DNA from: Gimesia fumaroli
Lineage (GTDB): Bacteria > Planctomycetota > Planctomycetia > Planctomycetales > Planctomycetaceae
Assembly: GCF_007754425.1 (NCBI RefSeq)
Contig: NZ_CP037452.1
Coordinates: forward strand, 7,543,164-7,607,163
Reading direction: 5' to 3'
DNA length: 64,000 bases
Positions 1-64,000 of this stretch are shown piece after piece. A program made the translations under genes and the position numbers. Under the pieces are notes generated by a model. The model ran no database searches, was not told the DNA's origin, and was given only the letters and a program-made list of their open reading frames with translations. Numbering within the stretch: position 1 is the stretch's first letter; every line of letters begins with the position of its first letter.

Positions 1-660
1 CAAATTCCCGGCGACTGGCGAATGCGGCTCTCCAGTGTCGAGACCGCAGAGATCAATGACGATTTTATTTCAGCCGCCGCTGATTGCGAGCACCTTTGCC
101 CCCAGTTTCATCCTTCACTCCAAAGTGGATCAGATACGGTCTTACGACGAATGAAACGCCGCTATTATGTCAGTCGATTTCTGGAAAAACTGCAGATGAT
201 GCGGGAACGACTGGACCATCCGTCATTTACGACAGACGTCATCGTTGGGTTCCCCGGTGAGACAGATGCTGAATTTGATGAGACGCTGCGTGCCTGCGAA
301 GAAGCCGCGTTCATGAAAATTCATGTTTTCCCATTCAGTGCCCGTAAAGGGACTCCCGCGGCGACTTACGAAAATCAGGTCTCTCCGGAAATTCGTCAGG
401 AACGCTGCCTGCAACTGGCTGGTCTCGAACGGCAATTAGCACAAAATTTCTATCGTACTTTGATTGATCGTGATCTGGAAGTTTTGGTCGAACGCGAATG
501 TGATGAGCGCCCCGGTTGGGTTCGAGGAACGGACCGCTGGTATGCTCCGGTCCTCTGTCGTGGTTCAAAAGCGGACCTGGGAAATTTTGTGGCAGTGCGC
601 GGGTTGCAAGATCACCGTGAATATCTTGAAGCAAACCGGCTTTCACCACAACAGATCTGA
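1..660 (+). CDS. mtaB: tRNA methylthiotransferase MtaB-type, C-terminal part (5' truncated by window edge)
   Basis: The open frame enters from base 1 and continues through the first ATG at 22, so this is the C-terminal part of a longer gene. The residues before and around that ATG read iPGDWRMRLSSVE, a stretch typical of the radical-SAM core of MiaB/MtaB enzymes. It is followed by the LQSGSDxVLRRMKR and TDVIVGFPGETDAEF motifs of the same barrel. The final ~70 residues look like the TRAM-type RNA-binding end. Family members add a methylthio group to t6A37 of ANN-decoding tRNAs using SAM and two Fe-S clusters. The cluster cysteines lie outside the window. MtaB rather than MiaB is inferred from motif wording and is less certain than the family. 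The tmk gene follows 78 bases downstream on the same strand. Confidence 0.85.
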   Translation, partial: QIPGDWRMRLSSVETAEINDDFISAAADCEHLCPQFHPSLQSGSDTVLRRMKRRYYVSRFLEKLQMMRERLDHPSFTTDVIVGFPGETDAEFDETLRACEEAAFMKIHVFPFSARKGTPAATYENQVSPEIRQERCLQLAGLERQLAQNFYRTLIDRDLEVLVERECDERPGWVRGTDRWYAPVLCRGSKADLGNFVAVRGLQDHREYLEANRLSPQQI

Positions 661-738
661 AACTGATTTTGATCACCGTTGATCCCGAATCAGTTGAAGC
701 AATATCAAAATCACCCAAGTTACAGAGAAAGCGTTTGC

Positions 739-1407
739 GTGGCTGTATTAATTGCGATTGAAGGCATTGACGGATCAGGTAAAGGAACACAAGCGAGCCG
801 GCTTCATGCCAGATGCGAGGCAGAAGGAATGGCTTCAAGCCTGATCGGTTTCCCCCGCTACGACCAGACATTATTCGGAAAGTCGATCGGCGATTTCCTG
901 AATGGACGCTTCGGCGCTCTTGATGAAGTCCACTCATTTCTAGCGTCTCTGCTTTATGCAGGAGATCGTTTTGAATCTCGCGATCATATTCTTGAAATGA
1001 TCAAATCAAATCAGATTGTGATTTTTGATCGCTATATTTCTTCCAATATCGCGCATCAGGGAGCAAAACTTTCCGGAGATGAGCGAACTGAATTCATTCG
1101 ATGGATCGAGCAGATTGAATATGAAATTTACAATATGCCTCAGTTGGACCTGACGGTTTTGTTGGATTTGCCTGCCGACCATGCACAAAAACTCGTCGCA
1201 GAAAAACAGGCTCGCTCCTATACCGATAAGGTCGCCGACCTGCAGGAAGCCGACCAGTCTTATCTGGCAAACGTCAGACAAGTTTATCTTCAACTGGCTG
1301 AACAAAATCAGCAATGGCAAAAAATTGACAGTCTACAAGAAGGACAGCTACGGTCGATTGAGGAGATCGGAAACGAAATCTGGTCTCACGTCGCCAGCCT
1401 GGTCTAA
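739..1407 (+). CDS. tmk: thymidylate kinase (dTMP kinase)
   Basis: The protein phosphorylates dTMP to dTDP. It starts with a P-loop (IEGIDGSGKGT) and carries a DRYISSN motif matching the DRY dTMP-binding segment. The stretch RSYTDK...YLxxVRxxYLxLA resembles the LID and C-terminal helix of the archaeal/eukaryotic-like thymidylate kinases more than the E. coli type. I place the start at the GTG at 739 because the P-loop then begins near residue 10, as in the family, giving 222 residues. An ATG at 679 in the same frame would add 20 residues without family character. The gene follows mtaB on the same strand and may be cotranscribed with it. Confidence 0.85.
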   Translation: MAVLIAIEGIDGSGKGTQASRLHARCEAEGMASSLIGFPRYDQTLFGKSIGDFLNGRFGALDEVHSFLASLLYAGDRFESRDHILEMIKSNQIVIFDRYISSNIAHQGAKLSGDERTEFIRWIEQIEYEIYNMPQLDLTVLLDLPADHAQKLVAEKQARSYTDKVADLQEADQSYLANVRQVYLQLAEQNQQWQKIDSLQEGQLRSIEEIGNEIWSHVASLV

Positions 1408-1569
1408 CGAAGCGGAGCACATTCAGTTCTTTGTCCAGCGCCTATTTGAACACAAACGAAAGCTGGTTCAATCTTAATGTAAGTTGAATGAAAAATACAC
1501 TTGATTCTCTCTCGAAAGAGCCTGTCTAATATCAATATTCATTGATCTTTTGGAAGGGAGAGAAGAATT

Positions 1570-1869
1570 GTGAAACGCGCTCCAAGCCAACTCACTTTAC
1601 GGGAAATGTTCTCCGATACGGAGCGACTAGCCTCGGAATTGATTGAGCATCTGGAATTAGGTTTTATTCCCACGAACGAACAATTAATCCGCCTGGTCCG
1701 TGAGGTACCAGAAGGAGTTGAGAAACGACGTGTGGAAGACATCAGCGTGCGCAATCAGGTTGCCGAGTTGCTGAAATGCGATCACTTTACTCAAGAGGTT
1801 TTTGAGAAGCTGGATGAATATCTGAAAGCCATTGATCTCTCTATCAACAAGATCATTGACGGAGACTGA
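1570..1869 (+). CDS. small helical hypothetical protein
   Basis: A 99-residue protein with a GTG start at 1570. A purine-rich stretch (gggagagaag) lies just upstream as a plausible ribosome site. The sequence is rich in Leu, Glu and charged residues and looks wholly helical and cytoplasmic. No signal peptide or membrane segment is visible and I do not recognise a family. It lies 162 bases after tmk on the same strand and converges on the FAD-dehydrogenase gene, whose stop is 11 bases away. It is supported as a real gene by its start context and by filling an otherwise empty interval. Confidence 0.6.
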   Translation: MKRAPSQLTLREMFSDTERLASELIEHLELGFIPTNEQLIRLVREVPEGVEKRRVEDISVRNQVAELLKCDHFTQEVFEKLDEYLKAIDLSINKIIDGD

Positions 1870-1880
1870 TTCGCACACAC

Positions 1881-3491
1881 TTAAACTGTCGCAGCCCCCA
1901 GCGGTGAAAATTCCTCCACCAGCTTTTTAGCGCTGAGCAGACCATCAACGGCCGCTGATACAATCCCGCCCGCATAGCCTGCTCCCTCGCCGACAGGATA
2001 TAAACCGCGAAAACCTGGAGTCTGATAGGTTTGCCGGTCGCGATCAATGCGGATTGGAGAACTGCCACGCATTTCAGGACCAACTAAAACGGCATTTTCT
2101 AAAAATGCCCCCTGCCATTTCTGATTCATTATCGGTAAGCCGTTTTGTATCTGTGAAATCACGACCGGTGGCAGGACCTGATTGAGGTTTGAAGCGACAA
2201 CACCACGCTGATATGTCCCCTGATATTGAAATCCTGAATCGGTTTTTCGGTTGTTCAGAAAATCAGCAGGACGCTGAATGGGGCAGTAATAATTTTTCTC
2301 ACCTAACTCGAACGCAATTGCTTCGTACTTTCGTTGAAGTTCGACTCCCGCCAGAGGATGCTCACTTCCAAATTCCTCGGGATAGATCGTCGTCATAATG
2401 CCACTATTCGCAAATCCGGTATCATGCCGGGAATTGCTCATGCCATTCGTGCAGAACATATTCGGTTCCGAGATACTGGGCATCACAATCCCCCCGGCAC
2501 ACATACAGAAGGTATAAAGATCGCGTTTGCCTTTAGTGATCATCGTATAATCTGCAGCGCCCAGCAGTGAAAGGTATTCATCACGGCCGTATTTGTGACT
2601 GTTTACCTGCTCTTGAGGTTGTTCGATTCTCAACCCCAGCTGAAACGCCTTACGAAACATGGGAACCCCCAGTTCGTAAAGCATCTGATACGTATCACGG
2701 GCACTATGACCAATTCCCAGAATCACTTGAGATGTTTTGAGATATCCGGAAGACGTCATGACGCCTTGCACCTGTCCGTTACCAACATCAACACCCTCCA
2801 GGCGGCATTCGAATCGGAATTCCCCACCTAATGCATCAATCTTCCGCCGAAAATTTCGGCAGATCATCGGAAGCTTATTACTCCCTAAATGAGGACGATG
2901 CTCATACACGATTGAAGGCCGTGCGCCACAATCGACAAACCGTTCCAGAACCCACTGCACATCAGGTCCGCTCAATCGACAAGTCAGTTTACCGTCACTG
3001 AAACAGCCGGCGCCACCTTCACCAAACAGGTAGTTATTTTCTCTTTGAAAATCTGCTCCTTTATCAAAGCGTCGGATCTCGGGAACACGTTCTTTGACGG
3101 GAAAGCCCCGTTCTATAATTACAGGACGGTAGCCTTTGAGTGCCAGAAAATACCCGGCCAACAACCCGGCAGGTCCTGAACCAACAACGACAGGGCGTTC
3201 ATCAAGTGGTTGAGTACCGAACTCAGGATCCAGAAACGCAACTTCTGAATATGCTTGAACTGAGGAATCTTCGCGAAAGTTCCTCAGGATTCCTGATTCA
3301 TCGGGAACCTGGACCTCTGCCGAATAAACAAAACGTAAGTCGTGGCGCGATCGGGCATCCAGACTTTTCCTGATGATTCGAAAACTCTGTACGTCTGCGG
3401 TCGGAATCCCCAGTGTTTGCGCAATATGAATTGCCAGTTCCTGTTCAGGAACCTCGACCGGTAAGCGAATATTAGTAACTTTGAGTGACAT
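1881..3491 (-). CDS. FAD-dependent oxidoreductase (uncharacterised dehydrogenase, COG2509-like)
   Basis: A 536-residue flavoprotein. The N-terminal ~80 residues form a small domain (KVTNIRLPVEVPE...), followed by a Rossmann FAD-binding segment PVVVGSGPAGLLAGYFLALKGYRPVIIERG. Further motifs are FGEGGAGCFSDGKLT, a mid-domain GIGHSARDTYQML, a Cys-containing FCMCAGGIVM stretch and a C-terminal FAD clamp YPVGEGAGYAGGIVSAAVDG. These match the widely distributed uncharacterised FAD-dehydrogenase group whose substrate is unknown. I prefer the internal ATG at 3491 (MSLKVTN) to the longer frame starting at 3527, because the family domain begins there. No partner gene is adjacent on the same strand within an operon-like distance. 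Confidence 0.85.
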   Translation of the reverse strand: MSLKVTNIRLPVEVPEQELAIHIAQTLGIPTADVQSFRIIRKSLDARSRHDLRFVYSAEVQVPDESGILRNFREDSSVQAYSEVAFLDPEFGTQPLDERPVVVGSGPAGLLAGYFLALKGYRPVIIERGFPVKERVPEIRRFDKGADFQRENNYLFGEGGAGCFSDGKLTCRLSGPDVQWVLERFVDCGARPSIVYEHRPHLGSNKLPMICRNFRRKIDALGGEFRFECRLEGVDVGNGQVQGVMTSSGYLKTSQVILGIGHSARDTYQMLYELGVPMFRKAFQLGLRIEQPQEQVNSHKYGRDEYLSLLGAADYTMITKGKRDLYTFCMCAGGIVMPSISEPNMFCTNGMSNSRHDTGFANSGIMTTIYPEEFGSEHPLAGVELQRKYEAIAFELGEKNYYCPIQRPADFLNNRKTDSGFQYQGTYQRGVVASNLNQVLPPVVISQIQNGLPIMNQKWQGAFLENAVLVGPEMRGSSPIRIDRDRQTYQTPGFRGLYPVGEGAGYAGGIVSAAVDGLLSAKKLVEEFSPLGAATV

Positions 3492-3651
3492 AGAGCTTAA
3501 ACCGAATTCGAACGAGCGCAGTAGCAAGGCATGAGATCATGTCGAGCAATGCGTCATGTTATACTGCCAGGGTAAGCGAATGCAATTTTGTCACTTCGAA
3601 ACAATTAGAAAAGCAGAAAATACTTGAAGCGCTATTATCTCTCCCTGCTCT

Positions 3652-4353
3652 TCAGGCCGCTTTTCGGAAAGGAATGGTTTCGGGAACTGGCTTTCCGGAA
3701 ACAATTTGAGCAAGCTGTTGTTCCAGTTCTTCCATTTTCTCCTGGACTAAATCTGTGTAGGAATTCATCTCTTCGCGGGAGATCTCTTCTGGAACATAGA
3801 TCGGTTCCCCTACCAGATAGTAGACTGTCGAAAATGGCTTCGGAATCCAGATGCTCGTCCAGCTGCCTTGAAATTTCCAGAAGCTGGATGCCGAAAAAGC
3901 ATTTGGAATGACTGGCCTTCCAGAATGTGATGCAAGGAAAACAATACCTGACTTCATTTTATGATGGGGACCTCGTGGACCGTCCGGAGTAATGACGACG
4001 TGCTTACCCTCCGCCAGCGTAATCAGCTTTTTGATCGCACTGGCCCCTCCTCGAGTCGTGGAACCACGAATGGCTCCCATTCCGGCGGCCTTCAACATCG
4101 CTTCGATTGTGTCAGCGTCTCGATGCTGACTGATCAATGCCACACTGTTATGTTCGACCGCACAAAAAAGAGGAGGGATGACTGAATCATGCCAGACACT
4201 ATATAAAAAACGCTCAGCACCGGTATCAGCAAATGGACAACGTTCTAGACTGTCTCCGACAAATTCAAGACGCGTTGTCTTAAATATCATCCGGATGATA
4301 AATACAACCATAGAATTGAGGACACTCAAAAGAGCTCGACTCTGAATTTTCAA
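3652..4353 (-). CDS. DUF374 lysophospholipid acyltransferase-family protein
   Basis: The protein shows the DUF374/LPLAT pattern. It has a hydrophobic N-terminus, then YSVWHDSVIPPL as the HxxxxD-like site, ISQHRDADTI, RGSTTRGGA and the hallmark VITPDGPRGP. Members sit at the inner membrane and acylate lipid or glycolipid precursors; the substrate here is unknown. The frame is open to a TTG at 4437. The TTG at 4353 has AGGAG (4361-4365 on the opposite strand) seven bases upstream and gives a 233-residue protein starting LKIQSRALL, the usual family start. I therefore chose 4353. The gene lies 154 bases downstream of the regulator gene ending at 4508... read leftward, so cotranscription with it is possible. 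Confidence 0.85.
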   Translation of the reverse strand: MKIQSRALLSVLNSMVVFIIRMIFKTTRLEFVGDSLERCPFADTGAERFLYSVWHDSVIPPLFCAVEHNSVALISQHRDADTIEAMLKAAGMGAIRGSTTRGGASAIKKLITLAEGKHVVITPDGPRGPHHKMKSGIVFLASHSGRPVIPNAFSASSFWKFQGSWTSIWIPKPFSTVYYLVGEPIYVPEEISREEMNSYTDLVQEKMEELEQQLAQIVSGKPVPETIPFRKAA

Positions 4354-4507
4354 CCGACTACTCCTGTACGGCGGATTCCTAAAGAAGCTTTGTAGAAGAG
4401 CGAATTGTAATGATGTTCGATTCTGCGCAAATCCCAATTCTCAAATTCGTTGCCAGCTGCCTCACAGCCACCTGATTCTGCCACTATTTTACGCAAAATA
4501 CTTATTT

Positions 4508-5965
4508 TCAATCATTTTTGGCATCCTTTTGGGGTGAAGCCGGCTCCTCGCCGATACGAATGTCAAGTGCATCCATCCGGCGGTACAATTTTGCTCTGGT
4601 CAATCCCAGCAGTTTTGCTGCTTCCGTGCGATTATTTTTTGAAAGTGCCAAGGCGTGATTGATTTGTTCTTCTTCAACCTGACGGAGTTTTTCTTCCAGA
4701 GTTTGCATCGTGGGAGATAAAGCAGGGCCCAGCGACCGTGCATCCATCCCTGTGTTAAATCGTAATGGCAATGATTCACGGGTAATCAGCGTTTCTGATG
4801 TTGCCCGGAATGCAGCCTGAATAATTCTGGATAGTTCATCCAGATTCGCAGGCCAGAAATAATCCAGAAAGAGAGAGAGTACGCCTGGCGCAAAACCACT
4901 CACCTGTTTCTGTTGATATCGATTTTCATTTTCCAGAAAATGTTGGGCCAACAGTTCGAGATCCTCTCTTCTCTCGCGTAAAGGAGGGATTTCGATTTCC
5001 ATTGTTGTGATCTGATAGAAAAATTCTGGCAGAATCCGTTCCTGTTCTAATAGATCTGATAAGGAATACGAACTGGCTGTGATCAATCGTATGTTCTCTT
5101 TGTGAGTCGTTGACTGATGATTTTCCAAGATCAGCTCTTGGATATCACGTGTCAAAGATTCAATCTGCGACAAAAAAATCACTCCCGGTTCGAGCGGCAT
5201 CGCTTCTTCAAAATCTCTTTGAAAGATTTTCTTTATGGTCTGTTTTAACTCCCGGGGTGGTAGTTCGTCACAATTCAGGGGGACAAATAGTTTTCTTCGC
5301 TGCTCGCTTTCAAAATGAATGACTCGCGCGAGGTGCTCTTTCCCAGTGCCGGTTTCACCGCTGAAGTGGACCGGCTGCGACGCCCTGATAGCCAACTCCA
5401 TTTGACGCAGGACGCGCTGCATTGCTTCATTTTTCGCAATTACCGTAGAAAACCGAAACCGATTTCGAAGTGACAGACGCAGGGCCGCTAATTCAGCGTG
5501 TAACTGTTGAGAGGGAGAAGCGGCAGGTAAAGTATGAGGCTCTTCAATGTGATCTAGAATCCCCAGAACCAGCTTTGTCTGTTGCTGCTCATCAAGTAAG
5601 GGGCTATATCGAATCATACATGGAAATGTTTTCCCGCTCTGTGAAAGCAAGTAACGGGGGACCTCGGCCCTGGTCCCCTTGAAGACTTCAGGAGGGGGGC
5701 ATAATAAATTGCAGACGGATTCAAATTCATCAGCATCGGCATCCACTGCATAGTCGCAAGTCTGTCCCAGAATATCCTCGGCTGACCACTCCAGAATTTT
5801 TTCACAGCCTCGATTAAAGAACAGAATTGTTCGCGACGCATCGACCAAAAACATCGGCGTCTCAAGGACATTCAATCGGGTTTCCAGTCGAGTACGGCGC
5901 CCTGATCCTCGCTTCATCCTTACCCGCACCTCCCGTATGTTTTCGGCCCGTCCAATGAATTCCAT
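4508..5965 (-). CDS. PAS-AAA+-Fis regulator with degenerate sigma-54 activator core
   Basis: A regulator built like a sigma-54 activator: a PAS domain (about residues 33-145), an AAA+ domain (about 175-400) and a C-terminal Fis-type helix-turn-helix (NNRTEAAKLLGLTRAKLYRRM). The Walker A motif is intact (GETGTGKE, about 205-212, numbering from the TTG at 5971). The GAFTGA loop that contacts sigma-54 is absent. The Walker B segment reads FLSQIES instead of the usual FLDEIG. The arginine-finger segment reads LPEFFYQI instead of the usual REDLYYRL. From family knowledge this should bind but not productively hydrolyse ATP, and should not remodel sigma-54 holoenzyme. A DNA-binding repressor or sigma-70-type regulator is more likely. 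The start is the ATG at 5965; a TTG at 5971 is an alternative. Confidence 0.85.
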   Translation of the reverse strand: MEFIGRAENIREVRVRMKRGSGRRTRLETRLNVLETPMFLVDASRTILFFNRGCEKILEWSAEDILGQTCDYAVDADADEFESVCNLLCPPPEVFKGTRAEVPRYLLSQSGKTFPCMIRYSPLLDEQQQTKLVLGILDHIEEPHTLPAASPSQQLHAELAALRLSLRNRFRFSTVIAKNEAMQRVLRQMELAIRASQPVHFSGETGTGKEHLARVIHFESEQRRKLFVPLNCDELPPRELKQTIKKIFQRDFEEAMPLEPGVIFLSQIESLTRDIQELILENHQSTTHKENIRLITASSYSLSDLLEQERILPEFFYQITTMEIEIPPLRERREDLELLAQHFLENENRYQQKQVSGFAPGVLSLFLDYFWPANLDELSRIIQAAFRATSETLITRESLPLRFNTGMDARSLGPALSPTMQTLEEKLRQVEEEQINHALALSKNNRTEAAKLLGLTRAKLYRRMDALDIRIGEEPASPQKDAKND

Positions 5966-6015
5966 ACTCAAGTTGTGAGGAAACTCTTTTCAGAAAGAGC
6001 CACCTTGCTGATTAT

Positions 6016-7107
6016 CTATCTTTGCACACGCCCCGATCCACCACCAGACATTAACGCTTCAATTTCGGAACGCGTTGAGTAGTTAAAATCTCCCTGGATA
6101 CTGTGTTTCAAACAACTGGCGGCCACCGCATAACGAATGGCTGTTTCCGGTGCAGCAAGCTCCGGGGTATTCAATGCATAAATTAATGCCCCGGCAAAAG
6201 AGTCACCCGCGCCGACTCGATCAACAATGTTGCGAATCTGATAGCTGGCATAATTGCCTGCTGCGTCGCAGGGTGCAAATACCGCCTGCTGTTGTCTCTG
6301 ATCATATAACATAGCTCCCCAGTTATTATGGCTGGCAGAAAGACTCTCGCGCAACGTAATGGCAACCTGTTTGACATTCGGATATTGCTCTATTATCTGC
6401 TTTGCAACGGAACGATATCCTTCCACATTCAATTCGCCCGCTTCTACATCTGACTCAGGTGCTCTGATCCCCAACGATAAATCTGCGTCCTCTTCGTTTG
6501 CGATCACCAGATCAACATAAGGCACAAGAGACTGCATCGTCTCTCTGGCTAAATCTATCGGTTTCGAATTTGCCTTCCAGTTCCAGAGCTTCTTGCGAAA
6601 GTTCAAATCACAGGACACTGTCACATTCCGCTGCTGTGCTTCCTGTAGTGCCTTCAGTGATAACTGAGCAGCCGATTGACTGATGGCAGGAGTAATGCCT
6701 GTAATATGAAACCAAGTCGCTCCTTCAAAGACCTGATCCCAGTCAAATAAATCGGGAGTCGCGACAGCAATCGAACTGAATTCACGATCATAGGTGACTG
6801 TTCCTCCTCGCTGATTGGCCCCCGTTTCAACGAAATAGATGCCGAACCGTCCCTCTGAACTCCGATGAATCAGACTGGCATCAACGCCTGTTTTCCCCAT
6901 TTCCTGGATCAGGCAATCTGTAATGGAATTATCAGGAGAGGCTGTCACAAATGCGGATGTGCCACCTTGAAAGGCAATAGAAACCGCGACATTTAGTTCA
7001 CCCCCACCAAAGGTCGACTCCAGACTGCCTGGAATGGACTGTCTGACTCTGAGATGGTTTTGAGGGGCAAGCCTTAACATCACTTCACCAAAAGTAACGA
7101 CGCGCAC
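6016..7107 (-). CDS. kdgK: PfkB-family sugar kinase, probable 2-keto-3-deoxygluconate kinase
   Basis: A 363-residue PfkB/ribokinase-fold enzyme. The N-terminal FGEVMLRLAP and STFGGGELNVAVSIAFQGG match signature 1. The C-terminal DRVGAGDSFAGALIYAL is signature 2, with the catalytic Asp of GAGD. The MLRLAP start and the CDLNFRKKLW segment are characteristic of the KdgK subgroup, which phosphorylates 2-keto-3-deoxygluconate for the Entner-Doudoroff and uronate routes. Substrate assignment is by similarity only. The start is GTG at 7107 with AAGGTG four bases upstream. The gene is transcribed away from the hairpin-rich intergenic region at 7108-7714. No aldolase or uronate gene is adjacent. Confidence 0.8.
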   Translation of the reverse strand: MRVVTFGEVMLRLAPQNHLRVRQSIPGSLESTFGGGELNVAVSIAFQGGTSAFVTASPDNSITDCLIQEMGKTGVDASLIHRSSEGRFGIYFVETGANQRGGTVTYDREFSSIAVATPDLFDWDQVFEGATWFHITGITPAISQSAAQLSLKALQEAQQRNVTVSCDLNFRKKLWNWKANSKPIDLARETMQSLVPYVDLVIANEEDADLSLGIRAPESDVEAGELNVEGYRSVAKQIIEQYPNVKQVAITLRESLSASHNNWGAMLYDQRQQQAVFAPCDAAGNYASYQIRNIVDRVGAGDSFAGALIYALNTPELAAPETAIRYAVAASCLKHSIQGDFNYSTRSEIEALMSGGGSGRVQR

Positions 7108-7323
7108 AGTACACCTTCATCATAGAAAACGGGAAAACTGTTGTGGTTAAAATCAGCATTCAGCTTACCCAGGCCAGAAGAATCATTCCAGCATCTCATT
7201 CGAAGTAGTTTGTGATGTCATTCTTTTCTTTGCTGCAGTGATCAAAAACGAAGTAGCTTCTGCGTCTGTCTGAAGCTAAAATTTAGATGTCTTAGATTCT
7301 CGATTAAATTTTTAATAAAATGA

Positions 7324-7353
7324 AAGGGTGTGCCAAACAGTTGTCACACCCTT
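7324..7353. other. orphan hairpin in a gene-free divergent interval
   Basis: Perfect 9-bp inverted repeat (AAGGGTGTG at 7324-7332, CACACCCTT at 7345-7353) with a 12-base loop. It is followed by ATTTT on the plus strand and by T-rich sequence on the minus strand. It resembles an intrinsic terminator, but both flanking genes (6016-7107 leftward, 7715 rightward) read away from it. No visible gene is terminated by it. Confidence 0.6.
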
Positions 7354-7378
7354 ATTTTAGAATTAGACTTAGTATTTG

Positions 7379-7527
7379 ATTTTAAGATGATTTGCGGTTG
7401 AGATTATAGTTACAGGTGGCGGCAGTTTCGTCTAGCCCGTTCAGGGACAGAGATGGAGATGGACGGGGTTGCCTGCATGGAACTGCCGCCCCACTGTAAC
7501 CCTAAGAAATTGCTTCCACTCTTAAAT
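7379..7527. ncRNA. candidate structured RNA (two-stem, near-palindromic)
   Basis: Inside the 607-base gene-free interval 7108-7714 there is a strong double-armed structure. The inner stem pairs 7409-7427 with 7481-7500 almost perfectly, about 18 bp with a one-base irregularity. An outer stem pairs ATTTTAAGA (7379-7387) with TCTTAAAT (7520-7527). Large asymmetric loops separate the two stems, and a further GC-rich pairing lies inside (AGCCCG near 7434 with CGGGGTT near 7464). A rod with a central bubble is loosely reminiscent of 6S RNA, but I see no diagnostic primary motif. A mobile palindromic element is the main alternative. No open frame covers it. The strand is not determined. Confidence 0.45.
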
Positions 7528-7714
7528 GACCATTCAAAACACATCTGGCTGCCTGCAATTAAAATGCCCTTACGTATAGTAATTGGAGGACTTTGCCTGA
7601 TAAAGACGCTTATTTGAATTCAGGCACTTAATTCATTTTGACATCGTAGCCCCAAAAAAACTAAATTGCGGGCTGATTATTCAAGACGTATTTTATGAAT
7701 TAGGAAAAGCTCAG

Positions 7715-7909
7715 ATGAACCAGCAAGAATCAGAAGTGGTTTGCCCCGCCTGTGAAAAAAAAATCACGCCTCAATACGGGATCAATGAATCCCGTCAGAT
7801 GACCTCACTGGAATTCCAATCCAAGCGTCTTGGCTGCTCGGTTGAATGCCCCCACTGCGGGCATGTTTTTATCTTTAAGGTCTACAACGACGAGAATAAA
7901 GTTTTATAA
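7715..7909 (+). CDS. small zinc-ribbon-like protein
   Basis: A 64-residue protein with two CxxC knuckles (CPAC at residues 10-13 and CPHC near residue 48) spaced as in a zinc ribbon. The rest is polar with no membrane segment. Small ribbons like this commonly act as nucleic-acid or protein-binding modules, but nothing identifies a specific role. The upstream 190 bases are gene-free. The gene converges on the NuoN-like gene, whose stop lies 27 bases away. Confidence 0.65.
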   Translation: MNQQESEVVCPACEKKITPQYGINESRQMTSLEFQSKRLGCSVECPHCGHVFIFKVYNDENKVL

Positions 7910-7936
7910 ACTTTGTCATTTTCTCGCTTCTGCATT

Positions 7937-9085
7937 TCACATACTTACAATTCGTCCAAGATTGAAAAGCAATAAGCCGATCACGCAGCAGTAACAGGCA
8001 AATGCCATGTTCTTGTCTGTGATGTTCCGGTATCGCGCCAGTGGTTTAGTAAAACAAATCTGCATGACCATTTTTCCGCAGAGGAAAGTGACGATTGCAG
8101 ACGAAATTGCCAGCATAACAGATAACCCGACATATCCTGCATGCACAACAGCCATTGTCTCTGTTGATGTCCCCTGATGAATTTCAAAAAGCGCCTGCAT
8201 TGTCTGCCACTTCAATTGAAATACCGAAAAGCCCGGAATTCCCATCAGAACCACCAGCAAGAGAATTGCTGCACATCCCAGAATTCGTTGATCAGAAATC
8301 AGTCCCTGTATCTGTTCCGAATATCTGAGCCCTGATCGCTGCCCTCCCACGCTGTCCAGCAGACAGGCTAATCCCAGGAGTGCCAGATAAGCAAACAGAA
8401 ACTCCGGCGCGCTCTCTTTCATCACATCCAGAATCGAACTTGAATCGGCGCCTGATGACTCATGTCGCCATTTCCAGCAGACGGCTGAGAGCTGTGCTAA
8501 AAATACTCCCGCAATTTGCAACACGAACAATACCAGAACCATTTTCAATTCGGACTCTACCAATAAGAGTCCGGCTGTCGCAGAAAGCACAATCAAAGCC
8601 AGGAAAAACAAAACCTGTTCGATATACGATACATTGAATACGGCGATAGAGTCGATAAACAGAACTAAAAAAAGTGCTCCAGCGAGAACAGAAGTTATCG
8701 CTGACAAGGTCATCAACCAGTAAGGCAATGCCTTCAGAGAATCTCCAAGTCGGATCTGAACAGAAATCGTGACCACTCGAAATACAATACCAGCCACGAT
8801 AACCACCACCCCTAGCGCGGACATGGACTGATTCAAGATCAGTCCCGGTTCTGGCTGGTTCCGTTTCAAAGCACGATGAATGGATTCCAGATCGCTTGAA
8901 CCGACAGACGCAGATAATAATACAGCGCCAGAAAAAAGTATGACGATCAACGGCAGTGACGATTTCAAACGTAATAGTGCTTCTGTCTGTTTCTGTTTAG
9001 CTCGAATCCAGCTGAGTGCCAGTATCGAAATCAAATAACAAACAAGTTCAAAGCTGAGAATCAGGGTATAGAGATCTTTGAACAT
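7937..9085 (-). CDS. NuoN-like membrane protein (antiporter-type subunit homologue), orphan and divergent
   Basis: A 382-residue polytopic membrane protein with about ten hydrophobic segments. The C-terminal half has the layout of NADH dehydrogenase subunit N/MrpD-type proteins: a FAYLALLGLACLL helix, a SEQIQGLISDQRILG amphipathic segment, then LMGIPGFSVFQLKWQTMQAL, equivalent to the SLAGIPPTAGFxxKF region. It is shorter than a complete NuoN (usually ~480 residues) and several charged intramembrane residues are not obvious. No other nuo or mrp gene is in the window. Assignment to this superfamily is an inference from the helix pattern; ion translocation is not established. It lies 65 bases downstream of the MDR reductase on the same strand. 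Confidence 0.55.
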   Translation of the reverse strand: MFKDLYTLILSFELVCYLISILALSWIRAKQKQTEALLRLKSSLPLIVILFSGAVLLSASVGSSDLESIHRALKRNQPEPGLILNQSMSALGVVVIVAGIVFRVVTISVQIRLGDSLKALPYWLMTLSAITSVLAGALFLVLFIDSIAVFNVSYIEQVLFFLALIVLSATAGLLLVESELKMVLVLFVLQIAGVFLAQLSAVCWKWRHESSGADSSSILDVMKESAPEFLFAYLALLGLACLLDSVGGQRSGLRYSEQIQGLISDQRILGCAAILLLVVLMGIPGFSVFQLKWQTMQALFEIHQGTSTETMAVVHAGYVGLSVMLAISSAIVTFLCGKMVMQICFTKPLARYRNITDKNMAFACYCCVIGLLLFNLGRIVSM

Positions 9086-9150
9086 CAGAATTTTCGATTA
9101 CCAATCATGTTCAGAATCCTGGAAGCAGACTCACGCGACAAAAGACTCGG

Positions 9151-10164
9151 TTATGCATCCTGTTGAAAAGACAACAACACCTTTCCTGATCTGCCTTTTC
9201 TCTCTGCCTCGGTAACTGCCTGGGCAAACTGATCCAGAGGAAACATCGCCCCGACTTCTGTTGACAGAATTCCGCTACGAATCAAACGCGTTAGTGTCGA
9301 AATCAGTTTTATCTTTGCAGGCAATGACATCGCTTCCATCTCTCTTGCCAGCCAGAAACCTTCAATACTGGCACCACTTCGAATCAGTTCTCGTGACAAA
9401 AACTCTAATGGTGCGTTCTCCAGTGACCCATAGAGAATTAACCGCGCCCGTTCTCCCAGTACTTTGACAATGGAAGAAGCTGTCTTGCCCCCAACCGGAT
9501 CAATGACATACTGTAACGGGGAACTGCCAATCGTCTTCCGGATCTGATCAATCAAGATCCGTTCATTATCATGTTCCGCGTTAAATACGATCACGTGTTT
9601 GGCTCCGATCTGCTTGAGCTGATCAGCCTGCTCATGACGCCTGACAACATTTAACGTGGGAAAACCGTAATGATTTCCCAGGCGGATAATCATTTTACCA
9701 ACAGACGAAGCGGCTGCTGTCTGCAACAGCCACTGTTTTTTTTGAATTCGCAATAGCTGCTTTACCAGAAGATATGCAGTTGCAGGATTCACAAAAAACG
9801 TTGCCGCTTCTTCCATGGAGAGTTTAGAAGAAACCGGAATCACAAACTGGCTGGAGACAGCCACTTTTTCTGCCCAGTTCCCTGTCTGCCGGTTGAGCAC
9901 GATGACCCGCTTCCCTTTAAACAGAGTACCCCGCAAGCCGCCGCCACTGGACTCAACAATACCAACGCCTTCGAAGCCTGGAGTCGCAGGAAGTACAGGC
10001 CTCGTTGAATAGCCTCCCCGAATATTCAATAAATCGGAAGGGTTCACAGGGCTGGCCTGCATTCGGACTAGAACTTCTCCCGCTTTGGCAACAGGCGCTT
10101 CGACCTCACAAATTTTGAGGACATCTGCCGGTTCTCCAAATTGCTCAAAGCGAATTTCGCGCAT
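9151..10164 (-). CDS. zinc-independent MDR oxidoreductase (quinone/enoyl-ACP reductase-like)
   Basis: A medium-chain dehydrogenase/reductase with a GroES-like N-terminus (ASPVNPSDLLNIRGGY, PATPGFEGVGIVE) and an NADPH-binding Rossmann half. The expected zinc ligands are missing, placing it with quinone oxidoreductases. NPSDLLNIRGGY...P plus overall size resemble mitochondrial trans-2-enoyl-CoA/ACP reductase (MECR/Etr1) proteins, so an enoyl-thioester reductase role is possible. The frame opens at a GTG (10179); I take the ATG at 10164 because the family begins MREIRFxxFG. A GAAGAG motif precedes it at only three bases, so the GTG start cannot be excluded. Confidence 0.75.
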   Translation of the reverse strand: MREIRFEQFGEPADVLKICEVEAPVAKAGEVLVRMQASPVNPSDLLNIRGGYSTRPVLPATPGFEGVGIVESSGGGLRGTLFKGKRVIVLNRQTGNWAEKVAVSSQFVIPVSSKLSMEEAATFFVNPATAYLLVKQLLRIQKKQWLLQTAAASSVGKMIIRLGNHYGFPTLNVVRRHEQADQLKQIGAKHVIVFNAEHDNERILIDQIRKTIGSSPLQYVIDPVGGKTASSIVKVLGERARLILYGSLENAPLEFLSRELIRSGASIEGFWLAREMEAMSLPAKIKLISTLTRLIRSGILSTEVGAMFPLDQFAQAVTEAERKGRSGKVLLSFQQDA

Positions 10165-10283
10165 CGACTCTTCTTTCACTTACATAGGAAATCTCTGAAG
10201 AGAGAGTTTAGCAGGTCAAAGTCGATACAATCAAGCAGGCGCGCAAATGAGAATCGGTCGAGGTTGGGTCTCGCATAAATACG

Positions 10284-10320
10284 AAAACAATCCCTGCTAC
10301 CCCACAGGTAACAAGGATTG
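10284..10320 (-). terminator. intrinsic terminator of the YbjN-like gene
   Basis: Interrupted inverted repeat with outer arms CAATCC (10288-10293) and GGATTG (10315-10320) plus inner TG/CA and ACC/GGT pairs. Read on the minus strand it is followed by TTTT. It lies about 50 bases past the stop of the gene at 10371-11036. Confidence 0.6.
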
Positions 10321-10370
10321 CTTCTGATCTTCAAAAATGAATCGACTTCGGATTCAATTGCTCACTGAGA

Positions 10371-11036
10371 CTAATTCCGCTTTTTGGAGCTGAAATTAGA
10401 GACCCCCGAGGCTGTCTGCGTGGCACGCGCTGGTGCTTTCTGGGCGGTTCCCTGTGGTTGAGGAGCGGAAGACCGCTTCCAGTTGTCAGTCGACCAGTGT
10501 GGATAATACTGAACCACACTACTGCCCAGGTCACTCAGAATACCATGGAATTTTTTCGTTGTGATTCTCTGGTTGGGAATTACACGCTGTAGAACAAACC
10601 GCCGGTTGCTGGAAATATAAGCGAAAAACTTACCATTTCCCATGCGGTCATTATCAGATAACAAACGCAGCATGGCAGTCCGAGGCACATCAGCGGCACT
10701 GCGGGGCAGGGGATCAAGCCAAGCCATGACCCAGACCCATTCGCCGTTCTCACTGAGGACGGCTGACATGGAAAGTTCCCACTCTTCTTTGTTTTGATTG
10801 GCTTTAAATTGAAAGTCATACCGCTTTTTTGTTTTGGTTGCAGTTAACCCCATTGCTTTTAACAGATTCCCCAACTGCTCCTCAGAGAGCTGGCCAGGCA
10901 ACTCGGGGTTAGTAGTCACAGCCGTTTTTGTTGCCTGTGGCTGCTGGGCATGTACTCCGGCTCCTAAAATTGCCATCACCGACAACACAGCCAGAAAACA
11001 GCCAACGACGATCCATCCGCGAAACGTGATTTTCAT
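10371..11036 (-). CDS. exported YbjN-like protein
   Basis: A 221-residue protein with a clear signal peptide (about residues 1-30, ending GVHAQ). The body (LLKAMGLTATKTKKRYDF...WVWVMAWLDPLP...LLSDNDRMGNGKFFAY...FVLQRVI) follows the type-III-chaperone-like pattern seen in YbjN/DUF1790 proteins. The C-terminus is a basic, Ala/Gln/Ser-rich tail likely to be disordered. Export is inferred from the signal peptide. No enzymatic motif is seen. It has its own apparent terminator and lies 182 bases downstream of the Nudix gene. Confidence 0.6.
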   Translation of the reverse strand: MKITFRGWIVVGCFLAVLSVMAILGAGVHAQQPQATKTAVTTNPELPGQLSEEQLGNLLKAMGLTATKTKKRYDFQFKANQNKEEWELSMSAVLSENGEWVWVMAWLDPLPRSAADVPRTAMLRLLSDNDRMGNGKFFAYISSNRRFVLQRVIPNQRITTKKFHGILSDLGSSVVQYYPHWSTDNWKRSSAPQPQGTAQKAPARATQTASGVSNFSSKKRN

Positions 11037-11195
11037 TTTGAAGACACTCCTTTGTCACTTCAATGCTCTTGTATTAACATCTGTCAATGTGTTCTCTGCT
11101 CTCATTCCTTTTTGAAGCAGATCGGCTGTTCCGAGTTTATTGAGAGCAGCCCTGGTGTGAATCATTCCACCTTTGAATCAAATTCACCGTCTCTA

Positions 11196-11212
11196 TCGGC
11201 AGATTCTGCCGA
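11196..11212 (-). terminator. short hairpin after the Nudix gene
   Basis: Palindromic TCGGCAGA and TCTGCCGA arms with essentially no loop, 7 bases past the stop at 11219. There is no T-run on the minus strand, so termination is weakly supported. Confidence 0.3.
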
Positions 11213-11218
11213 GTTGAG

Positions 11219-11830
11219 TTAAGATAGCTCAAATAATCCCTTCAGACAAATTTGAGACCATGTTTCAAACTGATCTGACTCTTGTAACAGTTTTTCCGGT
11301 GAGTCAAACCCTGTCATTATAATCGACTCTTCACGGGGTAGAACTTTGGGCAACTCCAGGTCAAAAATGTGAACTATTCCTAAGTGGACCTTTCCGACCT
11401 CTGTTTCGTCATCATTAATCAGTCCGACACACTCTTCTGTATACTTCGTATCCATCGCAACTTCTTCATCGATCTCGCGCTGCATTCCTTCCCGGTAAGT
11501 CGAACCGGCTTTGGCATCATCTTCCAGCGAAATATGCCCGCCAATTCCGATCGAACGCTTGCTATGCAACCGTTGCTCACCACCTTTGGAGCCACGCGTG
11601 TAATAAAAGATCTTCCCCTCATGCCGAAAAATACAATAAGGGATCAGCTGTTTGAAACTGGGGTCTTCTTCCACCGTATCACGAGGCCGAAAACTGATAT
11701 AATTTGGATCAAACAACGTCTTCAAATAGGGCTCTACCTCAGCGTTAAACCCTTGAAAATAACCCACTTCATGAAAAAGAAGCGTCGGGACTACCATGAC
11801 GTGTTCCACTTGTTGTTCCGTATCTGACAT
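11219..11830 (-). CDS. Nudix-fold phosphohydrolase-like protein
   Basis: A 203-residue protein. The Nudix box is recognisable from GGHISLEDD through the REIDEEV motif, with the Arg and Glu residues that bind the divalent metal. Ahead of it lies a ~75-residue N-terminal extension ([18 protein letters not shown]). The overall layout resembles the uncharacterised MutT-like phosphoesterase group (COG4112). The substrate, presumably a nucleoside diphosphate derivative, cannot be read from the sequence. The gene lies 56 bases downstream of trpC on the same strand. Confidence 0.75.
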
Positions 11831-11886
11831 CGTTGATCCTTCTTTGTACTGCTGATTAAATTAAATTCAGACAAAATTAAGCTTGT

Positions 11887-12675
11887 TTAGCCGTGAGTTC
11901 CCAGTATCTCTCTGACTTCACCCCCAATATCGGGCACACGCATAAGCGTCTCTCCGACAAGGATTCCCCGCACTCCCGCATCCTGCAGCCGCACTACATC
12001 CTGCCGAGTCCGGATGCCACTCTCACTAATCAGCAGGCAATCCTCGGGGATTTTCGGACTCATTTGAATTGAGTGATCGAGAGACGTTACAAAGGTCTTC
12101 AGATTTCGATTATTAATGCCCAGCATCGGAGGCGATAACTTCAAGGCCCTCTCCAGATTCTCGGGCTCATAAATCTCCACCAGCGCCGACATCCCTAATT
12201 CCAGTGCATAGCCATATAAGTCTTCGAGCTGACGGTCATCCAGACACTCGGCAATCAACAGCACACAGTCAGCCCCGGTAACGCGTGCTTCAAGAATCTG
12301 ATAACGATCGATGATGAAATCTTTTCTCAAAACCGGAATCGAAACAGTCTGTCGGACTGCTTTCAAATAATCCAGATGGCCCTGAAAAAAATGTTCGTCT
12401 GTCAATACACTGAGACAGGCGGCTCCCGCTGCTTCATAAATTCGAGCAATTTCGACCGGATGAAAGTCTTCACGAATAACGCCCGCTGAGGGAGACGCCT
12501 TTTTCACTTCGGCAATCAGTCCCACCGGGCCATGAGTTCGCAAGGAATCTACAAAATCACGTACAGCAGGTGCAGCCGTCAATTGTTCTGCCAGTTCCTC
12601 TACAGGCCGCTGCGCTTTCGCCGCTGCGACTTCTGTCTGTTTATAAGCAATGATTTCTTCGAGAATATTTGCCAC
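11887..12675 (-). CDS. trpC: indole-3-glycerol-phosphate synthase
   Basis: A TIM-barrel enzyme that converts carboxyphenylaminodeoxyribulose phosphate to indole-3-glycerol phosphate in tryptophan synthesis. Visible signatures are the VKKASPSAGVIR loop near the N-terminus, VLTDEHFFQG, RKDFIID, ADCVLLIAECL, GINNRNLKTF, SESGIRT and GILVGETLMR. The frame is open to an ATG at 12816, but the extra 47 residues are cysteine-rich and unlike the family. The GTG at 12675 (VANILEEI) gives 262 residues, the normal size. No other trp gene is adjacent, so trpC is unlinked here. Confidence 0.93.
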   Translation of the reverse strand: MANILEEIIAYKQTEVAAAKAQRPVEELAEQLTAAPAVRDFVDSLRTHGPVGLIAEVKKASPSAGVIREDFHPVEIARIYEAAGAACLSVLTDEHFFQGHLDYLKAVRQTVSIPVLRKDFIIDRYQILEARVTGADCVLLIAECLDDRQLEDLYGYALELGMSALVEIYEPENLERALKLSPPMLGINNRNLKTFVTSLDHSIQMSPKIPEDCLLISESGIRTRQDVVRLQDAGVRGILVGETLMRVPDIGGEVREILGTHG

Positions 12676-12872
12676 GACTGTCTCTACGTACCTTAGCTGA
12701 GGGTAATAATCGCAATTTCTGAACCCATAGCATAACTTCCTGAGACACGAAGTACCACAGAGTCCGTAATTCCAACATGAATTCGGCTTGTAATTCCGGT
12801 ATCTGATCACGAACATGGTCTATAATTAATACCTCTCTCAGATAAAATCGATCCAAATCGGAGTTTCTCAGG

Positions 12873-13679
12873 TTGATTCCTACGTCGCTGCACCTCTTGC
12901 TTTTACTGCTGACGCTGCTGAGCATACGCTACTGGTTCAGGCTGTATCAAACCAGACACATGTCCTCGGTCTTTCAGCTCAATCCCCAGCGCAGCCAACT
13001 GGAAATGTCCGCCCCAGTCGTTCTGGCGCTGCTCTGGATTACTCTGCAATTGACGACCATGATAACGAAAGTGGTACAGCCAGAGCCACCTCTTGCCAAA
13101 CCCATTACCCTGAATGACATTATCGGATCCTGTGTCATTACATTCTCTTTTGGCACCGTTTTGATATTGATTCTGACACTGCTGAACCCGAACAGTATGC
13201 AATATCTCGGATTTCGTCTGAATCAAAAAAAAGAGCAGATCCGCGATGGTTCCGTCGGCTTTTTATTAGCGTTGCTCCCGGTTATGGCATTACTTCTGCT
13301 GACGCACTCGTTTCGAACCGAAGAGACAATGCACCCCTTTTTTCAGCAGCTGAAAGAACACCCCGAGTTCTCCACCATCAGCTGGATTATAATTTCCGCC
13401 GTGGTCGTTGCCCCCTTATTTGAAGAACTGGTTTATCGGGTTCTCTTTCAAAGCTGGCTCGAAAATCTTCTGCCTCCTTACGCCGCAATTCTGATCAGCT
13501 CGCTGATTTTCAGCATCGTACACGGCTTTCCTGATTGTATCCCGCTGTTTCCACTTGCCTTCATTCTGGGGACACTCTTTTATTACCGCCGCAGTTACGC
13601 CGCAAACGTCATCACACACGCTCTGTTTAATGGCGTCAATCTCGCTCTGGCTTTGGCAAATCAGCCCCCCGCCAGTTGA
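12873..13679 (+). CDS. CPBP-family intramembrane metalloprotease
   Basis: A 268-residue polytopic membrane protein. Its C-terminal half carries the three CPBP/Rce1 (ABI) motifs: EELVYRVLFQ (EExxxR), a FSIVHGF segment with the second ligand His, and HALFNG with a third His. Family members are membrane glutamate-type proteases or prenyl-protein proteases; the substrate is unknown. The N-terminus is hydrophobic. The gene is divergent from trpC, with a ~200-base interval that must hold both promoters. Confidence 0.85.
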   Translation: MIPTSLHLLLLLLTLLSIRYWFRLYQTRHMSSVFQLNPQRSQLEMSAPVVLALLWITLQLTTMITKVVQPEPPLAKPITLNDIIGSCVITFSFGTVLILILTLLNPNSMQYLGFRLNQKKEQIRDGSVGFLLALLPVMALLLLTHSFRTEETMHPFFQQLKEHPEFSTISWIIISAVVVAPLFEELVYRVLFQSWLENLLPPYAAILISSLIFSIVHGFPDCIPLFPLAFILGTLFYYRRSYAANVITHALFNGVNLALALANQPPAS

Positions 13680-13799
13680 ATCTCGCCTGTCTGCAAAGTG
13701 CCCTTTTGTCCATGCTGTCTTTGGGGTTCTCCCGGTTTCAAAAAAAGAGTATCCTTCCCGCCTCTCTCATCCCCTCCTATCCCTTCGGAGACCTCCGAA

Positions 13800-15008
13800 A
13801 TGAAACCGTTCCCATTACGCCTTAGTGCGTGGTTCTGTCTCTGCGCCAGTATCTGTTTATCCTGCCAGACGATGAAGTCCAAAATGGATTTGATCTATAC
13901 CGGAAAAGTCACAGGAGAATTGACTCAGCAATTGGTCGAATCGTATGCCGATTCGTTGAAGGATCCGATCGCCGCAGAACAGACTGATGAATTTACCAAA
14001 TGGAAAATTCTGTACGCGACAAATCGGCTGCAGGAAACGAATGCCCGCGGTGAAATGGGTTACACAAATGAGTTCGGCACAGCACTCGCTTATGGAACAG
14101 GGCAGGTTCGTATTTCCTCAAAGAACCGTAGTGATCTGAAGACAAAAGTCATCCAGACGCTCTGGCAAGGAGCTCCCGCGCCAGAAGGGCAGGTCGAGAT
14201 AAGTACGTTAACTCCCACAACAGAAACTCCTTTTCTTGAGAGTCTTAATGCGCTGTTGGAACGTTCGCCACAAAAAGATGTGCTCGTGTTCGTCCATGGA
14301 TTTAACGTGAACTTCCCCAGCGCAGTTACGCGTGCGGCACAAATCGCTAACGACCTCCCATTCAATGGTGCGGTCGTCTGTTACAGTTGGCCTTCACAGG
14401 GAGGTGTCGAAAAATATCTACTCGATGGGCAGGTCGCCAACGCCAGCGTCGAACCGATGGTCCAGTTTTTAGAAACCTTGGTCAGTTCCGTCCCCAAGGG
14501 AACGAAGATCAACATCATGGTTCACAGTATGGGTAACCGGGTTGTCATGCGCGCCATGAATCGATTACCAGAACACTTTCGACAAACAAAACCATTTCAG
14601 AACGTGATCTTGGCCGCCCCCGATGTCGGCGTCTCCGAGTTTAAAGAACTGTCTCCTGCCATTATCGCACAATCAAATCGCGTGACCCTCTATTCCGGAT
14701 CGGGAGACGTTGCCCTGGTCGCATCCAAGGCAGTGAACCAGGAGCGCAGAGCCGGTGACTCTCGCGAACCACTGATCCTGGAAGGCATCGAAACGATTGA
14801 TGTCTCGGCCGTCGACACCAGTTTCATGAGCCACTCCTATTATGGCAGTAACCGTGCCGTTCTGAGCGACCTGTTTGCGCTGCTGAAACAAGACAGTTCT
14901 GCTGCGGATAGAAAATGGCTCCTCTCAAAAAACTACTCCGGCAGAAACTACTGGGCGTTTGAAAAAGAACCGCCGGAAATCAAAAAAGTACGCTCCACCA
15001 GTCTCTGA
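13800..15008 (+). CDS. lipoprotein alpha/beta hydrolase (DUF900/COG4782)
   Basis: A 402-residue exported hydrolase. The N-terminus is a lipoprotein signal with a hydrophobic core and lipobox LSC near residue 21, so it is probably membrane-anchored through that Cys. The hydrolase part contains VLVFVHGFN (oxyanion region), YSWPSQG and the nucleophile elbow MVHSMGNR with Ser in HSMG. This matches DUF900 alpha/beta hydrolases of unknown substrate. The frame is open upstream to 13698, but the ATG at 13800 places the signal peptide at the N-terminus. It follows the CPBP gene by 120 bases. Confidence 0.85.
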   Translation: MKPFPLRLSAWFCLCASICLSCQTMKSKMDLIYTGKVTGELTQQLVESYADSLKDPIAAEQTDEFTKWKILYATNRLQETNARGEMGYTNEFGTALAYGTGQVRISSKNRSDLKTKVIQTLWQGAPAPEGQVEISTLTPTTETPFLESLNALLERSPQKDVLVFVHGFNVNFPSAVTRAAQIANDLPFNGAVVCYSWPSQGGVEKYLLDGQVANASVEPMVQFLETLVSSVPKGTKINIMVHSMGNRVVMRAMNRLPEHFRQTKPFQNVILAAPDVGVSEFKELSPAIIAQSNRVTLYSGSGDVALVASKAVNQERRAGDSREPLILEGIETIDVSAVDTSFMSHSYYGSNRAVLSDLFALLKQDSSAADRKWLLSKNYSGRNYWAFEKEPPEIKKVRSTSL

Positions 15009-15086
15009 TCTGTAACTTGACAGGTATGATTGGCTAAAAACAGGAATGCATGCTGCCTGGTTCGCTTTTTTTGATGAGGACAAATC

Positions 15087-15848
15087 ATGAAGAACTCAAC
15101 GTCCCGCTTTTCTGACCGTGTTGAAAATTATGTCAAATACCGACCGGACTACCCCACACAGGTACTGGAGTTCCTCAAATCAGACTGTGGCTTATCATCC
15201 GATTCGCTGATCGCAGATGTCGGCTCAGGGACTGGGATCTCGACCCGGCTGTTTCTCGAAAACCAGAACACCGTTTATGCTGTTGAGCCGAATGCGGAAA
15301 TGAGACAGGCAGCAGAGAAATTCTTCAAAGACAATCCCCAGTTTCACAGCATCAACGCGACGGCTGAAGAAACCCATCTCCCCGAAAATCTCTTTGATTT
15401 CGTACTCGCCGGTCAGGCGTTCCACTGGTTTGATCAAAACCAGGCCAAACTGGAATTTCAACGGATTCTCAAGCTACAAGGCTGGGTTGTTCTACTTTGG
15501 AATGAACGAAAAGTGGACACGAGCCCGTTCCTGGTCGCTTATGAGAAAATGCTGCGCGACTTCGCCACCGATTATGACGAAGTCAACCACACACAAATTT
15601 CGCATGACGACTTTGCGCGATTTTTTGACCCCTACCCAATTAACACACGCACACTACCCAATCATCAAACATTCGATTTTGAAGCACTCAAAGGCAGACT
15701 ACTCTCATCGTCGTATTGTCCGAATGAGGGACAACCAGGCTACGAATCGATTATAGCGCGATTACAGGAAATCTTTGAAGAATTCCAAACAGAGGGAACG
15801 GTCCTGTTTGAATATGATACGACTCTATTTTATGGGCATCTCAAGTAA
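15087..15848 (+). CDS. class I SAM-dependent methyltransferase
   Basis: A 253-residue methyltransferase. Motif I is IADVGSGTGIST (about residues 41-52), followed by the acidic VYAVEPN and the post-I LPENLFDFVLAGQAFHWFD. The FSDRVENYVKYRPDYP start is typical of small Methyltransf_11 enzymes with unknown acceptors. A GAGGA ribosome site precedes the ATG. A weak hairpin (15847-15853 with 15875-15881) overlaps the stop codon but lacks a T-run. Confidence 0.85.
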   Translation: MKNSTSRFSDRVENYVKYRPDYPTQVLEFLKSDCGLSSDSLIADVGSGTGISTRLFLENQNTVYAVEPNAEMRQAAEKFFKDNPQFHSINATAEETHLPENLFDFVLAGQAFHWFDQNQAKLEFQRILKLQGWVVLLWNERKVDTSPFLVAYEKMLRDFATDYDEVNHTQISHDDFARFFDPYPINTRTLPNHQTFDFEALKGRLLSSSYCPNEGQPGYESIIARLQEIFEEFQTEGTVLFEYDTTLFYGHLK

Positions 15849-16455
15849 GGCGTTTCGTGGTTTGATATCCCAAGACGCCTTCGGGTATTCTGCACCATCT
15901 CACCTTCAGCGCATAAAGAAAGCCCTTAAGAAGGCGGTGATTTGAGGACGGAAAATCGTATATTTTGCACTTCACAGAAACTGATGAGCGTGCTGGGTCA
16001 GAACTCGCAAATCAGGGGGACCTTCTGGATAATGTCCGTCCAGACCAGATTCCTTCTTAAGGGCCAGGCTGGGTTCAGAAAGCAGTCTTTCATCAATGGC
16101 TACTGAAAGCCAGATAACTCCGTTTGATTGATTGTCGAACAACTTTCTGAAAGACTGACAATGCATAAGGCGTGCCACTTTGAAGTCGAACATGCATTTT
16201 TTCTAAGATCTCAGTCAACTATCACAAAATCCCATTTATTTCTGACTTTTCCAGTCATTTTGCACAGATTTATTAAAGTGGGAAAGCTTTTGTTCGATAT
16301 CATTTCGACACTGATCCTTGAATTTTCGGCGCCGAAATGTTCTATTACAGATATCGACACCCTGTCGGCGCCGCTTTTCGGCGCTGGTTTAGAGCTTCGA
16401 CACATAAAGAATCTTTTATTTCCAGCAACATCAATTCTGCTTTTGAAAGCATTTT
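15849..16455. other. gene-poor interval with GGCGCC palindromes
   Basis: 607 bases without a convincing gene. A 73-codon minus-strand frame (15972-16193) has no recognisable features. Near the downstream gene lie a perfect 14-base palindrome (16324-16337, core TCGGCGCCGA) and, ~30 bases on, two further TCGGCGC units (16365-16373 and 16378-16384) that can pair with each other. They end about 70 bases before the start of the 16456 gene, a plausible operator position. Confidence 0.5.
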
Positions 16456-19400
16456 ATGAAAAAGCAAGGGATTCTGGAACGGGCAATCTTATTCACCTGT
16501 GGTATCCTGGCAATCATCTATAGCGTAATTGTCCTGGCATTCGTTACCACCAGTCCCGATCTCAGATTGCGCGCGATGCTTGATAGCGTGGAAGCCCAAC
16601 CGGGGCAAGCCATTCCAGCCGGCATCGAAATAAAAGCAACTCCTGATATCCAAAAAACGGGTTCTTTCCCAGCTCCGCAAGTGGGTGACGTCCTCACCAA
16701 AATTGGGGATTACCCCATCCGCACCTTTCATGACTTCTCAAAAGTACTAAGCACTTTACGGGACGATAAACTCCCTCCCGGCAGCCAGCTACAACCCAAT
16801 TCCGACCCAACGGAATTACCTGTCCCGAATCTCGTCGAAATTCAAGATGACGGGCGATATATCAAAATCGAGTATTGGAATACCGAACAGAAAACTGCTA
16901 AATCAGCGTGGATTAAAATCCAGTCGATCCCCTCGGGCGATGTCGCCATCTCACTACTCTGGTTCTCCCTGGAACTGGTCATCCTGGCCATAGGTGCTTT
17001 CGCCTACTGGATGCGTCCTTTTGACCGCACCACACGCATTTTCTTCGTGATGGGCATCATCACTCTAGTCGCCTTTATTGGTGGTTATAACTGGTGGATT
17101 ATTGCAGGCTCTTTAATGCTCAATATCCCCTTTGTCGTTGCTGCAGTCCTGATTCCGGCGATCACATTACACTTTTTTATCACATACCCGCGCGTGATTC
17201 CCTGGCTGGCTCAATATCCCGTCGGTTTGCTGCGAACCGTTTATTCGATCCCCGTACTCACAACATTTGTGATTCTTGCATGCCTGGCTTACCTCCGCTG
17301 GACCTCTCTGATTGATCCGGGGCAGAAAGATCTGGCACAGATTGAATACCCTCAACTGGTCTTCGAGACGGTGAGTATTCTCCGCTGGACTGTTTACACC
17401 TATATCAGTGTTGCGGGCCTCTATTATCTCATGACCTTAGCGGCTCTCTTTTATGGATACTTCAAAAGCCAGAATGCCTACGAACGCAACCAACTGAAAT
17501 GGATCGCCCTCGCTGGTTTGATTTCAACGGGCCCCGTCGGCTATTCACTCTACCTGGCGGAATTCAATCGGACGCAGTTCGCGCTTGGCGGTGCCGGCAT
17601 CCCCATGTTTCTGGCCAGCGTATCTTTCATGGTCGCATTCGTGGTAGGAATTATTCGCTACCGATTGATGCTGATCGAACAGATCATCAGCCGCGGGATG
17701 CTGTTCTATGTCGTGAGTGCCGGTATTTCGATTGTCTATGCCACCGTTATTTCCATCGGATCACTCGTCGGCACACAACTCAACCGTACCCCCAGTACCA
17801 ATCAGGCTGTTTCTGTCTTCCTGGTGATGCTGTTTGCCATTTCTCTCCTGCTCTGGTCTCGTGACCGAATCCAGAGACTCATTGACCGGCGTTTCTTCCG
17901 TCAGAAATACCAACTTGACAAAGCGCTCAAACGCATGAACCGCGCCGTCGGTCGACTGGGAGACCAACGCTCCATCGCCGATCGTATGCTCACATCCTGC
18001 CGTGAAGTTCTGCAGGTCAAGAGTGCCGCGATCTATCTACTAAACCCCGATCGAAACCAGTTCGAACTCTTAACCGGCTTCCACATTGAAAACTCGCCCT
18101 CAGCAGTGCCCTGTAGTCCCGAACTACTTGAAGTCCTCGAAGGTGAGCTCGCCTTTCAACGTGTAGCTACCGGACTGCTAAAAGAAGCATCGCCGGCTCA
18201 GCAACTGCTCCGCCTGCTCGGATTTGACTTTATCTACAACCTTGAACTGGATGGCGAATTTGCCGGCTTCGTCGCGCTCGGCCAGCGCTCCGCAGGCAGC
18301 ACCTATTCCGCAGAAGACCTGACGTTTCTCAACGCCATGGGACAGATCACCAGCATCGCATTACACAGCACGAAGATTCACCAAGACCTCAGACGCCTGA
18401 ACGAAGAAATGCGCATCAAGGTTGAAAAAATCGACGATCAGCGCAGACTTGTTTCAATCCTGCAGGCGGAACTGACCAACTCACAGGAAATCTCTGAACC
18501 CTCGAATCCGAACGATCTGCAACGCGGCCTGATCAAAGGCAACAGCCCTGCGATTCGCTCTGTTATGGAGACACTCCGTAAAGTCGCAAACGCGGAATCC
18601 ACCGTGTTAATTCGTGGCGAAAGTGGAACCGGAAAAGAACTCCTCGCACAAGCCGTCCATGAAAACAGTGCCCGTCGGGATCAACCACTGGTCCGCGTGA
18701 ATTGTGCAGCACTCTCTCCCAGCCTGCTTGAAAGCGAGCTGTTCGGCCATGTCAAAGGTGCTTTTACCGGTGCCCACGAAGACCGTGTTGGCCGCTTTGA
18801 AATGGCGAACGGGGGCACGTTATTCCTTGATGAAATCGGCGACATCTCACTTGATACTCAGGTAAAACTCTTACGCGTTCTGCAGGAACGTGCCTTTGAA
18901 CGTGTCGGTGGTTCGAAGACATTACACGTTGACGTTCGCCTGATTACAGCGACGCACCAGAATCTCGAACAGCGAATCACCGAAGGTCTGTTTCGCGAAG
19001 ATTTGTACTATCGTCTCAACGTCATCAGTATCACCCTGCCTCCACTGCGTGAACGCCGGGAAGACATCTTCGAACTGGCATTCTACTTTCTCAAACGCAC
19101 CGCACATCGACTAGGCAAACGGATCACCCATATCGATCCCGATGCAATTGAAGTCCTCGAACGCGCCTCCTGGCCAGGAAACATCCGACAGCTTGAAAAT
19201 GTCATCGAACGCGCCGTAGTTCTCGCTGAAGAAGAAGTCATCACGCTCAAAGATCTCCCCGCTGATTTACTGGAAACAAAAAAACGTCTTCCGACGCGGG
19301 TGATCGAAACCAAACCAGTGCTTCCCGAAACAGTCCGTCGGGTTCCTCTCTCCGACGTCGAAGTCATTACCTTCCCCGGCAGTGAGAATCATGTCGATCC

Positions 19401-19533
19401 CCAGCTCTCCGAACCCGAGCAACTCAAACTGGCGCTCGCTGAATGTGATGGCAACAAAGCACAAGCCGCCCGCATGCTGGGAATGCCCCGCAGTACTTAT
19501 TACAGCAAATTGAAAAAATACGGCATCAGTTGA
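16456..19533 (+). CDS. membrane-anchored sensor fused to an intact sigma-54 activator
   Basis: A 1025-residue protein. A first membrane helix (~10-30) is followed by a periplasmic segment with a PDZ-like motif ([19 protein letters not shown], ~75-95). Roughly nine more helices (~165-465) and a linker rich in Arg follow. Next come a GAF-like domain (~500-640), a coiled coil and an AAA+ domain (~690-930). The AAA+ core is complete: GESGTGKE from about 721, GAFTGA from about 768, FLDEIGD and [10 protein letters not shown] Fis-type helix-turn-helix ([20 protein letters not shown]) closes the protein. The membrane half resembles that of sensor histidine kinases, but the kinase is replaced by the activator. 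It should therefore sense at the membrane and activate sigma-54 promoters directly. Confidence 0.9.
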
Positions 19534-20221
19534 GCACCTGAATTTAACGTTGTTCCACTGAACAACCTGCCCTTGACGCTCAATCCCCCTTCACGAGAAT
19601 GCGGAGATAACGTCGCGCGCACGAGCAAAGCTCAATTTGACAATACACGAATTCTCCCCCCTGTTGATGTTCGCACTATAAAACCCACTGGTTTGAGCCC
19701 CATTTTGCTCTGACCCCACTTTGGGTACTTCACTTTGATCATCATTTATCGTTCCGCTTCGAATGACGTTCAATAAGAGATCTCGAAACATCATTCATCC
19801 TTCCCGGGCTTTCAATGGCAGATTACCACTTGAATTGCTCACGCCAATCTGCATTATTCACAAATCTGGTATATCATTGTGACTGATACAAAGCCAACGG
19901 ACAAATCTTTGCCTGTCGCATGAAGGTCACGCAGGAAATCGAATTTGCTCCAAAAACAACAGTGTATTCTACCCTGGTGCATCGAACTCATAGAGATGAA
20001 AATCGATCAGTGGTCCGGAAGAGAGTGATCTTTTGAATTGCACAAGTTTTGCACCACCGTACTCTGCAATCGTTCAGATATCACAACCTGCCGATGCTCA
20101 AAAAAACAACATTAAATAATTCAAAACCAATGTTTTCTACCTCGTACGCCAGTTAAGATAAGGATTATCGTTGATATTCAAAGTTTGTTATAAAGCTGTC
20201 CCACCTAGAGGAACCTCACCT
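19534..20221. other. gene-free interval
   Basis: 688 bases with no convincing gene. A 7-bp hairpin with a 4-base loop (GTTGTTC 19549-19555, GAACAAC 19560-19566) lies just after the stop of the activator gene, without a T-run. A 67-codon minus-strand frame (19591-19794) has no recognised features. I saw no clear -24/-12 promoter. Confidence 0.4.
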
Positions 20222-21520
20222 GTGTTGCACCTGCCTTCTCTCAGTCGTCGTCTCTTGCTTACTCTGCTCGCCACGCTGCCGCTATGGGCACCCGCTCATT
20301 CCGAAGCAGCCGAACCCAAACAGAAAACCATTCTGATGCGATCCGGCTGGCAAACTGTCAACATTGGTGACATCGGCCACACCCCCGGCACACTGCGTTA
20401 TCTGGAGACCTACCTCCCCGACGTCAAAGTGATTCTCTGGCTGCATAAAACAACAGACGAAGTCACTGCGATGCTCAAAACACGATTTCCCAAAGTCGAA
20501 ATCGTGCAAGGCAGACTCAATGCACGCGGCAAAGCCAACAACCCCGAATTCCAGAAAGCATTCGACGAAGCCGACCTCTTTCTATACAACTCGGGTATGC
20601 ACTTTAACCAGTTCTGGCCACCGCCGATCTACATCATCGAAGCCTGCACCGTGACGAATAAACCGCTCGTCCTTTACGGCCAATCCTTCGACGGCTTCGC
20701 TCCGGAAGACGAAGAAAAAATGAGCCAGCTTCTCTCTCGTGCCGCCGCCATTTATACCCGCGATGTCGAATCGTTCTATTACCTGAGAAAAATCGGCGTG
20801 ACGTCACCGTCCCTCGCGTTCGGTCCTGACGGCTGTTTTGGCATCGACGTGCGTGATGAAGAACAAGCCAATGCCTGGCTCAAAGCACATGACTTGAAAC
20901 CGAAAGAATTCATCACTGTCACGCTCCGCAGCAATACGCCCAAAATTGGTGCGAAAAAAAGTACGTCGATGAACCCCGCCAACCCCAGCAAGGAAGATCT
21001 CGCGCAGAATGAACTCTGGACAAAAAAGCTCCGGGCCGTGATTACTGACTGGGTCCGTAAAACGAAAAAGAAAGTCCTGCTCGCCCCGGAAGTCAACAAA
21101 GAAATCATCCACGCCCAAACCATGATTCTCGATAAACTGCCTGAAGACGTGAAGCCGTATGTCGTGAATCGCGATCCGTTCTGGAACGTCGACGAAGCCG
21201 CCTCGGTTTACGCCCAGGCCATCGCGGTTGTCTCAATGGAGCCGCACTCCTGCATTATCGCATTAGCAGTCGGCACTCCCACCATGCACCTGGCCAGCCC
21301 CCGTCACGGCCTGAAACGCTGGATGTTCCGCGACATCGGTCTCTCCGAATGGCTGTGTAATATCGATGAAGATCCCGCAGACCAGTTCACTCGGGCACTG
21401 TTAAAAATCGACGCCAAACCAGAGTTGGCCCAATCCAAAGTCAACCGGGCCATGCACACGGTCAACACCCGCTCCAAAGAAATGATGGGCGAAATCAAAG
21501 AGATCCTTGATCAACAGTAA
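20222..21520 (+). CDS. exported polysaccharide pyruvyltransferase-family protein
   Basis: A 432-residue protein. The N-terminus has an RR followed by a hydrophobic stretch and ends in an Ala-rich cleavage region (APAHSEAAE), indicating export. The body has the PS_pyruv_trans layout: ILMRSGWQTVNIGDIGHTPG, DADLFLYNSGMHFN, a family-like LVLYGQSFDGF, IYTRDVESFYYL, FGPDGCFGID and a late VSMEPHSCIIALAVGTP. Such proteins add pyruvyl ketals to surface polysaccharides; export of the enzyme itself is unusual. The start is GTG at 20222 because AGAGGA lies ~8 bases upstream; the longer frame from 20171 would bury the signal peptide. Confidence 0.7.
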   Translation: MLHLPSLSRRLLLTLLATLPLWAPAHSEAAEPKQKTILMRSGWQTVNIGDIGHTPGTLRYLETYLPDVKVILWLHKTTDEVTAMLKTRFPKVEIVQGRLNARGKANNPEFQKAFDEADLFLYNSGMHFNQFWPPPIYIIEACTVTNKPLVLYGQSFDGFAPEDEEKMSQLLSRAAAIYTRDVESFYYLRKIGVTSPSLAFGPDGCFGIDVRDEEQANAWLKAHDLKPKEFITVTLRSNTPKIGAKKSTSMNPANPSKEDLAQNELWTKKLRAVITDWVRKTKKKVLLAPEVNKEIIHAQTMILDKLPEDVKPYVVNRDPFWNVDEAASVYAQAIAVVSMEPHSCIIALAVGTPTMHLASPRHGLKRWMFRDIGLSEWLCNIDEDPADQFTRALLKIDAKPELAQSKVNRAMHTVNTRSKEMMGEIKEILDQQ

Positions 21521-21577
21521 ACAAGCCCCTCTCATTCCATTAACGTAAATCCCGGTCCTCGTCCCAAGGGCTGGGTT

Positions 21578-22852
21578 TTACGGTTTCGGCTCATTCGGTT
21601 CCGGTTTTCCATACCAGGGCTTGTTGTCGATAGTAAGATAACGACGGCTCACTTCACTCCTTTCGGGGGAGAGCAATTCGAATCGCCGGTGCATCACATC
21701 CACCAGATATCGCCGGCCATCTTTCAGGTGTAATTCATTCCAGGCATGCCCCTCTCTGTGCTGTGCATCGCCGAAATTCCCGCGGACCAGGGCCACGTCG
21801 AGACCTGCTTCGTCGGCCAGAATTTTGAAGAGCAGGGCACGATGCCGACACACCCCGGCACCACAGAGGCGGGTCACATCGCCGATCAGCACTCCTTCAT
21901 TGGCGTACTCCCTGGTCATTAATACGACGGCCGCCATTGTAGAACGGTTATCTTTCTCAAGCGTCATGCTCTGGTCAATATACTTTGCCAGACGAAATGC
22001 CCGTTTGACCGGCTCCAACGATTTAATGTCGTCAGACTTCGCAAATTCCAGATGTTTTCTGAGCGACTCATCGCGACTGCGATCCACGATCAGCAATTCA
22101 CGCCTGGAACGGGCTTGCCCTTGGTCATTCAGTTGCATGCCCCGTCCGCCATCAACATAACCGTCCACGATTTTTAATTTCGGATCGACATAATGCTGGC
22201 TGTGATAAGCCACGGCAGCTGGTTTCGCTTTTGGAGTCAGAGTCGGTCGCAACTCTTTTTCATCTTGATAGCCGCGCAATTCCAGATCCAGAAAAAGATC
22301 TGTGCTCCTCGGGTTGGCCTGATGGACTTCCACTGCGAGCAGATTCGTTCCAGAGACGAAATGGTCCGTGCCGACAGTAAAACGCTGATAGAGCCGTTCT
22401 AAAACGCCACCGATTGCTTGAATGGCTCTGGTGTCCCATTTGATCTGGCCTTGAGGTAGATTGTGTCGAACGATTTCTTTTCCGTTCAAATAGACAACGA
22501 TGCCATCATCACTGCGAATCAAAAGCACGAGTTTCTTCAATTTGTCAGGGTCTTCAACTTGAAACGCGCGGCGAAAGTAAGTCGTGATCTGTTTGTTCTG
22601 CGGATCCTCGCCAAAGCGGACAAGCGTATTCAAACCGCGATCGCCAAACCCGAGTGGCGCCAAACCTCTAGACCACTTTGCATCCACATAATCTGGCTGC
22701 ACCCAATCAGGCGGTAATGCCTTCCCGTCATCTTGGTATTTCCACTCAGTCTCTTTACCAAATTTGATAAGGGTGCTTTCTGCATTCGCCTGTGAAAGCT
22801 GCAGAAAGAAGCCGATCAATAAAAGTAGACATTGAAATTGAATACGACGCAT
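21578..22852 (-). CDS. exported transglutaminase-like (EDR1-type) protein
   Basis: A 424-residue protein with a signal peptide (to about residue 24). The N-terminal ~175 residues form a beta-rich domain with the galactose-binding-like phrase LLIRSDDGIVVYLNGKEIV. The C-terminal part carries a papain/transglutaminase triad pattern: GAGVCRHRALLFKILADEAG (Cys), GHAWNEL (His) and YLVDVMH (Asp). The wording around the Cys closely recalls the EDR1/CTR1 N-terminal domain of plant Raf-like kinases. Crosslinking or protease activity is only inferred. It is convergent with the pyruvyltransferase-like gene (57 bases apart). Confidence 0.75.
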   Translation of the reverse strand: MRRIQFQCLLLLIGFFLQLSQANAESTLIKFGKETEWKYQDDGKALPPDWVQPDYVDAKWSRGLAPLGFGDRGLNTLVRFGEDPQNKQITTYFRRAFQVEDPDKLKKLVLLIRSDDGIVVYLNGKEIVRHNLPQGQIKWDTRAIQAIGGVLERLYQRFTVGTDHFVSGTNLLAVEVHQANPRSTDLFLDLELRGYQDEKELRPTLTPKAKPAAVAYHSQHYVDPKLKIVDGYVDGGRGMQLNDQGQARSRRELLIVDRSRDESLRKHLEFAKSDDIKSLEPVKRAFRLAKYIDQSMTLEKDNRSTMAAVVLMTREYANEGVLIGDVTRLCGAGVCRHRALLFKILADEAGLDVALVRGNFGDAQHREGHAWNELHLKDGRRYLVDVMHRRFELLSPERSEVSRRYLTIDNKPWYGKPEPNEPKP

Positions 22853-22877
22853 ATTGATGTATCTGTTCCTGTTTATG

Positions 22878-22901
22878 AGCGGCTCGGCGCCAGCAGCCGC
22901 T
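22878..22901. other. GC-rich hairpin between kinase and transglutaminase genes
   Basis: Arms AGCGGCT (22878-22884) and AGCCGCT (22895-22901) enclose a GGCGCC-containing loop, with TTTT on the plus-strand side. Both flanking genes read leftward. It could end the histidine-kinase transcript or lie in the leader of the gene at 22852. The T-run is on the wrong strand for a classic terminator. Confidence 0.35.
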
Positions 22902-23104
22902 TTTGTGTTCGGGTTACTGTTTCAATAATGAAAGCCGGGTAGCATCTCTTAATTCGAATTGGCCTTTGCAAAATAAAGAATCAGCTACATCCTTGTCGTC
23001 AAAACAGCAACAAATGCTAAAGAAGGCGGCTGATCTCACGTCATGATCTCATAAGTACCAAGCGGAATGCAATACGAAAACACTAACTCGAGGAGCGATC
23101 TGGC

Positions 23105-25894
23105 TCAATGGATCTTGCTGGTTGGCAGAGTAACTTGAAATGTGACACCACAGTCTGAAGGTTGATAACAAATCGTTCCGCCAGTGGATTCGACCAGGGA
23201 ACGACTCAGAGAGAGGCCGATACCCAGCCCGTCTTTTTTGGTGGAAGTAAAAGGAGTAAACAGTTGCCCTGTAAAATCAGCGGGGACCCCTTTTCCGGTA
23301 TCACTGACAGCCACCGAGATCGTGTGGTCTTCTGCAGAGGAGATCGTGATCGCCAGGATTCGGGGAAATACGGTCTCTAACATGGCTTCAACGGCATTGA
23401 GGAACAGATTGGTCAGCACCTGTTCGATCTGAATCCGATCTGCGTAAACCATGGCGATTTTCAAATCGCTGATAATATTCACTTCGATCTGTTTTTGGCG
23501 TATTTCATATTTAATCAGCTGTAATGTGTTCCGTATGCTGTCGTGAAGATCAAACAAAACGAATTCCTGGGCGCGTCTTTCAGCCAGAGACTTCAGTCTG
23601 CGTACAATCTTGCCGGAACGTAGAGACAATTCTTCAATACGGCTTACCAGTTCGAAGACATCGCGCCCTTGTTCGATGTAAATTTTCATGACGGAACTAT
23701 AATTTGCGATTGCCGTGAGTGGTTGATTCAACTCGTGAGAAATACCCGCCGTTAATTCTCCCATCACCGCCAGTCGAGAAGCGTGTGCGAGAATATCCCT
23801 GTATTCCTGGGTCTTTCTCGCAGTTTCATGCCGTTCTGTTATGTCCTGTATCGTTCCATGCATGTGCAGAATTTCTCCCCGGGCATTCTTTTTCAATGCT
23901 CCCTGTTCTTGCACATATCGTATTTTTCCATCGGGGCGAAGAATTCGATGTTCGATGTTGTAGGGTACATCATATTTGATTGCTTGTTCGACAACATTTT
24001 TTACCAGTTTACGATCGTCGGAAAGAACACATTCGAGAAAAGACTCATAAGTCGGAGTAAACTTTGATTGCGATAAACCAAAAATGTGGAAGACTTCGTC
24101 TGACCACCAGAGCACGTCATGTTTAATGTCCCAATCCCAACTGCCGATATGTGCCAGCCTTTGCGCTTCGGAAAGTTTTTCGTGTGTATTCTTTAATTCG
24201 ATCTCCGCCAGTTTTTGATCATGGATATATTCAATGATGACTAAAACTTCATCCAACTGATAAGGCAGCACCCTCGCCCGATACCAGATGGCGTCCTCTT
24301 CAATGACCAGTGAATAATCAATCGTTTCCATGTTCTTTGTCGTAATGACTTTTTGAATGGCCGCTTCAAACTTCTTTCCCACCTCGTGCGGCAGGACGTC
24401 CCAGATTTTTCTGTCGATAGCCAGATCGTGTGAGTCAAAGATATTTTTTTTGTGCCTGCTGTTGAATTTAACAATGTTTCCCTGAGTATTAATCACCAGC
24501 ACAACATCCGGTATGGCATTAAACATGGCTTTCAACTGAGCCGTCTTACTGGCAAGCTCGGCAGTACGCTCTTCGACACGCCGCTCCAGTTCTTCATTCT
24601 CTTTGTGGAAAGCATCTTCTTCCAGCTTACGTTGTGTAATATCCTCAACCATACCCACAATCCGGATCACCTGATTGTGGTCATTATAAATGGGAAAAGT
24701 ACGAGACAGGATCCAACGGATCGTGCCATCAGTGTGCACAATTCGGCATATGGGAAAGTCCGGATTGGTAAAATCGCCCCGGGATTTCCGCTCCAGATCC
24801 TCAAGGACCGCTTTACGGTCATCGGGATGAATTCCCTCAAACCAGGTACTGGGATCATCGTATGCACTCTGACAGGAACGGCCCCAGATCTCTTCATACA
24901 TCTGGCTAAGATAGAATGTTTTGCTGAAATCGGGAGAACAGACCCAAAACAGCCCTCTGACATGTTCCGAAATCTGCCGAAATAACTGACTATTTTCACG
25001 CAGTGCCTGCTGGGTCTCTTTGTCTTCGCTGATATCCACTCCCACACTGAATGTGCCAATGATTGAACCAGCATGATCTCGCAAAATCGAATTGTGCCAT
25101 GCAACCGATTTCAATTTTCCCTCGCCGGTCAGCACTTCGTTTTGATAATACTCCACCGGTTTCATTTCACCCCGCATCAACTGTCTGAACAGAGTTCGCA
25201 CCTCTTCGCGACTCGAAGTCGGCAGAAAATGGTCGAACCAGTTCTTTCCGACAATATCTGACTCATCCCGTTCGAGCAGTTTCGTCCCTTGCTGATTAAT
25301 CAGTGTAACGGTTTCGTCTGCATCAATGGCGATCATCATTTCGCCGGTCAGATTGAAGTACTGAAGAGCCTGATCGATTCCTTGAGAGTGATTCGGCTCA
25401 CTCTCCCTGGGATTTGTGATGACAGCAAACAACGCGTTCTCGGTATCCGACTCGCCTTGTTGGCAATTCCAGTCAACTTGAACGGCAATCGTCTTGCCGT
25501 CTTTCGTTTGATGTCTGGTTTCCCGGGAGAGAGGAACGATCGGGCAGTTGATCAGACAGCTCAGATCGTCTTGCAGCCTGACACGTTCTCGTTCCTCAAC
25601 CAACAGGTCATAGATTGACATGCCGGCAAGATCTGACGATTGATAGCCATGCATCTTTAAGAAGGAGGCATTTCCGAATTGGATCTTACCAGAGGCATCG
25701 CATTGTAGAATACCGCAGGGAATAGAGTCGAACAGACTGGGATCACGGTATCTTCGTCGCTCGGAAGGTACTTCCCCAGCCAGATTTTTTACAGAGGGAT
25801 CGACTTTTAGCTGTAGCTGACGCTCCAACTCCTTAACTCGGTGACGAAGGTGACAGACTTCTTCCTGAAGTTCTGTTTTAGTCGAGTTCGGCAT
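23105..25894 (-). CDS. five-PAS sensor histidine kinase
   Basis: A soluble sensor kinase of 929 residues (start ATG at 25894; the frame extends to 25939). After an N-terminal coiled coil come five PAS-like modules, roughly residues 55-165, 175-295, 305-425, 455-560 and 575-685 from this start. The third and fifth carry PAC-type phrases such as GTIRWILSR and DGKIRYVQEQGA. The HisKA motif GISHELNQPLTA has its phospho-accepting His near residue 720. The HATPase domain shows NLFLNAVEAM, DTGKGVP and GLGIGLSLSRSLVESTGG. The kinase core resembles FixL/DctB-type enzymes. No membrane helix and no adjacent response regulator are seen, so its partner is elsewhere. Confidence 0.92.
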   Translation of the reverse strand: MPNSTKTELQEEVCHLRHRVKELERQLQLKVDPSVKNLAGEVPSERRRYRDPSLFDSIPCGILQCDASGKIQFGNASFLKMHGYQSSDLAGMSIYDLLVEERERVRLQDDLSCLINCPIVPLSRETRHQTKDGKTIAVQVDWNCQQGESDTENALFAVITNPRESEPNHSQGIDQALQYFNLTGEMMIAIDADETVTLINQQGTKLLERDESDIVGKNWFDHFLPTSSREEVRTLFRQLMRGEMKPVEYYQNEVLTGEGKLKSVAWHNSILRDHAGSIIGTFSVGVDISEDKETQQALRENSQLFRQISEHVRGLFWVCSPDFSKTFYLSQMYEEIWGRSCQSAYDDPSTWFEGIHPDDRKAVLEDLERKSRGDFTNPDFPICRIVHTDGTIRWILSRTFPIYNDHNQVIRIVGMVEDITQRKLEEDAFHKENEELERRVEERTAELASKTAQLKAMFNAIPDVVLVINTQGNIVKFNSRHKKNIFDSHDLAIDRKIWDVLPHEVGKKFEAAIQKVITTKNMETIDYSLVIEEDAIWYRARVLPYQLDEVLVIIEYIHDQKLAEIELKNTHEKLSEAQRLAHIGSWDWDIKHDVLWWSDEVFHIFGLSQSKFTPTYESFLECVLSDDRKLVKNVVEQAIKYDVPYNIEHRILRPDGKIRYVQEQGALKKNARGEILHMHGTIQDITERHETARKTQEYRDILAHASRLAVMGELTAGISHELNQPLTAIANYSSVMKIYIEQGRDVFELVSRIEELSLRSGKIVRRLKSLAERRAQEFVLFDLHDSIRNTLQLIKYEIRQKQIEVNIISDLKIAMVYADRIQIEQVLTNLFLNAVEAMLETVFPRILAITISSAEDHTISVAVSDTGKGVPADFTGQLFTPFTSTKKDGLGIGLSLSRSLVESTGGTICYQPSDCGVTFQVTLPTSKIH

Positions 25895-26059
25895 AGCTTG
25901 ATTCAAAATCTGCGGAAATTGATAAGTCGTTCTCCCCATGAAAAGAATTTGCGAATTCTAACAGGCCCGACGACCACAGAAAACAGCCAGCAACAGCCCA
26001 GCATCCGACTGAGGCTTATCCCTCAAAAAATGCTGCCCGGCAGAGCACAGTGACATTTG

Positions 26060-27433
26060 TCAGCAAGGCTCTTTTTGTACCCCAGTTTCTTCACTGCCTT
26101 CAAGCGTTCGTTCCAACAGCATATCGTAGACCGGTTTGCTGCCCAGTGACTGTGCGACAACACTGGCTGTCATGCAGGTGATGATCATGGCCGGCAGCAG
26201 GTTAAAGCTGGCAGTCATCTCAGCCACCAGTACGATGCCCGTCAGCGGTGCCCGGACGGTTGCAGCGAACAGAGCGCCCATCGCGGCGATAGCACAACTG
26301 CCGGGATAGATATGCGCATGCGGTGCCAGATCTTGCGCGATATAGCCGAAGCTGGTGCCCAGCAACGCACCCAGCGCCAACATCGGAGCAAAGATGCCGC
26401 CGGGAACTCCCATCGAATAACTCAGAAACGTCATGATCGCCCGTACTACCAGCAGCGCAAGCAGAAAACTGAGCAGGGGAGACTTATCGAAAATTTCTTT
26501 CACCAGTGCTTCACCACCGCCCACATATTCGGGGGCGACAACCATCAGCGCACCAGCAACAGCGCCGACCGAACAGGCAATGATCTGCATCGTCCGCGGG
26601 TTCAGTCGGTCAGAAATCCGCAGGCACTTGAGCAGCACCGAATTAAAGCCGGCTCCCAAGGCGCCGATCAACGCGCCCAGCAGTAGATGAAAGGGGAGCG
26701 ACGTCAACAGGTTTTCCGGCGGGGGAAATTTGGGTAGCCAGGTCTGGAGCTGAACCGGCAACTGCGGCAGCGTGCCGAACACCTGATCGTTTACAATATT
26801 CGCAGTAATGCTGGCCAGGATCACCGCGTGCAGGGATACGAAGTTGTATTTGAACCGCCGCCGCATTTCTTCGATCATAAAAAAGATCGCACCCAGCGGC
26901 GCGCTGAAGGCCACACTCAAGCCGGCGGTCGCGCCGGCCGCCAGAAGCGTATTCATTGTCTCTTCGTTGGAGTTTGCTTTCTCGCCGACGATCTGACCGA
27001 CACAACCACCTAAATGAATCGTCGGCCCTTCGCGCCCCAGCACCAGTCCTGCGCCCATTGATAGCACGCCACCGATAAATTTAATGGGAAGCAATTGCCG
27101 CCAGCGCAAAGGCCTTAAGCCTGACATGATGCCTTCGATTTCCTGGATGCCGCTTCCTGCTGCTTCCGGAGCATAACGGCGGACCAAGAGCGCCGCGATA
27201 CCAACCATGACGGCACCAAGCACTGCAGAGATGATGACGGCCAGTGCCTTGTGATCAGAGAATTGTTCTGCGATCACATTAAAGACGTCTGACGTGGTTT
27301 GCACTGTGTAATGAAAGGCCGACCCCACCGTGCCCACGCCCAGACCAATGATCAGCGCCAGCAGGTAAACCCACATCGCTTCTTTCAGTTCCGATCTCCG
27401 TTTCAACTCTGCGTCATGCATGTCCGTATCCAT
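26060..27433 (-). CDS. ClC-family chloride channel/proton antiporter
   Basis: A 457-residue ClC protein. The three chloride-pathway signatures are present: GSGIQEIEG (selectivity Ser), GREGPTIHLGG (gating Glu, equivalent to E148 of ClC-ec1) and GGIFAPMLALGA. The internal proton-glutamate region FFMIEEMRRRF matches the E203 environment of exchangers, so Cl-/H+ antiport is more likely than a passive channel. There is no C-terminal CBS pair. It is cytoplasmic-membrane located. It lies 120 bases upstream of the end of the histidine-kinase frame on the same strand, but a functional link is not evident. Confidence 0.92.
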   Translation of the reverse strand: MDTDMHDAELKRRSELKEAMWVYLLALIIGLGVGTVGSAFHYTVQTTSDVFNVIAEQFSDHKALAVIISAVLGAVMVGIAALLVRRYAPEAAGSGIQEIEGIMSGLRPLRWRQLLPIKFIGGVLSMGAGLVLGREGPTIHLGGCVGQIVGEKANSNEETMNTLLAAGATAGLSVAFSAPLGAIFFMIEEMRRRFKYNFVSLHAVILASITANIVNDQVFGTLPQLPVQLQTWLPKFPPPENLLTSLPFHLLLGALIGALGAGFNSVLLKCLRISDRLNPRTMQIIACSVGAVAGALMVVAPEYVGGGEALVKEIFDKSPLLSFLLALLVVRAIMTFLSYSMGVPGGIFAPMLALGALLGTSFGYIAQDLAPHAHIYPGSCAIAAMGALFAATVRAPLTGIVLVAEMTASFNLLPAMIITCMTASVVAQSLGSKPVYDMLLERTLEGSEETGVQKEPC

Positions 27434-27529
27434 GTTCCGGCGTCAGATGATCCTGGCTTCTTTGCCATTTTTCACAGTTGGAAAAGATAACAGTTATCTG
27501 TCAGGAATAGTAGCTTTTTTATCTGCTCT

Positions 27530-27913
27530 TTAATAGATCCATTCAACCGGAATTCCTGCCCAGAAGGTGATATAACACAGCGCAAGCAAATAACAAACAA
27601 AAACCCCTGCGGAAATTCCTCCCAGGGCATGCTTAAATAACGCACTGAAAGCTGTAATCATTAAACCGGCGCTGAATCCGAGTCCAAATGCCCAAGCAAT
27701 GTGTGGGCGTGCGAGATGTAGATTTTGTGCACTGAGATAGAGGTGCCACGTCGCCGCGGCCATCATGCCGGTAAAGAAAATCAGTAGCAGCCTCGCAAAT
27801 GCCATCGGCTGTCGAAGCCTTTCATAAAAATGAAGATTCACAAATTGTGAGCGGCACAATGCCAGATCGTGTTTATTTAATGGTTTGAGTGTGATTCTCA
27901 AGATCGCAACCAT
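27530..27913 (-). CDS. small polytopic membrane protein
   Basis: A 127-residue protein with a basic N-terminus and three to four hydrophobic segments (about residues 40-60, 70-90 and 95-122). No family is recognised. A Met at residue 37 (MAFARLLLIF) could be the true start, giving a 91-residue membrane protein. It lies 96 bases upstream of the ClC gene on the same strand. Confidence 0.5.
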   Translation of the reverse strand: MVAILRITLKPLNKHDLALCRSQFVNLHFYERLRQPMAFARLLLIFFTGMMAAATWHLYLSAQNLHLARPHIAWAFGLGFSAGLMITAFSALFKHALGGISAGVFVCYLLALCYITFWAGIPVEWIY

Positions 27914-28040
27914 ACCCAGGTCGGTATGAACCGCGGCTAATACGGAACACTAACTGGCCGCCGTTTATCATCTGGCCGCTGATTGATGGACAAGCGGGCA
28001 AAAATAGAGGTGGTAGAGATCCAGTCTGTTTCTCCGACCT

Positions 28041-28337
28041 CTACTTGGGCCCCACAATAAACATGGACAGAATCATAGCCCAGGAAACCGCAAGAATCAG
28101 ATAGAACGCTGCTTCCGCGTGACGAGTTTCATCAGTAATCCGGGAGATGCGGACGGCTACGAACACACCGACCGCCAGGGAAAGGACTAATAGACAGTAT
28201 CTTCCTGTCACGGAACGGTTGAAAAAATAACGTTCTCCCAGCAGAACAGCCGTGATCAGGCCCATCAGAAAAAAAGTGATGGCAGCTATCAGTGTATTCC
28301 AGATGGTCAGCAATATTTTTACTAAGAGCACTTTCAT
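28041..28337 (-). CDS. small polytopic membrane protein
   Basis: A 98-residue protein with three predicted membrane helices (about residues 8-32, 45-63 and 75-95). No family is recognised. Its ATG overlaps the stop of a 67-codon frame (28337-28540) as TAATG, which would be consistent with translational coupling if that upstream frame were real. Confidence 0.5.
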   Translation of the reverse strand: MKVLLVKILLTIWNTLIAAITFFLMGLITAVLLGERYFFNRSVTGRYCLLVLSLAVGVFVAVRISRITDETRHAEAAFYLILAVSWAMILSMFIVGPK

Positions 28338-28757
28338 TAGATAAACAGTAGCCAGTTCTTCAAATGATGCTTAATGAAACTTATGGTAGCTTTCTGAATC
28401 TGATCCTCAAATACTCCCGGAGAAGCGCATGTTATTTCAGAGTAACAATCAATAAAAAAGATGAACACAAATGTTGATGAATATTTATGCAAATCTAAAC
28501 AATGGCAGCTGGAACTGCTCTGTACAATTTTCGTCGACACGCCACTGACCTTCAGAAAAGAAAACTGTTAAACTTGTGAAATGAGGAAAATGACAGACGC
28601 ACTTTTAATCTAAAGCTGCTGTCCACTTCAGAAATTGATTTCAAAATCAGAATGTTCAAGGAAAGAATGGTACCATGCTGACACCAGACGTCGATATATT
28701 TCTCGATTCGGATCGTAGATCGCAGGGAGTCGTCTGTAGAACCGGAGTCATAAATGC
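28338..28757. other. mostly empty interval with a doubtful upstream ORF
   Basis: 420 bases with little to report. A minus-strand frame at 28337-28540 (GTG start, cysteine- and serine-rich, no recognised family) meets the next gene as TAATG. I do not count it as a gene. No hairpin or promoter stands out. Confidence 0.4.
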
Positions 28758-29351
28758 ATGATCGAATCCGAAATCCAGGAACTGGAAGCTGTCACTGACT
28801 GTCAACTGCCGTCAGTTTATCGTGATCTTCTGCAAATGTATCCACAGCGATTAACCGAACTCGCAACCACACTCGATGATGATGAGTTGGCAATGTTCTT
28901 TCATTCGAAGGAATCATTAACTCAGGCGAATGTCGCAGGCGCAGAATACAGAAACTCCATCTTTCCACCCCATTTTTTTATCATCGGCGAATCAGGGTGT
29001 GGCGACTACTATGCGATTGACACACACAACGCCATCGCTCCCGTCTACATGGGAGGCCCGCATCACGGCGAGTATCCCGAGGATGAAAACGAACAGCGTC
29101 TGCCCTACGAGGAGTCCATTCACTCCTACATTGAGCACGTGATTGCAGTCTACGAAGAATGCGTTGCCGATCTGAAAAATGATACGAAGTATAACCCCCC
29201 GGGAAAGTTGAGTGATGTCTTCAGCATCAGCCTCTCTGTGCTGCTCGCCCCTTTTGCTATTCTGTTCTTGCTGCTTTCCATCCTGCTGTCAGGCCCCCTG
29301 ATGCTGCTGGTGCGACTTTGGGAGCTTGCACGGCCTTCAAAGGGGGAGTAG
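28758..29351 (+). CDS. SMI1/KNR4-domain protein with C-terminal membrane segment
   Basis: A 197-residue protein. Residues ~1-140 follow the SMI1/KNR4 (SUKH-type) pattern: an IQELEAVTDCQLPSVYRDLL N-terminus, then PPHFFIIGESGCGDYYAID and a late YEESIHSYIEHV helix. In bacteria this fold is frequent among immunity proteins of contact-dependent or polymorphic toxins. Here a strongly hydrophobic stretch (~168-190) at the C-terminus predicts membrane anchoring. No toxin gene is adjacent, so an immunity role is only a family-based possibility. It is convergent with the TRIC gene. Confidence 0.75.
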   Translation: MIESEIQELEAVTDCQLPSVYRDLLQMYPQRLTELATTLDDDELAMFFHSKESLTQANVAGAEYRNSIFPPHFFIIGESGCGDYYAIDTHNAIAPVYMGGPHHGEYPEDENEQRLPYEESIHSYIEHVIAVYEECVADLKNDTKYNPPGKLSDVFSISLSVLLAPFAILFLLLSILLSGPLMLLVRLWELARPSKGE

Positions 29352-29370
29352 TTTTCTTTTCTGCACCTCT

Positions 29371-30033
29371 TTAACGATCTTCCTCATCCGAATCCTTTTC
29401 CCTCGACTGAGTCGTCAGCCAGAGAGGCACATGCAGGTCCCAGAAGATGGCGGCACTGCGCAGGGCTAAAATGAAGAGCGAGCAGGTAATTCCGAATTCG
29501 ACAGGATACGCGGGGAGCCAACTCAAGCCCACGACATACAGCACACAGCCGCAGGTCACCGGGATGGCGTAGAGTTCGCGGCGCATCAACAGTGTCGGTT
29601 GACCGGCGAGGACGTCGCGCAACAGACCGCCGCCGATCGCCGTCAGCACACCCATCAGGATTGGCGCGAGGGGCATGCCGAACTCGATCCACATGACTTT
29701 TTGCGCTGCCTGGATCGCAAACATGGAGAGCCCCAGCGCGTCGAGATACAGCATCGTGCGGTAGATCTCTTTCCGCGTCAGCAGACGTTCGGTGAGAAAC
29801 GCGACAAAACTGGCACCTAATGCGACCCAGATGTAGTTCAGGTCCGCCGCCCAGAAGACGGGGACTCCCAGGATTAAGTCGCGAATCGTGCCGCCGCCAA
29901 TCGCGGTGATCAGACCCAGCACGCACGCGCCAAACAGATCAATGCCCCGCGGCGTCACCGCCAGCACACCGGTCACCGCAAAAGCGACCGTGCCTACCAT
30001 CCCCAGCAGATATTGTAAGGTTGCTACGTCCAT
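29371..30033 (-). CDS. TRIC cation-channel-family membrane protein (UPF0126/YicG-like)
   Basis: A 220-residue membrane protein made of two homologous halves of about 90 residues. Each has the glycine-rich signature GLITAIGGGTIRDLILG and GVLTAIGGGLLRDVLAG. This is the prokaryotic TRIC/UPF0126 family, which forms trimeric monovalent-cation channels. A polar, Arg/Asp/Glu-rich C-terminal tail follows the last helix. It stands alone, convergent with the SMI1/KNR4 gene 19 bases away. Confidence 0.88.
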   Translation of the reverse strand: MDVATLQYLLGMVGTVAFAVTGVLAVTPRGIDLFGACVLGLITAIGGGTIRDLILGVPVFWAADLNYIWVALGASFVAFLTERLLTRKEIYRTMLYLDALGLSMFAIQAAQKVMWIEFGMPLAPILMGVLTAIGGGLLRDVLAGQPTLLMRRELYAIPVTCGCVLYVVGLSWLPAYPVEFGITCSLFILALRSAAIFWDLHVPLWLTTQSREKDSDEEDR

Positions 30034-30181
30034 CGATGTTGAATCATTTAGAAGAAGTCAAAACGCGCCGCCACGAACATAACAACTTGATCAATGGAGA
30101 CAGTCTCCATTTTATGGCAGACCGTTCAACTTACGAGCCTGAAAGCCGCCATTCCCGGCAAATAGTTCACTGACACAAGCT

Positions 30182-30213
30182 TGTTTTTATTACGACCACG
30201 AAAGACACGAAAG
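30182..30213. repeat. left arm of an imperfect inverted repeat (partner 30629-30666)
   Basis: The segment TGTTTTTATTAC...CCACGAAAGACACGAAAG reappears in inverted, slightly diverged form at 30629-30666 (reverse complement TGTTTTTACTACCACGAAAA...). The two arms bracket the small membrane-protein gene at 30335-30613. Confidence 0.5.
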
Positions 30214-30334
30214 GGAAAATTCCAATTCCAGAATTTTTCTCGCTGAGAATTTAATTCCTGGGCTTGCAATGTCTGCCCGGTCGATGAACACTATTACAGA
30301 CACCGTTATTAATTTTCGCTCCGGGATAAAACAC

Positions 30335-30613
30335 ATGACAACAAGCGAAGCGACTTATCTGCTGATTCCAGGCGTCATTCAAGTCCTCATTGTCGCTGTG
30401 TTTTACGGCGTCTTCTTTTATTTCGTCAAACGGCAACTCGATAAACGCCTCTTTCTACTTGCGACGCTGTCGACTCTGAATGGAATCGTCTTCATGATAA
30501 TTTTCTTTCGGGGCGCATTTGCGATTCTCTTTGCCGTAACGATGTTTCTGATCTACCTGCCCTATCTCTATTACTATTGGAAAGGGCTCCCCGCTCAGAG
30601 CGACAACGCTTGA
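30335..30613 (+). CDS. small membrane protein
   Basis: A 92-residue protein with three hydrophobic segments (about residues 6-28, 36-56 and 57-80) and a polar tail. It is not recognised. An in-frame ATG at 30269 would add 22 polar residues; I prefer 30335 because the hydrophobic segment then begins near the N-terminus. The gene sits between two inverted repeat arms and next to several palindromic elements, so it could be part of a small mobile or accessory unit. Confidence 0.5.
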   Translation: MTTSEATYLLIPGVIQVLIVAVFYGVFFYFVKRQLDKRLFLLATLSTLNGIVFMIIFFRGAFAILFAVTMFLIYLPYLYYYWKGLPAQSDNA

Positions 30614-30628
30614 AACAAGACCGGGGGT

Positions 30629-30666
30629 TTTCGTGTGTGTTCGAGATTTTCGTGGTAGTAAAAACA
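30629..30666. repeat. right arm of an imperfect inverted repeat (partner 30182-30213)
   Basis: The segment TTTCGTGTG...TTTTCGTGGTAGTAAAAACA is the inverted counterpart of 30182-30213, beginning about 15 bases past the stop of the small membrane-protein gene. Confidence 0.5.
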
Positions 30667-30673
30667 GACCAAC

Positions 30674-30841
30674 TTCGAACGGTTTCTGTATGCTGGTTTT
30701 TGTGAGCGGGACGGCGCTAGCCGCGGGTATTATATTTGGTACCCTTGTTCAAAACCGGTGGCTAGCGCCATTCCGCTCACTTTGTAATACGTGTCGCCCC
30801 GTTACATCAACGTGCTTCGTTTGGTCTGGTTCGAACGGTTT
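30674..30841. repeat. palindromic element bounded by 12-bp direct repeats
   Basis: Two long complementary arms face each other: GTGAGCGGGACGGCGCTAGC from about 30701, and its near-complement ending CCGCTCAC at 30780 (GGCTAGCGCC in the arm). About 28 bases separate the arms. The palindrome lies between two exact copies of TTCGAACGGTTT (30674-30685 and 30830-30841). It contains no gene. The layout resembles a REP/MITE-like intergenic element. Confidence 0.65.
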
Positions 30842-30883
30842 GTTCGGTTCCCATTGAAGACGGAAATCATTCGCATGCCACAA

Positions 30884-30913
30884 GGCGGGCGGACACATGG
30901 GTTCCGCCCCTAC
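30884..30913. repeat. GGGC...GCCCCTAC hairpin element, copy 1
   Basis: The stem GGGCGG/CCGCCC encloses an ACACAT-containing loop and ends CCCCTAC. It is the same element as 40563-40591 and 40673-40702, but with different paired bases in the stem. It lies 17 bases past the stop of the enolase-superfamily gene. Confidence 0.65.
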
Positions 30914-30930
30914 GATTTGAATTCGATCGT

Positions 30931-32358
30931 TCAGAGTGACAATTCCTGAAATCCGTCCATCGGTATTTCCACGCCAACACCAAACGGGGCGGCGTTGATG
31001 GAGGCCAGGTTCAGTTCGCCGCCGGTGATGTTGACGCGGGCAAAGCCGTCGTCCATCGCTGTGTACAAGTCGCCGTGCTGCTGCAGCATCCGTTGGCTGA
31101 TCTCCTGCGGAAACGGAGAGAGGCCGCGAAAGTAGTGGTGGCCGTTGCGTTCGACTGAGGTGTTGCCGAGTGCCGCCTGTGCCGCCAGGTCCTGCAGTAA
31201 GGCGACCGGGCCGATATTCACCAGGTCTTCGCCGCTCATCTGGTAGCGGCTCGTGTGTTCCGTTGCATTAAGATAGTTGATCAGACAGCGATGGGCGGCC
31301 GCTTTCATGATGCCTTTGCAGTTCTTGTGGCTCGTGCCCGCGTAACCCAGCTTGAGTGCCTGCGCCAGCGCGCCCAGTTCGGCGTCCGATTCATCGATGA
31401 TCACCGGGGGACCGTTTTCCCAGTCGGCAATGTTCGCGATCGCAGGGTCAAGGGCCACATCGCGATACAGGGGCTGCTCGATGAAGATCAGTTGTTTAAA
31501 GAATTCCTTCAGCAACGGGTCGGCCTGAATACGGTCCCACAGTTCGACGAAGCGGGGGAACTCGCGATACTGCTCGTTCCCGTCCAGCGTGAATCCAAAC
31601 CGGGTGCCGCAATGATGTGTGATGACGCGGGCGACGGCCCGCAGCCGTTCGAGATCGCGGGCGACATCCCCCTGCACTTTCAGCTTGAAGTGATACAGTC
31701 CGTAACAGCGAATGCAGTCTTCCAGCGTTTGCGGCAGTCCATCGTCAATCCGGTTTTCCGGTGTCAGGTCGGCCGCCGTCAGTGGGTCGGAGAGCCCCAC
31801 CGTATGCCGGGCGATGATTTTGGATAAAGGCTGCACGGGCAGAAATTCGCCCGGCGTGTGTCCCGCCAGTTCGGGGTGAATGGCCGCCAGATCGAGGCCG
31901 ACACGATTCTCGCGGAGCAGTGTCGCCAGCGTACAACCCTCGGCCTGCGCCAGCGCATCGAGCAGCGTCCGCTCGACCATGCTGACGCCAAACTGCGCGA
32001 GCAGCGACGGCAGCCCCTCTTCCGCGGCCCATTTCACCTGGGCCTGATACACCTGCTGCCAGAATTCAAACACCGACGCAGCCGAGACCTCCCGCGCAAA
32101 CCCGACGGCCCGCCGAATAACGAGCAGCATCTCATCGATCTCCTGCGCGGCCTCTTTCTCAGGCGACTTATCAAACCACTTCGGCAGCAGCCCATCCGCC
32201 GCAATCCCAGTGACAACCCTGCCATCGATCTCATACCGGCACTGCAAAAAAACATGCGGCGCGGCCGTCATCACAGCAATCCCAAACCGAAACGGCATCC
32301 GCGTTTCTGTTTCCGTGCGATGCAAAGTGGCGTCGATCAGTTTAAATTGAGAAAGCAT
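30931..32358 (-). CDS. enolase-superfamily enzyme (mandelate racemase/muconate-lactonizing-like)
   Basis: A 475-residue enolase-superfamily protein. The barrel half shows a KxK-type catalytic motif (YHFKLKVQG). The metal ligands are Asp (FTLDGNEQY), Glu (FIEQPLYRD) and a further acidic site (VIIDESD). SHKNCKGI supplies the Lys expected on the opposite face. It is longer than typical members (~370 residues), with an enlarged N-terminal capping domain. The substrate, presumably an acid sugar or carboxylate, is not deducible. It has no operon partner. Confidence 0.8.
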   Translation of the reverse strand: MLSQFKLIDATLHRTETETRMPFRFGIAVMTAAPHVFLQCRYEIDGRVVTGIAADGLLPKWFDKSPEKEAAQEIDEMLLVIRRAVGFAREVSAASVFEFWQQVYQAQVKWAAEEGLPSLLAQFGVSMVERTLLDALAQAEGCTLATLLRENRVGLDLAAIHPELAGHTPGEFLPVQPLSKIIARHTVGLSDPLTAADLTPENRIDDGLPQTLEDCIRCYGLYHFKLKVQGDVARDLERLRAVARVITHHCGTRFGFTLDGNEQYREFPRFVELWDRIQADPLLKEFFKQLIFIEQPLYRDVALDPAIANIADWENGPPVIIDESDAELGALAQALKLGYAGTSHKNCKGIMKAAAHRCLINYLNATEHTSRYQMSGEDLVNIGPVALLQDLAAQAALGNTSVERNGHHYFRGLSPFPQEISQRMLQQHGDLYTAMDDGFARVNITGGELNLASINAAPFGVGVEIPMDGFQELSL

Positions 32359-32542
32359 GGTTCCGCAGTTCCTGTAGTCGATTCAATGTAAGTGATTGCG
32401 AGTCTTGCCGGGGCAAGATATGCTACGCATTATGGTTCTATCACGTCTGAAAACGCAAACGACAACACCCCTCCGCAGGATTTCGGTCTTCCGTCCGCCA
32501 CAATGTGTTTCCTGCGCGCTGGTATACAGGAATGATTTTTCA

Positions 32543-32731
32543 ATGAGTCAAAAACAAGAAAAAACAAAATACTATTACTTTATCGATGTGGATCTACGCA
32601 CCCGACAAATCATCGGCTGGGGCAGCGAGTCGCGGGATGAAGTGGAGATTTATATGACTAAAGGTTTCCATAGAATATTTATGTCAAAGGGACAATACAA
32701 TAAGCTGATCAAAGCGCTTGAAGAGTACTGA
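32543..32731 (+). CDS. small hypothetical protein
   Basis: A 62-residue soluble protein from the ATG at 32543, with AGGA about a dozen bases upstream. The longer frame from 32396 adds unlike sequence. The YYYFIDVDLRTRQIIGWG phrase suggests a compact beta-hairpin protein. It is not recognised. Confidence 0.5.
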   Translation: MSQKQEKTKYYYFIDVDLRTRQIIGWGSESRDEVEIYMTKGFHRIFMSKGQYNKLIKALEEY

Positions 32732-32859
32732 GTGAAAGACCAGCGTGTAACAAATCGTCCTCAGCAGCAGGTTCCAAAAAATCGACGAGATAAATGTTGC
32801 AGACTTACTAAGAATTTGGGTGATTAAAATGTGTCAGGTCCATTAAGTAACCAGCACCT

Positions 32860-33117
32860 TTATTTCTTTTTAGGAAAAAGCATCGCAAAACAGAAAAACA
32901 AAAAGAGATGTACTGCGAAGGCCATCAGGTAAATGACGATGATGACGGGAAATAACCAGAACGACTTCCACAAAAATGAGAAGTCGACTTGTTCTAAGAG
33001 CGCATACATTGCCAACAGGCTGAGTCCGAAAGCAATTCCCCCACAAATCATTCGAAAGCTGGACAATGAAAATTCTCTGAGATCGTCTTCTTGTGCATGA
33101 ATCACGAGACCAAATAG
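32860..33117 (-). pseudogene. 3' part of a membrane-protein gene split by an IS4-family insertion
   Basis: This fragment encodes the C-terminal 85 residues of a small membrane protein (LFGLVIHAQEDDL..., with two strongly hydrophobic segments and a basic PKKK end). A GTG at 33105 could start a truncated product. Reading leftward, the sequence continues in the same frame from the 5' fragment at 37311-37457 once the insertion element and one copy of the 9-bp duplication are removed. The joined gene has 134 codons plus stop. The family is not recognised. Confidence 0.85.
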
Positions 33118-33126
33118 TGGTAGCGA
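33118..33126. repeat. 9-bp target-site duplication, left copy
   Basis: TGGTAGCGA, repeated exactly at 37311-37319 in the same orientation and directly abutting the terminal inverted repeats of the IS4-family element. A duplication of about 9 bp is usual for this family. Confidence 0.9.
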
Positions 33127-33163
33127 CGAATGGCACTGCCTATTGTAGCGTAACAGTTTGCGT

Positions 33164-34582
33164 TCATACGATCGTCCTCCTTTGTTGATGGTAATGGTAT
33201 CTTGGTTGCTTCAGCAAAGCCAGCACTTTGGTGCGGCGTTTATTGGCTCTGGGTTCTGTTCGACCAGTGCGATGCCCCACACGTTCGCTGCTGGGGACCT
33301 GTTGTCCGAGTGCAACCAACTCATCCGTGAGCTTCGTGACGGCTCCCAACAACCAACTGGCAGCCAGCATCTGTTGCGTGGTGGCAAACGAGAGGGAACG
33401 CGGATCACGGTCTGTTGAGAGACTGCTTTGCAGCATTTTTAACCGAATCAGATTATACGCCAGCAGGCACGACCAGAGTTCGGTGAGCACCATGTCCGGA
33501 GACTTCGCACGCAGAATATCCATCCCCAGCGAACACTTGATGCTGCGAATATCCAGTTCGATCAGCCAGCGGCTCTGATACACGGCGGCGATCCAGCGCG
33601 CCGGGTATGCTTTCCGATCTGTGATGGTGGTGGCAATCGTAAACGTTTTGGCGCGATACCCCGGCTGACTGATCTGCACATCGACCAGACGCAGAGTGAG
33701 CGTCAGCGGTTGTTGCCAGAATTCCTGACGGGTCATCCAGGCAGGACGTTGCAATGGTCGTGACCAGGTCACCAGTCGCTCCCGTTTACTCAGCCGCCGT
33801 GCGGCTTGCGGATGATCGTCACGCAGGTGATGATTCTTCATCAAAACCTGAACGCCCCGCGCACGGCACGCACTCACCAGCCAGTACGTGCAGTAATACG
33901 AGTCTGCCACCAAGGTATCTCCCGGTCGGAGTGCATCCAGCATTTGCCAGAACAGGGCCGTTTCGCCACTGCCTTTTCCGCTGTAAGGCCCGCTCACTAG
34001 ATCCACCAGCAGTCCGGTTGTCATCGAGATCAGAGAAACGCAGCGTAGAACGGGGAACCCGAGCCCCGGTTTCTGAGTCGGGTTCTGTGGATAGGCACGC
34101 TGATTCTTGGGAGTATCGGCGGCCGTGAGGGTGAAGCCATCAACCAGCAGAATGCGACCGCCGGTGCTCCGTGATTTCACATCAGCGATGCTGGAAGGAC
34201 TGAGGCGTGCCGCCGACTGCTCTCTGGTCTGGACACGATTCTGATCACAGGCCGCTTCCGCATCAGCGGCAATTTGTTGGACAATGTCTCGAATGACGAT
34301 AAACGGGATTTTGAGTCGCGCCCGACAATAAGCACTGGTATTCGTACTGCAAACCCGTCGGCCCAGCGCGGCACACAGGCTGGCAACACGGATCACGGCC
34401 GCTTTACAGCTGCGTTGCTCGCCGGAAAAGAAGACCTGAGAAATTAAGGCCCAGAGCGTGATTGCGGGTGTGTAAACGTCATCCTCGCCGGAACCAAAAT
34501 TGATTTCGTGTTCATCAAAGGTTTGTTGCCAGCGCTGGTCATCAATCACATCAGATAGCGGAAGCGAAGCATTTTGCATCAT
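33164..34582 (-). CDS. IS4-family transposase
   Basis: A 472-residue DDE transposase. The first Asp is in ILLVDGFTLTAADTPKN, the second in TLVADSYYCTYWL, and the Glu in the IS4 signature YQSRWLIELDIRSIKCSLGM (Y-2-R-3-E-6-K). All catalytic residues are present and the frame is uninterrupted, so the enzyme may be functional. The IS66 insertion lies 54 bases upstream of its start codon, separating it from most of its native leader. Expression now depends on IS66-borne or internal promoters. Confidence 0.92.
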   Translation of the reverse strand: MMQNASLPLSDVIDDQRWQQTFDEHEINFGSGEDDVYTPAITLWALISQVFFSGEQRSCKAAVIRVASLCAALGRRVCSTNTSAYCRARLKIPFIVIRDIVQQIAADAEAACDQNRVQTREQSAARLSPSSIADVKSRSTGGRILLVDGFTLTAADTPKNQRAYPQNPTQKPGLGFPVLRCVSLISMTTGLLVDLVSGPYSGKGSGETALFWQMLDALRPGDTLVADSYYCTYWLVSACRARGVQVLMKNHHLRDDHPQAARRLSKRERLVTWSRPLQRPAWMTRQEFWQQPLTLTLRLVDVQISQPGYRAKTFTIATTITDRKAYPARWIAAVYQSRWLIELDIRSIKCSLGMDILRAKSPDMVLTELWSCLLAYNLIRLKMLQSSLSTDRDPRSLSFATTQQMLAASWLLGAVTKLTDELVALGQQVPSSERVGHRTGRTEPRANKRRTKVLALLKQPRYHYHQQRRTIV

Positions 34583-34628
34583 CGAACGTTTGAAAAGAGA
34601 AAATGATGCTGCATTCGAATGGGAAGCT

Positions 34629-34636
34629 GATATAAA
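34629..34636. repeat. 8-bp target-site duplication of IS66, left copy
   Basis: GATATAAA, repeated exactly at 37099-37106 next to the other end of the IS66 element. An 8-bp duplication is the IS66-family hallmark. Confidence 0.92.
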
Positions 34637-34693
34637 GTAACCGTTTCAGCAAATACACGGTCTATCAATGACTGAACTGAATCGCTGCCGGGT

Positions 34694-36268
34694 TCAGCGT
34701 CGGCGGGTGTAGTGGGCTTCCGGGTGTTGCTTCAGCCATTGGTCTGGCAGCAGTTCTTCCAGGCGATCGGCGGCGTGATCGGTGATCCGCGTCAACACAT
34801 CGCGCAGATAGGCAAACGGTTCCACTTCGTTTGCTTTGCAACTGGCCATCAGGCTGTAATGCACGGCGGCCGCCTGGCCGCCCCGGTCGCTGCCGACGAA
34901 CAGATAATTCTTCCGGCCGAGGGCACAGGGACGCAAGGTGCGTTCGGCCAGGTTGTTGTCAATCGACAGGATGCCCTCGGTACAATACCGCGTAAACCCG
35001 GACCAGCGGCTTAACAGATATTGAATCGCCGCTGCCACCGGACTTTTCGGTAACAGACTGCGCGCGGTTTCCGTCAACCAGTCGCAGAACTTTTCCAGTA
35101 TCGGTAGCGCCTGTTTCTGTCGCAACTGCCAGCGGCGTTTCCACCAGTGTTCGCAGTCCGCCGGCTGTGGCAGATCCGACTTCAACACGCCGGCTTCCCG
35201 TTCGATCGCGTATAACTGCTGGATAAACAATAATGCCCGGTGAGCGGCTTCCGGCTGCACCGTCCGCGCATCGTAAAACTTGCGTCGCGCATGCGCCCAG
35301 CACAAGACCTGGTGAATTCTGCCTGACCGGTACAGTTCTTCGTAGCCGGCATACGCGTCTGCCTGCAGATAACCGCAAAAGTGTTCTAAAAACGCCTGGG
35401 GACCGGCGCGTTCCCGGTTCGGGGTGAAATCATAGACCGAATACGGGTGCGCGACATCGCCACAGTAAACCCAGAACCGGCCGGTCCGCGTGCGGGAAAG
35501 CCGTTGGTCCTGGACGGGAATCGTCGTATCATCCGTATGTACGACGCTGGATTGCAAAACCCGGCTTTTCATCAGATCAATCAGCGGTTGCAGTAATTCT
35601 GCGGTTTCCAGGACCCAGCGGCTCATCGTGCTCCGCGAAAGCTGTACGCCATTCCGGCTGAGAATGGATTCATGACGATACAGGGGGAGATGATCTGAGT
35701 ATTTCCCCACCAGGATCGTCGAGAGCAAGCCGGGGCCGGCGAAGCCTTTGGCAATCGGCCGGGCAGGAACTGGAGCCAGCGCCACATGCTCTTCACACTC
35801 CCGGCACGCGTATTTGAAACGTACGTGCTCGATCACTTTCAGGCTGGCAGGAATGAATTCTAACTGTTCGTGGCTGATTTCTCCGATCCGCTGCCGTGTC
35901 TGGTCGCAGCAGGGACAGCGTTTTTCCGATTCGGTCAGGTCATGCTCTACCCGTTCCCGAGGCAGATGATCGGGCAGCTTGTTACGGCCACCGCCACGAC
36001 GGCGATGTGCGGAAACCGTCGTGGGAGGAGGTTCATCGTCCTCGGGCTCGGCCGCTTCCTCTGGAGTATCGGGTTCGTCAAACAGACTCATTTGATTGGG
36101 GGCGATCTTTTCAGAACGGGCGCCAAACCGCTGTCGCAGCAGCCGATCAATGAAATGTTTGAGTTGCTCGACTTCCCGCTGTTGCTCTCCCACGGTCTCA
36201 CCCAACTGGTGAATCATATCATGGCAGGATTGGACGTCGTTCGGCAATGAGGATCGTTTCTGGTTCAT
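34694..36268 (-). CDS. tnpC: IS66 transposase TnpC
   Basis: A 524-residue IS66 transposase. The N-terminus has a leucine-rich coiled coil (IDRLLRQRFGARSEK). A zinc-finger-like CPCCDQTR...CREC segment follows. The DDE residues are in VVHTDDTTIPV, LQADAYAGYEELY and DNNLAERTLRPCALGRKNYLFVGSDRGG. The family catalyses excision and integration of the element. Intact length and residues suggest function. It is the last gene of the tnpABC operon, 44 bases after tnpB. Confidence 0.95.
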   Translation of the reverse strand: MNQKRSSLPNDVQSCHDMIHQLGETVGEQQREVEQLKHFIDRLLRQRFGARSEKIAPNQMSLFDEPDTPEEAAEPEDDEPPPTTVSAHRRRGGGRNKLPDHLPRERVEHDLTESEKRCPCCDQTRQRIGEISHEQLEFIPASLKVIEHVRFKYACRECEEHVALAPVPARPIAKGFAGPGLLSTILVGKYSDHLPLYRHESILSRNGVQLSRSTMSRWVLETAELLQPLIDLMKSRVLQSSVVHTDDTTIPVQDQRLSRTRTGRFWVYCGDVAHPYSVYDFTPNRERAGPQAFLEHFCGYLQADAYAGYEELYRSGRIHQVLCWAHARRKFYDARTVQPEAAHRALLFIQQLYAIEREAGVLKSDLPQPADCEHWWKRRWQLRQKQALPILEKFCDWLTETARSLLPKSPVAAAIQYLLSRWSGFTRYCTEGILSIDNNLAERTLRPCALGRKNYLFVGSDRGGQAAAVHYSLMASCKANEVEPFAYLRDVLTRITDHAADRLEELLPDQWLKQHPEAHYTRRR

Positions 36269-36312
36269 GTTCCACGTCTTAACATAATCGTTGTCAGGCG
36301 GGAACTGTTTTT

Positions 36313-36675
36313 TTATGAAGTCGATACTTTTTCTGAAATCTGATAGCGTTTTCTGCGCTGCACGCTGGTCAGGTCGATGCCCTGCAGCAGGAGCCCCAGG
36401 TCGATTGAGGACAGTTGTAGGCCATGTGTGCCCTCCGGGCTGGAGAGACGCTGATATGTGCCCGCTTCCAGCCGTTTATACCAGATGGCCAGACCATCGT
36501 GGTCCCAGTACAGCAGCTTGATCCGATCCTGTTTTTTGTTGAGAAACACAAATAGTCCCCCGTCGAGTACGTTTTGCTGCAGGTAGACTTCGGTCATTCG
36601 CAGGAGGCCGTCAAAACTTTTGCGCATATCGGTGGGGACCGTGCAGAAATAAATGCGGGTGGGCAGATTCAGCAT
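36313..36675 (-). CDS. tnpB: IS66 accessory protein TnpB
   Basis: A 120-residue IS66 Orf2-type protein. Its motifs are IYFCTVPTDMRKSFDGL, FVFLNKKQDRIKLLYWDHDGLAIWYKRLE and the C-terminal RKRY basic end. It is required for IS66 transposition in studied elements, although its biochemical role is not settled. It overlaps tnpA by 7 bases, implying translational coupling. Confidence 0.95.
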   Translation of the reverse strand: MLNLPTRIYFCTVPTDMRKSFDGLLRMTEVYLQQNVLDGGLFVFLNKKQDRIKLLYWDHDGLAIWYKRLEAGTYQRLSSPEGTHGLQLSSIDLGLLLQGIDLTSVQRRKRYQISEKVSTS

Positions 36676-37016
36676 GCGCGCTGCTCCAGCGCGGCGAGCA
36701 CGGTTTCGAGCGTGGTTTGATCACAGCCGTTTCCGACGCGAACCGAGGTGCCCTGTGAGAACACGATTTCAATCGGCGTGGCAGGGAGTTGGACTTCAAC
36801 GGGCAGAAAGGAAGCTGCAGCGGTTGTCTCGGCATCCCGCTTTTTCAGTTCCCGTCGCCAGTAGTGGTAAGCTGGTTCGCTGAGTCCCTCACGCTGACAG
36901 AAGGCACGGATCGAGAGTCCGGACTGCAGTCGGTCAGAAAGGGTTTGTCGCCAGAACGCTTCACGGTTCGGGTTCCGTCGCTGGTCGGCACGCGGGGTTG
37001 GCTGGGATGCGGGCAT
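36669..37016 (-). CDS. tnpA: IS66 accessory protein TnpA (helix-turn-helix)
   Basis: A 115-residue protein. The N-terminal half is a helix-turn-helix of the IS3/IS66 type (SGLSIRAFCQREGLSEPAYHYWRREL). The C-terminal half is the small beta domain typical of IS66 TnpA (VEVQLPATPIEIVF). It is the first gene of tnpABC, starting 82 bases from the right end of the element. Confidence 0.9.
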   Translation of the reverse strand: MPASQPTPRADQRRNPNREAFWRQTLSDRLQSGLSIRAFCQREGLSEPAYHYWRRELKKRDAETTAAASFLPVEVQLPATPIEIVFSQGTSVRVGNGCDQTTLETVLAALEQRAC

Positions 37017-37098
37017 CGCTTTCGCTCCTGAATATGCTGGTGGTTAAAACACATGCAGAATACGATACACGTCAAGGTGTATTTTGTGGGCCGGTTAC

Positions 37099-37106
37099 GA
37101 TATAAA
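37099..37106. repeat. 8-bp target-site duplication of IS66, right copy
   Basis: GATATAAA, the exact counterpart of 34629-34636, directly after the IS66 right end. Confidence 0.92.
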
Positions 37107-37115
37107 TGGCATAGA

Positions 37116-37160
37116 ACCTTCCTTGGTCAAATGTTTTACCCACACCAACCCAAGGAAGGT
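37116..37160. other. hairpin in the leader of the IS4-family element
   Basis: Perfect 11-bp arms ACCTTCCTTGG (37116-37126) and CCAAGGAAGGT (37150-37160) with a 23-base loop. Several TGCCA/TGGCA units follow (37162-37226). The region is inside the IS4 element but right of the IS66 insertion, so it belonged to the IS4 transposase leader. It contains no gene. Confidence 0.6.
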
Positions 37161-37310
37161 CTTGCCAGAACGCAGCATAATGCCAGGAAAGGTTTTGCCA
37201 AACACAATTTCCAGCGAACTGGCAAAAAATCAGAAAATTAAAACCGTGACTGCGTCACCCGGGAGTCGTTGCGCAAACACAAACTCAAAAAACAGCGGCA
37301 GTGCCATTCG

Positions 37311-37319
37311 TGGTAGCGA
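37311..37319. repeat. 9-bp target-site duplication of the IS4-family element, right copy
   Basis: TGGTAGCGA, the exact counterpart of 33118-33126, abutting the right terminal inverted repeat. Confidence 0.9.
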
Positions 37320-37457
37320 GAATAACATTCCGTGAAATGCAAACAACTCAAAGAGAAATCTAATGTTTTCTAGGTGGCCTGTCGTCCACACCACTGCAAG
37401 TATTGACAGGAATGAAGTGAGTTCAAACATCAGTGCATAAAAAAATAACTTGCCCAT
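37311..37457 (-). pseudogene. 5' part of the membrane-protein gene split by the IS4-family insertion
   Basis: This is the N-terminal 49 codons of the interrupted gene, starting at the ATG at 37457 (MGKLFFYALMFELTSF...) and ending in Ser-Leu-Pro. Those three residues are encoded exactly by the duplicated target TCG CTA CCA. Reading on into the element gives a 75-codon frame by chance. Joined to the fragment at 32860-33117, it yields a 134-residue protein with about four hydrophobic segments and no recognised family. Confidence 0.85.
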
Positions 37458-37719
37458 TAGTTCTTTTCATTCAGAGTGTGGTCTATTTTTCCTTAAGCCC
37501 TATTCGTTCGCAGAGTTGATTTCTTAGTAATAAAACGCGACCGGAAAAACAATGCCGATTCACGATACAGATTTCGTGTAGACCGCGCTTGGTTTGTACT
37601 AAAGAATCCTTCCAAAAATCCCCCACTAACCCAAAAACGGCTGGAGACATCTAAAACTTTTGATACGATAGAGGGCAGAGTCTCGCCTTGAATTGTCCTA
37701 CCACTGGAGTTCTGCCCTG

Positions 37720-39084
37720 ATGTCTGATGCTTTCCTTCCTCACCAATTGTCTGATTCTCTGTCCCGCCGTGATGTTTTGAAACTGGGAGCCGCCGCGATG
37801 GCTGGGTCTGCTGGTTTGAACTGGCTGCAATCGGATCTCGGTGCCGCGGAAACGAAACGGCCGCAGGTCGCCGCCATCTATACGCAGTTCTTTTACTGCT
37901 CGCACGCGTATCATATTCTGCATCCCTTCCTGGGGCCGTATCTGGTTAATGGCAAGATTCAGCAGCCGCAGTGTGATGTGCTCTCGTTTTATGGCGATCA
38001 GTTTACCGACCGCGATCTCTCGCGCGGCGTGGCGAAGAAGTATGACATTCCCATTTATAAAACGATCCGCGAAGCACTCTGTGTGGGCGGCAATGAACTG
38101 GCCGTCGATGCCGTGCTGTCGATTGGCGAGCACGGCGATTATCCCGATACGAAATTCGGGCAGACCAAGTATCCCCGCAAACGGTTCTTTGATGAAATCG
38201 TAGCGGTCATGAAACAGTCGGACCGTTTTGTGCCGCTGTTCAGCGACAAGCATTATTCCTATCGCTGGGACTGGGCGCGGGAGATGTATGATACTTCGCG
38301 GAAGTACGGCTTTCCGATGATGGTTGGCAGCTCGGTTCCGCTGGCACAACGCACGATTCCGCTGGAGATTCCAGAGGGGACGGAACTGGAAGACGCCGTC
38401 TCCATTCATGGCGGGCCGATCGAGAAGTATGATATTCACGGGCTCGAAGTGCTGCAATCGATGGTCGAATTTCGCAAAGGGGGCGAGACCGGCATTTCGT
38501 CCGTCCAGTTTTTGAAAGGGGACGACCTGATCAAAGCGGGCAAAGAGGGACGCTGGTCGATGAAGCTGGCGGAAGCCGCCATGCAGGCCGAACTGGGGGA
38601 TGCCAAACGGGGGCTCTTTGATCCGATTGGCGCGGAAGGCACAACGGAACCGCACGGCATTCTGCTGGAATACAAAGACGGGTTCCGCGCGACGATGCTC
38701 AAGATCGGTTCCAACGGCGTGCGCTGGAACTTCGCCTGTCAGGTCAAAGGAGAACCGCAGCCGAAAGCGACGACGTTCTTCCCCGGCCCGTGGGGGAACC
38801 GCAATCTGTTTCGCGCGTTCGCGCATGCGATTCAGCATTTGTTCGTCCACAAGGAAGAACCGTATCCCTGTGAACGGACCCTGTTGATGACGGGGGCCCT
38901 GGATGCCGCCATGCATTCGTACTTCGAAAAAGGCTCGGCGAAAATGAAGACGCCGGAGCTGGAGTTCTCCTACAAGCCGAAAAATTTTAATCAGTTTCGG
39001 GAAATGGGTGAGTCCTGGAAGGTGATCACGGCGGAGATGCCGTTACCGAAAGATTTTGTGGAAGCCGATCCGGGACCAAAATAA
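37720..39084 (+). CDS. Tat-exported oxidoreductase-like protein
   Basis: A 454-residue protein with a twin-arginine signal (LSRRDVLKLGAAAMAGSAGL) ending near an AAETK region, so it is exported folded. The mature part (IYTQFFYCSHAYHILHPFLGPYL..., DAVLSIGEHGDYPDTKFGQ, FVPLFSDKHYSYRWDWARE, VGSSVPLAQRTIPLEIPEG) is a conserved planctomycete type. It loosely recalls Gfo/Idh-like proteins without a clear nucleotide-binding motif. I do not assign an activity. I chose the ATG at 37720 over 37693 because the Tat motif is then closer to the N-terminus. Confidence 0.65.
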   Translation: MSDAFLPHQLSDSLSRRDVLKLGAAAMAGSAGLNWLQSDLGAAETKRPQVAAIYTQFFYCSHAYHILHPFLGPYLVNGKIQQPQCDVLSFYGDQFTDRDLSRGVAKKYDIPIYKTIREALCVGGNELAVDAVLSIGEHGDYPDTKFGQTKYPRKRFFDEIVAVMKQSDRFVPLFSDKHYSYRWDWAREMYDTSRKYGFPMMVGSSVPLAQRTIPLEIPEGTELEDAVSIHGGPIEKYDIHGLEVLQSMVEFRKGGETGISSVQFLKGDDLIKAGKEGRWSMKLAEAAMQAELGDAKRGLFDPIGAEGTTEPHGILLEYKDGFRATMLKIGSNGVRWNFACQVKGEPQPKATTFFPGPWGNRNLFRAFAHAIQHLFVHKEEPYPCERTLLMTGALDAAMHSYFEKGSAKMKTPELEFSYKPKNFNQFREMGESWKVITAEMPLPKDFVEADPGPK

Positions 39085-39251
39085 CAGACGGCTTTTTCAC
39101 GATTTTCGCGGTATGTGCAGCCGGAAACGGGTTGTGTCGCAATTTCATGACGCGGGTTCCTTGCAGGAAGCGGATCAATTCAGGATATTGAGGACAAAAT
39201 GGTTCTTTTATCTTCGAATTTATGATCCTGCAGAGAGTTAGTGCCCCCAAA

Positions 39252-40466
39252 ATGAAATATGTGCTCGTCATTCCAGATGGTTGTGCGGATGAACCGCAAG
39301 ACGCATTGGGGGGGAAAACCCCCCTGCAAGCCGCGCGTGTGCCGCGAATGGACGCCGTAGTTTCCGAGGGAATCCTCGGCCGCACCGATACTGTGCCTGC
39401 TTCGATGCCGTCCGGTAGTGATGTGGGAACGATGAGTCTGTTTGGCTACGACCCGCTGGTGTATCACACGGGGCGTGCCCCGCTGGAAGCCGCCGCACAG
39501 GGGATCGAACTGGGGCCACACGACTGGGCCATCCGTTGTAATTTCGTGACGATCACCAAAGGGAACATGGCCAGCTTCACCGCGTCGCAGTTACCCAATG
39601 AGGTGGGTGAGGAATTAATCGGCATTTTGCAGGAAGCGACCGATGATGATCCACAGTGGGAATTTCATCAGGGGGTCAGCTATCGGAATCTATTGATCTA
39701 CCGGGCCAAAGATGCCGACGATCAACCCTTTGATACGGGGACCACAACCACGCCGCCACACGATTTAACCGACCAGCCGATTGCCCATGATCTCCCTTCA
39801 GGCAAAGGGGGCGAATTGTTGCTCGACCTGATGGAGCGCAGCAAGAAACTGTTTGCGAAGTCGACGAAGAATCAGAAACGCGACGATGGTCAACCACCGG
39901 CGACCCAGATCTGGTTGTGGGGCCAAGGGAGCCGCCCGGCGCTGACGCCATTCCTGGATCAGTTTGGCAAATCAGGTGCGGTGATTACGGCCGTCGATTT
40001 GCTGCGTGGCCTGGGACGTTTGCTGGGCTGGGATGTGATCGAAGTGGAAGGCGCTACCGGCTACACCGACACCGATTATGCGGCCAAAGGCCGGGCTGCG
40101 ATTGAGACGCTGAAACTGACCGACTTTGTCGTCGTGCATGTGGAAGCGACCGACGAAGCTTCGCATGAAGGCGAAGTCGAAGAGAAGATCAAAGCGCTGG
40201 AAAATATCGACGAGCATATCGTCGGTCCAGTGCATGACTATCTGAAATCACAAGGCGATTATCGGATTCTGGTTTGCCCTGATCATCCCACGTTCTTACG
40301 GACGAAAACGCACAGCCACGGCTATGTGCCATTCGGGATCTGTGGTTCGAAAGTTCGTCCTGACCAGGCAAACAGCTACGACGAAGTCACCGCCAGCACG
40401 AGTAATCTGCTGCTGCCCAAAGGGCACCAGTTGATGCCGTTCTTTTTTGGGACGCTGACGAAATAG
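39252..40466 (+). CDS. apgM: cofactor-independent phosphoglycerate mutase, archaeal type (ApgM)
   Basis: A 404-residue member of the alkaline-phosphatase superfamily that interconverts 3- and 2-phosphoglycerate. Visible sites are VLVIPDGCADEP (metal-binding DG), MPSGSDVGTMSLFGYDP with the phosphorylated Ser, and VVHVEATDEASHEG. The C-terminal PDHPTFLRTKTHSHGYVPF carries the last metal ligands. Archaeal-type ApgM is common in planctomycetes. The start is ATG at 39252 (MKYVLVIPDG); the longer frame from 39222 adds 10 unlike residues. Confidence 0.92.
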   Translation: MKYVLVIPDGCADEPQDALGGKTPLQAARVPRMDAVVSEGILGRTDTVPASMPSGSDVGTMSLFGYDPLVYHTGRAPLEAAAQGIELGPHDWAIRCNFVTITKGNMASFTASQLPNEVGEELIGILQEATDDDPQWEFHQGVSYRNLLIYRAKDADDQPFDTGTTTTPPHDLTDQPIAHDLPSGKGGELLLDLMERSKKLFAKSTKNQKRDDGQPPATQIWLWGQGSRPALTPFLDQFGKSGAVITAVDLLRGLGRLLGWDVIEVEGATGYTDTDYAAKGRAAIETLKLTDFVVVHVEATDEASHEGEVEEKIKALENIDEHIVGPVHDYLKSQGDYRILVCPDHPTFLRTKTHSHGYVPFGICGSKVRPDQANSYDEVTASTSNLLLPKGHQLMPFFFGTLTK

Positions 40467-40514
40467 GTGCACGTAACCTTACGGTCGTTTTTAGCGATGG
40501 AGGCGTTTTCGTCT

Positions 40515-40538
40515 GCACTGTTGGCAAGCCAACAGTGC
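40515..40538. repeat. perfect 11-bp intergenic palindrome
   Basis: GCACTGTTGGC (40515-40525) and its complement (40528-40538), separated by two bases, form a near-closed hairpin. It lies in the 256-base interval between the convergent apgM and ferritin-like genes, together with the elements at 40563-40702. There is no T-run. Confidence 0.7.
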
Positions 40539-40562
40539 CACGCGGCAATCACGTTTGGGAAT

Positions 40563-40591
40563 GTAGGGGTAGCCCTGTGTGGCTACCCGCC
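40563..40591. repeat. GGGC...GCCCCTAC hairpin element, copy 2 (inverted)
   Basis: Read on the minus strand it is GGCGGGTAGCC, a CACA loop, GGGCTACCCCTAC. The stem is GGGTAGC/GCTACCC. It faces copy 3 at 40673-40702 in opposite orientation, 81 bases away. Confidence 0.7.
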
Positions 40592-40672
40592 TTGCGAGTT
40601 TCGTACTGATATTACGCCTGCGTTGGAACCGGTTGAAGCGTTTCGAAAGTTATCACAAAAACCACTTCCATA

Positions 40673-40702
40673 GCGCGGGCAGCCACATAGGGCTGCCCCT
40701 AC
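40673..40702. repeat. GGGC...GCCCCTAC hairpin element, copy 3
   Basis: The stem GGGCAGC/GCTGCCC encloses a CACAT loop and ends CCCCTAC. It pairs as an inverted repeat with copy 2, and also matches copy 1 at 30884-30913 except for compensating stem bases. Confidence 0.7.
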
Positions 40703-40722
40703 TATGAGATATCGGATGTTTG

Positions 40723-41148
40723 TTATACAGGCCAGTCCTGGAGGATGCGTTCGACTTCTTCGGCATGGCCACTTTCATCGCGGATCATGTCTTCGAGTTG
40801 AATGGCCAAAGCTTTGTCTCCGAACTCATCTGCTTCCTGGGCGCGGGTGGTGTAATCCTCGGTGGCGCCTTTTTCGGCAGAGAGGATGGCTTCCAGCATT
40901 TCCCGGTTGCTGTGTGCTTCCCGGACTTTGGAGGGGACGGTCGTCGGTTCACCACCGAGTGCGACGATTTTGTTTGCCAGAAACTGGGCGTGCATCTGTT
41001 CGTCGGGGACTTCTGCCAGAAAAAACTGGGTCAGCTGTGGCCGATAGGGGCCGGTGGCTTTGGCGGCATAGGTTGTATATTGAATGATGGCGGCCAGTTC
41101 GTTCGCCAGATCCTGATTCAGTTTGTCAATCAAAGTTTGCTTGTCCAT
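40723..41148 (-). CDS. ferritin-like protein
   Basis: A 141-residue four-helix-bundle protein. The pattern E...Y (ANELAAIIQYTTYA), EVPDEQMHAQFL (ExxH) and the later E...DESGHAEE (ExxH) supplies a ferritin-type di-iron site. It is shorter than bacterioferritin (~158 residues) and lacks an obvious haem Met. Iron storage or peroxide protection is the likely role. Its start faces the GroES-like gene across a 391-base divergent interval, and its end borders the palindromic cluster. Confidence 0.8.
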   Translation of the reverse strand: MDKQTLIDKLNQDLANELAAIIQYTTYAAKATGPYRPQLTQFFLAEVPDEQMHAQFLANKIVALGGEPTTVPSKVREAHSNREMLEAILSAEKGATEDYTTRAQEADEFGDKALAIQLEDMIRDESGHAEEVERILQDWPV

Positions 41149-41539
41149 GGTTCTCTCCTGAAGAATGAATAGGGGGACCAGCCAGTGATCCGCTTAATCT
41201 TGAAAGCACTTACTTCACTTTATAGATGAACATTCTACTTAATCAACTCTGGAAGATTAAGCGGCCCTGATAAATAGTCTGCGGATCGGCGGGAAATCGT
41301 AGAAAAATCAGGCTGAGGGAAACTCCTGAGATCGCGGTTTGAGCAATGTTGCGTAAAGTGAAAAAAACGAATGATCGGACCCGCCACTTTGATAATGAGC
41401 CCCGGGTTTGGAATTTCGGGGTTCTTTTCGGGGGGTATATGGACTATGATTGTACTTAGCACACCAGATGCGTTATTTTGACCGTCTGTGTGTTTTTTTG
41501 TCGTTTTTGAGTATCAAAGTTTTAGATTGGGAGATTTGG
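41149..41539. promoter_or_regulatory. divergent intergenic region
   Basis: 391 bases between the ferritin-like and GroES-like genes. A hairpin CCCCG...CGGGG followed by TTCTTTT lies near 41401-41429. A TTAGCAC half-site at 41456-41462 resembles half of the CIRCE heat-shock operator, but the inverted partner is missing. GGGAG at 41529-41533 is the ribosome site for the GTG start at 41540. No promoter is convincing. Confidence 0.35.
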
Positions 41540-41899
41540 GTGTCTGACTGGGTTGAACCTCTGGGAATGCGAATTCTCATTCGTAAAGACGAAAGTCGTC
41601 AGACGACGAAGGGGGGGATTGTTCTTCCCGATAAAGCGGAAATTCCGAATATCACGGGCCGCGTGGTCGAAATCAGCGTGCAAATCGAGCGTGATGATGA
41701 CTTTCCGATCAAGAAATACGATAAAGTGCTGTTCAATCCCAGCGAAGCCATTCCGGTTGATTTCGAGCCGGACAATGTACTGTTCGTCGTTCCCATTGAG
41801 GATGTCGTAGCCGTCTTCCGCCGCGGCGATTCGAAAACCGATGAAATCCGCTCGGCTGAAGAGCAGGAATACGAAGATCCCGACGACTGGGACGAATAA
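41540..41899 (+). CDS. GroES-like co-chaperonin (Cpn10)
   Basis: A 119-residue protein. Residues ~4-100 follow the Cpn10 fold: VEPLGMRILIRKDE at the N-terminus, a mobile-loop-like TKGGIVLPDKAEIPN, GRVVEI, YDKVLFNPSEAIPVDFE and the final VVPIEDVVAVF. GroES normally starts PLxDRVLV, and here the Asp is Met. An acidic extension of ~20 residues (EEQEYEDPDDWDE) follows. The start is GTG at 41540, with GGGAG six bases upstream; the TTG-initiated longer frame is unlike the family. No groEL is adjacent, so it may be a dedicated or secondary co-chaperonin. Confidence 0.8.
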   Translation: MSDWVEPLGMRILIRKDESRQTTKGGIVLPDKAEIPNITGRVVEISVQIERDDDFPIKKYDKVLFNPSEAIPVDFEPDNVLFVVPIEDVVAVFRRGDSKTDEIRSAEEQEYEDPDDWDE

Positions 41900-41924
41900 A
41901 CGGCGGGGAAACGGGCCGACGCGA

Positions 41925-43025
41925 TCAGCCGACCTGATCCGGCGTTTTGATTTCTTCTACCAGACTGGGCCGTTGATAACTGGCAGGGATGGTATCCAGA
42001 TTTCGATAGGCGACCAGTTCCGCAACGATGCTTAAGGCAATTTCCGGAACCGTCTGTGAGCCGATGTCGAATCCAAGTGGGGCATGCACGTCCGCCAGTG
42101 CTGCGCGCGGCGTACCCGTGCGCAGCAGATCTTCAAAGATCAGTTTTACTTTACGCTTGCTGCCGATCATCCCGATGTAGCGGGCTTCCGTTTGTGCCAG
42201 ATGCCCGAGTGCCTCTTCATCATGATTGTGTCCTCGTGTCACGATAATGATGAACGTGTCTTTGTTGACGGTCAGATCCGAGAGCACCGTATCGAAGCTT
42301 CCCACAATCAGTTGTTTCGCGTCGGGGAAGCGTTCGGAATTGCAGTACTCCTGGCGGTCATCGACGGCGATGATTTCGAAGCCGACGTCACTGGCAAGCG
42401 CGGCCACTTTCTGACCGATGTGACCACAGCCGACAATCACGAGCTGGCACGTTTGCAGAAAGGTCAGGTAAGCGATGCCTCCATTCACATAGGGCCGCGG
42501 TCGATTTTTAATCGGCTTGAGCCCGTCCCACAATTGCGACGGCGGTTCAGGCTGACCTCTCCAGGCGACGATATTAGATTCGGCATCAATCAAATAGCGG
42601 TCTGTTTCACTTCCGCCGGCAGCGGTCTCCGGGTTGATCACGACCGCTTCGGTGCAGCCTTGATCACCATCCAGCAGTTGCAGCATGCTTTTGTAATACT
42701 CTAAATCCGCTTCACTCCTGATGGGATCCACGAGTACTTTCATCCGGCCGCCACAGATCAGGCCGTCATCCCAGCCGTAATCACTGTCGAGCTGGAAGGT
42801 CATGATTTCTGGTGCGTCTGCTTCAAACATTCTCAGAGCGCGGCGCTTGACTTCGGCTTCGACACAACCGCCGCCCAGTGTGCCCGCCTGCGAGCCATCG
42901 CGATAGATGAGCATGGCGGCGCCCGGTTTTTGTGGCGTAGAGCCGCGAGTTTCGACGAGGCAGGTATAACAGACGGGTTTTTGCTGTTGAACAGCCTGTT
43001 CCAGTTCGAGTAATAATTCTCGCAT
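41925..43025 (-). CDS. XdhC/CoxI-family molybdoenzyme maturation protein
   Basis: A 366-residue protein. The N-terminal XdhC_CoxI domain shows ETRGSTPQKPGAAMLIY, GTLGGGCVEAEV and a CGGRMKVL segment. The C-terminal half is a Rossmann domain (LVIVGCGHIGQKVAALA, DDRQEYCN, VTRGHNHDEEAL, YIGMIGSKRKV). Family members sulfurate and insert the molybdenum cofactor into xanthine-dehydrogenase-type enzymes. No molybdoenzyme gene is nearby. It lies 22 bases after the EboE-like gene on the same strand, so the two are probably cotranscribed. Confidence 0.9.
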   Translation of the reverse strand: MRELLLELEQAVQQQKPVCYTCLVETRGSTPQKPGAAMLIYRDGSQAGTLGGGCVEAEVKRRALRMFEADAPEIMTFQLDSDYGWDDGLICGGRMKVLVDPIRSEADLEYYKSMLQLLDGDQGCTEAVVINPETAAGGSETDRYLIDAESNIVAWRGQPEPPSQLWDGLKPIKNRPRPYVNGGIAYLTFLQTCQLVIVGCGHIGQKVAALASDVGFEIIAVDDRQEYCNSERFPDAKQLIVGSFDTVLSDLTVNKDTFIIIVTRGHNHDEEALGHLAQTEARYIGMIGSKRKVKLIFEDLLRTGTPRAALADVHAPLGFDIGSQTVPEIALSIVAELVAYRNLDTIPASYQRPSLVEEIKTPDQVG

Positions 43026-43047
43026 GGTCGGTTACTTCATCAGATAC

Positions 43048-44214
43048 TTAAAGCGTATTCAAGAGTGTGCGGGCCGCCTGCAGTTCGCACGTCAATCCTT
43101 CGACCAGTGTCGGCTTCTCATCGCCGGGCAGGACTTCCCAGGTGTAGGTTTCAACTTCCAGATGCGGCGCGTAGTCGAGTTCTTTGACAGTGGCCAAAGC
43201 TTGTTTTAATTCTTTGTGCGTGGTCCCCAATGGCCCCAGCGATTTGGCGTCTACTGGCACATGGAAGTGAACCCGAAGTTTTTCCGTCTCTTTCAAACGG
43301 GGATCGGGATCCAGCAGGAATTCTTGGGTGAGATCGACAATCCGATAGAGATCGCCCGTTTCCAGACTGCCGATGGTCTGATGCAGATAGCGGGGCTCAG
43401 CGTAATTAGCGAGCAAAGTCCGGCCGGCTTCATTCTCCCAGGGTTGATCCAGTTCAATGGCATTGGAGATATGAATTTTATTGATGCGAATTTCCGCGTG
43501 GGTAATCTGGCGAATGGAGCCGGGAATGTCTTCAAACTCGACGGCCTGATGGCAGACATCGTAACAGGCTCCCAGGTATTCTCTGACCGTTCCCAGCAAT
43601 TGTTTTTTCGCAGCGCGTTCATAGAGCCGTTCGAAGAACACGATCAATTCGTGCGTGAATTCAATCACACAGAACGGCTCCGGCTCGATCGCCAGGCGAA
43701 TCGTGCGGCCGGTTTCTTCTTTTAATTGTTTCAGAAACGTCGCCAGTTGAATCAGTTGATCGATGCAGGCATTACTGAAGTCGGCGGCGTGCTCGAATTG
43801 TTTGAAGCCGAGCGGAACTGTGGAAATACTGCCTTCGGTTCCTTCCGGTAACAGGGCCGCCAGCACGCGGGCGCAGCCTTTGGTATACTCCAGGCGTTCG
43901 GGTTTGCTCCAGTCGGGCAGATAGACATTTTCTTTCACGCGTTCGCTGTGAAAATTTCCAAATGGAAAGGCATTCAATGTGTAACAGGTCAGTTCGCGTT
44001 TCTGGATTTCTTCAGCAAACTGCAGGTGCCCTTCCGGTGTGGAGAGAATTTCCCGGATCACCGGTTCAGCCAGCCAGAGTCCGGCGGCCAGCGGTGCGTC
44101 CAGTTGTTGTTGAATCGGGATTGTATACTCGTCGAGTTTTTGCAGGATTTCCGATACAGACAAACCGGGATGCACGTTGGTGCAATAACTCAAAGGCAGT
44201 GTATTCAGCGTCAT
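43048..44214 (-). CDS. EboE-like TIM-barrel protein
   Basis: A 388-residue protein of the sugar-phosphate-isomerase-like TIM-barrel group. The start PLSYCTNVHPG, the ELTCYTLNAFPFGNFH segment, IEPEPFC, GACYDVCHQAVEFED and HFHVPVD fit the EboE family. EboE belongs to the eboABCDEF cluster linked to metabolite export in other bacteria. None of the other ebo genes is in view, so the name rests on family resemblance only. It is upstream of xdhC in a probable two-gene operon. Confidence 0.75.
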   Translation of the reverse strand: MTLNTLPLSYCTNVHPGLSVSEILQKLDEYTIPIQQQLDAPLAAGLWLAEPVIREILSTPEGHLQFAEEIQKRELTCYTLNAFPFGNFHSERVKENVYLPDWSKPERLEYTKGCARVLAALLPEGTEGSISTVPLGFKQFEHAADFSNACIDQLIQLATFLKQLKEETGRTIRLAIEPEPFCVIEFTHELIVFFERLYERAAKKQLLGTVREYLGACYDVCHQAVEFEDIPGSIRQITHAEIRINKIHISNAIELDQPWENEAGRTLLANYAEPRYLHQTIGSLETGDLYRIVDLTQEFLLDPDPRLKETEKLRVHFHVPVDAKSLGPLGTTHKELKQALATVKELDYAPHLEVETYTWEVLPGDEKPTLVEGLTCELQAARTLLNTL

Positions 44215-44542
44215 AGAACTTCCTCAGAGGGCCCTCATATCGGTGGGAAGTAGAAATACAGCAAACCAGGCGATTCGCTGTCAACTTCTATCATAACAGA
44301 GACAAACCTGCGGACTACCTGCTAAAAGAATTTACAGGCGGTGATTGCGGTTGTGGAATCAAAATTTCTGGAAAAGACAACTTGTGTTAACATGTCAGTT
44401 TAGCGACGATAACGGGTACGAACCTGCATGAAAACAGACAAAAAGCGGGTTTCTGACAAACTCGGACAGAAACTTTTTGTTATGCTGCGTGTTTAGTACA
44501 GGCGGGTCACTTACCCCGAAATATGGGAGTCAGAAGTCAGTT
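44215..44542. promoter_or_regulatory. divergent interval upstream of the ECF sigma operon
   Basis: 328 bases with no gene; it must contain promoters for the leftward EboE-like gene and the rightward sigma operon. GGGAG at 44525-44529 is the nearest purine-rich ribosome site. I could not identify a convincing ECF-type or sigma-70 promoter. Confidence 0.4.
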
Positions 44543-45160
44543 GTGGTTACTACCGAAATATTGAGTTCACCTTATTTACGCGATCCTGACGTGCAATTGA
44601 TGCTGCGCGCCAAGGAAGGAGATGAAGGTGCGTTCACTGAATTGGTAGCAAACTACCAGGACCGGATTGTCGGAATATTTTGCCATTTGCTGAGGAATCA
44701 GGAAGCAGCGGAGGATTTGGCTCAGGAAGTCTTTTTGCGGATTTATCGTTCGCGCGGCAACTATGAGCCGAAGGCGAAGTTTTCCACCTGGCTGTTTCGG
44801 ATTGCCAATAATCTGGCCAGCAATACGCGTCGCAATAAAGGTCGCCGCCGCGAAGTGTCGCTCAATCCCCAGGATTCCGGTCCGTTGGGCATCAGGCCGG
44901 AAGAGCAGTTACTGATGGAGAAATCAGGAATGATGCCCACCCGGCAGGCCGGTTTGAAAGAGACTCAGGCCGTCGTGCGGCAGGCATTGGAAACATTAAA
45001 CGAGCGTCAACAGATGGCGGTTCTGTTACACAAGTTTGAAGGCATGAGTTATGCGGATATCGGGACTGCAATGAAACTGTCGGAAGCGGCTGTAAAATCA
45101 TTGCTATCCCGGGCACGAGAAAACTTGCGCGTGCAGTTGGAAAAGCATATTAACGGTTAA
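44543..45160 (+). CDS. ECF-type RNA polymerase sigma factor
   Basis: A 205-residue sigma factor. Region 2 is visible as LMLRAKEGDEGAFTELVANYQDRIVGIFCHLL...EAAEDLAQEVFLRIYR and FSTWLFRIANNLASNTRR. Region 4 is ALETLNERQQMAVLLHKFEGMSYADIGTAMKLSEAAVKSLLSRAR. Region 3 is absent, which defines the ECF class. The start is GTG at 44543; the longer TTG frame from 44477 adds unlike residues. It is followed 33 bases later by a probable anti-sigma factor, so it is likely held at the membrane until a signal arrives. Confidence 0.92.
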   Translation: MVTTEILSSPYLRDPDVQLMLRAKEGDEGAFTELVANYQDRIVGIFCHLLRNQEAAEDLAQEVFLRIYRSRGNYEPKAKFSTWLFRIANNLASNTRRNKGRRREVSLNPQDSGPLGIRPEEQLLMEKSGMMPTRQAGLKETQAVVRQALETLNERQQMAVLLHKFEGMSYADIGTAMKLSEAAVKSLLSRARENLRVQLEKHING

Positions 45161-45193
45161 AACAAAAACAGGAATTCGTGGTAGAATCCTAAA

Positions 45194-45715
45194 ATGAAAA
45201 AAGAGATCAAAGAAGAAAAAATCGAAAAGCTGGTTGCTTACCTTGATGGCGAGGTGACAGAGCAGGAAGCGATCGAGGTTGAGCAGTCTCTCTCAACTGA
45301 TGAGAAAACGCGTGCGCACGTTGATTCCCTGGAGCGAACCTGGGAGTTATTGGACAAGCTGCCGATCACCAAAGCCTCCAGTGAGTTCACCGATAAAACG
45401 CTCTCTACGATTAAAACCGTTCAACTGGAAGCGCAGGCTGCGGAAGAAGCGAATCGATCGGGCTTTTCGTTAAGTAAAAAATCACAGCAACAACTGCGGA
45501 GAGCAGCGATTGCCGGTGGCTGGATGGTGGGATTGGCCTGTTCGATCTATATCGGCTTTGCCATCACCAACCAGTGGGTGCCGGAAGAGTCAGAGCCATT
45601 GCTCAGAGAGTTATCATTTATCGAAAACCTGGACACCTATTCGGAAGTCCAAAGTCTGGAATTTCTGGAAGAATTGCAGCAATCAGGAACCTTCAATGAA
45701 ACCGCGCAGCAGTAA
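45194..45715 (+). CDS. probable anti-sigma factor, zinc-motif-free
   Basis: A 173-residue protein with an acidic/basic N-terminal helical domain (KIEKLVAYLDGEVTEQEAIEVEQSL...WELLDKL) of the anti-sigma type. One membrane helix (about residues 105-127) and a short outer tail follow. The HxxxCxxC motif of ZAS anti-sigma factors is absent, so binding would rely on the helical fold alone. Identification rests mainly on position directly after the sigma gene and on topology. It overlaps the next gene by 20 bases. Confidence 0.75.
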   Translation: MKKEIKEEKIEKLVAYLDGEVTEQEAIEVEQSLSTDEKTRAHVDSLERTWELLDKLPITKASSEFTDKTLSTIKTVQLEAQAAEEANRSGFSLSKKSQQQLRRAAIAGGWMVGLACSIYIGFAITNQWVPEESEPLLRELSFIENLDTYSEVQSLEFLEELQQSGTFNETAQQ

Positions 45716-47039
45716 AAACGTTCAACGGCGTTCCCCAGGCGCAGGCAAATCCACAAGCCAGGCACCGGCTTTGTGGCCGCTGCTGTTGCGCGCGGTGGGA
45801 GTCGGAATGGGAACCGTTGTCTGTGTGATGGTGCTGCTGGGCGCCAGTGGTGCGGATGAAAATCAAGAGGCTGCCAATCGCAAGAAAATTGAAGCGATGA
45901 CGCCCGCCGAGCGCGCACAATTAAAACGCAATTACGAAAAGTTTCAGAAGCTGTCAGACGCTGAAAAGCAACGCTACCGGAAGATTCATCAAGCGACACA
46001 CAAGCAGCCTGAGTTGAATCGGGTGATGCGTTCTTATTGCAACTGGGTCAAAACACTCTCTCCCTGGGAGCAGGAAGACCTGAGGAATGCAACTCCGGAA
46101 GAACGCATCGAATTGATTCGCAAATTCCGTTCAACCCATCAAAGGCCGGGCCGCCGTCGTAGCAACCGGTATTATCGCGAGATCTCACAAATTCTGGAAG
46201 TCGATGTCTTCAAAGACCCTAAGATGAAATTCATGTGGGTTCCCGCACCACCACCGGAACTGTTTAAAGAAGTGATCGAGATCATTGAAAAAAGTTTGCC
46301 AGATCCGATGACGTATCCTCAGCCGAAAAATCAGATGTCTGACCTGGCGCAGTCTCTGGCCGTTTTGCAGGCAGCACTCGATGTCAAAAAACGTCAGGAT
46401 GATGTAGACGGTGCTGATTGGCCGCGTCCCGAAGTAGTCGACCAAATTCACGAGTTATGGGACGACCATAAATATGCGATCAACAAGCTTGGTGATAAAC
46501 GGGGCGGCCCCAGAGTCGATGCCCTTCGTGGTCGTGGCGATTTGCGCCGCGTGCAGATACCGATTTTTTTAGCAAAAGGACTGATGGACCAGTTATACAC
46601 TTCAGTGAGACAGGAACTGGCACAAATCAATCCTCCGGATGAAAAGTTGCATCACTATTTTGAGAAGACGATGGATTCAAAATCAAAAGAGTATCTGATG
46701 AAGCTTCCGCCTGAGGAAATGCAGGAAATATTGAAGTTTCGATATTTGACCCATCATCTACCGCCGGAAGTCCAGAAAAAGATCGACCAGCAGTCAGACG
46801 AGGTTAAGAATTTAATTATCCGACAATTATTGCGAGGGATTGAAAGACGATGGTTCTTCTTCGAGGGACCCGGCGGGCGTAGCACGAAAGAACATCTGAA
46901 CGAGAAAAACGACCGCCCCAACAAAGGATTTCGCGGGCCCGGTAATCGTGGCCCCGGCGAGCGACCGAATCGCGACCGGAGACCAGGTCAAGGACCTCCT
47001 AGACGTCCCGGTCCGCCACCTGAGAAGCCTGATGCTTGA
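45696..47039 (+). CDS. membrane-anchored DUF3106-like protein of the ECF operon
   Basis: A 447-residue protein starting at the ATG at 45696, 20 bases inside the anti-sigma gene, with AGGAA just upstream. A basic N-terminus precedes one membrane helix (about residues 28-50). The next 150 residues contain DUF3106-type repeats (MTPAERAQLKRNYEKFQKLSDAEKQRYRK and LSPWEQEDLRNATPEERIELIRKFR). The C-terminus is a Pro/Arg/Gly-rich, probably disordered tail. Overlap and order make it part of the sigma/anti-sigma unit, perhaps as a third membrane partner or output. The function is unknown. Confidence 0.75.
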   Translation: MKPRSSKNVQRRSPGAGKSTSQAPALWPLLLRAVGVGMGTVVCVMVLLGASGADENQEAANRKKIEAMTPAERAQLKRNYEKFQKLSDAEKQRYRKIHQATHKQPELNRVMRSYCNWVKTLSPWEQEDLRNATPEERIELIRKFRSTHQRPGRRRSNRYYREISQILEVDVFKDPKMKFMWVPAPPPELFKEVIEIIEKSLPDPMTYPQPKNQMSDLAQSLAVLQAALDVKKRQDDVDGADWPRPEVVDQIHELWDDHKYAINKLGDKRGGPRVDALRGRGDLRRVQIPIFLAKGLMDQLYTSVRQELAQINPPDEKLHHYFEKTMDSKSKEYLMKLPPEEMQEILKFRYLTHHLPPEVQKKIDQQSDEVKNLIIRQLLRGIERRWFFFEGPGGRSTKEHLNEKNDRPNKGFRGPGNRGPGERPNRDRRPGQGPPRRPGPPPEKPDA

Positions 47040-47175
47040 AAATCGGGACGAAATCCTGTCTGATAGATTCTGAAACAAGATCAGAGTTTTCTACCTCGAA
47101 CCGAAGTTTCTGCGCGTCTTGAGATGCGCAGCCATTCTGCGGCGGCAGGTTTCCATTAAAAACAGGAGCGATCCC

Positions 47176-47910
47176 ATGTTGCGTTCATTCATCTCAGCCA
47201 GCCTGATCACAGGGCTGATGCTGGTTACCTTTGCTGGAATCAACGATCTTCAGGCCAAAGACCCCGCACCGCTAAAAACATTCAAAAAAGGTCAGATCCC
47301 CCAAAGCATGCAGGGTCTGCCTTTGTTGTTTCATGAGAATTTCCAGGCAGGGAATTCCAAACATTGGGAGCTTACGGACGATACTGCCTGGAAAATTATC
47401 AAGCAGGGCGACAACAAAGCATTCAGCCTGACGAAGAAACGCAGCAAATATGAACCGCCGGTTCGCTCGCCTTATAATCGTGCGTTATTGAAAAACATTT
47501 CCGTTAGCGATTTCGTTTTTGATGTCAAATTACAATCGACAATTCCCGATTACGGGCATCGGGATTTATGTCTGTTCTTTGGTTATCAGGATAACGCCCA
47601 TTTTTACTATGTGCATCTCGGTAAAAAGACCGACGATCATGCCAACCAGATCTTCATCGTGAATGATAAACCACGCACCAAGATTTCGACCAAAACCACT
47701 CCGGGTACAGACTGGGATGACGAATGGCATCATGCCCGCGTTGTCCGTGATACAGAAACCGGCTCCATCAAAATTTATTTTGATAACATGAAAGAACCGA
47801 TTATGACGGCGACTGATAAAACGTTTCTGTCGGGACGCGTCGGTATTGGCTCGTTCGATGACACCGGTAATTTTGATGAGATTCTCCTGTTCGGTAAAAA
47901 AGTCGAATAG
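47176..47910 (+). CDS. exported lectin/glucanase-fold (DUF1080-like) protein
   Basis: A 244-residue protein with a signal peptide (to about residue 26, LQAKD) and AGGAG nine bases upstream of the ATG. The mature region follows the concanavalin-A-like fold: LLFHENFQAGNSKHWELTDDTAWKI, VSDFVFDVKLQST, HRDLCLFFGYQDNAHFYYVHLG, WHHARVVRDTETGSIKIYFDN and GRVGIGSFDDTGNFDEI. This resembles planctomycete DUF1080 proteins, which bind or cleave glycosides. No catalytic residue is assigned. It precedes the hydrolase by 73 bases on the same strand. Confidence 0.75.
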   Translation: MLRSFISASLITGLMLVTFAGINDLQAKDPAPLKTFKKGQIPQSMQGLPLLFHENFQAGNSKHWELTDDTAWKIIKQGDNKAFSLTKKRSKYEPPVRSPYNRALLKNISVSDFVFDVKLQSTIPDYGHRDLCLFFGYQDNAHFYYVHLGKKTDDHANQIFIVNDKPRTKISTKTTPGTDWDDEWHHARVVRDTETGSIKIYFDNMKEPIMTATDKTFLSGRVGIGSFDDTGNFDEILLFGKKVE

Positions 47911-47983
47911 CAGCCGTCGTCGGTCGTGTCTGATTTCATCGTTCTCACTGATCCGCATTTTTGACCCCACCAACCAGGAACAT

Positions 47984-50350
47984 ATGATGCGATACCTGTC
48001 CCCCCTGTTTGTCGTCGCTTTATTCGTTAGTTTCCCTTCCTTAGTTTTGGCGCAAGCTTTGGAGTTTCCGGAACAACTGCCGGGGACGACGGCGCTCGAA
48101 CTGACGGTCCCGCTTGACGAACATATGGTGGCGGGCATTGACCGTTACGCCTTAAATGCTCTGGCGCAGTCTCCGGAATTGCGTCCCGCGAAATGGAACT
48201 ATGATTTCAGCAGTCATGCTGCATTTATTGAAAGTATTAAAGACAATCGGCGGCGGTTCAAAACCATCATTGGCGCCGTTGACCCGCGCGTTGCCGGTCC
48301 CGGTTTTGAACTGTTGACGACGACGGAAAATACATCAGTGATTGCCGAGTGTCCGCAGTTCAAAGTGCATGTCGTGCGTTGGCAGGTGCTGGACGGCATG
48401 ACCGCGGCGGGGCTCTTGTTACAACCGACCGGGGACATCAAAGCACGCGTGGTGGCATTGCCCGATGCTGACTGGACGCCGGAAATGTTCATCGGCTTGA
48501 CGCCGGGCGTTCCCAAGTCGGCACAGATTCCGCTCAAGCTGGCTGCTTCGGGAGTTCAGGTTGTTATTCCCACATTGATGAGTCGCGAATCTGATTTCTC
48601 CGGTCATCCGAAAGTGTTTTATACCAACCAGCCGCACCGCGAGTACATCTATCGTATGGCGTTTGAAATGGGGCGGCACGTGATTGGATACGAAGTACAA
48701 AAAGTAATGGCGGCGGTTGATCAGTTTGAGCGTCTGGATAAACAAGAGCATCGTATTTTACCAATCGGTGTGGTCGGCGTGGGTGAAGGTGCTTTGCTGG
48801 CATTCTTCAGTGGTGCCGCCGATTATCGCATCAAAGCCACATGGGTGGCCGGCTATTTTCAACAACGTGAAAACGTCTGGCAGGAACCCATTTATCGAAA
48901 CGTCTGGAGCCAGCTCACCGAGTTTGGCGATGCAGAGATCGCGGGTATGATTGCGCCGCGCACGTGTGTGATTGAAGCCTGTTCGGTGCCTGTTGTGGAT
49001 GGCCCCCCAAAAGCTAAGCCGGGAATCAGAGCTTCTGCGGCACCCGGGGTAATAAACATCGCATCGCCTGAATCGGTCCGCGCAGAATATGCCCGGGCGG
49101 CACCGGTATTCGAGAAACTGGGGCTCAAACAGAATTTGTCACTGGTAATAAAAGGTGATGGCACCGAACCCGCAGGATCGGATCAGGCCCGCCAGCAGTT
49201 TCTATTTGGCTTAAGAGTCAAAATGAATAAAAAACGACTTCCGCCTGTTGAGTTAACGCCCGTTGCCAGTGGAGTGGTCGTTGACCCCACAGCGCGACAG
49301 GAACAGCAGTTTAATGAAATGAATGAATTCACACAGGAAGTCTTGAACCGATCATCCCGCTATCGGGATGAGGAATGGCAGCCGAGTAAATATAAATCGG
49401 TTGAAGCGTGGGAAAAAGTTTCCGATCAACTGCGTGCGAAAGTATATGACGAACTGATCGGCCGGCTTCCTGAGCCTGCTAAACCGGTTCCTCTGAATGT
49501 CAAAACACGTAAGGTAATTCAGCACGCAGACTATCAGGGCTATGAAGTCATGCTGGATGTGATGCCCGAGATCGTTGCCGGCGGGATTCTACTGATTCCC
49601 AATGATCTGAAACCCGGAGAACAGCGTCCTGTCGTGGTCTGTCAGCATGGGCTGGAAGGTACGCCGAAGGACACGATCACCCATGAAGGGCGCATGTTTC
49701 GCGCCTACAAAGCCTTCAGCGAGCAGTTGGTGAAAAAGGGACTCATTGTCTATGCACCACAAAATCCGTATCGAGGCTTTGATCGGTTTCGTACGTTACA
49801 GCGAAAATCGAATCCCATGCAGCGCTCCCTTTTCAGTTACATTATCCCCCAGCATGAAAGCACGTTGGCCTGGCTCGATTCGCTTCCGTTCGTTGACGGG
49901 AAACGGATTGGGTTTTACGGGCTTTCCTATGGCGGTAAGACAGCCGTGCGTGTGCCCCCGTTTGTGAAGCAGTATGTCTTCTCGATTTGTTCGGGTGACT
50001 TTAACGAATGGGTTCGCAAGAACGCCGACAGTGCCCACCGCTATAGTTATGTGTTTCATGGTGAATACGAAATCTTTGAGTGGAACATGGGACATGTCGC
50101 CAATTATGCCGAGCTGTCTTATCTGATGGCGCCACGGGCCTTCATGGTCGAACGCGGGCACAACGATGGTGTCGCCCCCGATGAATGGGTGGCAGCCGAA
50201 TACGCTAAAGTCAGGCGGTTTTATGTGCAGATGGGAATCGGCGATCGGACGGAAATCGAATATTTCGATGGACCGCATACAATCAATGGGAAAGATACCT
50301 TTGCCTTCATTCTGCGCAACCTGAATTGGCCCGATCCGGGTCAAAAATAG
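47984..50350 (+). CDS. exported alpha/beta hydrolase, two-part
   Basis: A 788-residue secreted protein with a signal peptide (to about residue 22). AGGA precedes tandem ATGs at 47984 and 47987. The N-terminal half is an alpha/beta-hydrolase-like module with no clear Ser elbow (LPIGVVGVGEGALLAFFSGAA). The C-terminal half has the full set: VVCQHGLEGTPKD (oxyanion), the nucleophile elbow GLSYGGKTAVR, and a late FDGPHTINGKDTF that probably carries the His. It resembles dienelactone hydrolase/acetyl-xylan-esterase-type planctomycete proteins. The substrate is unknown. Confidence 0.8.
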   Translation: MMRYLSPLFVVALFVSFPSLVLAQALEFPEQLPGTTALELTVPLDEHMVAGIDRYALNALAQSPELRPAKWNYDFSSHAAFIESIKDNRRRFKTIIGAVDPRVAGPGFELLTTTENTSVIAECPQFKVHVVRWQVLDGMTAAGLLLQPTGDIKARVVALPDADWTPEMFIGLTPGVPKSAQIPLKLAASGVQVVIPTLMSRESDFSGHPKVFYTNQPHREYIYRMAFEMGRHVIGYEVQKVMAAVDQFERLDKQEHRILPIGVVGVGEGALLAFFSGAADYRIKATWVAGYFQQRENVWQEPIYRNVWSQLTEFGDAEIAGMIAPRTCVIEACSVPVVDGPPKAKPGIRASAAPGVINIASPESVRAEYARAAPVFEKLGLKQNLSLVIKGDGTEPAGSDQARQQFLFGLRVKMNKKRLPPVELTPVASGVVVDPTARQEQQFNEMNEFTQEVLNRSSRYRDEEWQPSKYKSVEAWEKVSDQLRAKVYDELIGRLPEPAKPVPLNVKTRKVIQHADYQGYEVMLDVMPEIVAGGILLIPNDLKPGEQRPVVVCQHGLEGTPKDTITHEGRMFRAYKAFSEQLVKKGLIVYAPQNPYRGFDRFRTLQRKSNPMQRSLFSYIIPQHESTLAWLDSLPFVDGKRIGFYGLSYGGKTAVRVPPFVKQYVFSICSGDFNEWVRKNADSAHRYSYVFHGEYEIFEWNMGHVANYAELSYLMAPRAFMVERGHNDGVAPDEWVAAEYAKVRRFYVQMGIGDRTEIEYFDGPHTINGKDTFAFILRNLNWPDPGQK

Positions 50351-50579
50351 GCCCTGATGCCTGACAGTTCGGTTTTCCCGGGTAAAAAAGCGTTCGTTCA
50401 CATGCGAATTTCGCGATTAATGTGTATGTTATAATTGCCGGTAGATATAAAATCAGGGCGGTGTATACTTGCGGATAGTGTTCGTGGTCCCCTTCGGGAG
50501 GGCAATGAAGGTCAGGCTGCATTTATAGCTATTGCCCTTTTTCAGAGTCAGACTTTTCATTCCAAATGGGCTATCAAAC

Positions 50580-51509
50580 ATGAGTAAAGCTGCCACAGGT
50601 TCAGAGGAAGAAGTTCCCCAGGAATCAACGCTGGAAACGGATATCAAGTCACTGAAAGAGATCAGTGCGAATTTGAAAATGGACTACAATGGCAACATCT
50701 CTCAAGTTTCATTTTCGGGTTCGAAGCTGGTTGATGCCGGGTTGGTCTACCTCGGACGTTTGTCAAAACTCCGGAAGCTGGACCTGTCTGGTTCGAAAGT
50801 CACCGACGAGGGAATGGTTCACATCAAGCCGTTGAAGAGCTTGCGCGAAGTCTCTCTGCATGGCATTCCGGTGTCCGATGAAGGGCTGGGGGAATTCAAA
50901 AAGTTAACCAACCTGGAAATTCTCAATCTGTCTCGCACCAAGGTAACCGACGCCGGTTTAAAACACCTCAAAGGCCTGGATAGCCTGAAGGAGCTTTATC
51001 TGACTGGCATGGAAATCACCGATGACGGGCTGGCGCATCTTTCAGGATTGAAAAGCTTAGAAACATTGGGCCTGTCTGAAACACAGATATCAGATGAGGG
51101 GCTGGCGGATATTAAAGGGTTGAAAAAACTGCGGGTCCTTCTGCTGCGAGACACTCATATTTCCGACGACGGTCTAAAGCAAATCAAAGGGCTTACCCGT
51201 TTACAGCGACTCTGGTTACGCAATACGAATGTGACCGACGACGGTATGAAATACCTGGCCAAAATGAAAGACATGGAATGGCTCGAGTTGAACGATACTG
51301 AAGTTGGCAACGCCGGTATTTCGGAACTCAAGGTGCTTGAGAACATCGTAGATATGAACCTGCGGAATACAAACGTGACCGATAAATGTATTCCTTCGCT
51401 CAAAAAGATGAAAAATCTGGGCACACTTTATATCGACGGGACAGAAATTACCGAAGAGGGAATCGCCAAACTTGAAAAAGCGCTCCCTTATTGCCGGGTA
51501 GAGCAGTAA
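50580..51509 (+). CDS. leucine-rich-repeat protein
   Basis: A 309-residue protein made almost entirely of about ten 24-residue leucine-rich repeats of the type LxxLxLSxTxVTDxGLxxLxGL. The acidic N-terminus precedes the first repeat. No signal peptide or membrane segment is visible, so it is probably cytoplasmic. This cysteine-containing bacterial LRR style is a protein-interaction scaffold and is abundant in planctomycetes. The start is ATG at 50580; the longer frame from 50532 adds hydrophobic residues unlike the rest. It is convergent with the SDR gene 12 bases away. Confidence 0.88.
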   Translation: MSKAATGSEEEVPQESTLETDIKSLKEISANLKMDYNGNISQVSFSGSKLVDAGLVYLGRLSKLRKLDLSGSKVTDEGMVHIKPLKSLREVSLHGIPVSDEGLGEFKKLTNLEILNLSRTKVTDAGLKHLKGLDSLKELYLTGMEITDDGLAHLSGLKSLETLGLSETQISDEGLADIKGLKKLRVLLLRDTHISDDGLKQIKGLTRLQRLWLRNTNVTDDGMKYLAKMKDMEWLELNDTEVGNAGISELKVLENIVDMNLRNTNVTDKCIPSLKKMKNLGTLYIDGTEITEEGIAKLEKALPYCRVEQ

Positions 51510-51521
51510 GCGAACGGATTC

Positions 51522-52289
51522 TCAGGCATAGTTCGATTCAGCGGGGATGGGTTGATCCTCGCTGCCCATTTCGAATCCCAGTTCTTCAGGCAAAACTCTT
51601 GGTTGATATCCCAGTAACTTCTCTGCTTTGCTGAGGTCCCAGCGACGCTTGGAACTTTCTCCGACGATGGTGATGACTTCACAGCCCTCGATTTCAGCCG
51701 TCAGCGCTTTCTGATACGCCTGCATCAGATCGGGAAAAGGAACCCATTGTGGCCTGAGGGGTTGAGTTTTCCAGAGTGGATGTTCGAGATCAATCGGCTT
51801 GGGAATCCGCAGACAGACAATCGACATCCCGAACTCGCGTGCGTAATGCGCACACATGACTTCGCACAGTTGCTTACCGAGGGCATACGAGCCGACCGGT
51901 CGTGGCGGGGCATCAGAGTCAACCCACTGTGGTGCTTCATATCCCAGAACCGTCATCACCGTGCTGGTAAAGATGAACCGTTTCACGCCGGCGTCTCGGG
52001 CCGCTTCAAGTAAATGGAACGTCCCCTTCACATTCACGTCGAATCGTTTCCCATTTAATTCATCCCCTTCCATTGGACCTTCGTCAGCCTGTTTCGCCAG
52101 ATGAATTACCGCGTCCACACCCTGCATAGCAGCGCGGACTTGTGCCGGGTTGGTGATATCCAGTGTGATAAAACGTGGGTCGTCAGGATTGGGATAAATG
52201 TCTCCCAGAATCAATTCATCTTCAGTTTGCCAGTGCTGCGCAAAGTAACGGCCGACATAACCGGCGGCACCGGTCATTAACACTCTCAT
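51522..52289 (-). CDS. NAD-dependent epimerase/dehydratase-type SDR
   Basis: A 255-residue extended SDR with the N-terminal nucleotide motif MTGAAGYVG, the acidic LGDIYPN, and catalytic YALGK. The phrase FTSTVMTVLGYE and the short length recall uronate dehydrogenase-like or sugar-epimerase-like members. The substrate cannot be read from the sequence. It is the last gene in a leftward run after the M19 dipeptidase (41 bases). Confidence 0.85.
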   Translation of the reverse strand: MRVLMTGAAGYVGRYFAQHWQTEDELILGDIYPNPDDPRFITLDITNPAQVRAAMQGVDAVIHLAKQADEGPMEGDELNGKRFDVNVKGTFHLLEAARDAGVKRFIFTSTVMTVLGYEAPQWVDSDAPPRPVGSYALGKQLCEVMCAHYAREFGMSIVCLRIPKPIDLEHPLWKTQPLRPQWVPFPDLMQAYQKALTAEIEGCEVITIVGESSKRRWDLSKAEKLLGYQPRVLPEELGFEMGSEDQPIPAESNYA

Positions 52290-52330
52290 AATTTCAAGCT
52301 TTCGAAGAGGGAAACGAATTGCCGTTCGAT

Positions 52331-53677
52331 TCAGGAGATCGATTCCTGACAGACTCGCAGTATATTGCCGCCGATAATTTTCTGAATGTCGGCATCCGAG
52401 TACCCGCGTTGAACCAGACCCACGGTAAACAAAGGCCAGTTCGTCCAGGAAACACTGGTTCGCATATCAGGCGTTTCCTGGAAGTTGTCTGGTGGCCACA
52501 AGCTCCGCCAAGGCGTGCGGCCACGCGGTGCTCCGGTTGCTTTTCTGTTCTCAAGTGCGCTGTTGCGCGAGGTATAGGATACGTCGGTTCCAATGGCGAT
52601 ATAATCAATGCCAAATTTTTTCACGACATAGTCGACATGATCCAGTAGTCGGCTGATATCGCCACTGCCACCCAGGTAACGGGGAATACAGCAGATGCCA
52701 ATCAAGCCGTTGGTGTCTGCAATGGCTTTGATCACATTATCCGGCTTGCTGCGAATATGGTGATGCAGGCTGGCACAGGTAGTGTGACTGGCGACAACCG
52801 GTTTTTCAGAAACCTGCGCCGTTTCCAGACTGGTTTGCCAGCCGGAATGCGCGACGTCCGGGATAATTCCCAGTCGATTCATTTCCCCAACGACGGTCCG
52901 GCCAAAGTCACTTAAGCCGGCGTTCGCCGGTTCGGCACAACCATCGCCCAGCATGTTGCGGCGGTTGTACGTCATATGCATCATCCGAATTCCCAGCTGG
53001 AAGAAGATCCGCATGTATTTCATTTCATCGGTCGTGGTTTCCCACTGTTGAGTGAGAGGAACGCCGTTACCAGTCAGGTATAAACAGTGGCGTCCCTCTT
53101 TTTTCGCTTGCACGATGTCATCGGGAGTCACTGCTTTGGGTACAAAATCGGCCAGCATGTCCGTGGTAAAAGTGAACCGCGCCAGCCGTTTGATCAGTCG
53201 CAGCGGGTCCTGCCCTTCTTCGCCGGCGTTCTGGAAAATGCAGGTCACACCTGCGGCATCGAAGGCTTCTTTGAATTCACGTTGTTCCGTCGGATCGGTG
53301 GCACAACGGGTCATCGACATATCTTCCCGGAGGTCCTGCAATTCTGCGGTGGAAGCTTTCGCTTGAATTGCAGCTGCCATCCGGTCTCCGTCGATCGCAG
53401 CCCGTGGTGCAAAGCCGTAAGAATCGAACACGAGTGAATCTGCGTGGAGCTGCAAACCATGTTCCAGTTGCTTCGGCGTTGGCTTCAGAATATCCAAGGC
53501 GACTTTGCGGGCGTGTAGAATTTTGTCATTCTGGATTGGCTTTGGTTTTGAAGAGGCGCCAGGCTTGGTGCCTGCTTGCTTCTCTGCAGCAGGGAGTGAG
53601 GAAGCCGCAGCAGCTCCTAAACCAGTGGCGGCCAATGAAGTACCCAGAAATGATCGACGGTTGATCGAATTGCTCAT
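52331..53677 (-). CDS. Tat-exported membrane dipeptidase-like protein (peptidase M19)
   Basis: A 448-residue protein with a twin-arginine signal (INRRSFLGTSLAATGLG), so it is exported. The M19 fold is visible in MTYNRRNMLGDGCAEP, GIIPDVAHSGWQ, VVASHTTCASLHHHIRS, GLIGICCIPRYLGG and IAIGTDVS. The usual first metal pair of M19 enzymes (HxD near the start) is replaced here by VFDSYGFAPRAA, so one metal site may be altered. It lies 61 bases after the Rieske-PSP1 gene on the same strand. Confidence 0.82.
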   Translation of the reverse strand: MSNSINRRSFLGTSLAATGLGAAAASSLPAAEKQAGTKPGASSKPKPIQNDKILHARKVALDILKPTPKQLEHGLQLHADSLVFDSYGFAPRAAIDGDRMAAAIQAKASTAELQDLREDMSMTRCATDPTEQREFKEAFDAAGVTCIFQNAGEEGQDPLRLIKRLARFTFTTDMLADFVPKAVTPDDIVQAKKEGRHCLYLTGNGVPLTQQWETTTDEMKYMRIFFQLGIRMMHMTYNRRNMLGDGCAEPANAGLSDFGRTVVGEMNRLGIIPDVAHSGWQTSLETAQVSEKPVVASHTTCASLHHHIRSKPDNVIKAIADTNGLIGICCIPRYLGGSGDISRLLDHVDYVVKKFGIDYIAIGTDVSYTSRNSALENRKATGAPRGRTPWRSLWPPDNFQETPDMRTSVSWTNWPLFTVGLVQRGYSDADIQKIIGGNILRVCQESIS

Positions 53678-53738
53678 GATGAATTCCGTAGGTGTGGGTG
53701 GTTGGATTGTCAGGTGAGGTTAAGTCAGGAACCGGTTC

Positions 53739-54575
53739 TCATTTTTGATCGCAGCCACATCCGCCGCTGGAACAGCCCGATGGCGCGGGTGCTTCGTCGA
53801 CGGGGTGGAATACAATACGCCAGGCATAGTTGGCATTCAGTTCCTGCGCAAGAATTTCTAAGGCGGGCATCCTGCTTCCCAGATAATACAGCACGACCGT
53901 TTGCTGATCAAATAATTGTTCGCAATCAATGATTTCTGTAGGCATCCCCCGCTCTTGAATCAGGGTCTGGCAATCTTGAAACACGCGGGCGGTCACATCT
54001 TCCTGGCGGGAAAGTGTTTCCTGATCATTCTGCGTGAATTCTCGCAGAATGGTGCCGGCGGCTGTTCCCGTTTGATCCAGCAGATCGACTGACGAAAGAA
54101 TTTCGCCAACCTCTTCGCCGCGACTGGTTTCTAAAACCACACACTCACGATGCGCATAAGCGGCATCTGTTTCACCGGCGAAATGATCGACCCAGCCCAT
54201 CACGCCATAACGGACCAGAAACAGGTTTTGTGGTGTCACTTCTGATTCAAACGCGGAAGCGTTGATCAGCAGCACTCCGGATTCCTGTTTGAGTTCAAAG
54301 CGGGTTAATGGAAATTTCGGAAAGTCGTGGCATTCCCCCGTTGCGACATCGAAAGTCCAGTCGTGTAACGGACAGGCGACTTCCGTTCCACAGCCCTCAC
54401 CTTCAATCAGCGAAGCCCCCTGATGCGGGCAGGAATCCTGAATCGCATAAAAACCGCCTGGCTGTTCCGCGTCAACGACGTGAAACACGGCAATGTCGAT
54501 GCCTTTGATCGAATATGATTTTCGTGCACCGGGGTCGATTTCGGAAATGTCTCCCAGTGGAATCCAGTTTGTCAT
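53739..54575 (-). CDS. Rieske [2Fe-2S]-PSP1 fusion protein
   Basis: A 278-residue protein. Residues ~1-110 form a Rieske domain with cluster ligands CPHQGASL and CPLHDWTF, the second set of the usual CxH...CxxH type with the first His replaced by Pro-His spacing. Residues ~120-255 match the PSP1 domain (FLVRYGVMGWVDHF, ECVVLETSRGEEVGEIL, TEIIDCEQLFDQQTVVLYYL, NANYAWRIVFHPV). A Cys-rich end (CSSGGCGC) follows. PSP1-domain proteins are thought to bind RNA or act in ribosome-linked roles; joining one to a redox centre is unusual. I use the ATG at 54575; a TTG at 54596 is an alternative. Confidence 0.8.
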   Translation of the reverse strand: MTNWIPLGDISEIDPGARKSYSIKGIDIAVFHVVDAEQPGGFYAIQDSCPHQGASLIEGEGCGTEVACPLHDWTFDVATGECHDFPKFPLTRFELKQESGVLLINASAFESEVTPQNLFLVRYGVMGWVDHFAGETDAAYAHRECVVLETSRGEEVGEILSSVDLLDQTGTAAGTILREFTQNDQETLSRQEDVTARVFQDCQTLIQERGMPTEIIDCEQLFDQQTVVLYYLGSRMPALEILAQELNANYAWRIVFHPVDEAPAPSGCSSGGCGCDQK

Positions 54576-54700
54576 AGTGTATTCGTCCAACGTCAAATTC
54601 GGGTGTTGCCACTCTGGCCGATGATTTCATTTTATTATATGCTCAACAGGTAATCATACCGTTTTATCTGCAAAGTGTCTTCCTGGAGCGAAAAAACAGC

Positions 54701-55252
54701 ATGGCTGTGCGACATATCTTACTGGACATGGATGGCGTCATCTCTGATTTTATGGGCGCGATTCTGGAGTTACATGGTCAGGCGCATCTGGTCGAGAACT
54801 GGCCCGAGGGAGAAGCAAACTACGCCGGCGTTCTGGGTTTGACCAAAGATGAGTTCTGGAAACCCGTCGACTCCATCGGCGGTCGCTTCTGGAAAGAATT
54901 TCCCCCGTATCCCTGGCTGAATGACCTGCTCACGCTGATTAAACAGACAGCACCGTTTACCATCAGCACTTCTCCCAGCCGCAGTGCCGCCTGTGCTTCG
55001 GCGAAAGTCGAATGGCTCAGGCAGCACTTTGATGAGCCTCTGTTTATGGACTTCATGATTGGAACGCAAAAGTATCTGCTGGCAAAACCGGATGTCGTGT
55101 TGATTGATGATCAGCATAAAAACGTCGACCGATTCCGCGAACATGGCGGCCAGGCGATTCTCTTTCCGCAGGCCTGGAATGCGAATTATGCCATCAGTGA
55201 CAGGGTCGGGTATGTCAAATCAGAGCTGGAAAGACTACAGAATACGCCCTGA
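54701..55252 (+). CDS. HAD-family 5'(3')-deoxyribonucleotidase-like protein
   Basis: A 183-residue HAD phosphatase. The first motif is LLDMDGVISDF (nucleophile and acid Asp), the second motif ISTSPSRS, and the last VLIDDQHKNV. The WKEFPPYPWLNDLL region and size fit the NT5C-type pyrimidine nucleotidase family. The substrate is not proven. It is divergent from the Rieske-PSP1 gene across a ~125-base gap and is followed by a structured interval. Confidence 0.82.
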   Translation: MAVRHILLDMDGVISDFMGAILELHGQAHLVENWPEGEANYAGVLGLTKDEFWKPVDSIGGRFWKEFPPYPWLNDLLTLIKQTAPFTISTSPSRSAACASAKVEWLRQHFDEPLFMDFMIGTQKYLLAKPDVVLIDDQHKNVDRFREHGGQAILFPQAWNANYAISDRVGYVKSELERLQNTP

Positions 55253-55583
55253 CAACCGTCATGAAGCGCACAACATAGTGAACAAACTGGTTCTTTTCTG
55301 GGATAAGGGGTAGTTTTTGCCACTCAGGAAAGGTATCCTAAGACGTGTTTCATAAATAAAGTTGTTAAATCAAAGTTGACGAATAGGGAATATAAGGGAC
55401 AATATATATAAGCAGTCACCGAGAAGACTTAATGAAGTGAAGACTTATGAAGTCAGTGTGACCAGTTGGTTTGCTTATATATTTGAGTGTCTGCCTTTAC
55501 CGCCTTCCCCATTTTCCTCGAAGCACTGCTACCACCAAGCCTCACACGTATCCTTCCTATTGATTTTGGGATAGAACATCGAG
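55253..55583 (+). promoter_or_regulatory. structured leader upstream of the DUF1549 operon
   Basis: A 331-base interval. At 55404-55482 three nested inverted repeats are stacked: ATATATAAGCA (55404-55414) with TGCTTATATAT (55472-55482); GTCAC (55415-55419) with GTGAC (55458-55462); and GACTT (55426-55430) with AAGTC (55450-55454). Together they fold into a ~79-base hairpin with internal loops, ending about 100 bases before the DUF1549 start. It could be a leader RNA or a binding site. Confidence 0.5.
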
Positions 55584-58043
55584 ATGAAATCTCTAGTCTA
55601 TCAGTATCTTGGATGTTTGATTCTGCTTAGTGCCCTTTCTGCGCAAGCAGCCGAGGTACCTTCCAAATCATCCATCACCGTATACCCGGAAAAAGTGGTA
55701 TTAACCGGGAAACGTTCTCGGCAACAACTGCTGGTTTCCGGGACTCAAAAGAAACAAACCATTGATCTCACGCGAGATGTGAAATTTCAGTCAGATCAAC
55801 CCACGATCCTTCAAGTCGATGAATCGGGTGTGGTTCATCCACTTTCCAATGGATCGGCGACCGTGACTGTTTCCGATGGCGCGCAAAACATCAAAGTCCT
55901 CGTTGAAGTCAAAGACTTTGACAAACAGACTCTGATCGATTTCGAACGCGATGTGCATCCGATGTTTTCCCGCTTCCACTGTAACGGCGGTTCCTGTCAT
56001 GGGAAGCAACGTGGTCAGGGTGGCTTCCAACTATCGATGTTTGCCTTCGATCCCGAATTCGATTACGCCGCGCTGACAAAAGAATCGCGCGGGCGACGCG
56101 CATTCCCACTCGCACCAGATCAAAGTCTGGTGCTGCTCAAAGGGGCCGGCAAAGTCCCGCATGGCGGAGGTAAGAAACTACCGGAAAACAGTTCCTACTA
56201 TCGTCTCATGGAACAGTGGATCGCCGAAGGGGCGACTCGCGCCGTTGCTGAGACACCGAAGCTGGTAAAAATCTCGGCATATCCGACCGAGCGAATCATG
56301 CAGCCCAAAACGAAACAGCAAATGGTGGTGACCGCGCATTACAGCGATGGTTCCACCCGCGATGTCACCGACTTGGCTGAATTCATGTCGAGTGAAAGCG
56401 TTTATGTTTCCGTCGATGAGCAGGGACTGGTGACTGCCGGCTCTTTAATGGGCGAAGCCTCTATCATGGCCCGCTACATGGGGAATTTTGCATCATTAAG
56501 TGTGACCGTTCCCTCTGATAATTCTGTACCCGACCAGTATTACACCAAACTACCGCGTAAGAACTTCATTGATGGACTGGTCTGGGACAAACTCAAAAAG
56601 TACGGCCTGAAACCTTCCGAACCCATTGATGACGCCACCTACCTGCGTCGCGTTTCCATTGACGTTATAGGTCGCACGCCGACCGCAGAAGAAGCCCGTG
56701 CGTTTCTGCAGGATCCTTCGCCCAGCAAACGCGAACGCCTGGTGGACTATCTGCTCGAACAACCGGAGTACGGTGACCACTGGGCCAACAAGTGGGCCGA
56801 TCTCTTGCGACCCAATCCGTATCATGTGGGTATCAAGACCGTATTGAATTATGATGCCTGGATTCGACAATCATTTCACCAGAACAAGCCCCTCAATCAG
56901 TTCACATATGAATTGCTGACTGCCAAGGGGGGAACGTGGCACAACGGTGCGGTTACCATGTTCCGCGATCGCCGAAAACCTGAAGAACTCACCACAATTG
57001 TCAGCCAGCTGTTCCTGGGAATTCGCTTGAGCTGTGCCCAGTGCCATCATCATCCCTCCGAAGTCTGGGGCCAGGATGATTTCTACAGCTTTGCTGCTTA
57101 CTTCGCGAAAATTGGTCGTAAAGGTCGTGGGATCTCGGCACCGATTTCGGGATCAGAGGAAATGGTGTTCACGGCGAACTCCGGCAGCGTCAGACACCCG
57201 TTGACTAACGAAGTGCTGGAGCCACGACCGCTGTTTGGTGAAGTCCCCGAAATCAAACCGAATCAGGATCCGCGAGATATTCTGGCCGAGTGGATTATTT
57301 CACCCCAGAATCATTTCTTCGCGGAAGTCAACGCGAACCGCATCTGGGCCGATCTGATGGGACGCGGCATCGTCGAACCGATTGATGATTTTCGGGAAAG
57401 TAATCCCCCCACGAATGCACCGCTGATCAAAGCGCTGGGAAAACTGTTCCGCGATCAGAAATTCGATATGAAACAATTTATCAAGACGATTGTGACGTCG
57501 CACGTTTACAGCTTAAGCGCCCTGCCTAACGAAACCAATGTGGGTGATACGCGAAATTACTCACGCCATTATCGTCAACGTCTGCGTGCCGAGGTCCTCG
57601 TGGACAGCGTGAGTGAATTGATCGGCGTCCCGGAAACATTTTCGGCGATGCCCGCAGGTTCCACTGCGAAACAACTCTGGACCCACCGCGTGAGCTCGGT
57701 CTTCCTCGATTCCTTTGGGCGTCCCGATCCGAATCAGGATCCGCCTTGCGAACGAACCACCGAGACAACGGTCGTGCAGGTGTTACACATGATGAATTCG
57801 CGCGACATGTATTCCCGCATTCAATCGAAAAATGGTAATAGCGCAAAATGGGCGAAAAGCAAAATGACGCCCGATCAAATAGTCGAAGAAATTTATCTGA
57901 CAGCATACTCTCGTTATCCGACCATTGAAGAAAAACGACTGGGACGCTCCCTGTTCGAAGAGGAAGGAGCGAATCGACAGCAGGTCATTGAAGACCTGAT
58001 GTGGGCTCTGCTCAATACGCCGGAATACCTTTTCAAGAACTAA
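55584..58043 (+). CDS. DUF1549/DUF1553 cytochrome-like exported protein with Ig-like N-terminus
   Basis: An 819-residue exported protein (signal peptide to about residue 22). After a Big_2-type immunoglobulin-like domain (~25-110) comes a PSCyt1-like segment with CNGGSCHGK (C-x4-CH, about residues 133-141). A second Big_2-like unit follows. DUF1549 spans ~320-540 and contains a true CAQCHHHP haem motif (about 478-485). DUF1553 spans ~560-800 (AEWIISPQNHFFAEVNANRIWADLMGRG). This planctomycete family is thought to carry out redox steps in the periplasm. It begins a three-gene operon. Confidence 0.9.
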   Translation: MKSLVYQYLGCLILLSALSAQAAEVPSKSSITVYPEKVVLTGKRSRQQLLVSGTQKKQTIDLTRDVKFQSDQPTILQVDESGVVHPLSNGSATVTVSDGAQNIKVLVEVKDFDKQTLIDFERDVHPMFSRFHCNGGSCHGKQRGQGGFQLSMFAFDPEFDYAALTKESRGRRAFPLAPDQSLVLLKGAGKVPHGGGKKLPENSSYYRLMEQWIAEGATRAVAETPKLVKISAYPTERIMQPKTKQQMVVTAHYSDGSTRDVTDLAEFMSSESVYVSVDEQGLVTAGSLMGEASIMARYMGNFASLSVTVPSDNSVPDQYYTKLPRKNFIDGLVWDKLKKYGLKPSEPIDDATYLRRVSIDVIGRTPTAEEARAFLQDPSPSKRERLVDYLLEQPEYGDHWANKWADLLRPNPYHVGIKTVLNYDAWIRQSFHQNKPLNQFTYELLTAKGGTWHNGAVTMFRDRRKPEELTTIVSQLFLGIRLSCAQCHHHPSEVWGQDDFYSFAAYFAKIGRKGRGISAPISGSEEMVFTANSGSVRHPLTNEVLEPRPLFGEVPEIKPNQDPRDILAEWIISPQNHFFAEVNANRIWADLMGRGIVEPIDDFRESNPPTNAPLIKALGKLFRDQKFDMKQFIKTIVTSHVYSLSALPNETNVGDTRNYSRHYRQRLRAEVLVDSVSELIGVPETFSAMPAGSTAKQLWTHRVSSVFLDSFGRPDPNQDPPCERTTETTVVQVLHMMNSRDMYSRIQSKNGNSAKWAKSKMTPDQIVEEIYLTAYSRYPTIEEKRLGRSLFEEEGANRQQVIEDLMWALLNTPEYLFKN

Positions 58044-58095
58044 GACCCCGACCCTCAAGACAACAGTTGTTTAGAACAAAATCACAGGATCAGAA

Positions 58096-59433
58096 ATGAT
58101 GAACGTTTCGAAAAAATGCAATGGAATCACACGACGGAATTGCCTGCAGCTGGGTCTGGGTGCCATGACCGGCCTGAGCATGGTCGATCTGTTACGATTG
58201 CGCACTGAAGCAAAAGGAACCGCCTCACCCAATCCGAAAGCGACCGCTAAAAGCGTGATCCTGATCTGGATGGATGGCGGACCATCACACTACGAAACCT
58301 TCGATCCCAAGCCCGAAGCACCGGTCGAAATTCGTGGTGAATTCAACCCGATCCCAACCAGCGTGCCCGGCGTTCAGTTTTCACAACATATGACACGACT
58401 GGCTTCGATCTTTGACAAATATTCGGTAATCCGTTCCATTCGTCATAACCAAGGCAACCATGGTGCCGGCAACCATTACATGATGACCGGTGCCCCGCCA
58501 CGAATTCCCGTGGGTTGTGGTGCGTTTGTCAGCTTCCATCCCAGCATGGGTTCGGTTGTCGCACATCAGAAACCAACGACCAATAATCTGCCTGCTTACT
58601 TCTCGATGCCACGCATGTCGCGTTCCGGCGGACCGAACTTCCTGGGGGCCAAGTACGCACCCTTTGTCATGTCCGACAATCCCGACTCGTCTAACTTCCG
58701 CGTACGTGACCTGGCTCTCCCCAGCGGCTTGAGCGACGCACGCTATCAGACCCGCCGTGATCTACGGGCACAGGTAGATCAGCTGAAACGCATCAAGGAT
58801 AAAGTCGCCGGCGATCCAGTGATGAACCTGGATGAATACTATGAGCAAGGCTACAGCCTGGTGGCGTCAACGGAAGCGCAAAAGGCGTTTGAAATCGACC
58901 GCGAGTCAGATGAACTGCGAGACAAGTATGGCCGCAACTCATTCGGACAACGTGCTCTACTCGCCCGTCGTCTGACGGAAGCCGGTGTGCCCTTCATCAC
59001 ATTATATGAAGGAGGCTGGGACAATCACGGCAGCCTGTTCAAAACGTTTAATGGCAGAATGCCCGCATTTGAGAACACCATTGCGACGCTGATCGAAGAC
59101 CTGGACGAGCGCGGCCTGTTGGATACGACGATGGTGCTGGCACTGGGTGAATTCGGGCGGACCCCGAAAATCAATCCGGGTGGCGGTCGTGATCACTGGT
59201 CGAATGCGATGTCTGTATTGATGGCCGGCGGTGGAACTCCCGGCGGTTTGGCTCTGGGAGCAACCGATAAAGCCGGTTACTCTGCGGTCGAACGTGTGCT
59301 CTCCCCTGAAAACTTTGTCTCGACCATTTACACCAAAATGGGCATCGATCCCGACAAAGTCCTGTATACACCGGAAGGTCGTCCTTCGCACCTTGTCAGC
59401 GATCCGACACCAATTCCGGAACTGTTTGCTTAG
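58096..59433 (+). CDS. DUF1501 (sulfatase-fold) exported protein
   Basis: A 445-residue DUF1501 protein with a twin-arginine-like start (TRRNCLQLGLGAMTGLSM). Its motifs are VILIWMDGGPSHYETFDPKPEAP, GVQFSQHMTRLA, HGAGNHYMMTGAPP, LYEGGWDNHG and LGEFGRTPKINPGGGRDHW. The fold is alkaline-phosphatase/sulfatase-like. DUF1501 genes habitually follow DUF1549/DUF1553 genes, here at 52 bases, and the pair probably acts on the same polymer or surface component. Confidence 0.92.
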   Translation: MMNVSKKCNGITRRNCLQLGLGAMTGLSMVDLLRLRTEAKGTASPNPKATAKSVILIWMDGGPSHYETFDPKPEAPVEIRGEFNPIPTSVPGVQFSQHMTRLASIFDKYSVIRSIRHNQGNHGAGNHYMMTGAPPRIPVGCGAFVSFHPSMGSVVAHQKPTTNNLPAYFSMPRMSRSGGPNFLGAKYAPFVMSDNPDSSNFRVRDLALPSGLSDARYQTRRDLRAQVDQLKRIKDKVAGDPVMNLDEYYEQGYSLVASTEAQKAFEIDRESDELRDKYGRNSFGQRALLARRLTEAGVPFITLYEGGWDNHGSLFKTFNGRMPAFENTIATLIEDLDERGLLDTTMVLALGEFGRTPKINPGGGRDHWSNAMSVLMAGGGTPGGLALGATDKAGYSAVERVLSPENFVSTIYTKMGIDPDKVLYTPEGRPSHLVSDPTPIPELFA

Positions 59434-59434
59434 A

Positions 59435-61159
59435 ATGACTGCACTCCGACTGAGAATGATTTTGCCGATGTTTTCCACCGCTCAGATTCTGCCCGCTGTT
59501 CTCGCATTCTCAGTTGTCTTCAGCCTCTCTGCCACGACCAGTGCGGCACCGCCCAGCGTGAACTACCTCAATCCCGCCGGGGGGCAGGTCGGTCAGAAGG
59601 TAGACGTCAGCGTCGACAAAACACTGGGAACGCAGCCGGTTTCGGTCTGGACGTCGTCTCCCGGTTTGAAAGTCGAAATCCCCGCCAAACCTGCGAAAGG
59701 CAAAGAGAAGCAGTTTTCGATACAAATCGATCCCAACACCAAACCCGGCCTCTACTGGCTCCGATTTCATAACGCCGAAGGCGCATCGGGAATTCGTCCG
59801 TTCCTGGTCGGCACACTGGCCGAACAGGCCGAAGCCGAGCCCAACGAAAAACTATCCGAGGCTCAGCAGGTCGAGTTACCCAGTGCAACCATTAATGGCG
59901 TTCTGGCCAAGAGTGGTGATGTCGACACCTATCAGGTTTCCCTTAAAAAAGGCCAGACTCTGATCGCTGCGCAGACTGCCAACGAACAACTGGGTTCGCC
60001 CATGGATGGCGTGCTGCAGATTCTCAATCACCGCGGCACCGTGCTTTCACAAATCGATGACACACTCTGGTTCGACCCCCGGATTGTATTCACCGCTCCC
60101 GCCGACGGTACCTATTTCGTTCGTACGTTCGCTTTTCCCGCCGACCCCAACAGTACCATTCGCTTTGCCGGCGCTGCTTCATATATTTATCGGCTCACCC
60201 TGACAACAGGACCGTTCGTCGATCACAGTCTGCCACTAGCCTGGCATCCTTCCACTGCGAAACCGGTGGCACTGGAAGGCTGGAACCTTCCCGTGAAGCT
60301 GAAGACGCAAATGCCGTCAGTTATGGAATCGAACGAAAGTGCTCTGCTCAGTGCTCCTCAATTGGGGAACAGTTTGACGATTCCCATGAGTACCACCCCA
60401 GTCGTGCTGGAAACGAAAGCGACACAGGAAGAAGCAGGGCAACAGTTGACGCTGCCAACGACCGTCACCGGTAAGATTGCGGAGCCGGAAGAGATCGACG
60501 TCTATCGGTTCACCGCGAAAAAGGGTGAGAAACTTTCGTTCAAAGTCGATTCCCATGACCTGGGCTATCCGCTGGATCCACATGTGAAATTGTTCGATGC
60601 GAAAGGAAAACTACTGAAAGAGATCGACGACCCGAAACGGAATTATTTCGATGCCCGCCTGGATTACTCGATTCCCGCCGATGGCGAATACCGTCTGGAA
60701 GTGACCGACCGTTTCCAGCATGGCGGCTTTCGCTATGTGTATCTGCTGTCGATTCTGCCAACTGAAGCTGATTTCTCACTGCAGGCAGCCAATGAACTAT
60801 ATACGCTAACCGCCGGCGATAAGCCGCTGGAAATCGACGTCACGATCGACCGACAGAGCCCCCGCTTCAACGACGACATCGAAGTCAGCATCGCCGGTCT
60901 GCCGGAAGGGGCAACCTGCGAGCCCATCGTTTCCAAAGTCAAAGACAAAGGAGGCAAGTCGGTCAAGCTGAAGCTGGAAGCCAAGAAAGACGTCGTCTTC
61001 CAAGGTTCGTTAGTCATTCAGGGAACCAGCGCGAAAGACAAATCAAAGCAGCACACCGCGACCGCCGTCATCAAAGGCATCAGCCCCAAACGCAACACGG
61101 CAAGACCCAAACCCGATCTCGAACTCCCCTACCTGTGGCTGACGATTAAAAAGAAGTAA
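59435..61159 (+). CDS. exported PPC-domain protein
   Basis: A 574-residue protein whose ATG lies one base after the DUF1501 stop, implying translational coupling. A signal peptide (to about residue 34) precedes an Ig-like region. Two PPC-type beta-sandwich domains follow: DVDTYQVSLKKGQTLIA...QIDD and EIDVYRFTAKKGEKLSFKVDS...EIDDPKRNYF. Further beta-rich sequence closes the protein. It is the usual third member of DUF1549-DUF1501-PPC clusters and probably binds carbohydrate or partner proteins at the surface. The longer frame from 59231 overlaps DUF1501 and is rejected. Confidence 0.88.
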   Translation: MTALRLRMILPMFSTAQILPAVLAFSVVFSLSATTSAAPPSVNYLNPAGGQVGQKVDVSVDKTLGTQPVSVWTSSPGLKVEIPAKPAKGKEKQFSIQIDPNTKPGLYWLRFHNAEGASGIRPFLVGTLAEQAEAEPNEKLSEAQQVELPSATINGVLAKSGDVDTYQVSLKKGQTLIAAQTANEQLGSPMDGVLQILNHRGTVLSQIDDTLWFDPRIVFTAPADGTYFVRTFAFPADPNSTIRFAGAASYIYRLTLTTGPFVDHSLPLAWHPSTAKPVALEGWNLPVKLKTQMPSVMESNESALLSAPQLGNSLTIPMSTTPVVLETKATQEEAGQQLTLPTTVTGKIAEPEEIDVYRFTAKKGEKLSFKVDSHDLGYPLDPHVKLFDAKGKLLKEIDDPKRNYFDARLDYSIPADGEYRLEVTDRFQHGGFRYVYLLSILPTEADFSLQAANELYTLTAGDKPLEIDVTIDRQSPRFNDDIEVSIAGLPEGATCEPIVSKVKDKGGKSVKLKLEAKKDVVFQGSLVIQGTSAKDKSKQHTATAVIKGISPKRNTARPKPDLELPYLWLTIKKK

Positions 61160-61184
61160 GGGTTGGTATAATCATTCTTCAGAG

Positions 61185-61221
61185 CAAAAAAAGTTGAGCC
61201 CGCGTAAAATCGGGCTCAACT
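61185..61221 (-). terminator. strong intrinsic terminator of the caspase-like gene
   Basis: 11-bp perfect stem (AGTTGAGCCCG 61192-61202; CGGGCTCAACT 61211-61221) with an 8-base loop. Followed on the minus strand by a run of seven T. It lies 12 bases past the stop at 61233. Confidence 0.85.
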
Positions 61222-61232
61222 GAAATATATTC

Positions 61233-62849
61233 TTAACTGAAAGTATAATCTGTATGACTTTCAGCAACCTGTGGAGATTTGCCGCCCGTTTTTATAACAA
61301 TGGGCCCCCCTGTTCCACTGGTAGGTTTCTTGGCAGTAAATGAAATTGAAATCTCAGTCCAGTTTGTGCTGCCTGTTGCCAGTGTCTGGTCCGTACCAGC
61401 AATAGAGATACTGCCGGCAGTTTTTCCCAGATTTATGCCGTTCAACGTGTAAGCGCTTCCATCTTTTAATTCTGTGACAGGTCCTGTTGCATCCTGTACG
61501 GACAGGATTAGAGGGGTGTTGGAAATATATGCCTGTAATTCATTGACCAGTAACTGGTATTCTGAATCATCGGCAATGGATGCCAGGTCGCCTGCGTATT
61601 TGCGAATCCAATTCGGTACAACGAATAAAAAAGTATCTTTATGCAGCTGTAAGTCAAATGACCCTTTCTGGACTTTTACACAAGGCGAAACATCAACCAC
61701 GGTTTTCACCTGATCTTCGTCAAGATAGAAATACAATACATTGACTAGAGGCATTCCAAATAGATACTCACACACAAAAAGCAGGTTGCCAATCTTGTGA
61801 TGTTTCGAAGTACGGCTGTAGGAAACCGAGGCCTGCTTCCCCATAGCATTCAAGGATGCCATTAAGGCTGCAGCGCCAACTCCGTCAGTCAACACAACGC
61901 CGAGGACTGCTTCAATAAATTCGATATTAAACGTAGCTGATATTGTATCTTTATGAAAATGCAAATCTTCTTTGTGAACATTAACGAATAGTCCAGAGCG
62001 GTTTACTAGCGCATCCAGAGCCTCATAATCATAGATTGAATAATAATCAGAGAATTTGTAAGGTGGCGTGGCACCAGGTTTTGGTAAACTGGTAATGGCT
62101 TTTGTCATGGCTGCGAAAAACACCGCCACCTCTTCAAATAACTCCTGGGCAGACGGGTTGATTTGTGAAGTGATAGGCTCTGTTGAAGATAACATCACAT
62201 TTCCGGTCTCATTGAAAACATAATATTTTTCTGCCGGTTGATTGTATTTCGCTGCATTGCTGGAAGGAGATTTCAACGTCCTCGCAGGCCATTTTTTGGC
62301 GGGTGGTGTGGGTGGTGGAGTGCCTCCTGCTTTTGAAGCGAGAGAAACTGCATTTCCGCCTCTTACAACATGAGCTGTCAGTTCCACGTTGTGGTCGAGT
62401 CCGCCTGGCGAAGGGAATGGGTGTGTGATACTAACAGCTCTCGTATAACCATAAATGGTCAACCCGATCAACTGCCCGCGGCGCTCCAGTTCCACACAGA
62501 GTGCTGCAGCAAAGCTGGTCATGGAATCTGCGCAGACTTCCATTAGAATGGGTCCTGTATAGCCTGCCGGTAAATTGGCAATGAGCAAGTCAGCTAACTG
62601 TGAAACATTCCAGGACCAACTCACCGGCCCATTGAGATTCGCATCGCCAATTTCTGAATCATTACCGTGTCCGGTAATACAGAGTACTTCGCCCGGTTGT
62701 ATCTGGCTAAGTAATGCGCGCATCGCGACAGTTGCTGCCGGGTTCCCCCCCTGGTTCAGTATTTCAACTGTCCCCCACGCAGCACTATTGGAACCAGGAT
62801 CGTTTACCCAATCAATTACAGCCTGGTCCTGAGTCAATACAATCAGCAT
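61233..62849 (-). CDS. caspase-like (clan CD) protein with unknown central domain and IPT/TIG-like end
   Basis: A 538-residue protein without signal peptide. The first ~150 residues resemble a caspase/CHAT-type protease core. A Rossmann-like LIVLTQDQAVIDWV start leads to GEVLCITGHGND (His61-Gly) and then ILMEVCADSM (Cys106), the spacing and context of the His-Cys dyad. A Pro-rich linker (~170-185) leads to ~240 residues of mixed alpha/beta sequence that I do not recognise. The last ~90 residues look like an IPT/TIG domain (YTLNGINLGKTAGSISIAG). The start is ATG at 62849, with GAGGTG four bases upstream. It is a single-gene unit with its own terminator. Confidence 0.7.
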   Translation of the reverse strand: MLIVLTQDQAVIDWVNDPGSNSAAWGTVEILNQGGNPAATVAMRALLSQIQPGEVLCITGHGNDSEIGDANLNGPVSWSWNVSQLADLLIANLPAGYTGPILMEVCADSMTSFAAALCVELERRGQLIGLTIYGYTRAVSITHPFPSPGGLDHNVELTAHVVRGGNAVSLASKAGGTPPPTPPAKKWPARTLKSPSSNAAKYNQPAEKYYVFNETGNVMLSSTEPITSQINPSAQELFEEVAVFFAAMTKAITSLPKPGATPPYKFSDYYSIYDYEALDALVNRSGLFVNVHKEDLHFHKDTISATFNIEFIEAVLGVVLTDGVGAAALMASLNAMGKQASVSYSRTSKHHKIGNLLFVCEYLFGMPLVNVLYFYLDEDQVKTVVDVSPCVKVQKGSFDLQLHKDTFLFVVPNWIRKYAGDLASIADDSEYQLLVNELQAYISNTPLILSVQDATGPVTELKDGSAYTLNGINLGKTAGSISIAGTDQTLATGSTNWTEISISFTAKKPTSGTGGPIVIKTGGKSPQVAESHTDYTFS

Positions 62850-63099
62850 GTTGCACCTCACAAAATCAATAAAATGAGAAAGGTTAAGTGTGATCACTGA
62901 ATTGAACAAGGATGATCACCTTGAAATGTAGAGGCATTGACGATAGTGGTCGAAGGATCAATAGTCAACAAAAACACCTATGTGATAATAAAAATAGTAG
63001 CTTGTTGTTCAATGGGTAATTTGTGACAGTGTGTGTACCAGCGAAAATACCTGATTGCATTCGGTACCACCCTGTGACTGTGTGTTGAGAGCGAGCGAT

Positions 63100-63531
63100 T
63101 CACTTACCTGATTCTGCGCTCTGTTCCACATTGCCGCCCAACTGTAGATGAACGACTGGCTGATAGGGGTTGTCTGTATACAGTTCAAGTTCTGTTTTGA
63201 ACTGACCGGCTGCCGTTGCTTTGAATAACACATAAAACCTGCCGCTCCGACCAGTCGGGATGGTGATCGGCAGCCCTTCGGTGGAAGCACATCCGCAAAG
63301 TGTGCAGGGAACCATCGCTCCGATGAGTTGAAGCGGTTGACGGGTCGGATTATGGATTGTCACTTTCTGCTTTGACGTCTCGTGTGCGGAGATGTTTTTA
63401 AATTCACATTGTGGAGCCACAATCTGCGGCGCGCCAAAGAGAGAGGTAGTGAAGAAAATTACTGCCACAATGAAAACACTACCAAAGTAGACGGAGAGGG
63501 CAACCTTCAGTTTGCTGAATTCTATTTTCAT
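63100..63531 (-). CDS. membrane-anchored DUF1573-like protein
   Basis: A 143-residue protein with one N-terminal membrane segment (about residues 10-32) and an outer Ig-like region of the DUF1573 type. The region has HETSKQKVTIHNPTRQPLQLIGAMVPCTLCGC and FKATAAGQFKTELELYTDN. The CTLCGC cluster recalls the CSCG region of the family. Its ATG overlaps the upstream stop as ATGA (63528-63531), so the two are cotranslated. Confidence 0.75.
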   Translation of the reverse strand: MKIEFSKLKVALSVYFGSVFIVAVIFFTTSLFGAPQIVAPQCEFKNISAHETSKQKVTIHNPTRQPLQLIGAMVPCTLCGCASTEGLPITIPTGRSGRFYVLFKATAAGQFKTELELYTDNPYQPVVHLQLGGNVEQSAESGK

Positions 63532-64000
63532 GATTGAACCTTCTGGCGTTGTGTTGTACGACTACGTTTCATGATGACCCAAAGGACGATCAGAAACAGC
63601 AGAATTCCGTTGCCGATCAAGAACCACTGGATCGGGGTTCTCATGCTAGACGGGGATGCCGTCAGTGGTGTGTCGGGTAAGCCGTAGCGCGATAACAGAA
63701 ACACAGAATCGTCCACAGTGCCGAGGGAGAAGTCCGTTAGATTCGCGGTATGATCTTCACTGATCGGCTGCATGTCGGCATGGTAGTGTATCGCCTTGAG
63801 TTTGCATTTCTCGAGAAACGGTATCGTTCCTTTCTGTATCGAACGAAAGGTGTTCTTGCCGGTATAAATTGAGTAATTCGTGGGCGAGTAATCACAGCGG
63901 TAATGATATTCCAGCACGGCCCAGTTCAGACGAGGGGCAAATACAACATGCCCACTGGAAATAGACCAGGGATCGTTGGTCAGTTGAAAGTCCAGCGCGA
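63528..64000 (-). CDS. C-terminal part of a membrane protein (5' end beyond window)
   Basis: The minus-strand frame is open to base 64000 without a stop, so the start lies outside the window; the GTG at 63917 is internal. The visible 156 residues are mostly outer domain (ALDFQLTNDPWSISSG..., YHYRCDYSPTNYSIYTGKNTF). One membrane helix (IQWFLIGNGILLFLIVLWVIM) and a basic cytoplasmic tail follow. The family is not recognised. It overlaps the DUF1573-like gene by four bases (ATGA). Confidence 0.7.
   Translation of the reverse strand, partial: ALDFQLTNDPWSISSGHVVFAPRLNWAVLEYHYRCDYSPTNYSIYTGKNTFRSIQKGTIPFLEKCKLKAIHYHADMQPISEDHTANLTDFSLGTVDDSVFLLSRYGLPDTPLTASPSSMRTPIQWFLIGNGILLFLIVLWVIMKRSRTTQRQKVQS

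Follow-up and report, generated by a model that had tools for sequence, protein, structure and literature searches.

Two successive IS insertions, IS66 within IS4, in a probable small membrane-protein gene of Gimesia fumaroli

Which events divided the reading frame found at 32860-37457 of the Gimesia fumaroli window, and was it a gene that they divided? The window (the whole stretch analysed, 64,000 bases, covering 7543164-7607163 of a 7,704,373-base single-contig genome) contains at this place two insertion sequences, one inside the other, each with its own target duplication and in an order of arrival that can be read from other copies, and a joined frame that is open once both are taken away. 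We consider it highly likely (with a probability of roughly 0.9) that two successive insertions took place: that of an IS4-family element into a small membrane-protein gene, and then that of an IS66-family element into the IS4 copy.

The whole insert spans 33128-37309 (4182 bp; bounds set by a comparison of 22 copies). The signals by which a preliminary description had recognised it are all present, namely 14-bp inverted repeats (CGAATGGCACTGCC at 33127-33140, with its perfect reverse complement at 37297-37310; the pair lengthens to 15 nt in a repeat search) and adjoining 9-bp direct copies (TGGTAGCGA at 33118-33126 and 37311-37319); a rough random expectation puts the occurrence of such a combination in the window at approximately 1e-7. 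A minus-strand ORF (33164-34582) encodes a transposase of 472 aa, which matches the IS4-family profile NF033592 (NCBIfam, 4.2e-48; 164 bits, the cut-off being 115) and Pfam DDE_Tnp_1 (6.3e-23), and carries the IS4 transposase signature Y(2)R(3)E(6)K at residues 335-349 (YQSRWLIELDIRSIK). Its residues D148, D227 and E342 (the two Asp assigned by hand) are separated by spacers of 78 and 114, within the D(60-110)D(100-150)E ranges given for the IS4 family in the passages of PMC2266710 drawn on here.

An IS4-family insertion by target duplication, as formerly described, is thus borne out, while the view of the insert as a single element has to be given up, since 2462 of its 4182 bp, along with an 8-bp duplication, constitute a nested IS66-family element. 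The IS66 family has 8-bp target duplications and ends starting with GTAA. The nested element (34637-37098) has the ends GTAACC...GGTTAC and lies between two plus-strand copies of the 8-bp sequence GATATAAA (34629-34636 and 37099-37106). Its minus-strand genes encode a TnpC-type transposase of 524 aa (34694-36268; NCBIfam NF033517, 6.6e-135; Pfam PF03050, 2e-93) and the accessory proteins TnpB (120 aa, 36313-36675; NCBIfam NF033819, 6.3e-26; Pfam PF05717) and TnpA (115 aa, 36669-37016; NCBIfam NF047593, 5.6e-19), all three scoring above the cut-offs of their NCBIfam profiles. It thus shares with its family the TnpA, TnpB and TnpC-type genes as well as the 8-bp duplications, and differs from it in nothing out of the ordinary, being merely nested inside IS4. 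Near-identical copies occupy seven sites of the genome (six besides the window), five of them with exact 8-bp duplications and two (L024 and L025) with none. At L025 (985-3960) the IS66 copy adjoins, without an 8-bp duplication, a 516-bp remnant of IS4, a junction that suggests a rearrangement between IS elements.

With IS66 and one of its 8-bp copies removed, the IS4 element of the window measures 1712 bp and differs at no position (1712/1712) from L009 and L010, two copies that are uninterrupted. Because the outer sequence equals that of uninterrupted copies, IS4 was inserted first and IS66 second; judged by sequence identity, both insertions appear to be recent. In the first step, the 1712-bp element would have entered a lineage-specific gene by a cut-and-paste type of transposition, duplicating about 11 bp of target and ending the gene after codon 46. 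In the second, the 2462-bp IS66 would have entered the IS4 copy just upstream of the transposase ORF, duplicating 8 bp and presumably detaching the IS4 transposase from the DNA that had lain upstream of it.

The left end of the IS4 element occurs at 14 places of the genome (the window included), and so does the right end. The exact ends were established from 22 copies in which both are present: the window copy, 12 others from the same genome (one of which, L019, is internally deleted) and nine from relatives, these nine being the remainder of the 18 loci read from the 24 returned (the other six were short fragments); some additional full-length copies in the relative G015 lie outside this comparison. 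The base next to the core (GAATGGCACTGCC...GGCAGTGCCATTC) was found to vary with the target (left T in L016, left G in L106, right C in L015), and hence the repeat shortens from 14 to 13 bp and the duplication lengthens from 9 to 11 bp. The element begins with GAATGG (ends GAATGG/CCATTC), the outer C/G being target DNA, and the earlier boundaries (33127-37310), while resting on repeats that do exist, take in one target base per side.

In the window, the 13-bp terminal inverted repeats accordingly occupy 33128-33140 (GAATGGCACTGCC, plus strand) and 37297-37309 (minus strand), and the target duplication, GTGGTAGCGA[C/G], matches at 10 of 11 positions between its left copy (33117-33127, GTGGTAGCGAC) and its right copy (37310-37320, GTGGTAGCGAG; both given on the plus strand). 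Counted outward from the core, exact direct duplications of 11 bp were present in 10 of the 21 other copies and of 12 bp in one (L017), and were absent from 10. These lengths fit the ~10 bp, or about one helix turn, of the IS4 family. At L013 (1139-3134), the 11 bp of duplicated target after a full IS4 copy lead straight into a second, identically oriented copy, of which the first 273 bp are present, an arrangement which indicates that one insertion took the flank of the other copy as its target.

Within the family, subgroup IS4 is described in the passages of PMC2266710 used here as having ends of the form -AATR--------WTW, duplications of 10-13 bp, the YREK motif and a typical size of 1400-1650 bp, some of its members showing a marked insertion specificity in target arms. 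The Gimesia element shares with this subgroup the YREK motif and the duplication length. Its ends agree with the consensus in part, AATG at positions 2-5 fitting and WTW at positions 14-16 being absent (TAT on the left and GCT on the right in the window element). Since its 1712 bp fall outside (above) the typical size range, we do not place it in subgroup IS4.

As had been proposed, removal of the insert along with one target copy leaves an open 134-codon frame on the minus strand, made up of an N-terminal part of 46 codons (37320-37457) and a C-terminal part of 85 codons and stop (32860-33117); the frame stays open whichever 11-bp copy, left or right, is retained, the choice affecting a single residue (Phe/Leu). 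The joined ORF has a mean hydropathy of 1.12 and five membrane-like segments above the usual hydropathy threshold, while among 901 shuffled ORFs (100 aa or longer) none had at least four such segments or equalled that mean. From this composition, it seems that the joined ORF was probably a gene, and we infer that it was an expressed one. At its start, no obvious strong ribosome-binding site was seen.

The alternative, in which the 134-codon frame would be a chance ORF in non-coding DNA and no gene was broken, is in our view unlikely, even if several observations speak for it. Length alone is weak evidence for a gene (when the empty site was shuffled 4000 times, 124 of the results held an ORF of at least 134 aa), GC by codon position in the joined ORF (0.44/0.30/0.47) differs from that of both neighbours (0.59/0.41/0.68 and 0.67/0.41/0.73), and the protein has neither homologue nor family; the last point also counts against the view of a split gene, as does the one position at which the 11-bp copies differ. 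The hydropathy and the number of membrane-like segments, both unmatched among the shuffled ORFs, argue against a chance origin, and so does the fact that the membrane pattern spans both halves, which are in frame only once the duplication is removed.

An intact 134-codon homologue, to which the preliminary description had looked for support, was encountered at E <= 0.001 in none of 58 other genomes (16 of them from the same genus), and the two fragments were not seen as separate genes in relatives. The joined protein had no homologue in the genome_contigs, viral_contigs or plasmids sets, and matched no Pfam or PHROGs family. Across 391 other genomes of the phylum E <= 0.05 was reached by 21 weak matches (the strongest, at 2.8e-4, had 24% identity and an internal stop), which we take to reflect membrane composition. 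The tblastn matches at L059, L060, L061 and L063 (E 0.22, 31 residues) were discarded as relatives: they lie inside a conserved protein of ~790 residues that resembles, by eye, an outer-membrane efflux protein.

The flanking gene at 37723-39081 was matched in every one of the 17 genomes of the genus, the present one among them. The two nearest of them, G014 (97%) and G007 (91%), have no counterpart of the window from 32345 to ~37603 (37630 in G007) and carry other ORFs there; G011 retains only 32369-32742 of that stretch, at 83%. The lack of a homologue, together with the presence of other genes at the locus in relatives, leads us to regard the ORF as a lineage-specific orphan, which the insertion would have broken later. 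The conserved neighbour gene itself is split over two frames with a TGA in G001 (C1:3786623-3787974; L048, L049), and G000 (C1:2318408-2318828; L139) holds a partial second copy consisting of the start of the gene at 37723-39081 and upstream DNA, the upstream part at 82% identity over 91 bases.

An assembly error between IS copies could be suspected in a genome with ~14 IS4 places and seven IS66 copies that are almost identical, the more so as the outer duplication has one mismatch. We hold this to be very improbable: the genome is a single closed contig, the outer duplication is near-exact, the inner one is exact and the frame is restored, whereas joining the wrong copies would usually bring together flanks that have nothing to do with each other. 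Least probable of all is that the 4.2-kb unit is one IS4-family composite transposon moving whole with IS66-type passengers, for although its outer ends are intact, intact copies could provide transposase and passenger genes are reported for the IS231 subgroup of the family (in the part of PMC2266710 drawn on), we reject it on account of the inner element, with its own ends and 8-bp duplication, and of the uninterrupted IS4 copies identical to the outer part; moreover, IS66 is present at six other places outside any full IS4 copy, and a search of the genome turned up no second unit of 4.2 kb.

The IS4 element usually goes to REP-like palindrome arms, and the window copy lies at one of its poorly matching sites. 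Two sequences, AAAAGG-GGTCAGGAC and AAAAGG-TGTCAGGAA, recur in similar form and in both orientations beside the other IS4 copies. When scored against 15-base REP-like arms (one reference, AAAAGGTGTCAGGAA, was derived from the flanks of IS copies, which brings some circularity into how copies of the G015 and G008 types score; the other was derived from intact palindromes), 12 of the 21 other copies had a perfect arm in at least one flank, two scored 12 and seven scored 9 to 11, while among 5000 random sites of the window none exceeded 12 and three reached it. By an earlier and less decisive score, the 11 copies with exact duplications fell into five at 17/17 and six at 10 to 12. The window copy scores 10/15 (reached by 184 of 5000 random sites) and 10 by the earlier 17-base score (equalled or beaten by 12.7% of random sites), and is among the poorly matching sites. 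The pattern of flanks points to a preference for palindrome arms, and not to type 1 specificity; we infer that it is the arm of the palindrome which the transposase recognises.

The GGGGTCAGGAC arm was found independently as intact palindromes (arm, a loop of ~13-18 bases, arm) in G014, G005, G013 and G009, and also around ORFs in G014 and G001 that we take to be RAYT-like; the one ORF of this kind that was profile-scanned matched Y1_Tnp at 5.1e-11. At three loci of these two genomes (L121, L122, L129), these same palindrome arms, inverted, flank the RAYT-like ORFs. The sequence AAAGGGGTCAGGAC occurs nine times in this genome (its reversed control not at all), and seven of the nine sites touch an IS4 copy or lie within 25 bp of one, counts on which we rejected a reading of the flanking motif as a REP present here in high copy number. 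Some relatives have the sequence more often, without the IS (30 exact occurrences in G014, 14 in G013 and 8 in G009). A different DDE_Tnp_1 element (2.5e-18; L072:190-250 and L013:33-1138), with the ends CCAATCCTGTTC/GAACAGGATTGG, is also located at GGGGTCAGGA, and thus two IS elements use the same kind of site.

REP targeting by IS4 elements is already known from ISRm22 of Sinorhizobium meliloti, an IS4-family element inserting in REP palindromes (PMC1525189) and belonging to subgroup IS4Sa (PMC2266710). Compared by features, the Gimesia element and ISRm22 have in common the IS4 family, REP-type targets and some copies without direct repeats, which in ISRm22 are ascribed to recombination between copies (PMC1525189). 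They differ in that the duplications of the Gimesia element measure 11 bp (12 in one case) and lie in the arm, with a perfect arm in 12 of the 21 other copies, whereas those of ISRm22, as given in the excerpts of PMC1525189 used here, measure 6 bp and lie at the palindrome axis, with all nine copies in REPs. In the open-licence papers searched, no report of IS4 REP-arm targeting in Gimesia was found.

How, then, did the copies without an exact direct duplication arise? In eight of these ten, the flanks are inverted copies of each other within 3 mismatches of 11 (and exactly so in L020 and L109), a level that L018, though it has a direct duplication, also reaches with 3 mismatches; in L011 the flanks match directly except at 2 positions, and those of L087 conform to neither arrangement. 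The conventional reading of inverted flanks would be recombination between copies in opposite arms, as for ISRm22 (PMC1525189). Given that eight of the ten fit inverted flanks, we also considered whether the element attacks an extruded REP hairpin as well as the duplex arm. Both arms would then be cut, which would remove the loop and leave one element between the outer arms, with target copies in inverted and no longer in direct orientation; this we regard as improbable. Flank contiguity was examined, among the matches listed, in three of the six same-genome copies without a duplication, and L014 alone was informative. One of its flanks aligns (among the matches listed) at 98.6% over 586 bp to G014, beside an intact palindrome; in the 15 kb fetched around that palindrome, no match to the other flank is present. 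L014 is thus more readily explained by recombination between copies than by an event in place, and speaks against attack on a hairpin. Its right flank also contains ~103 bp of an interspersed repeat family of the genus, with many further copies in G009, G010 and G013 (~72-81% identity, among the matches listed).

The observation is sound, and the event itself is ordinary genome wear, although the IS4 element usually lands in short palindromes and not in genes. The locus makes an annotation case, in which two fragments of what would be one orphan gene enclose a nested IS pair whose ends were corrected through comparison with other copies; as the window site is a poor match to the arm, this would be why an ORF was broken here. 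Of greater use, as a by-product, is a Gimesia IS4-family element that prefers REP-like arms, some of which also flank the presumed RAYT-like genes. Such arms would be fairly harmless landing sites, and the window copy illustrates the outcome when the element misses them.
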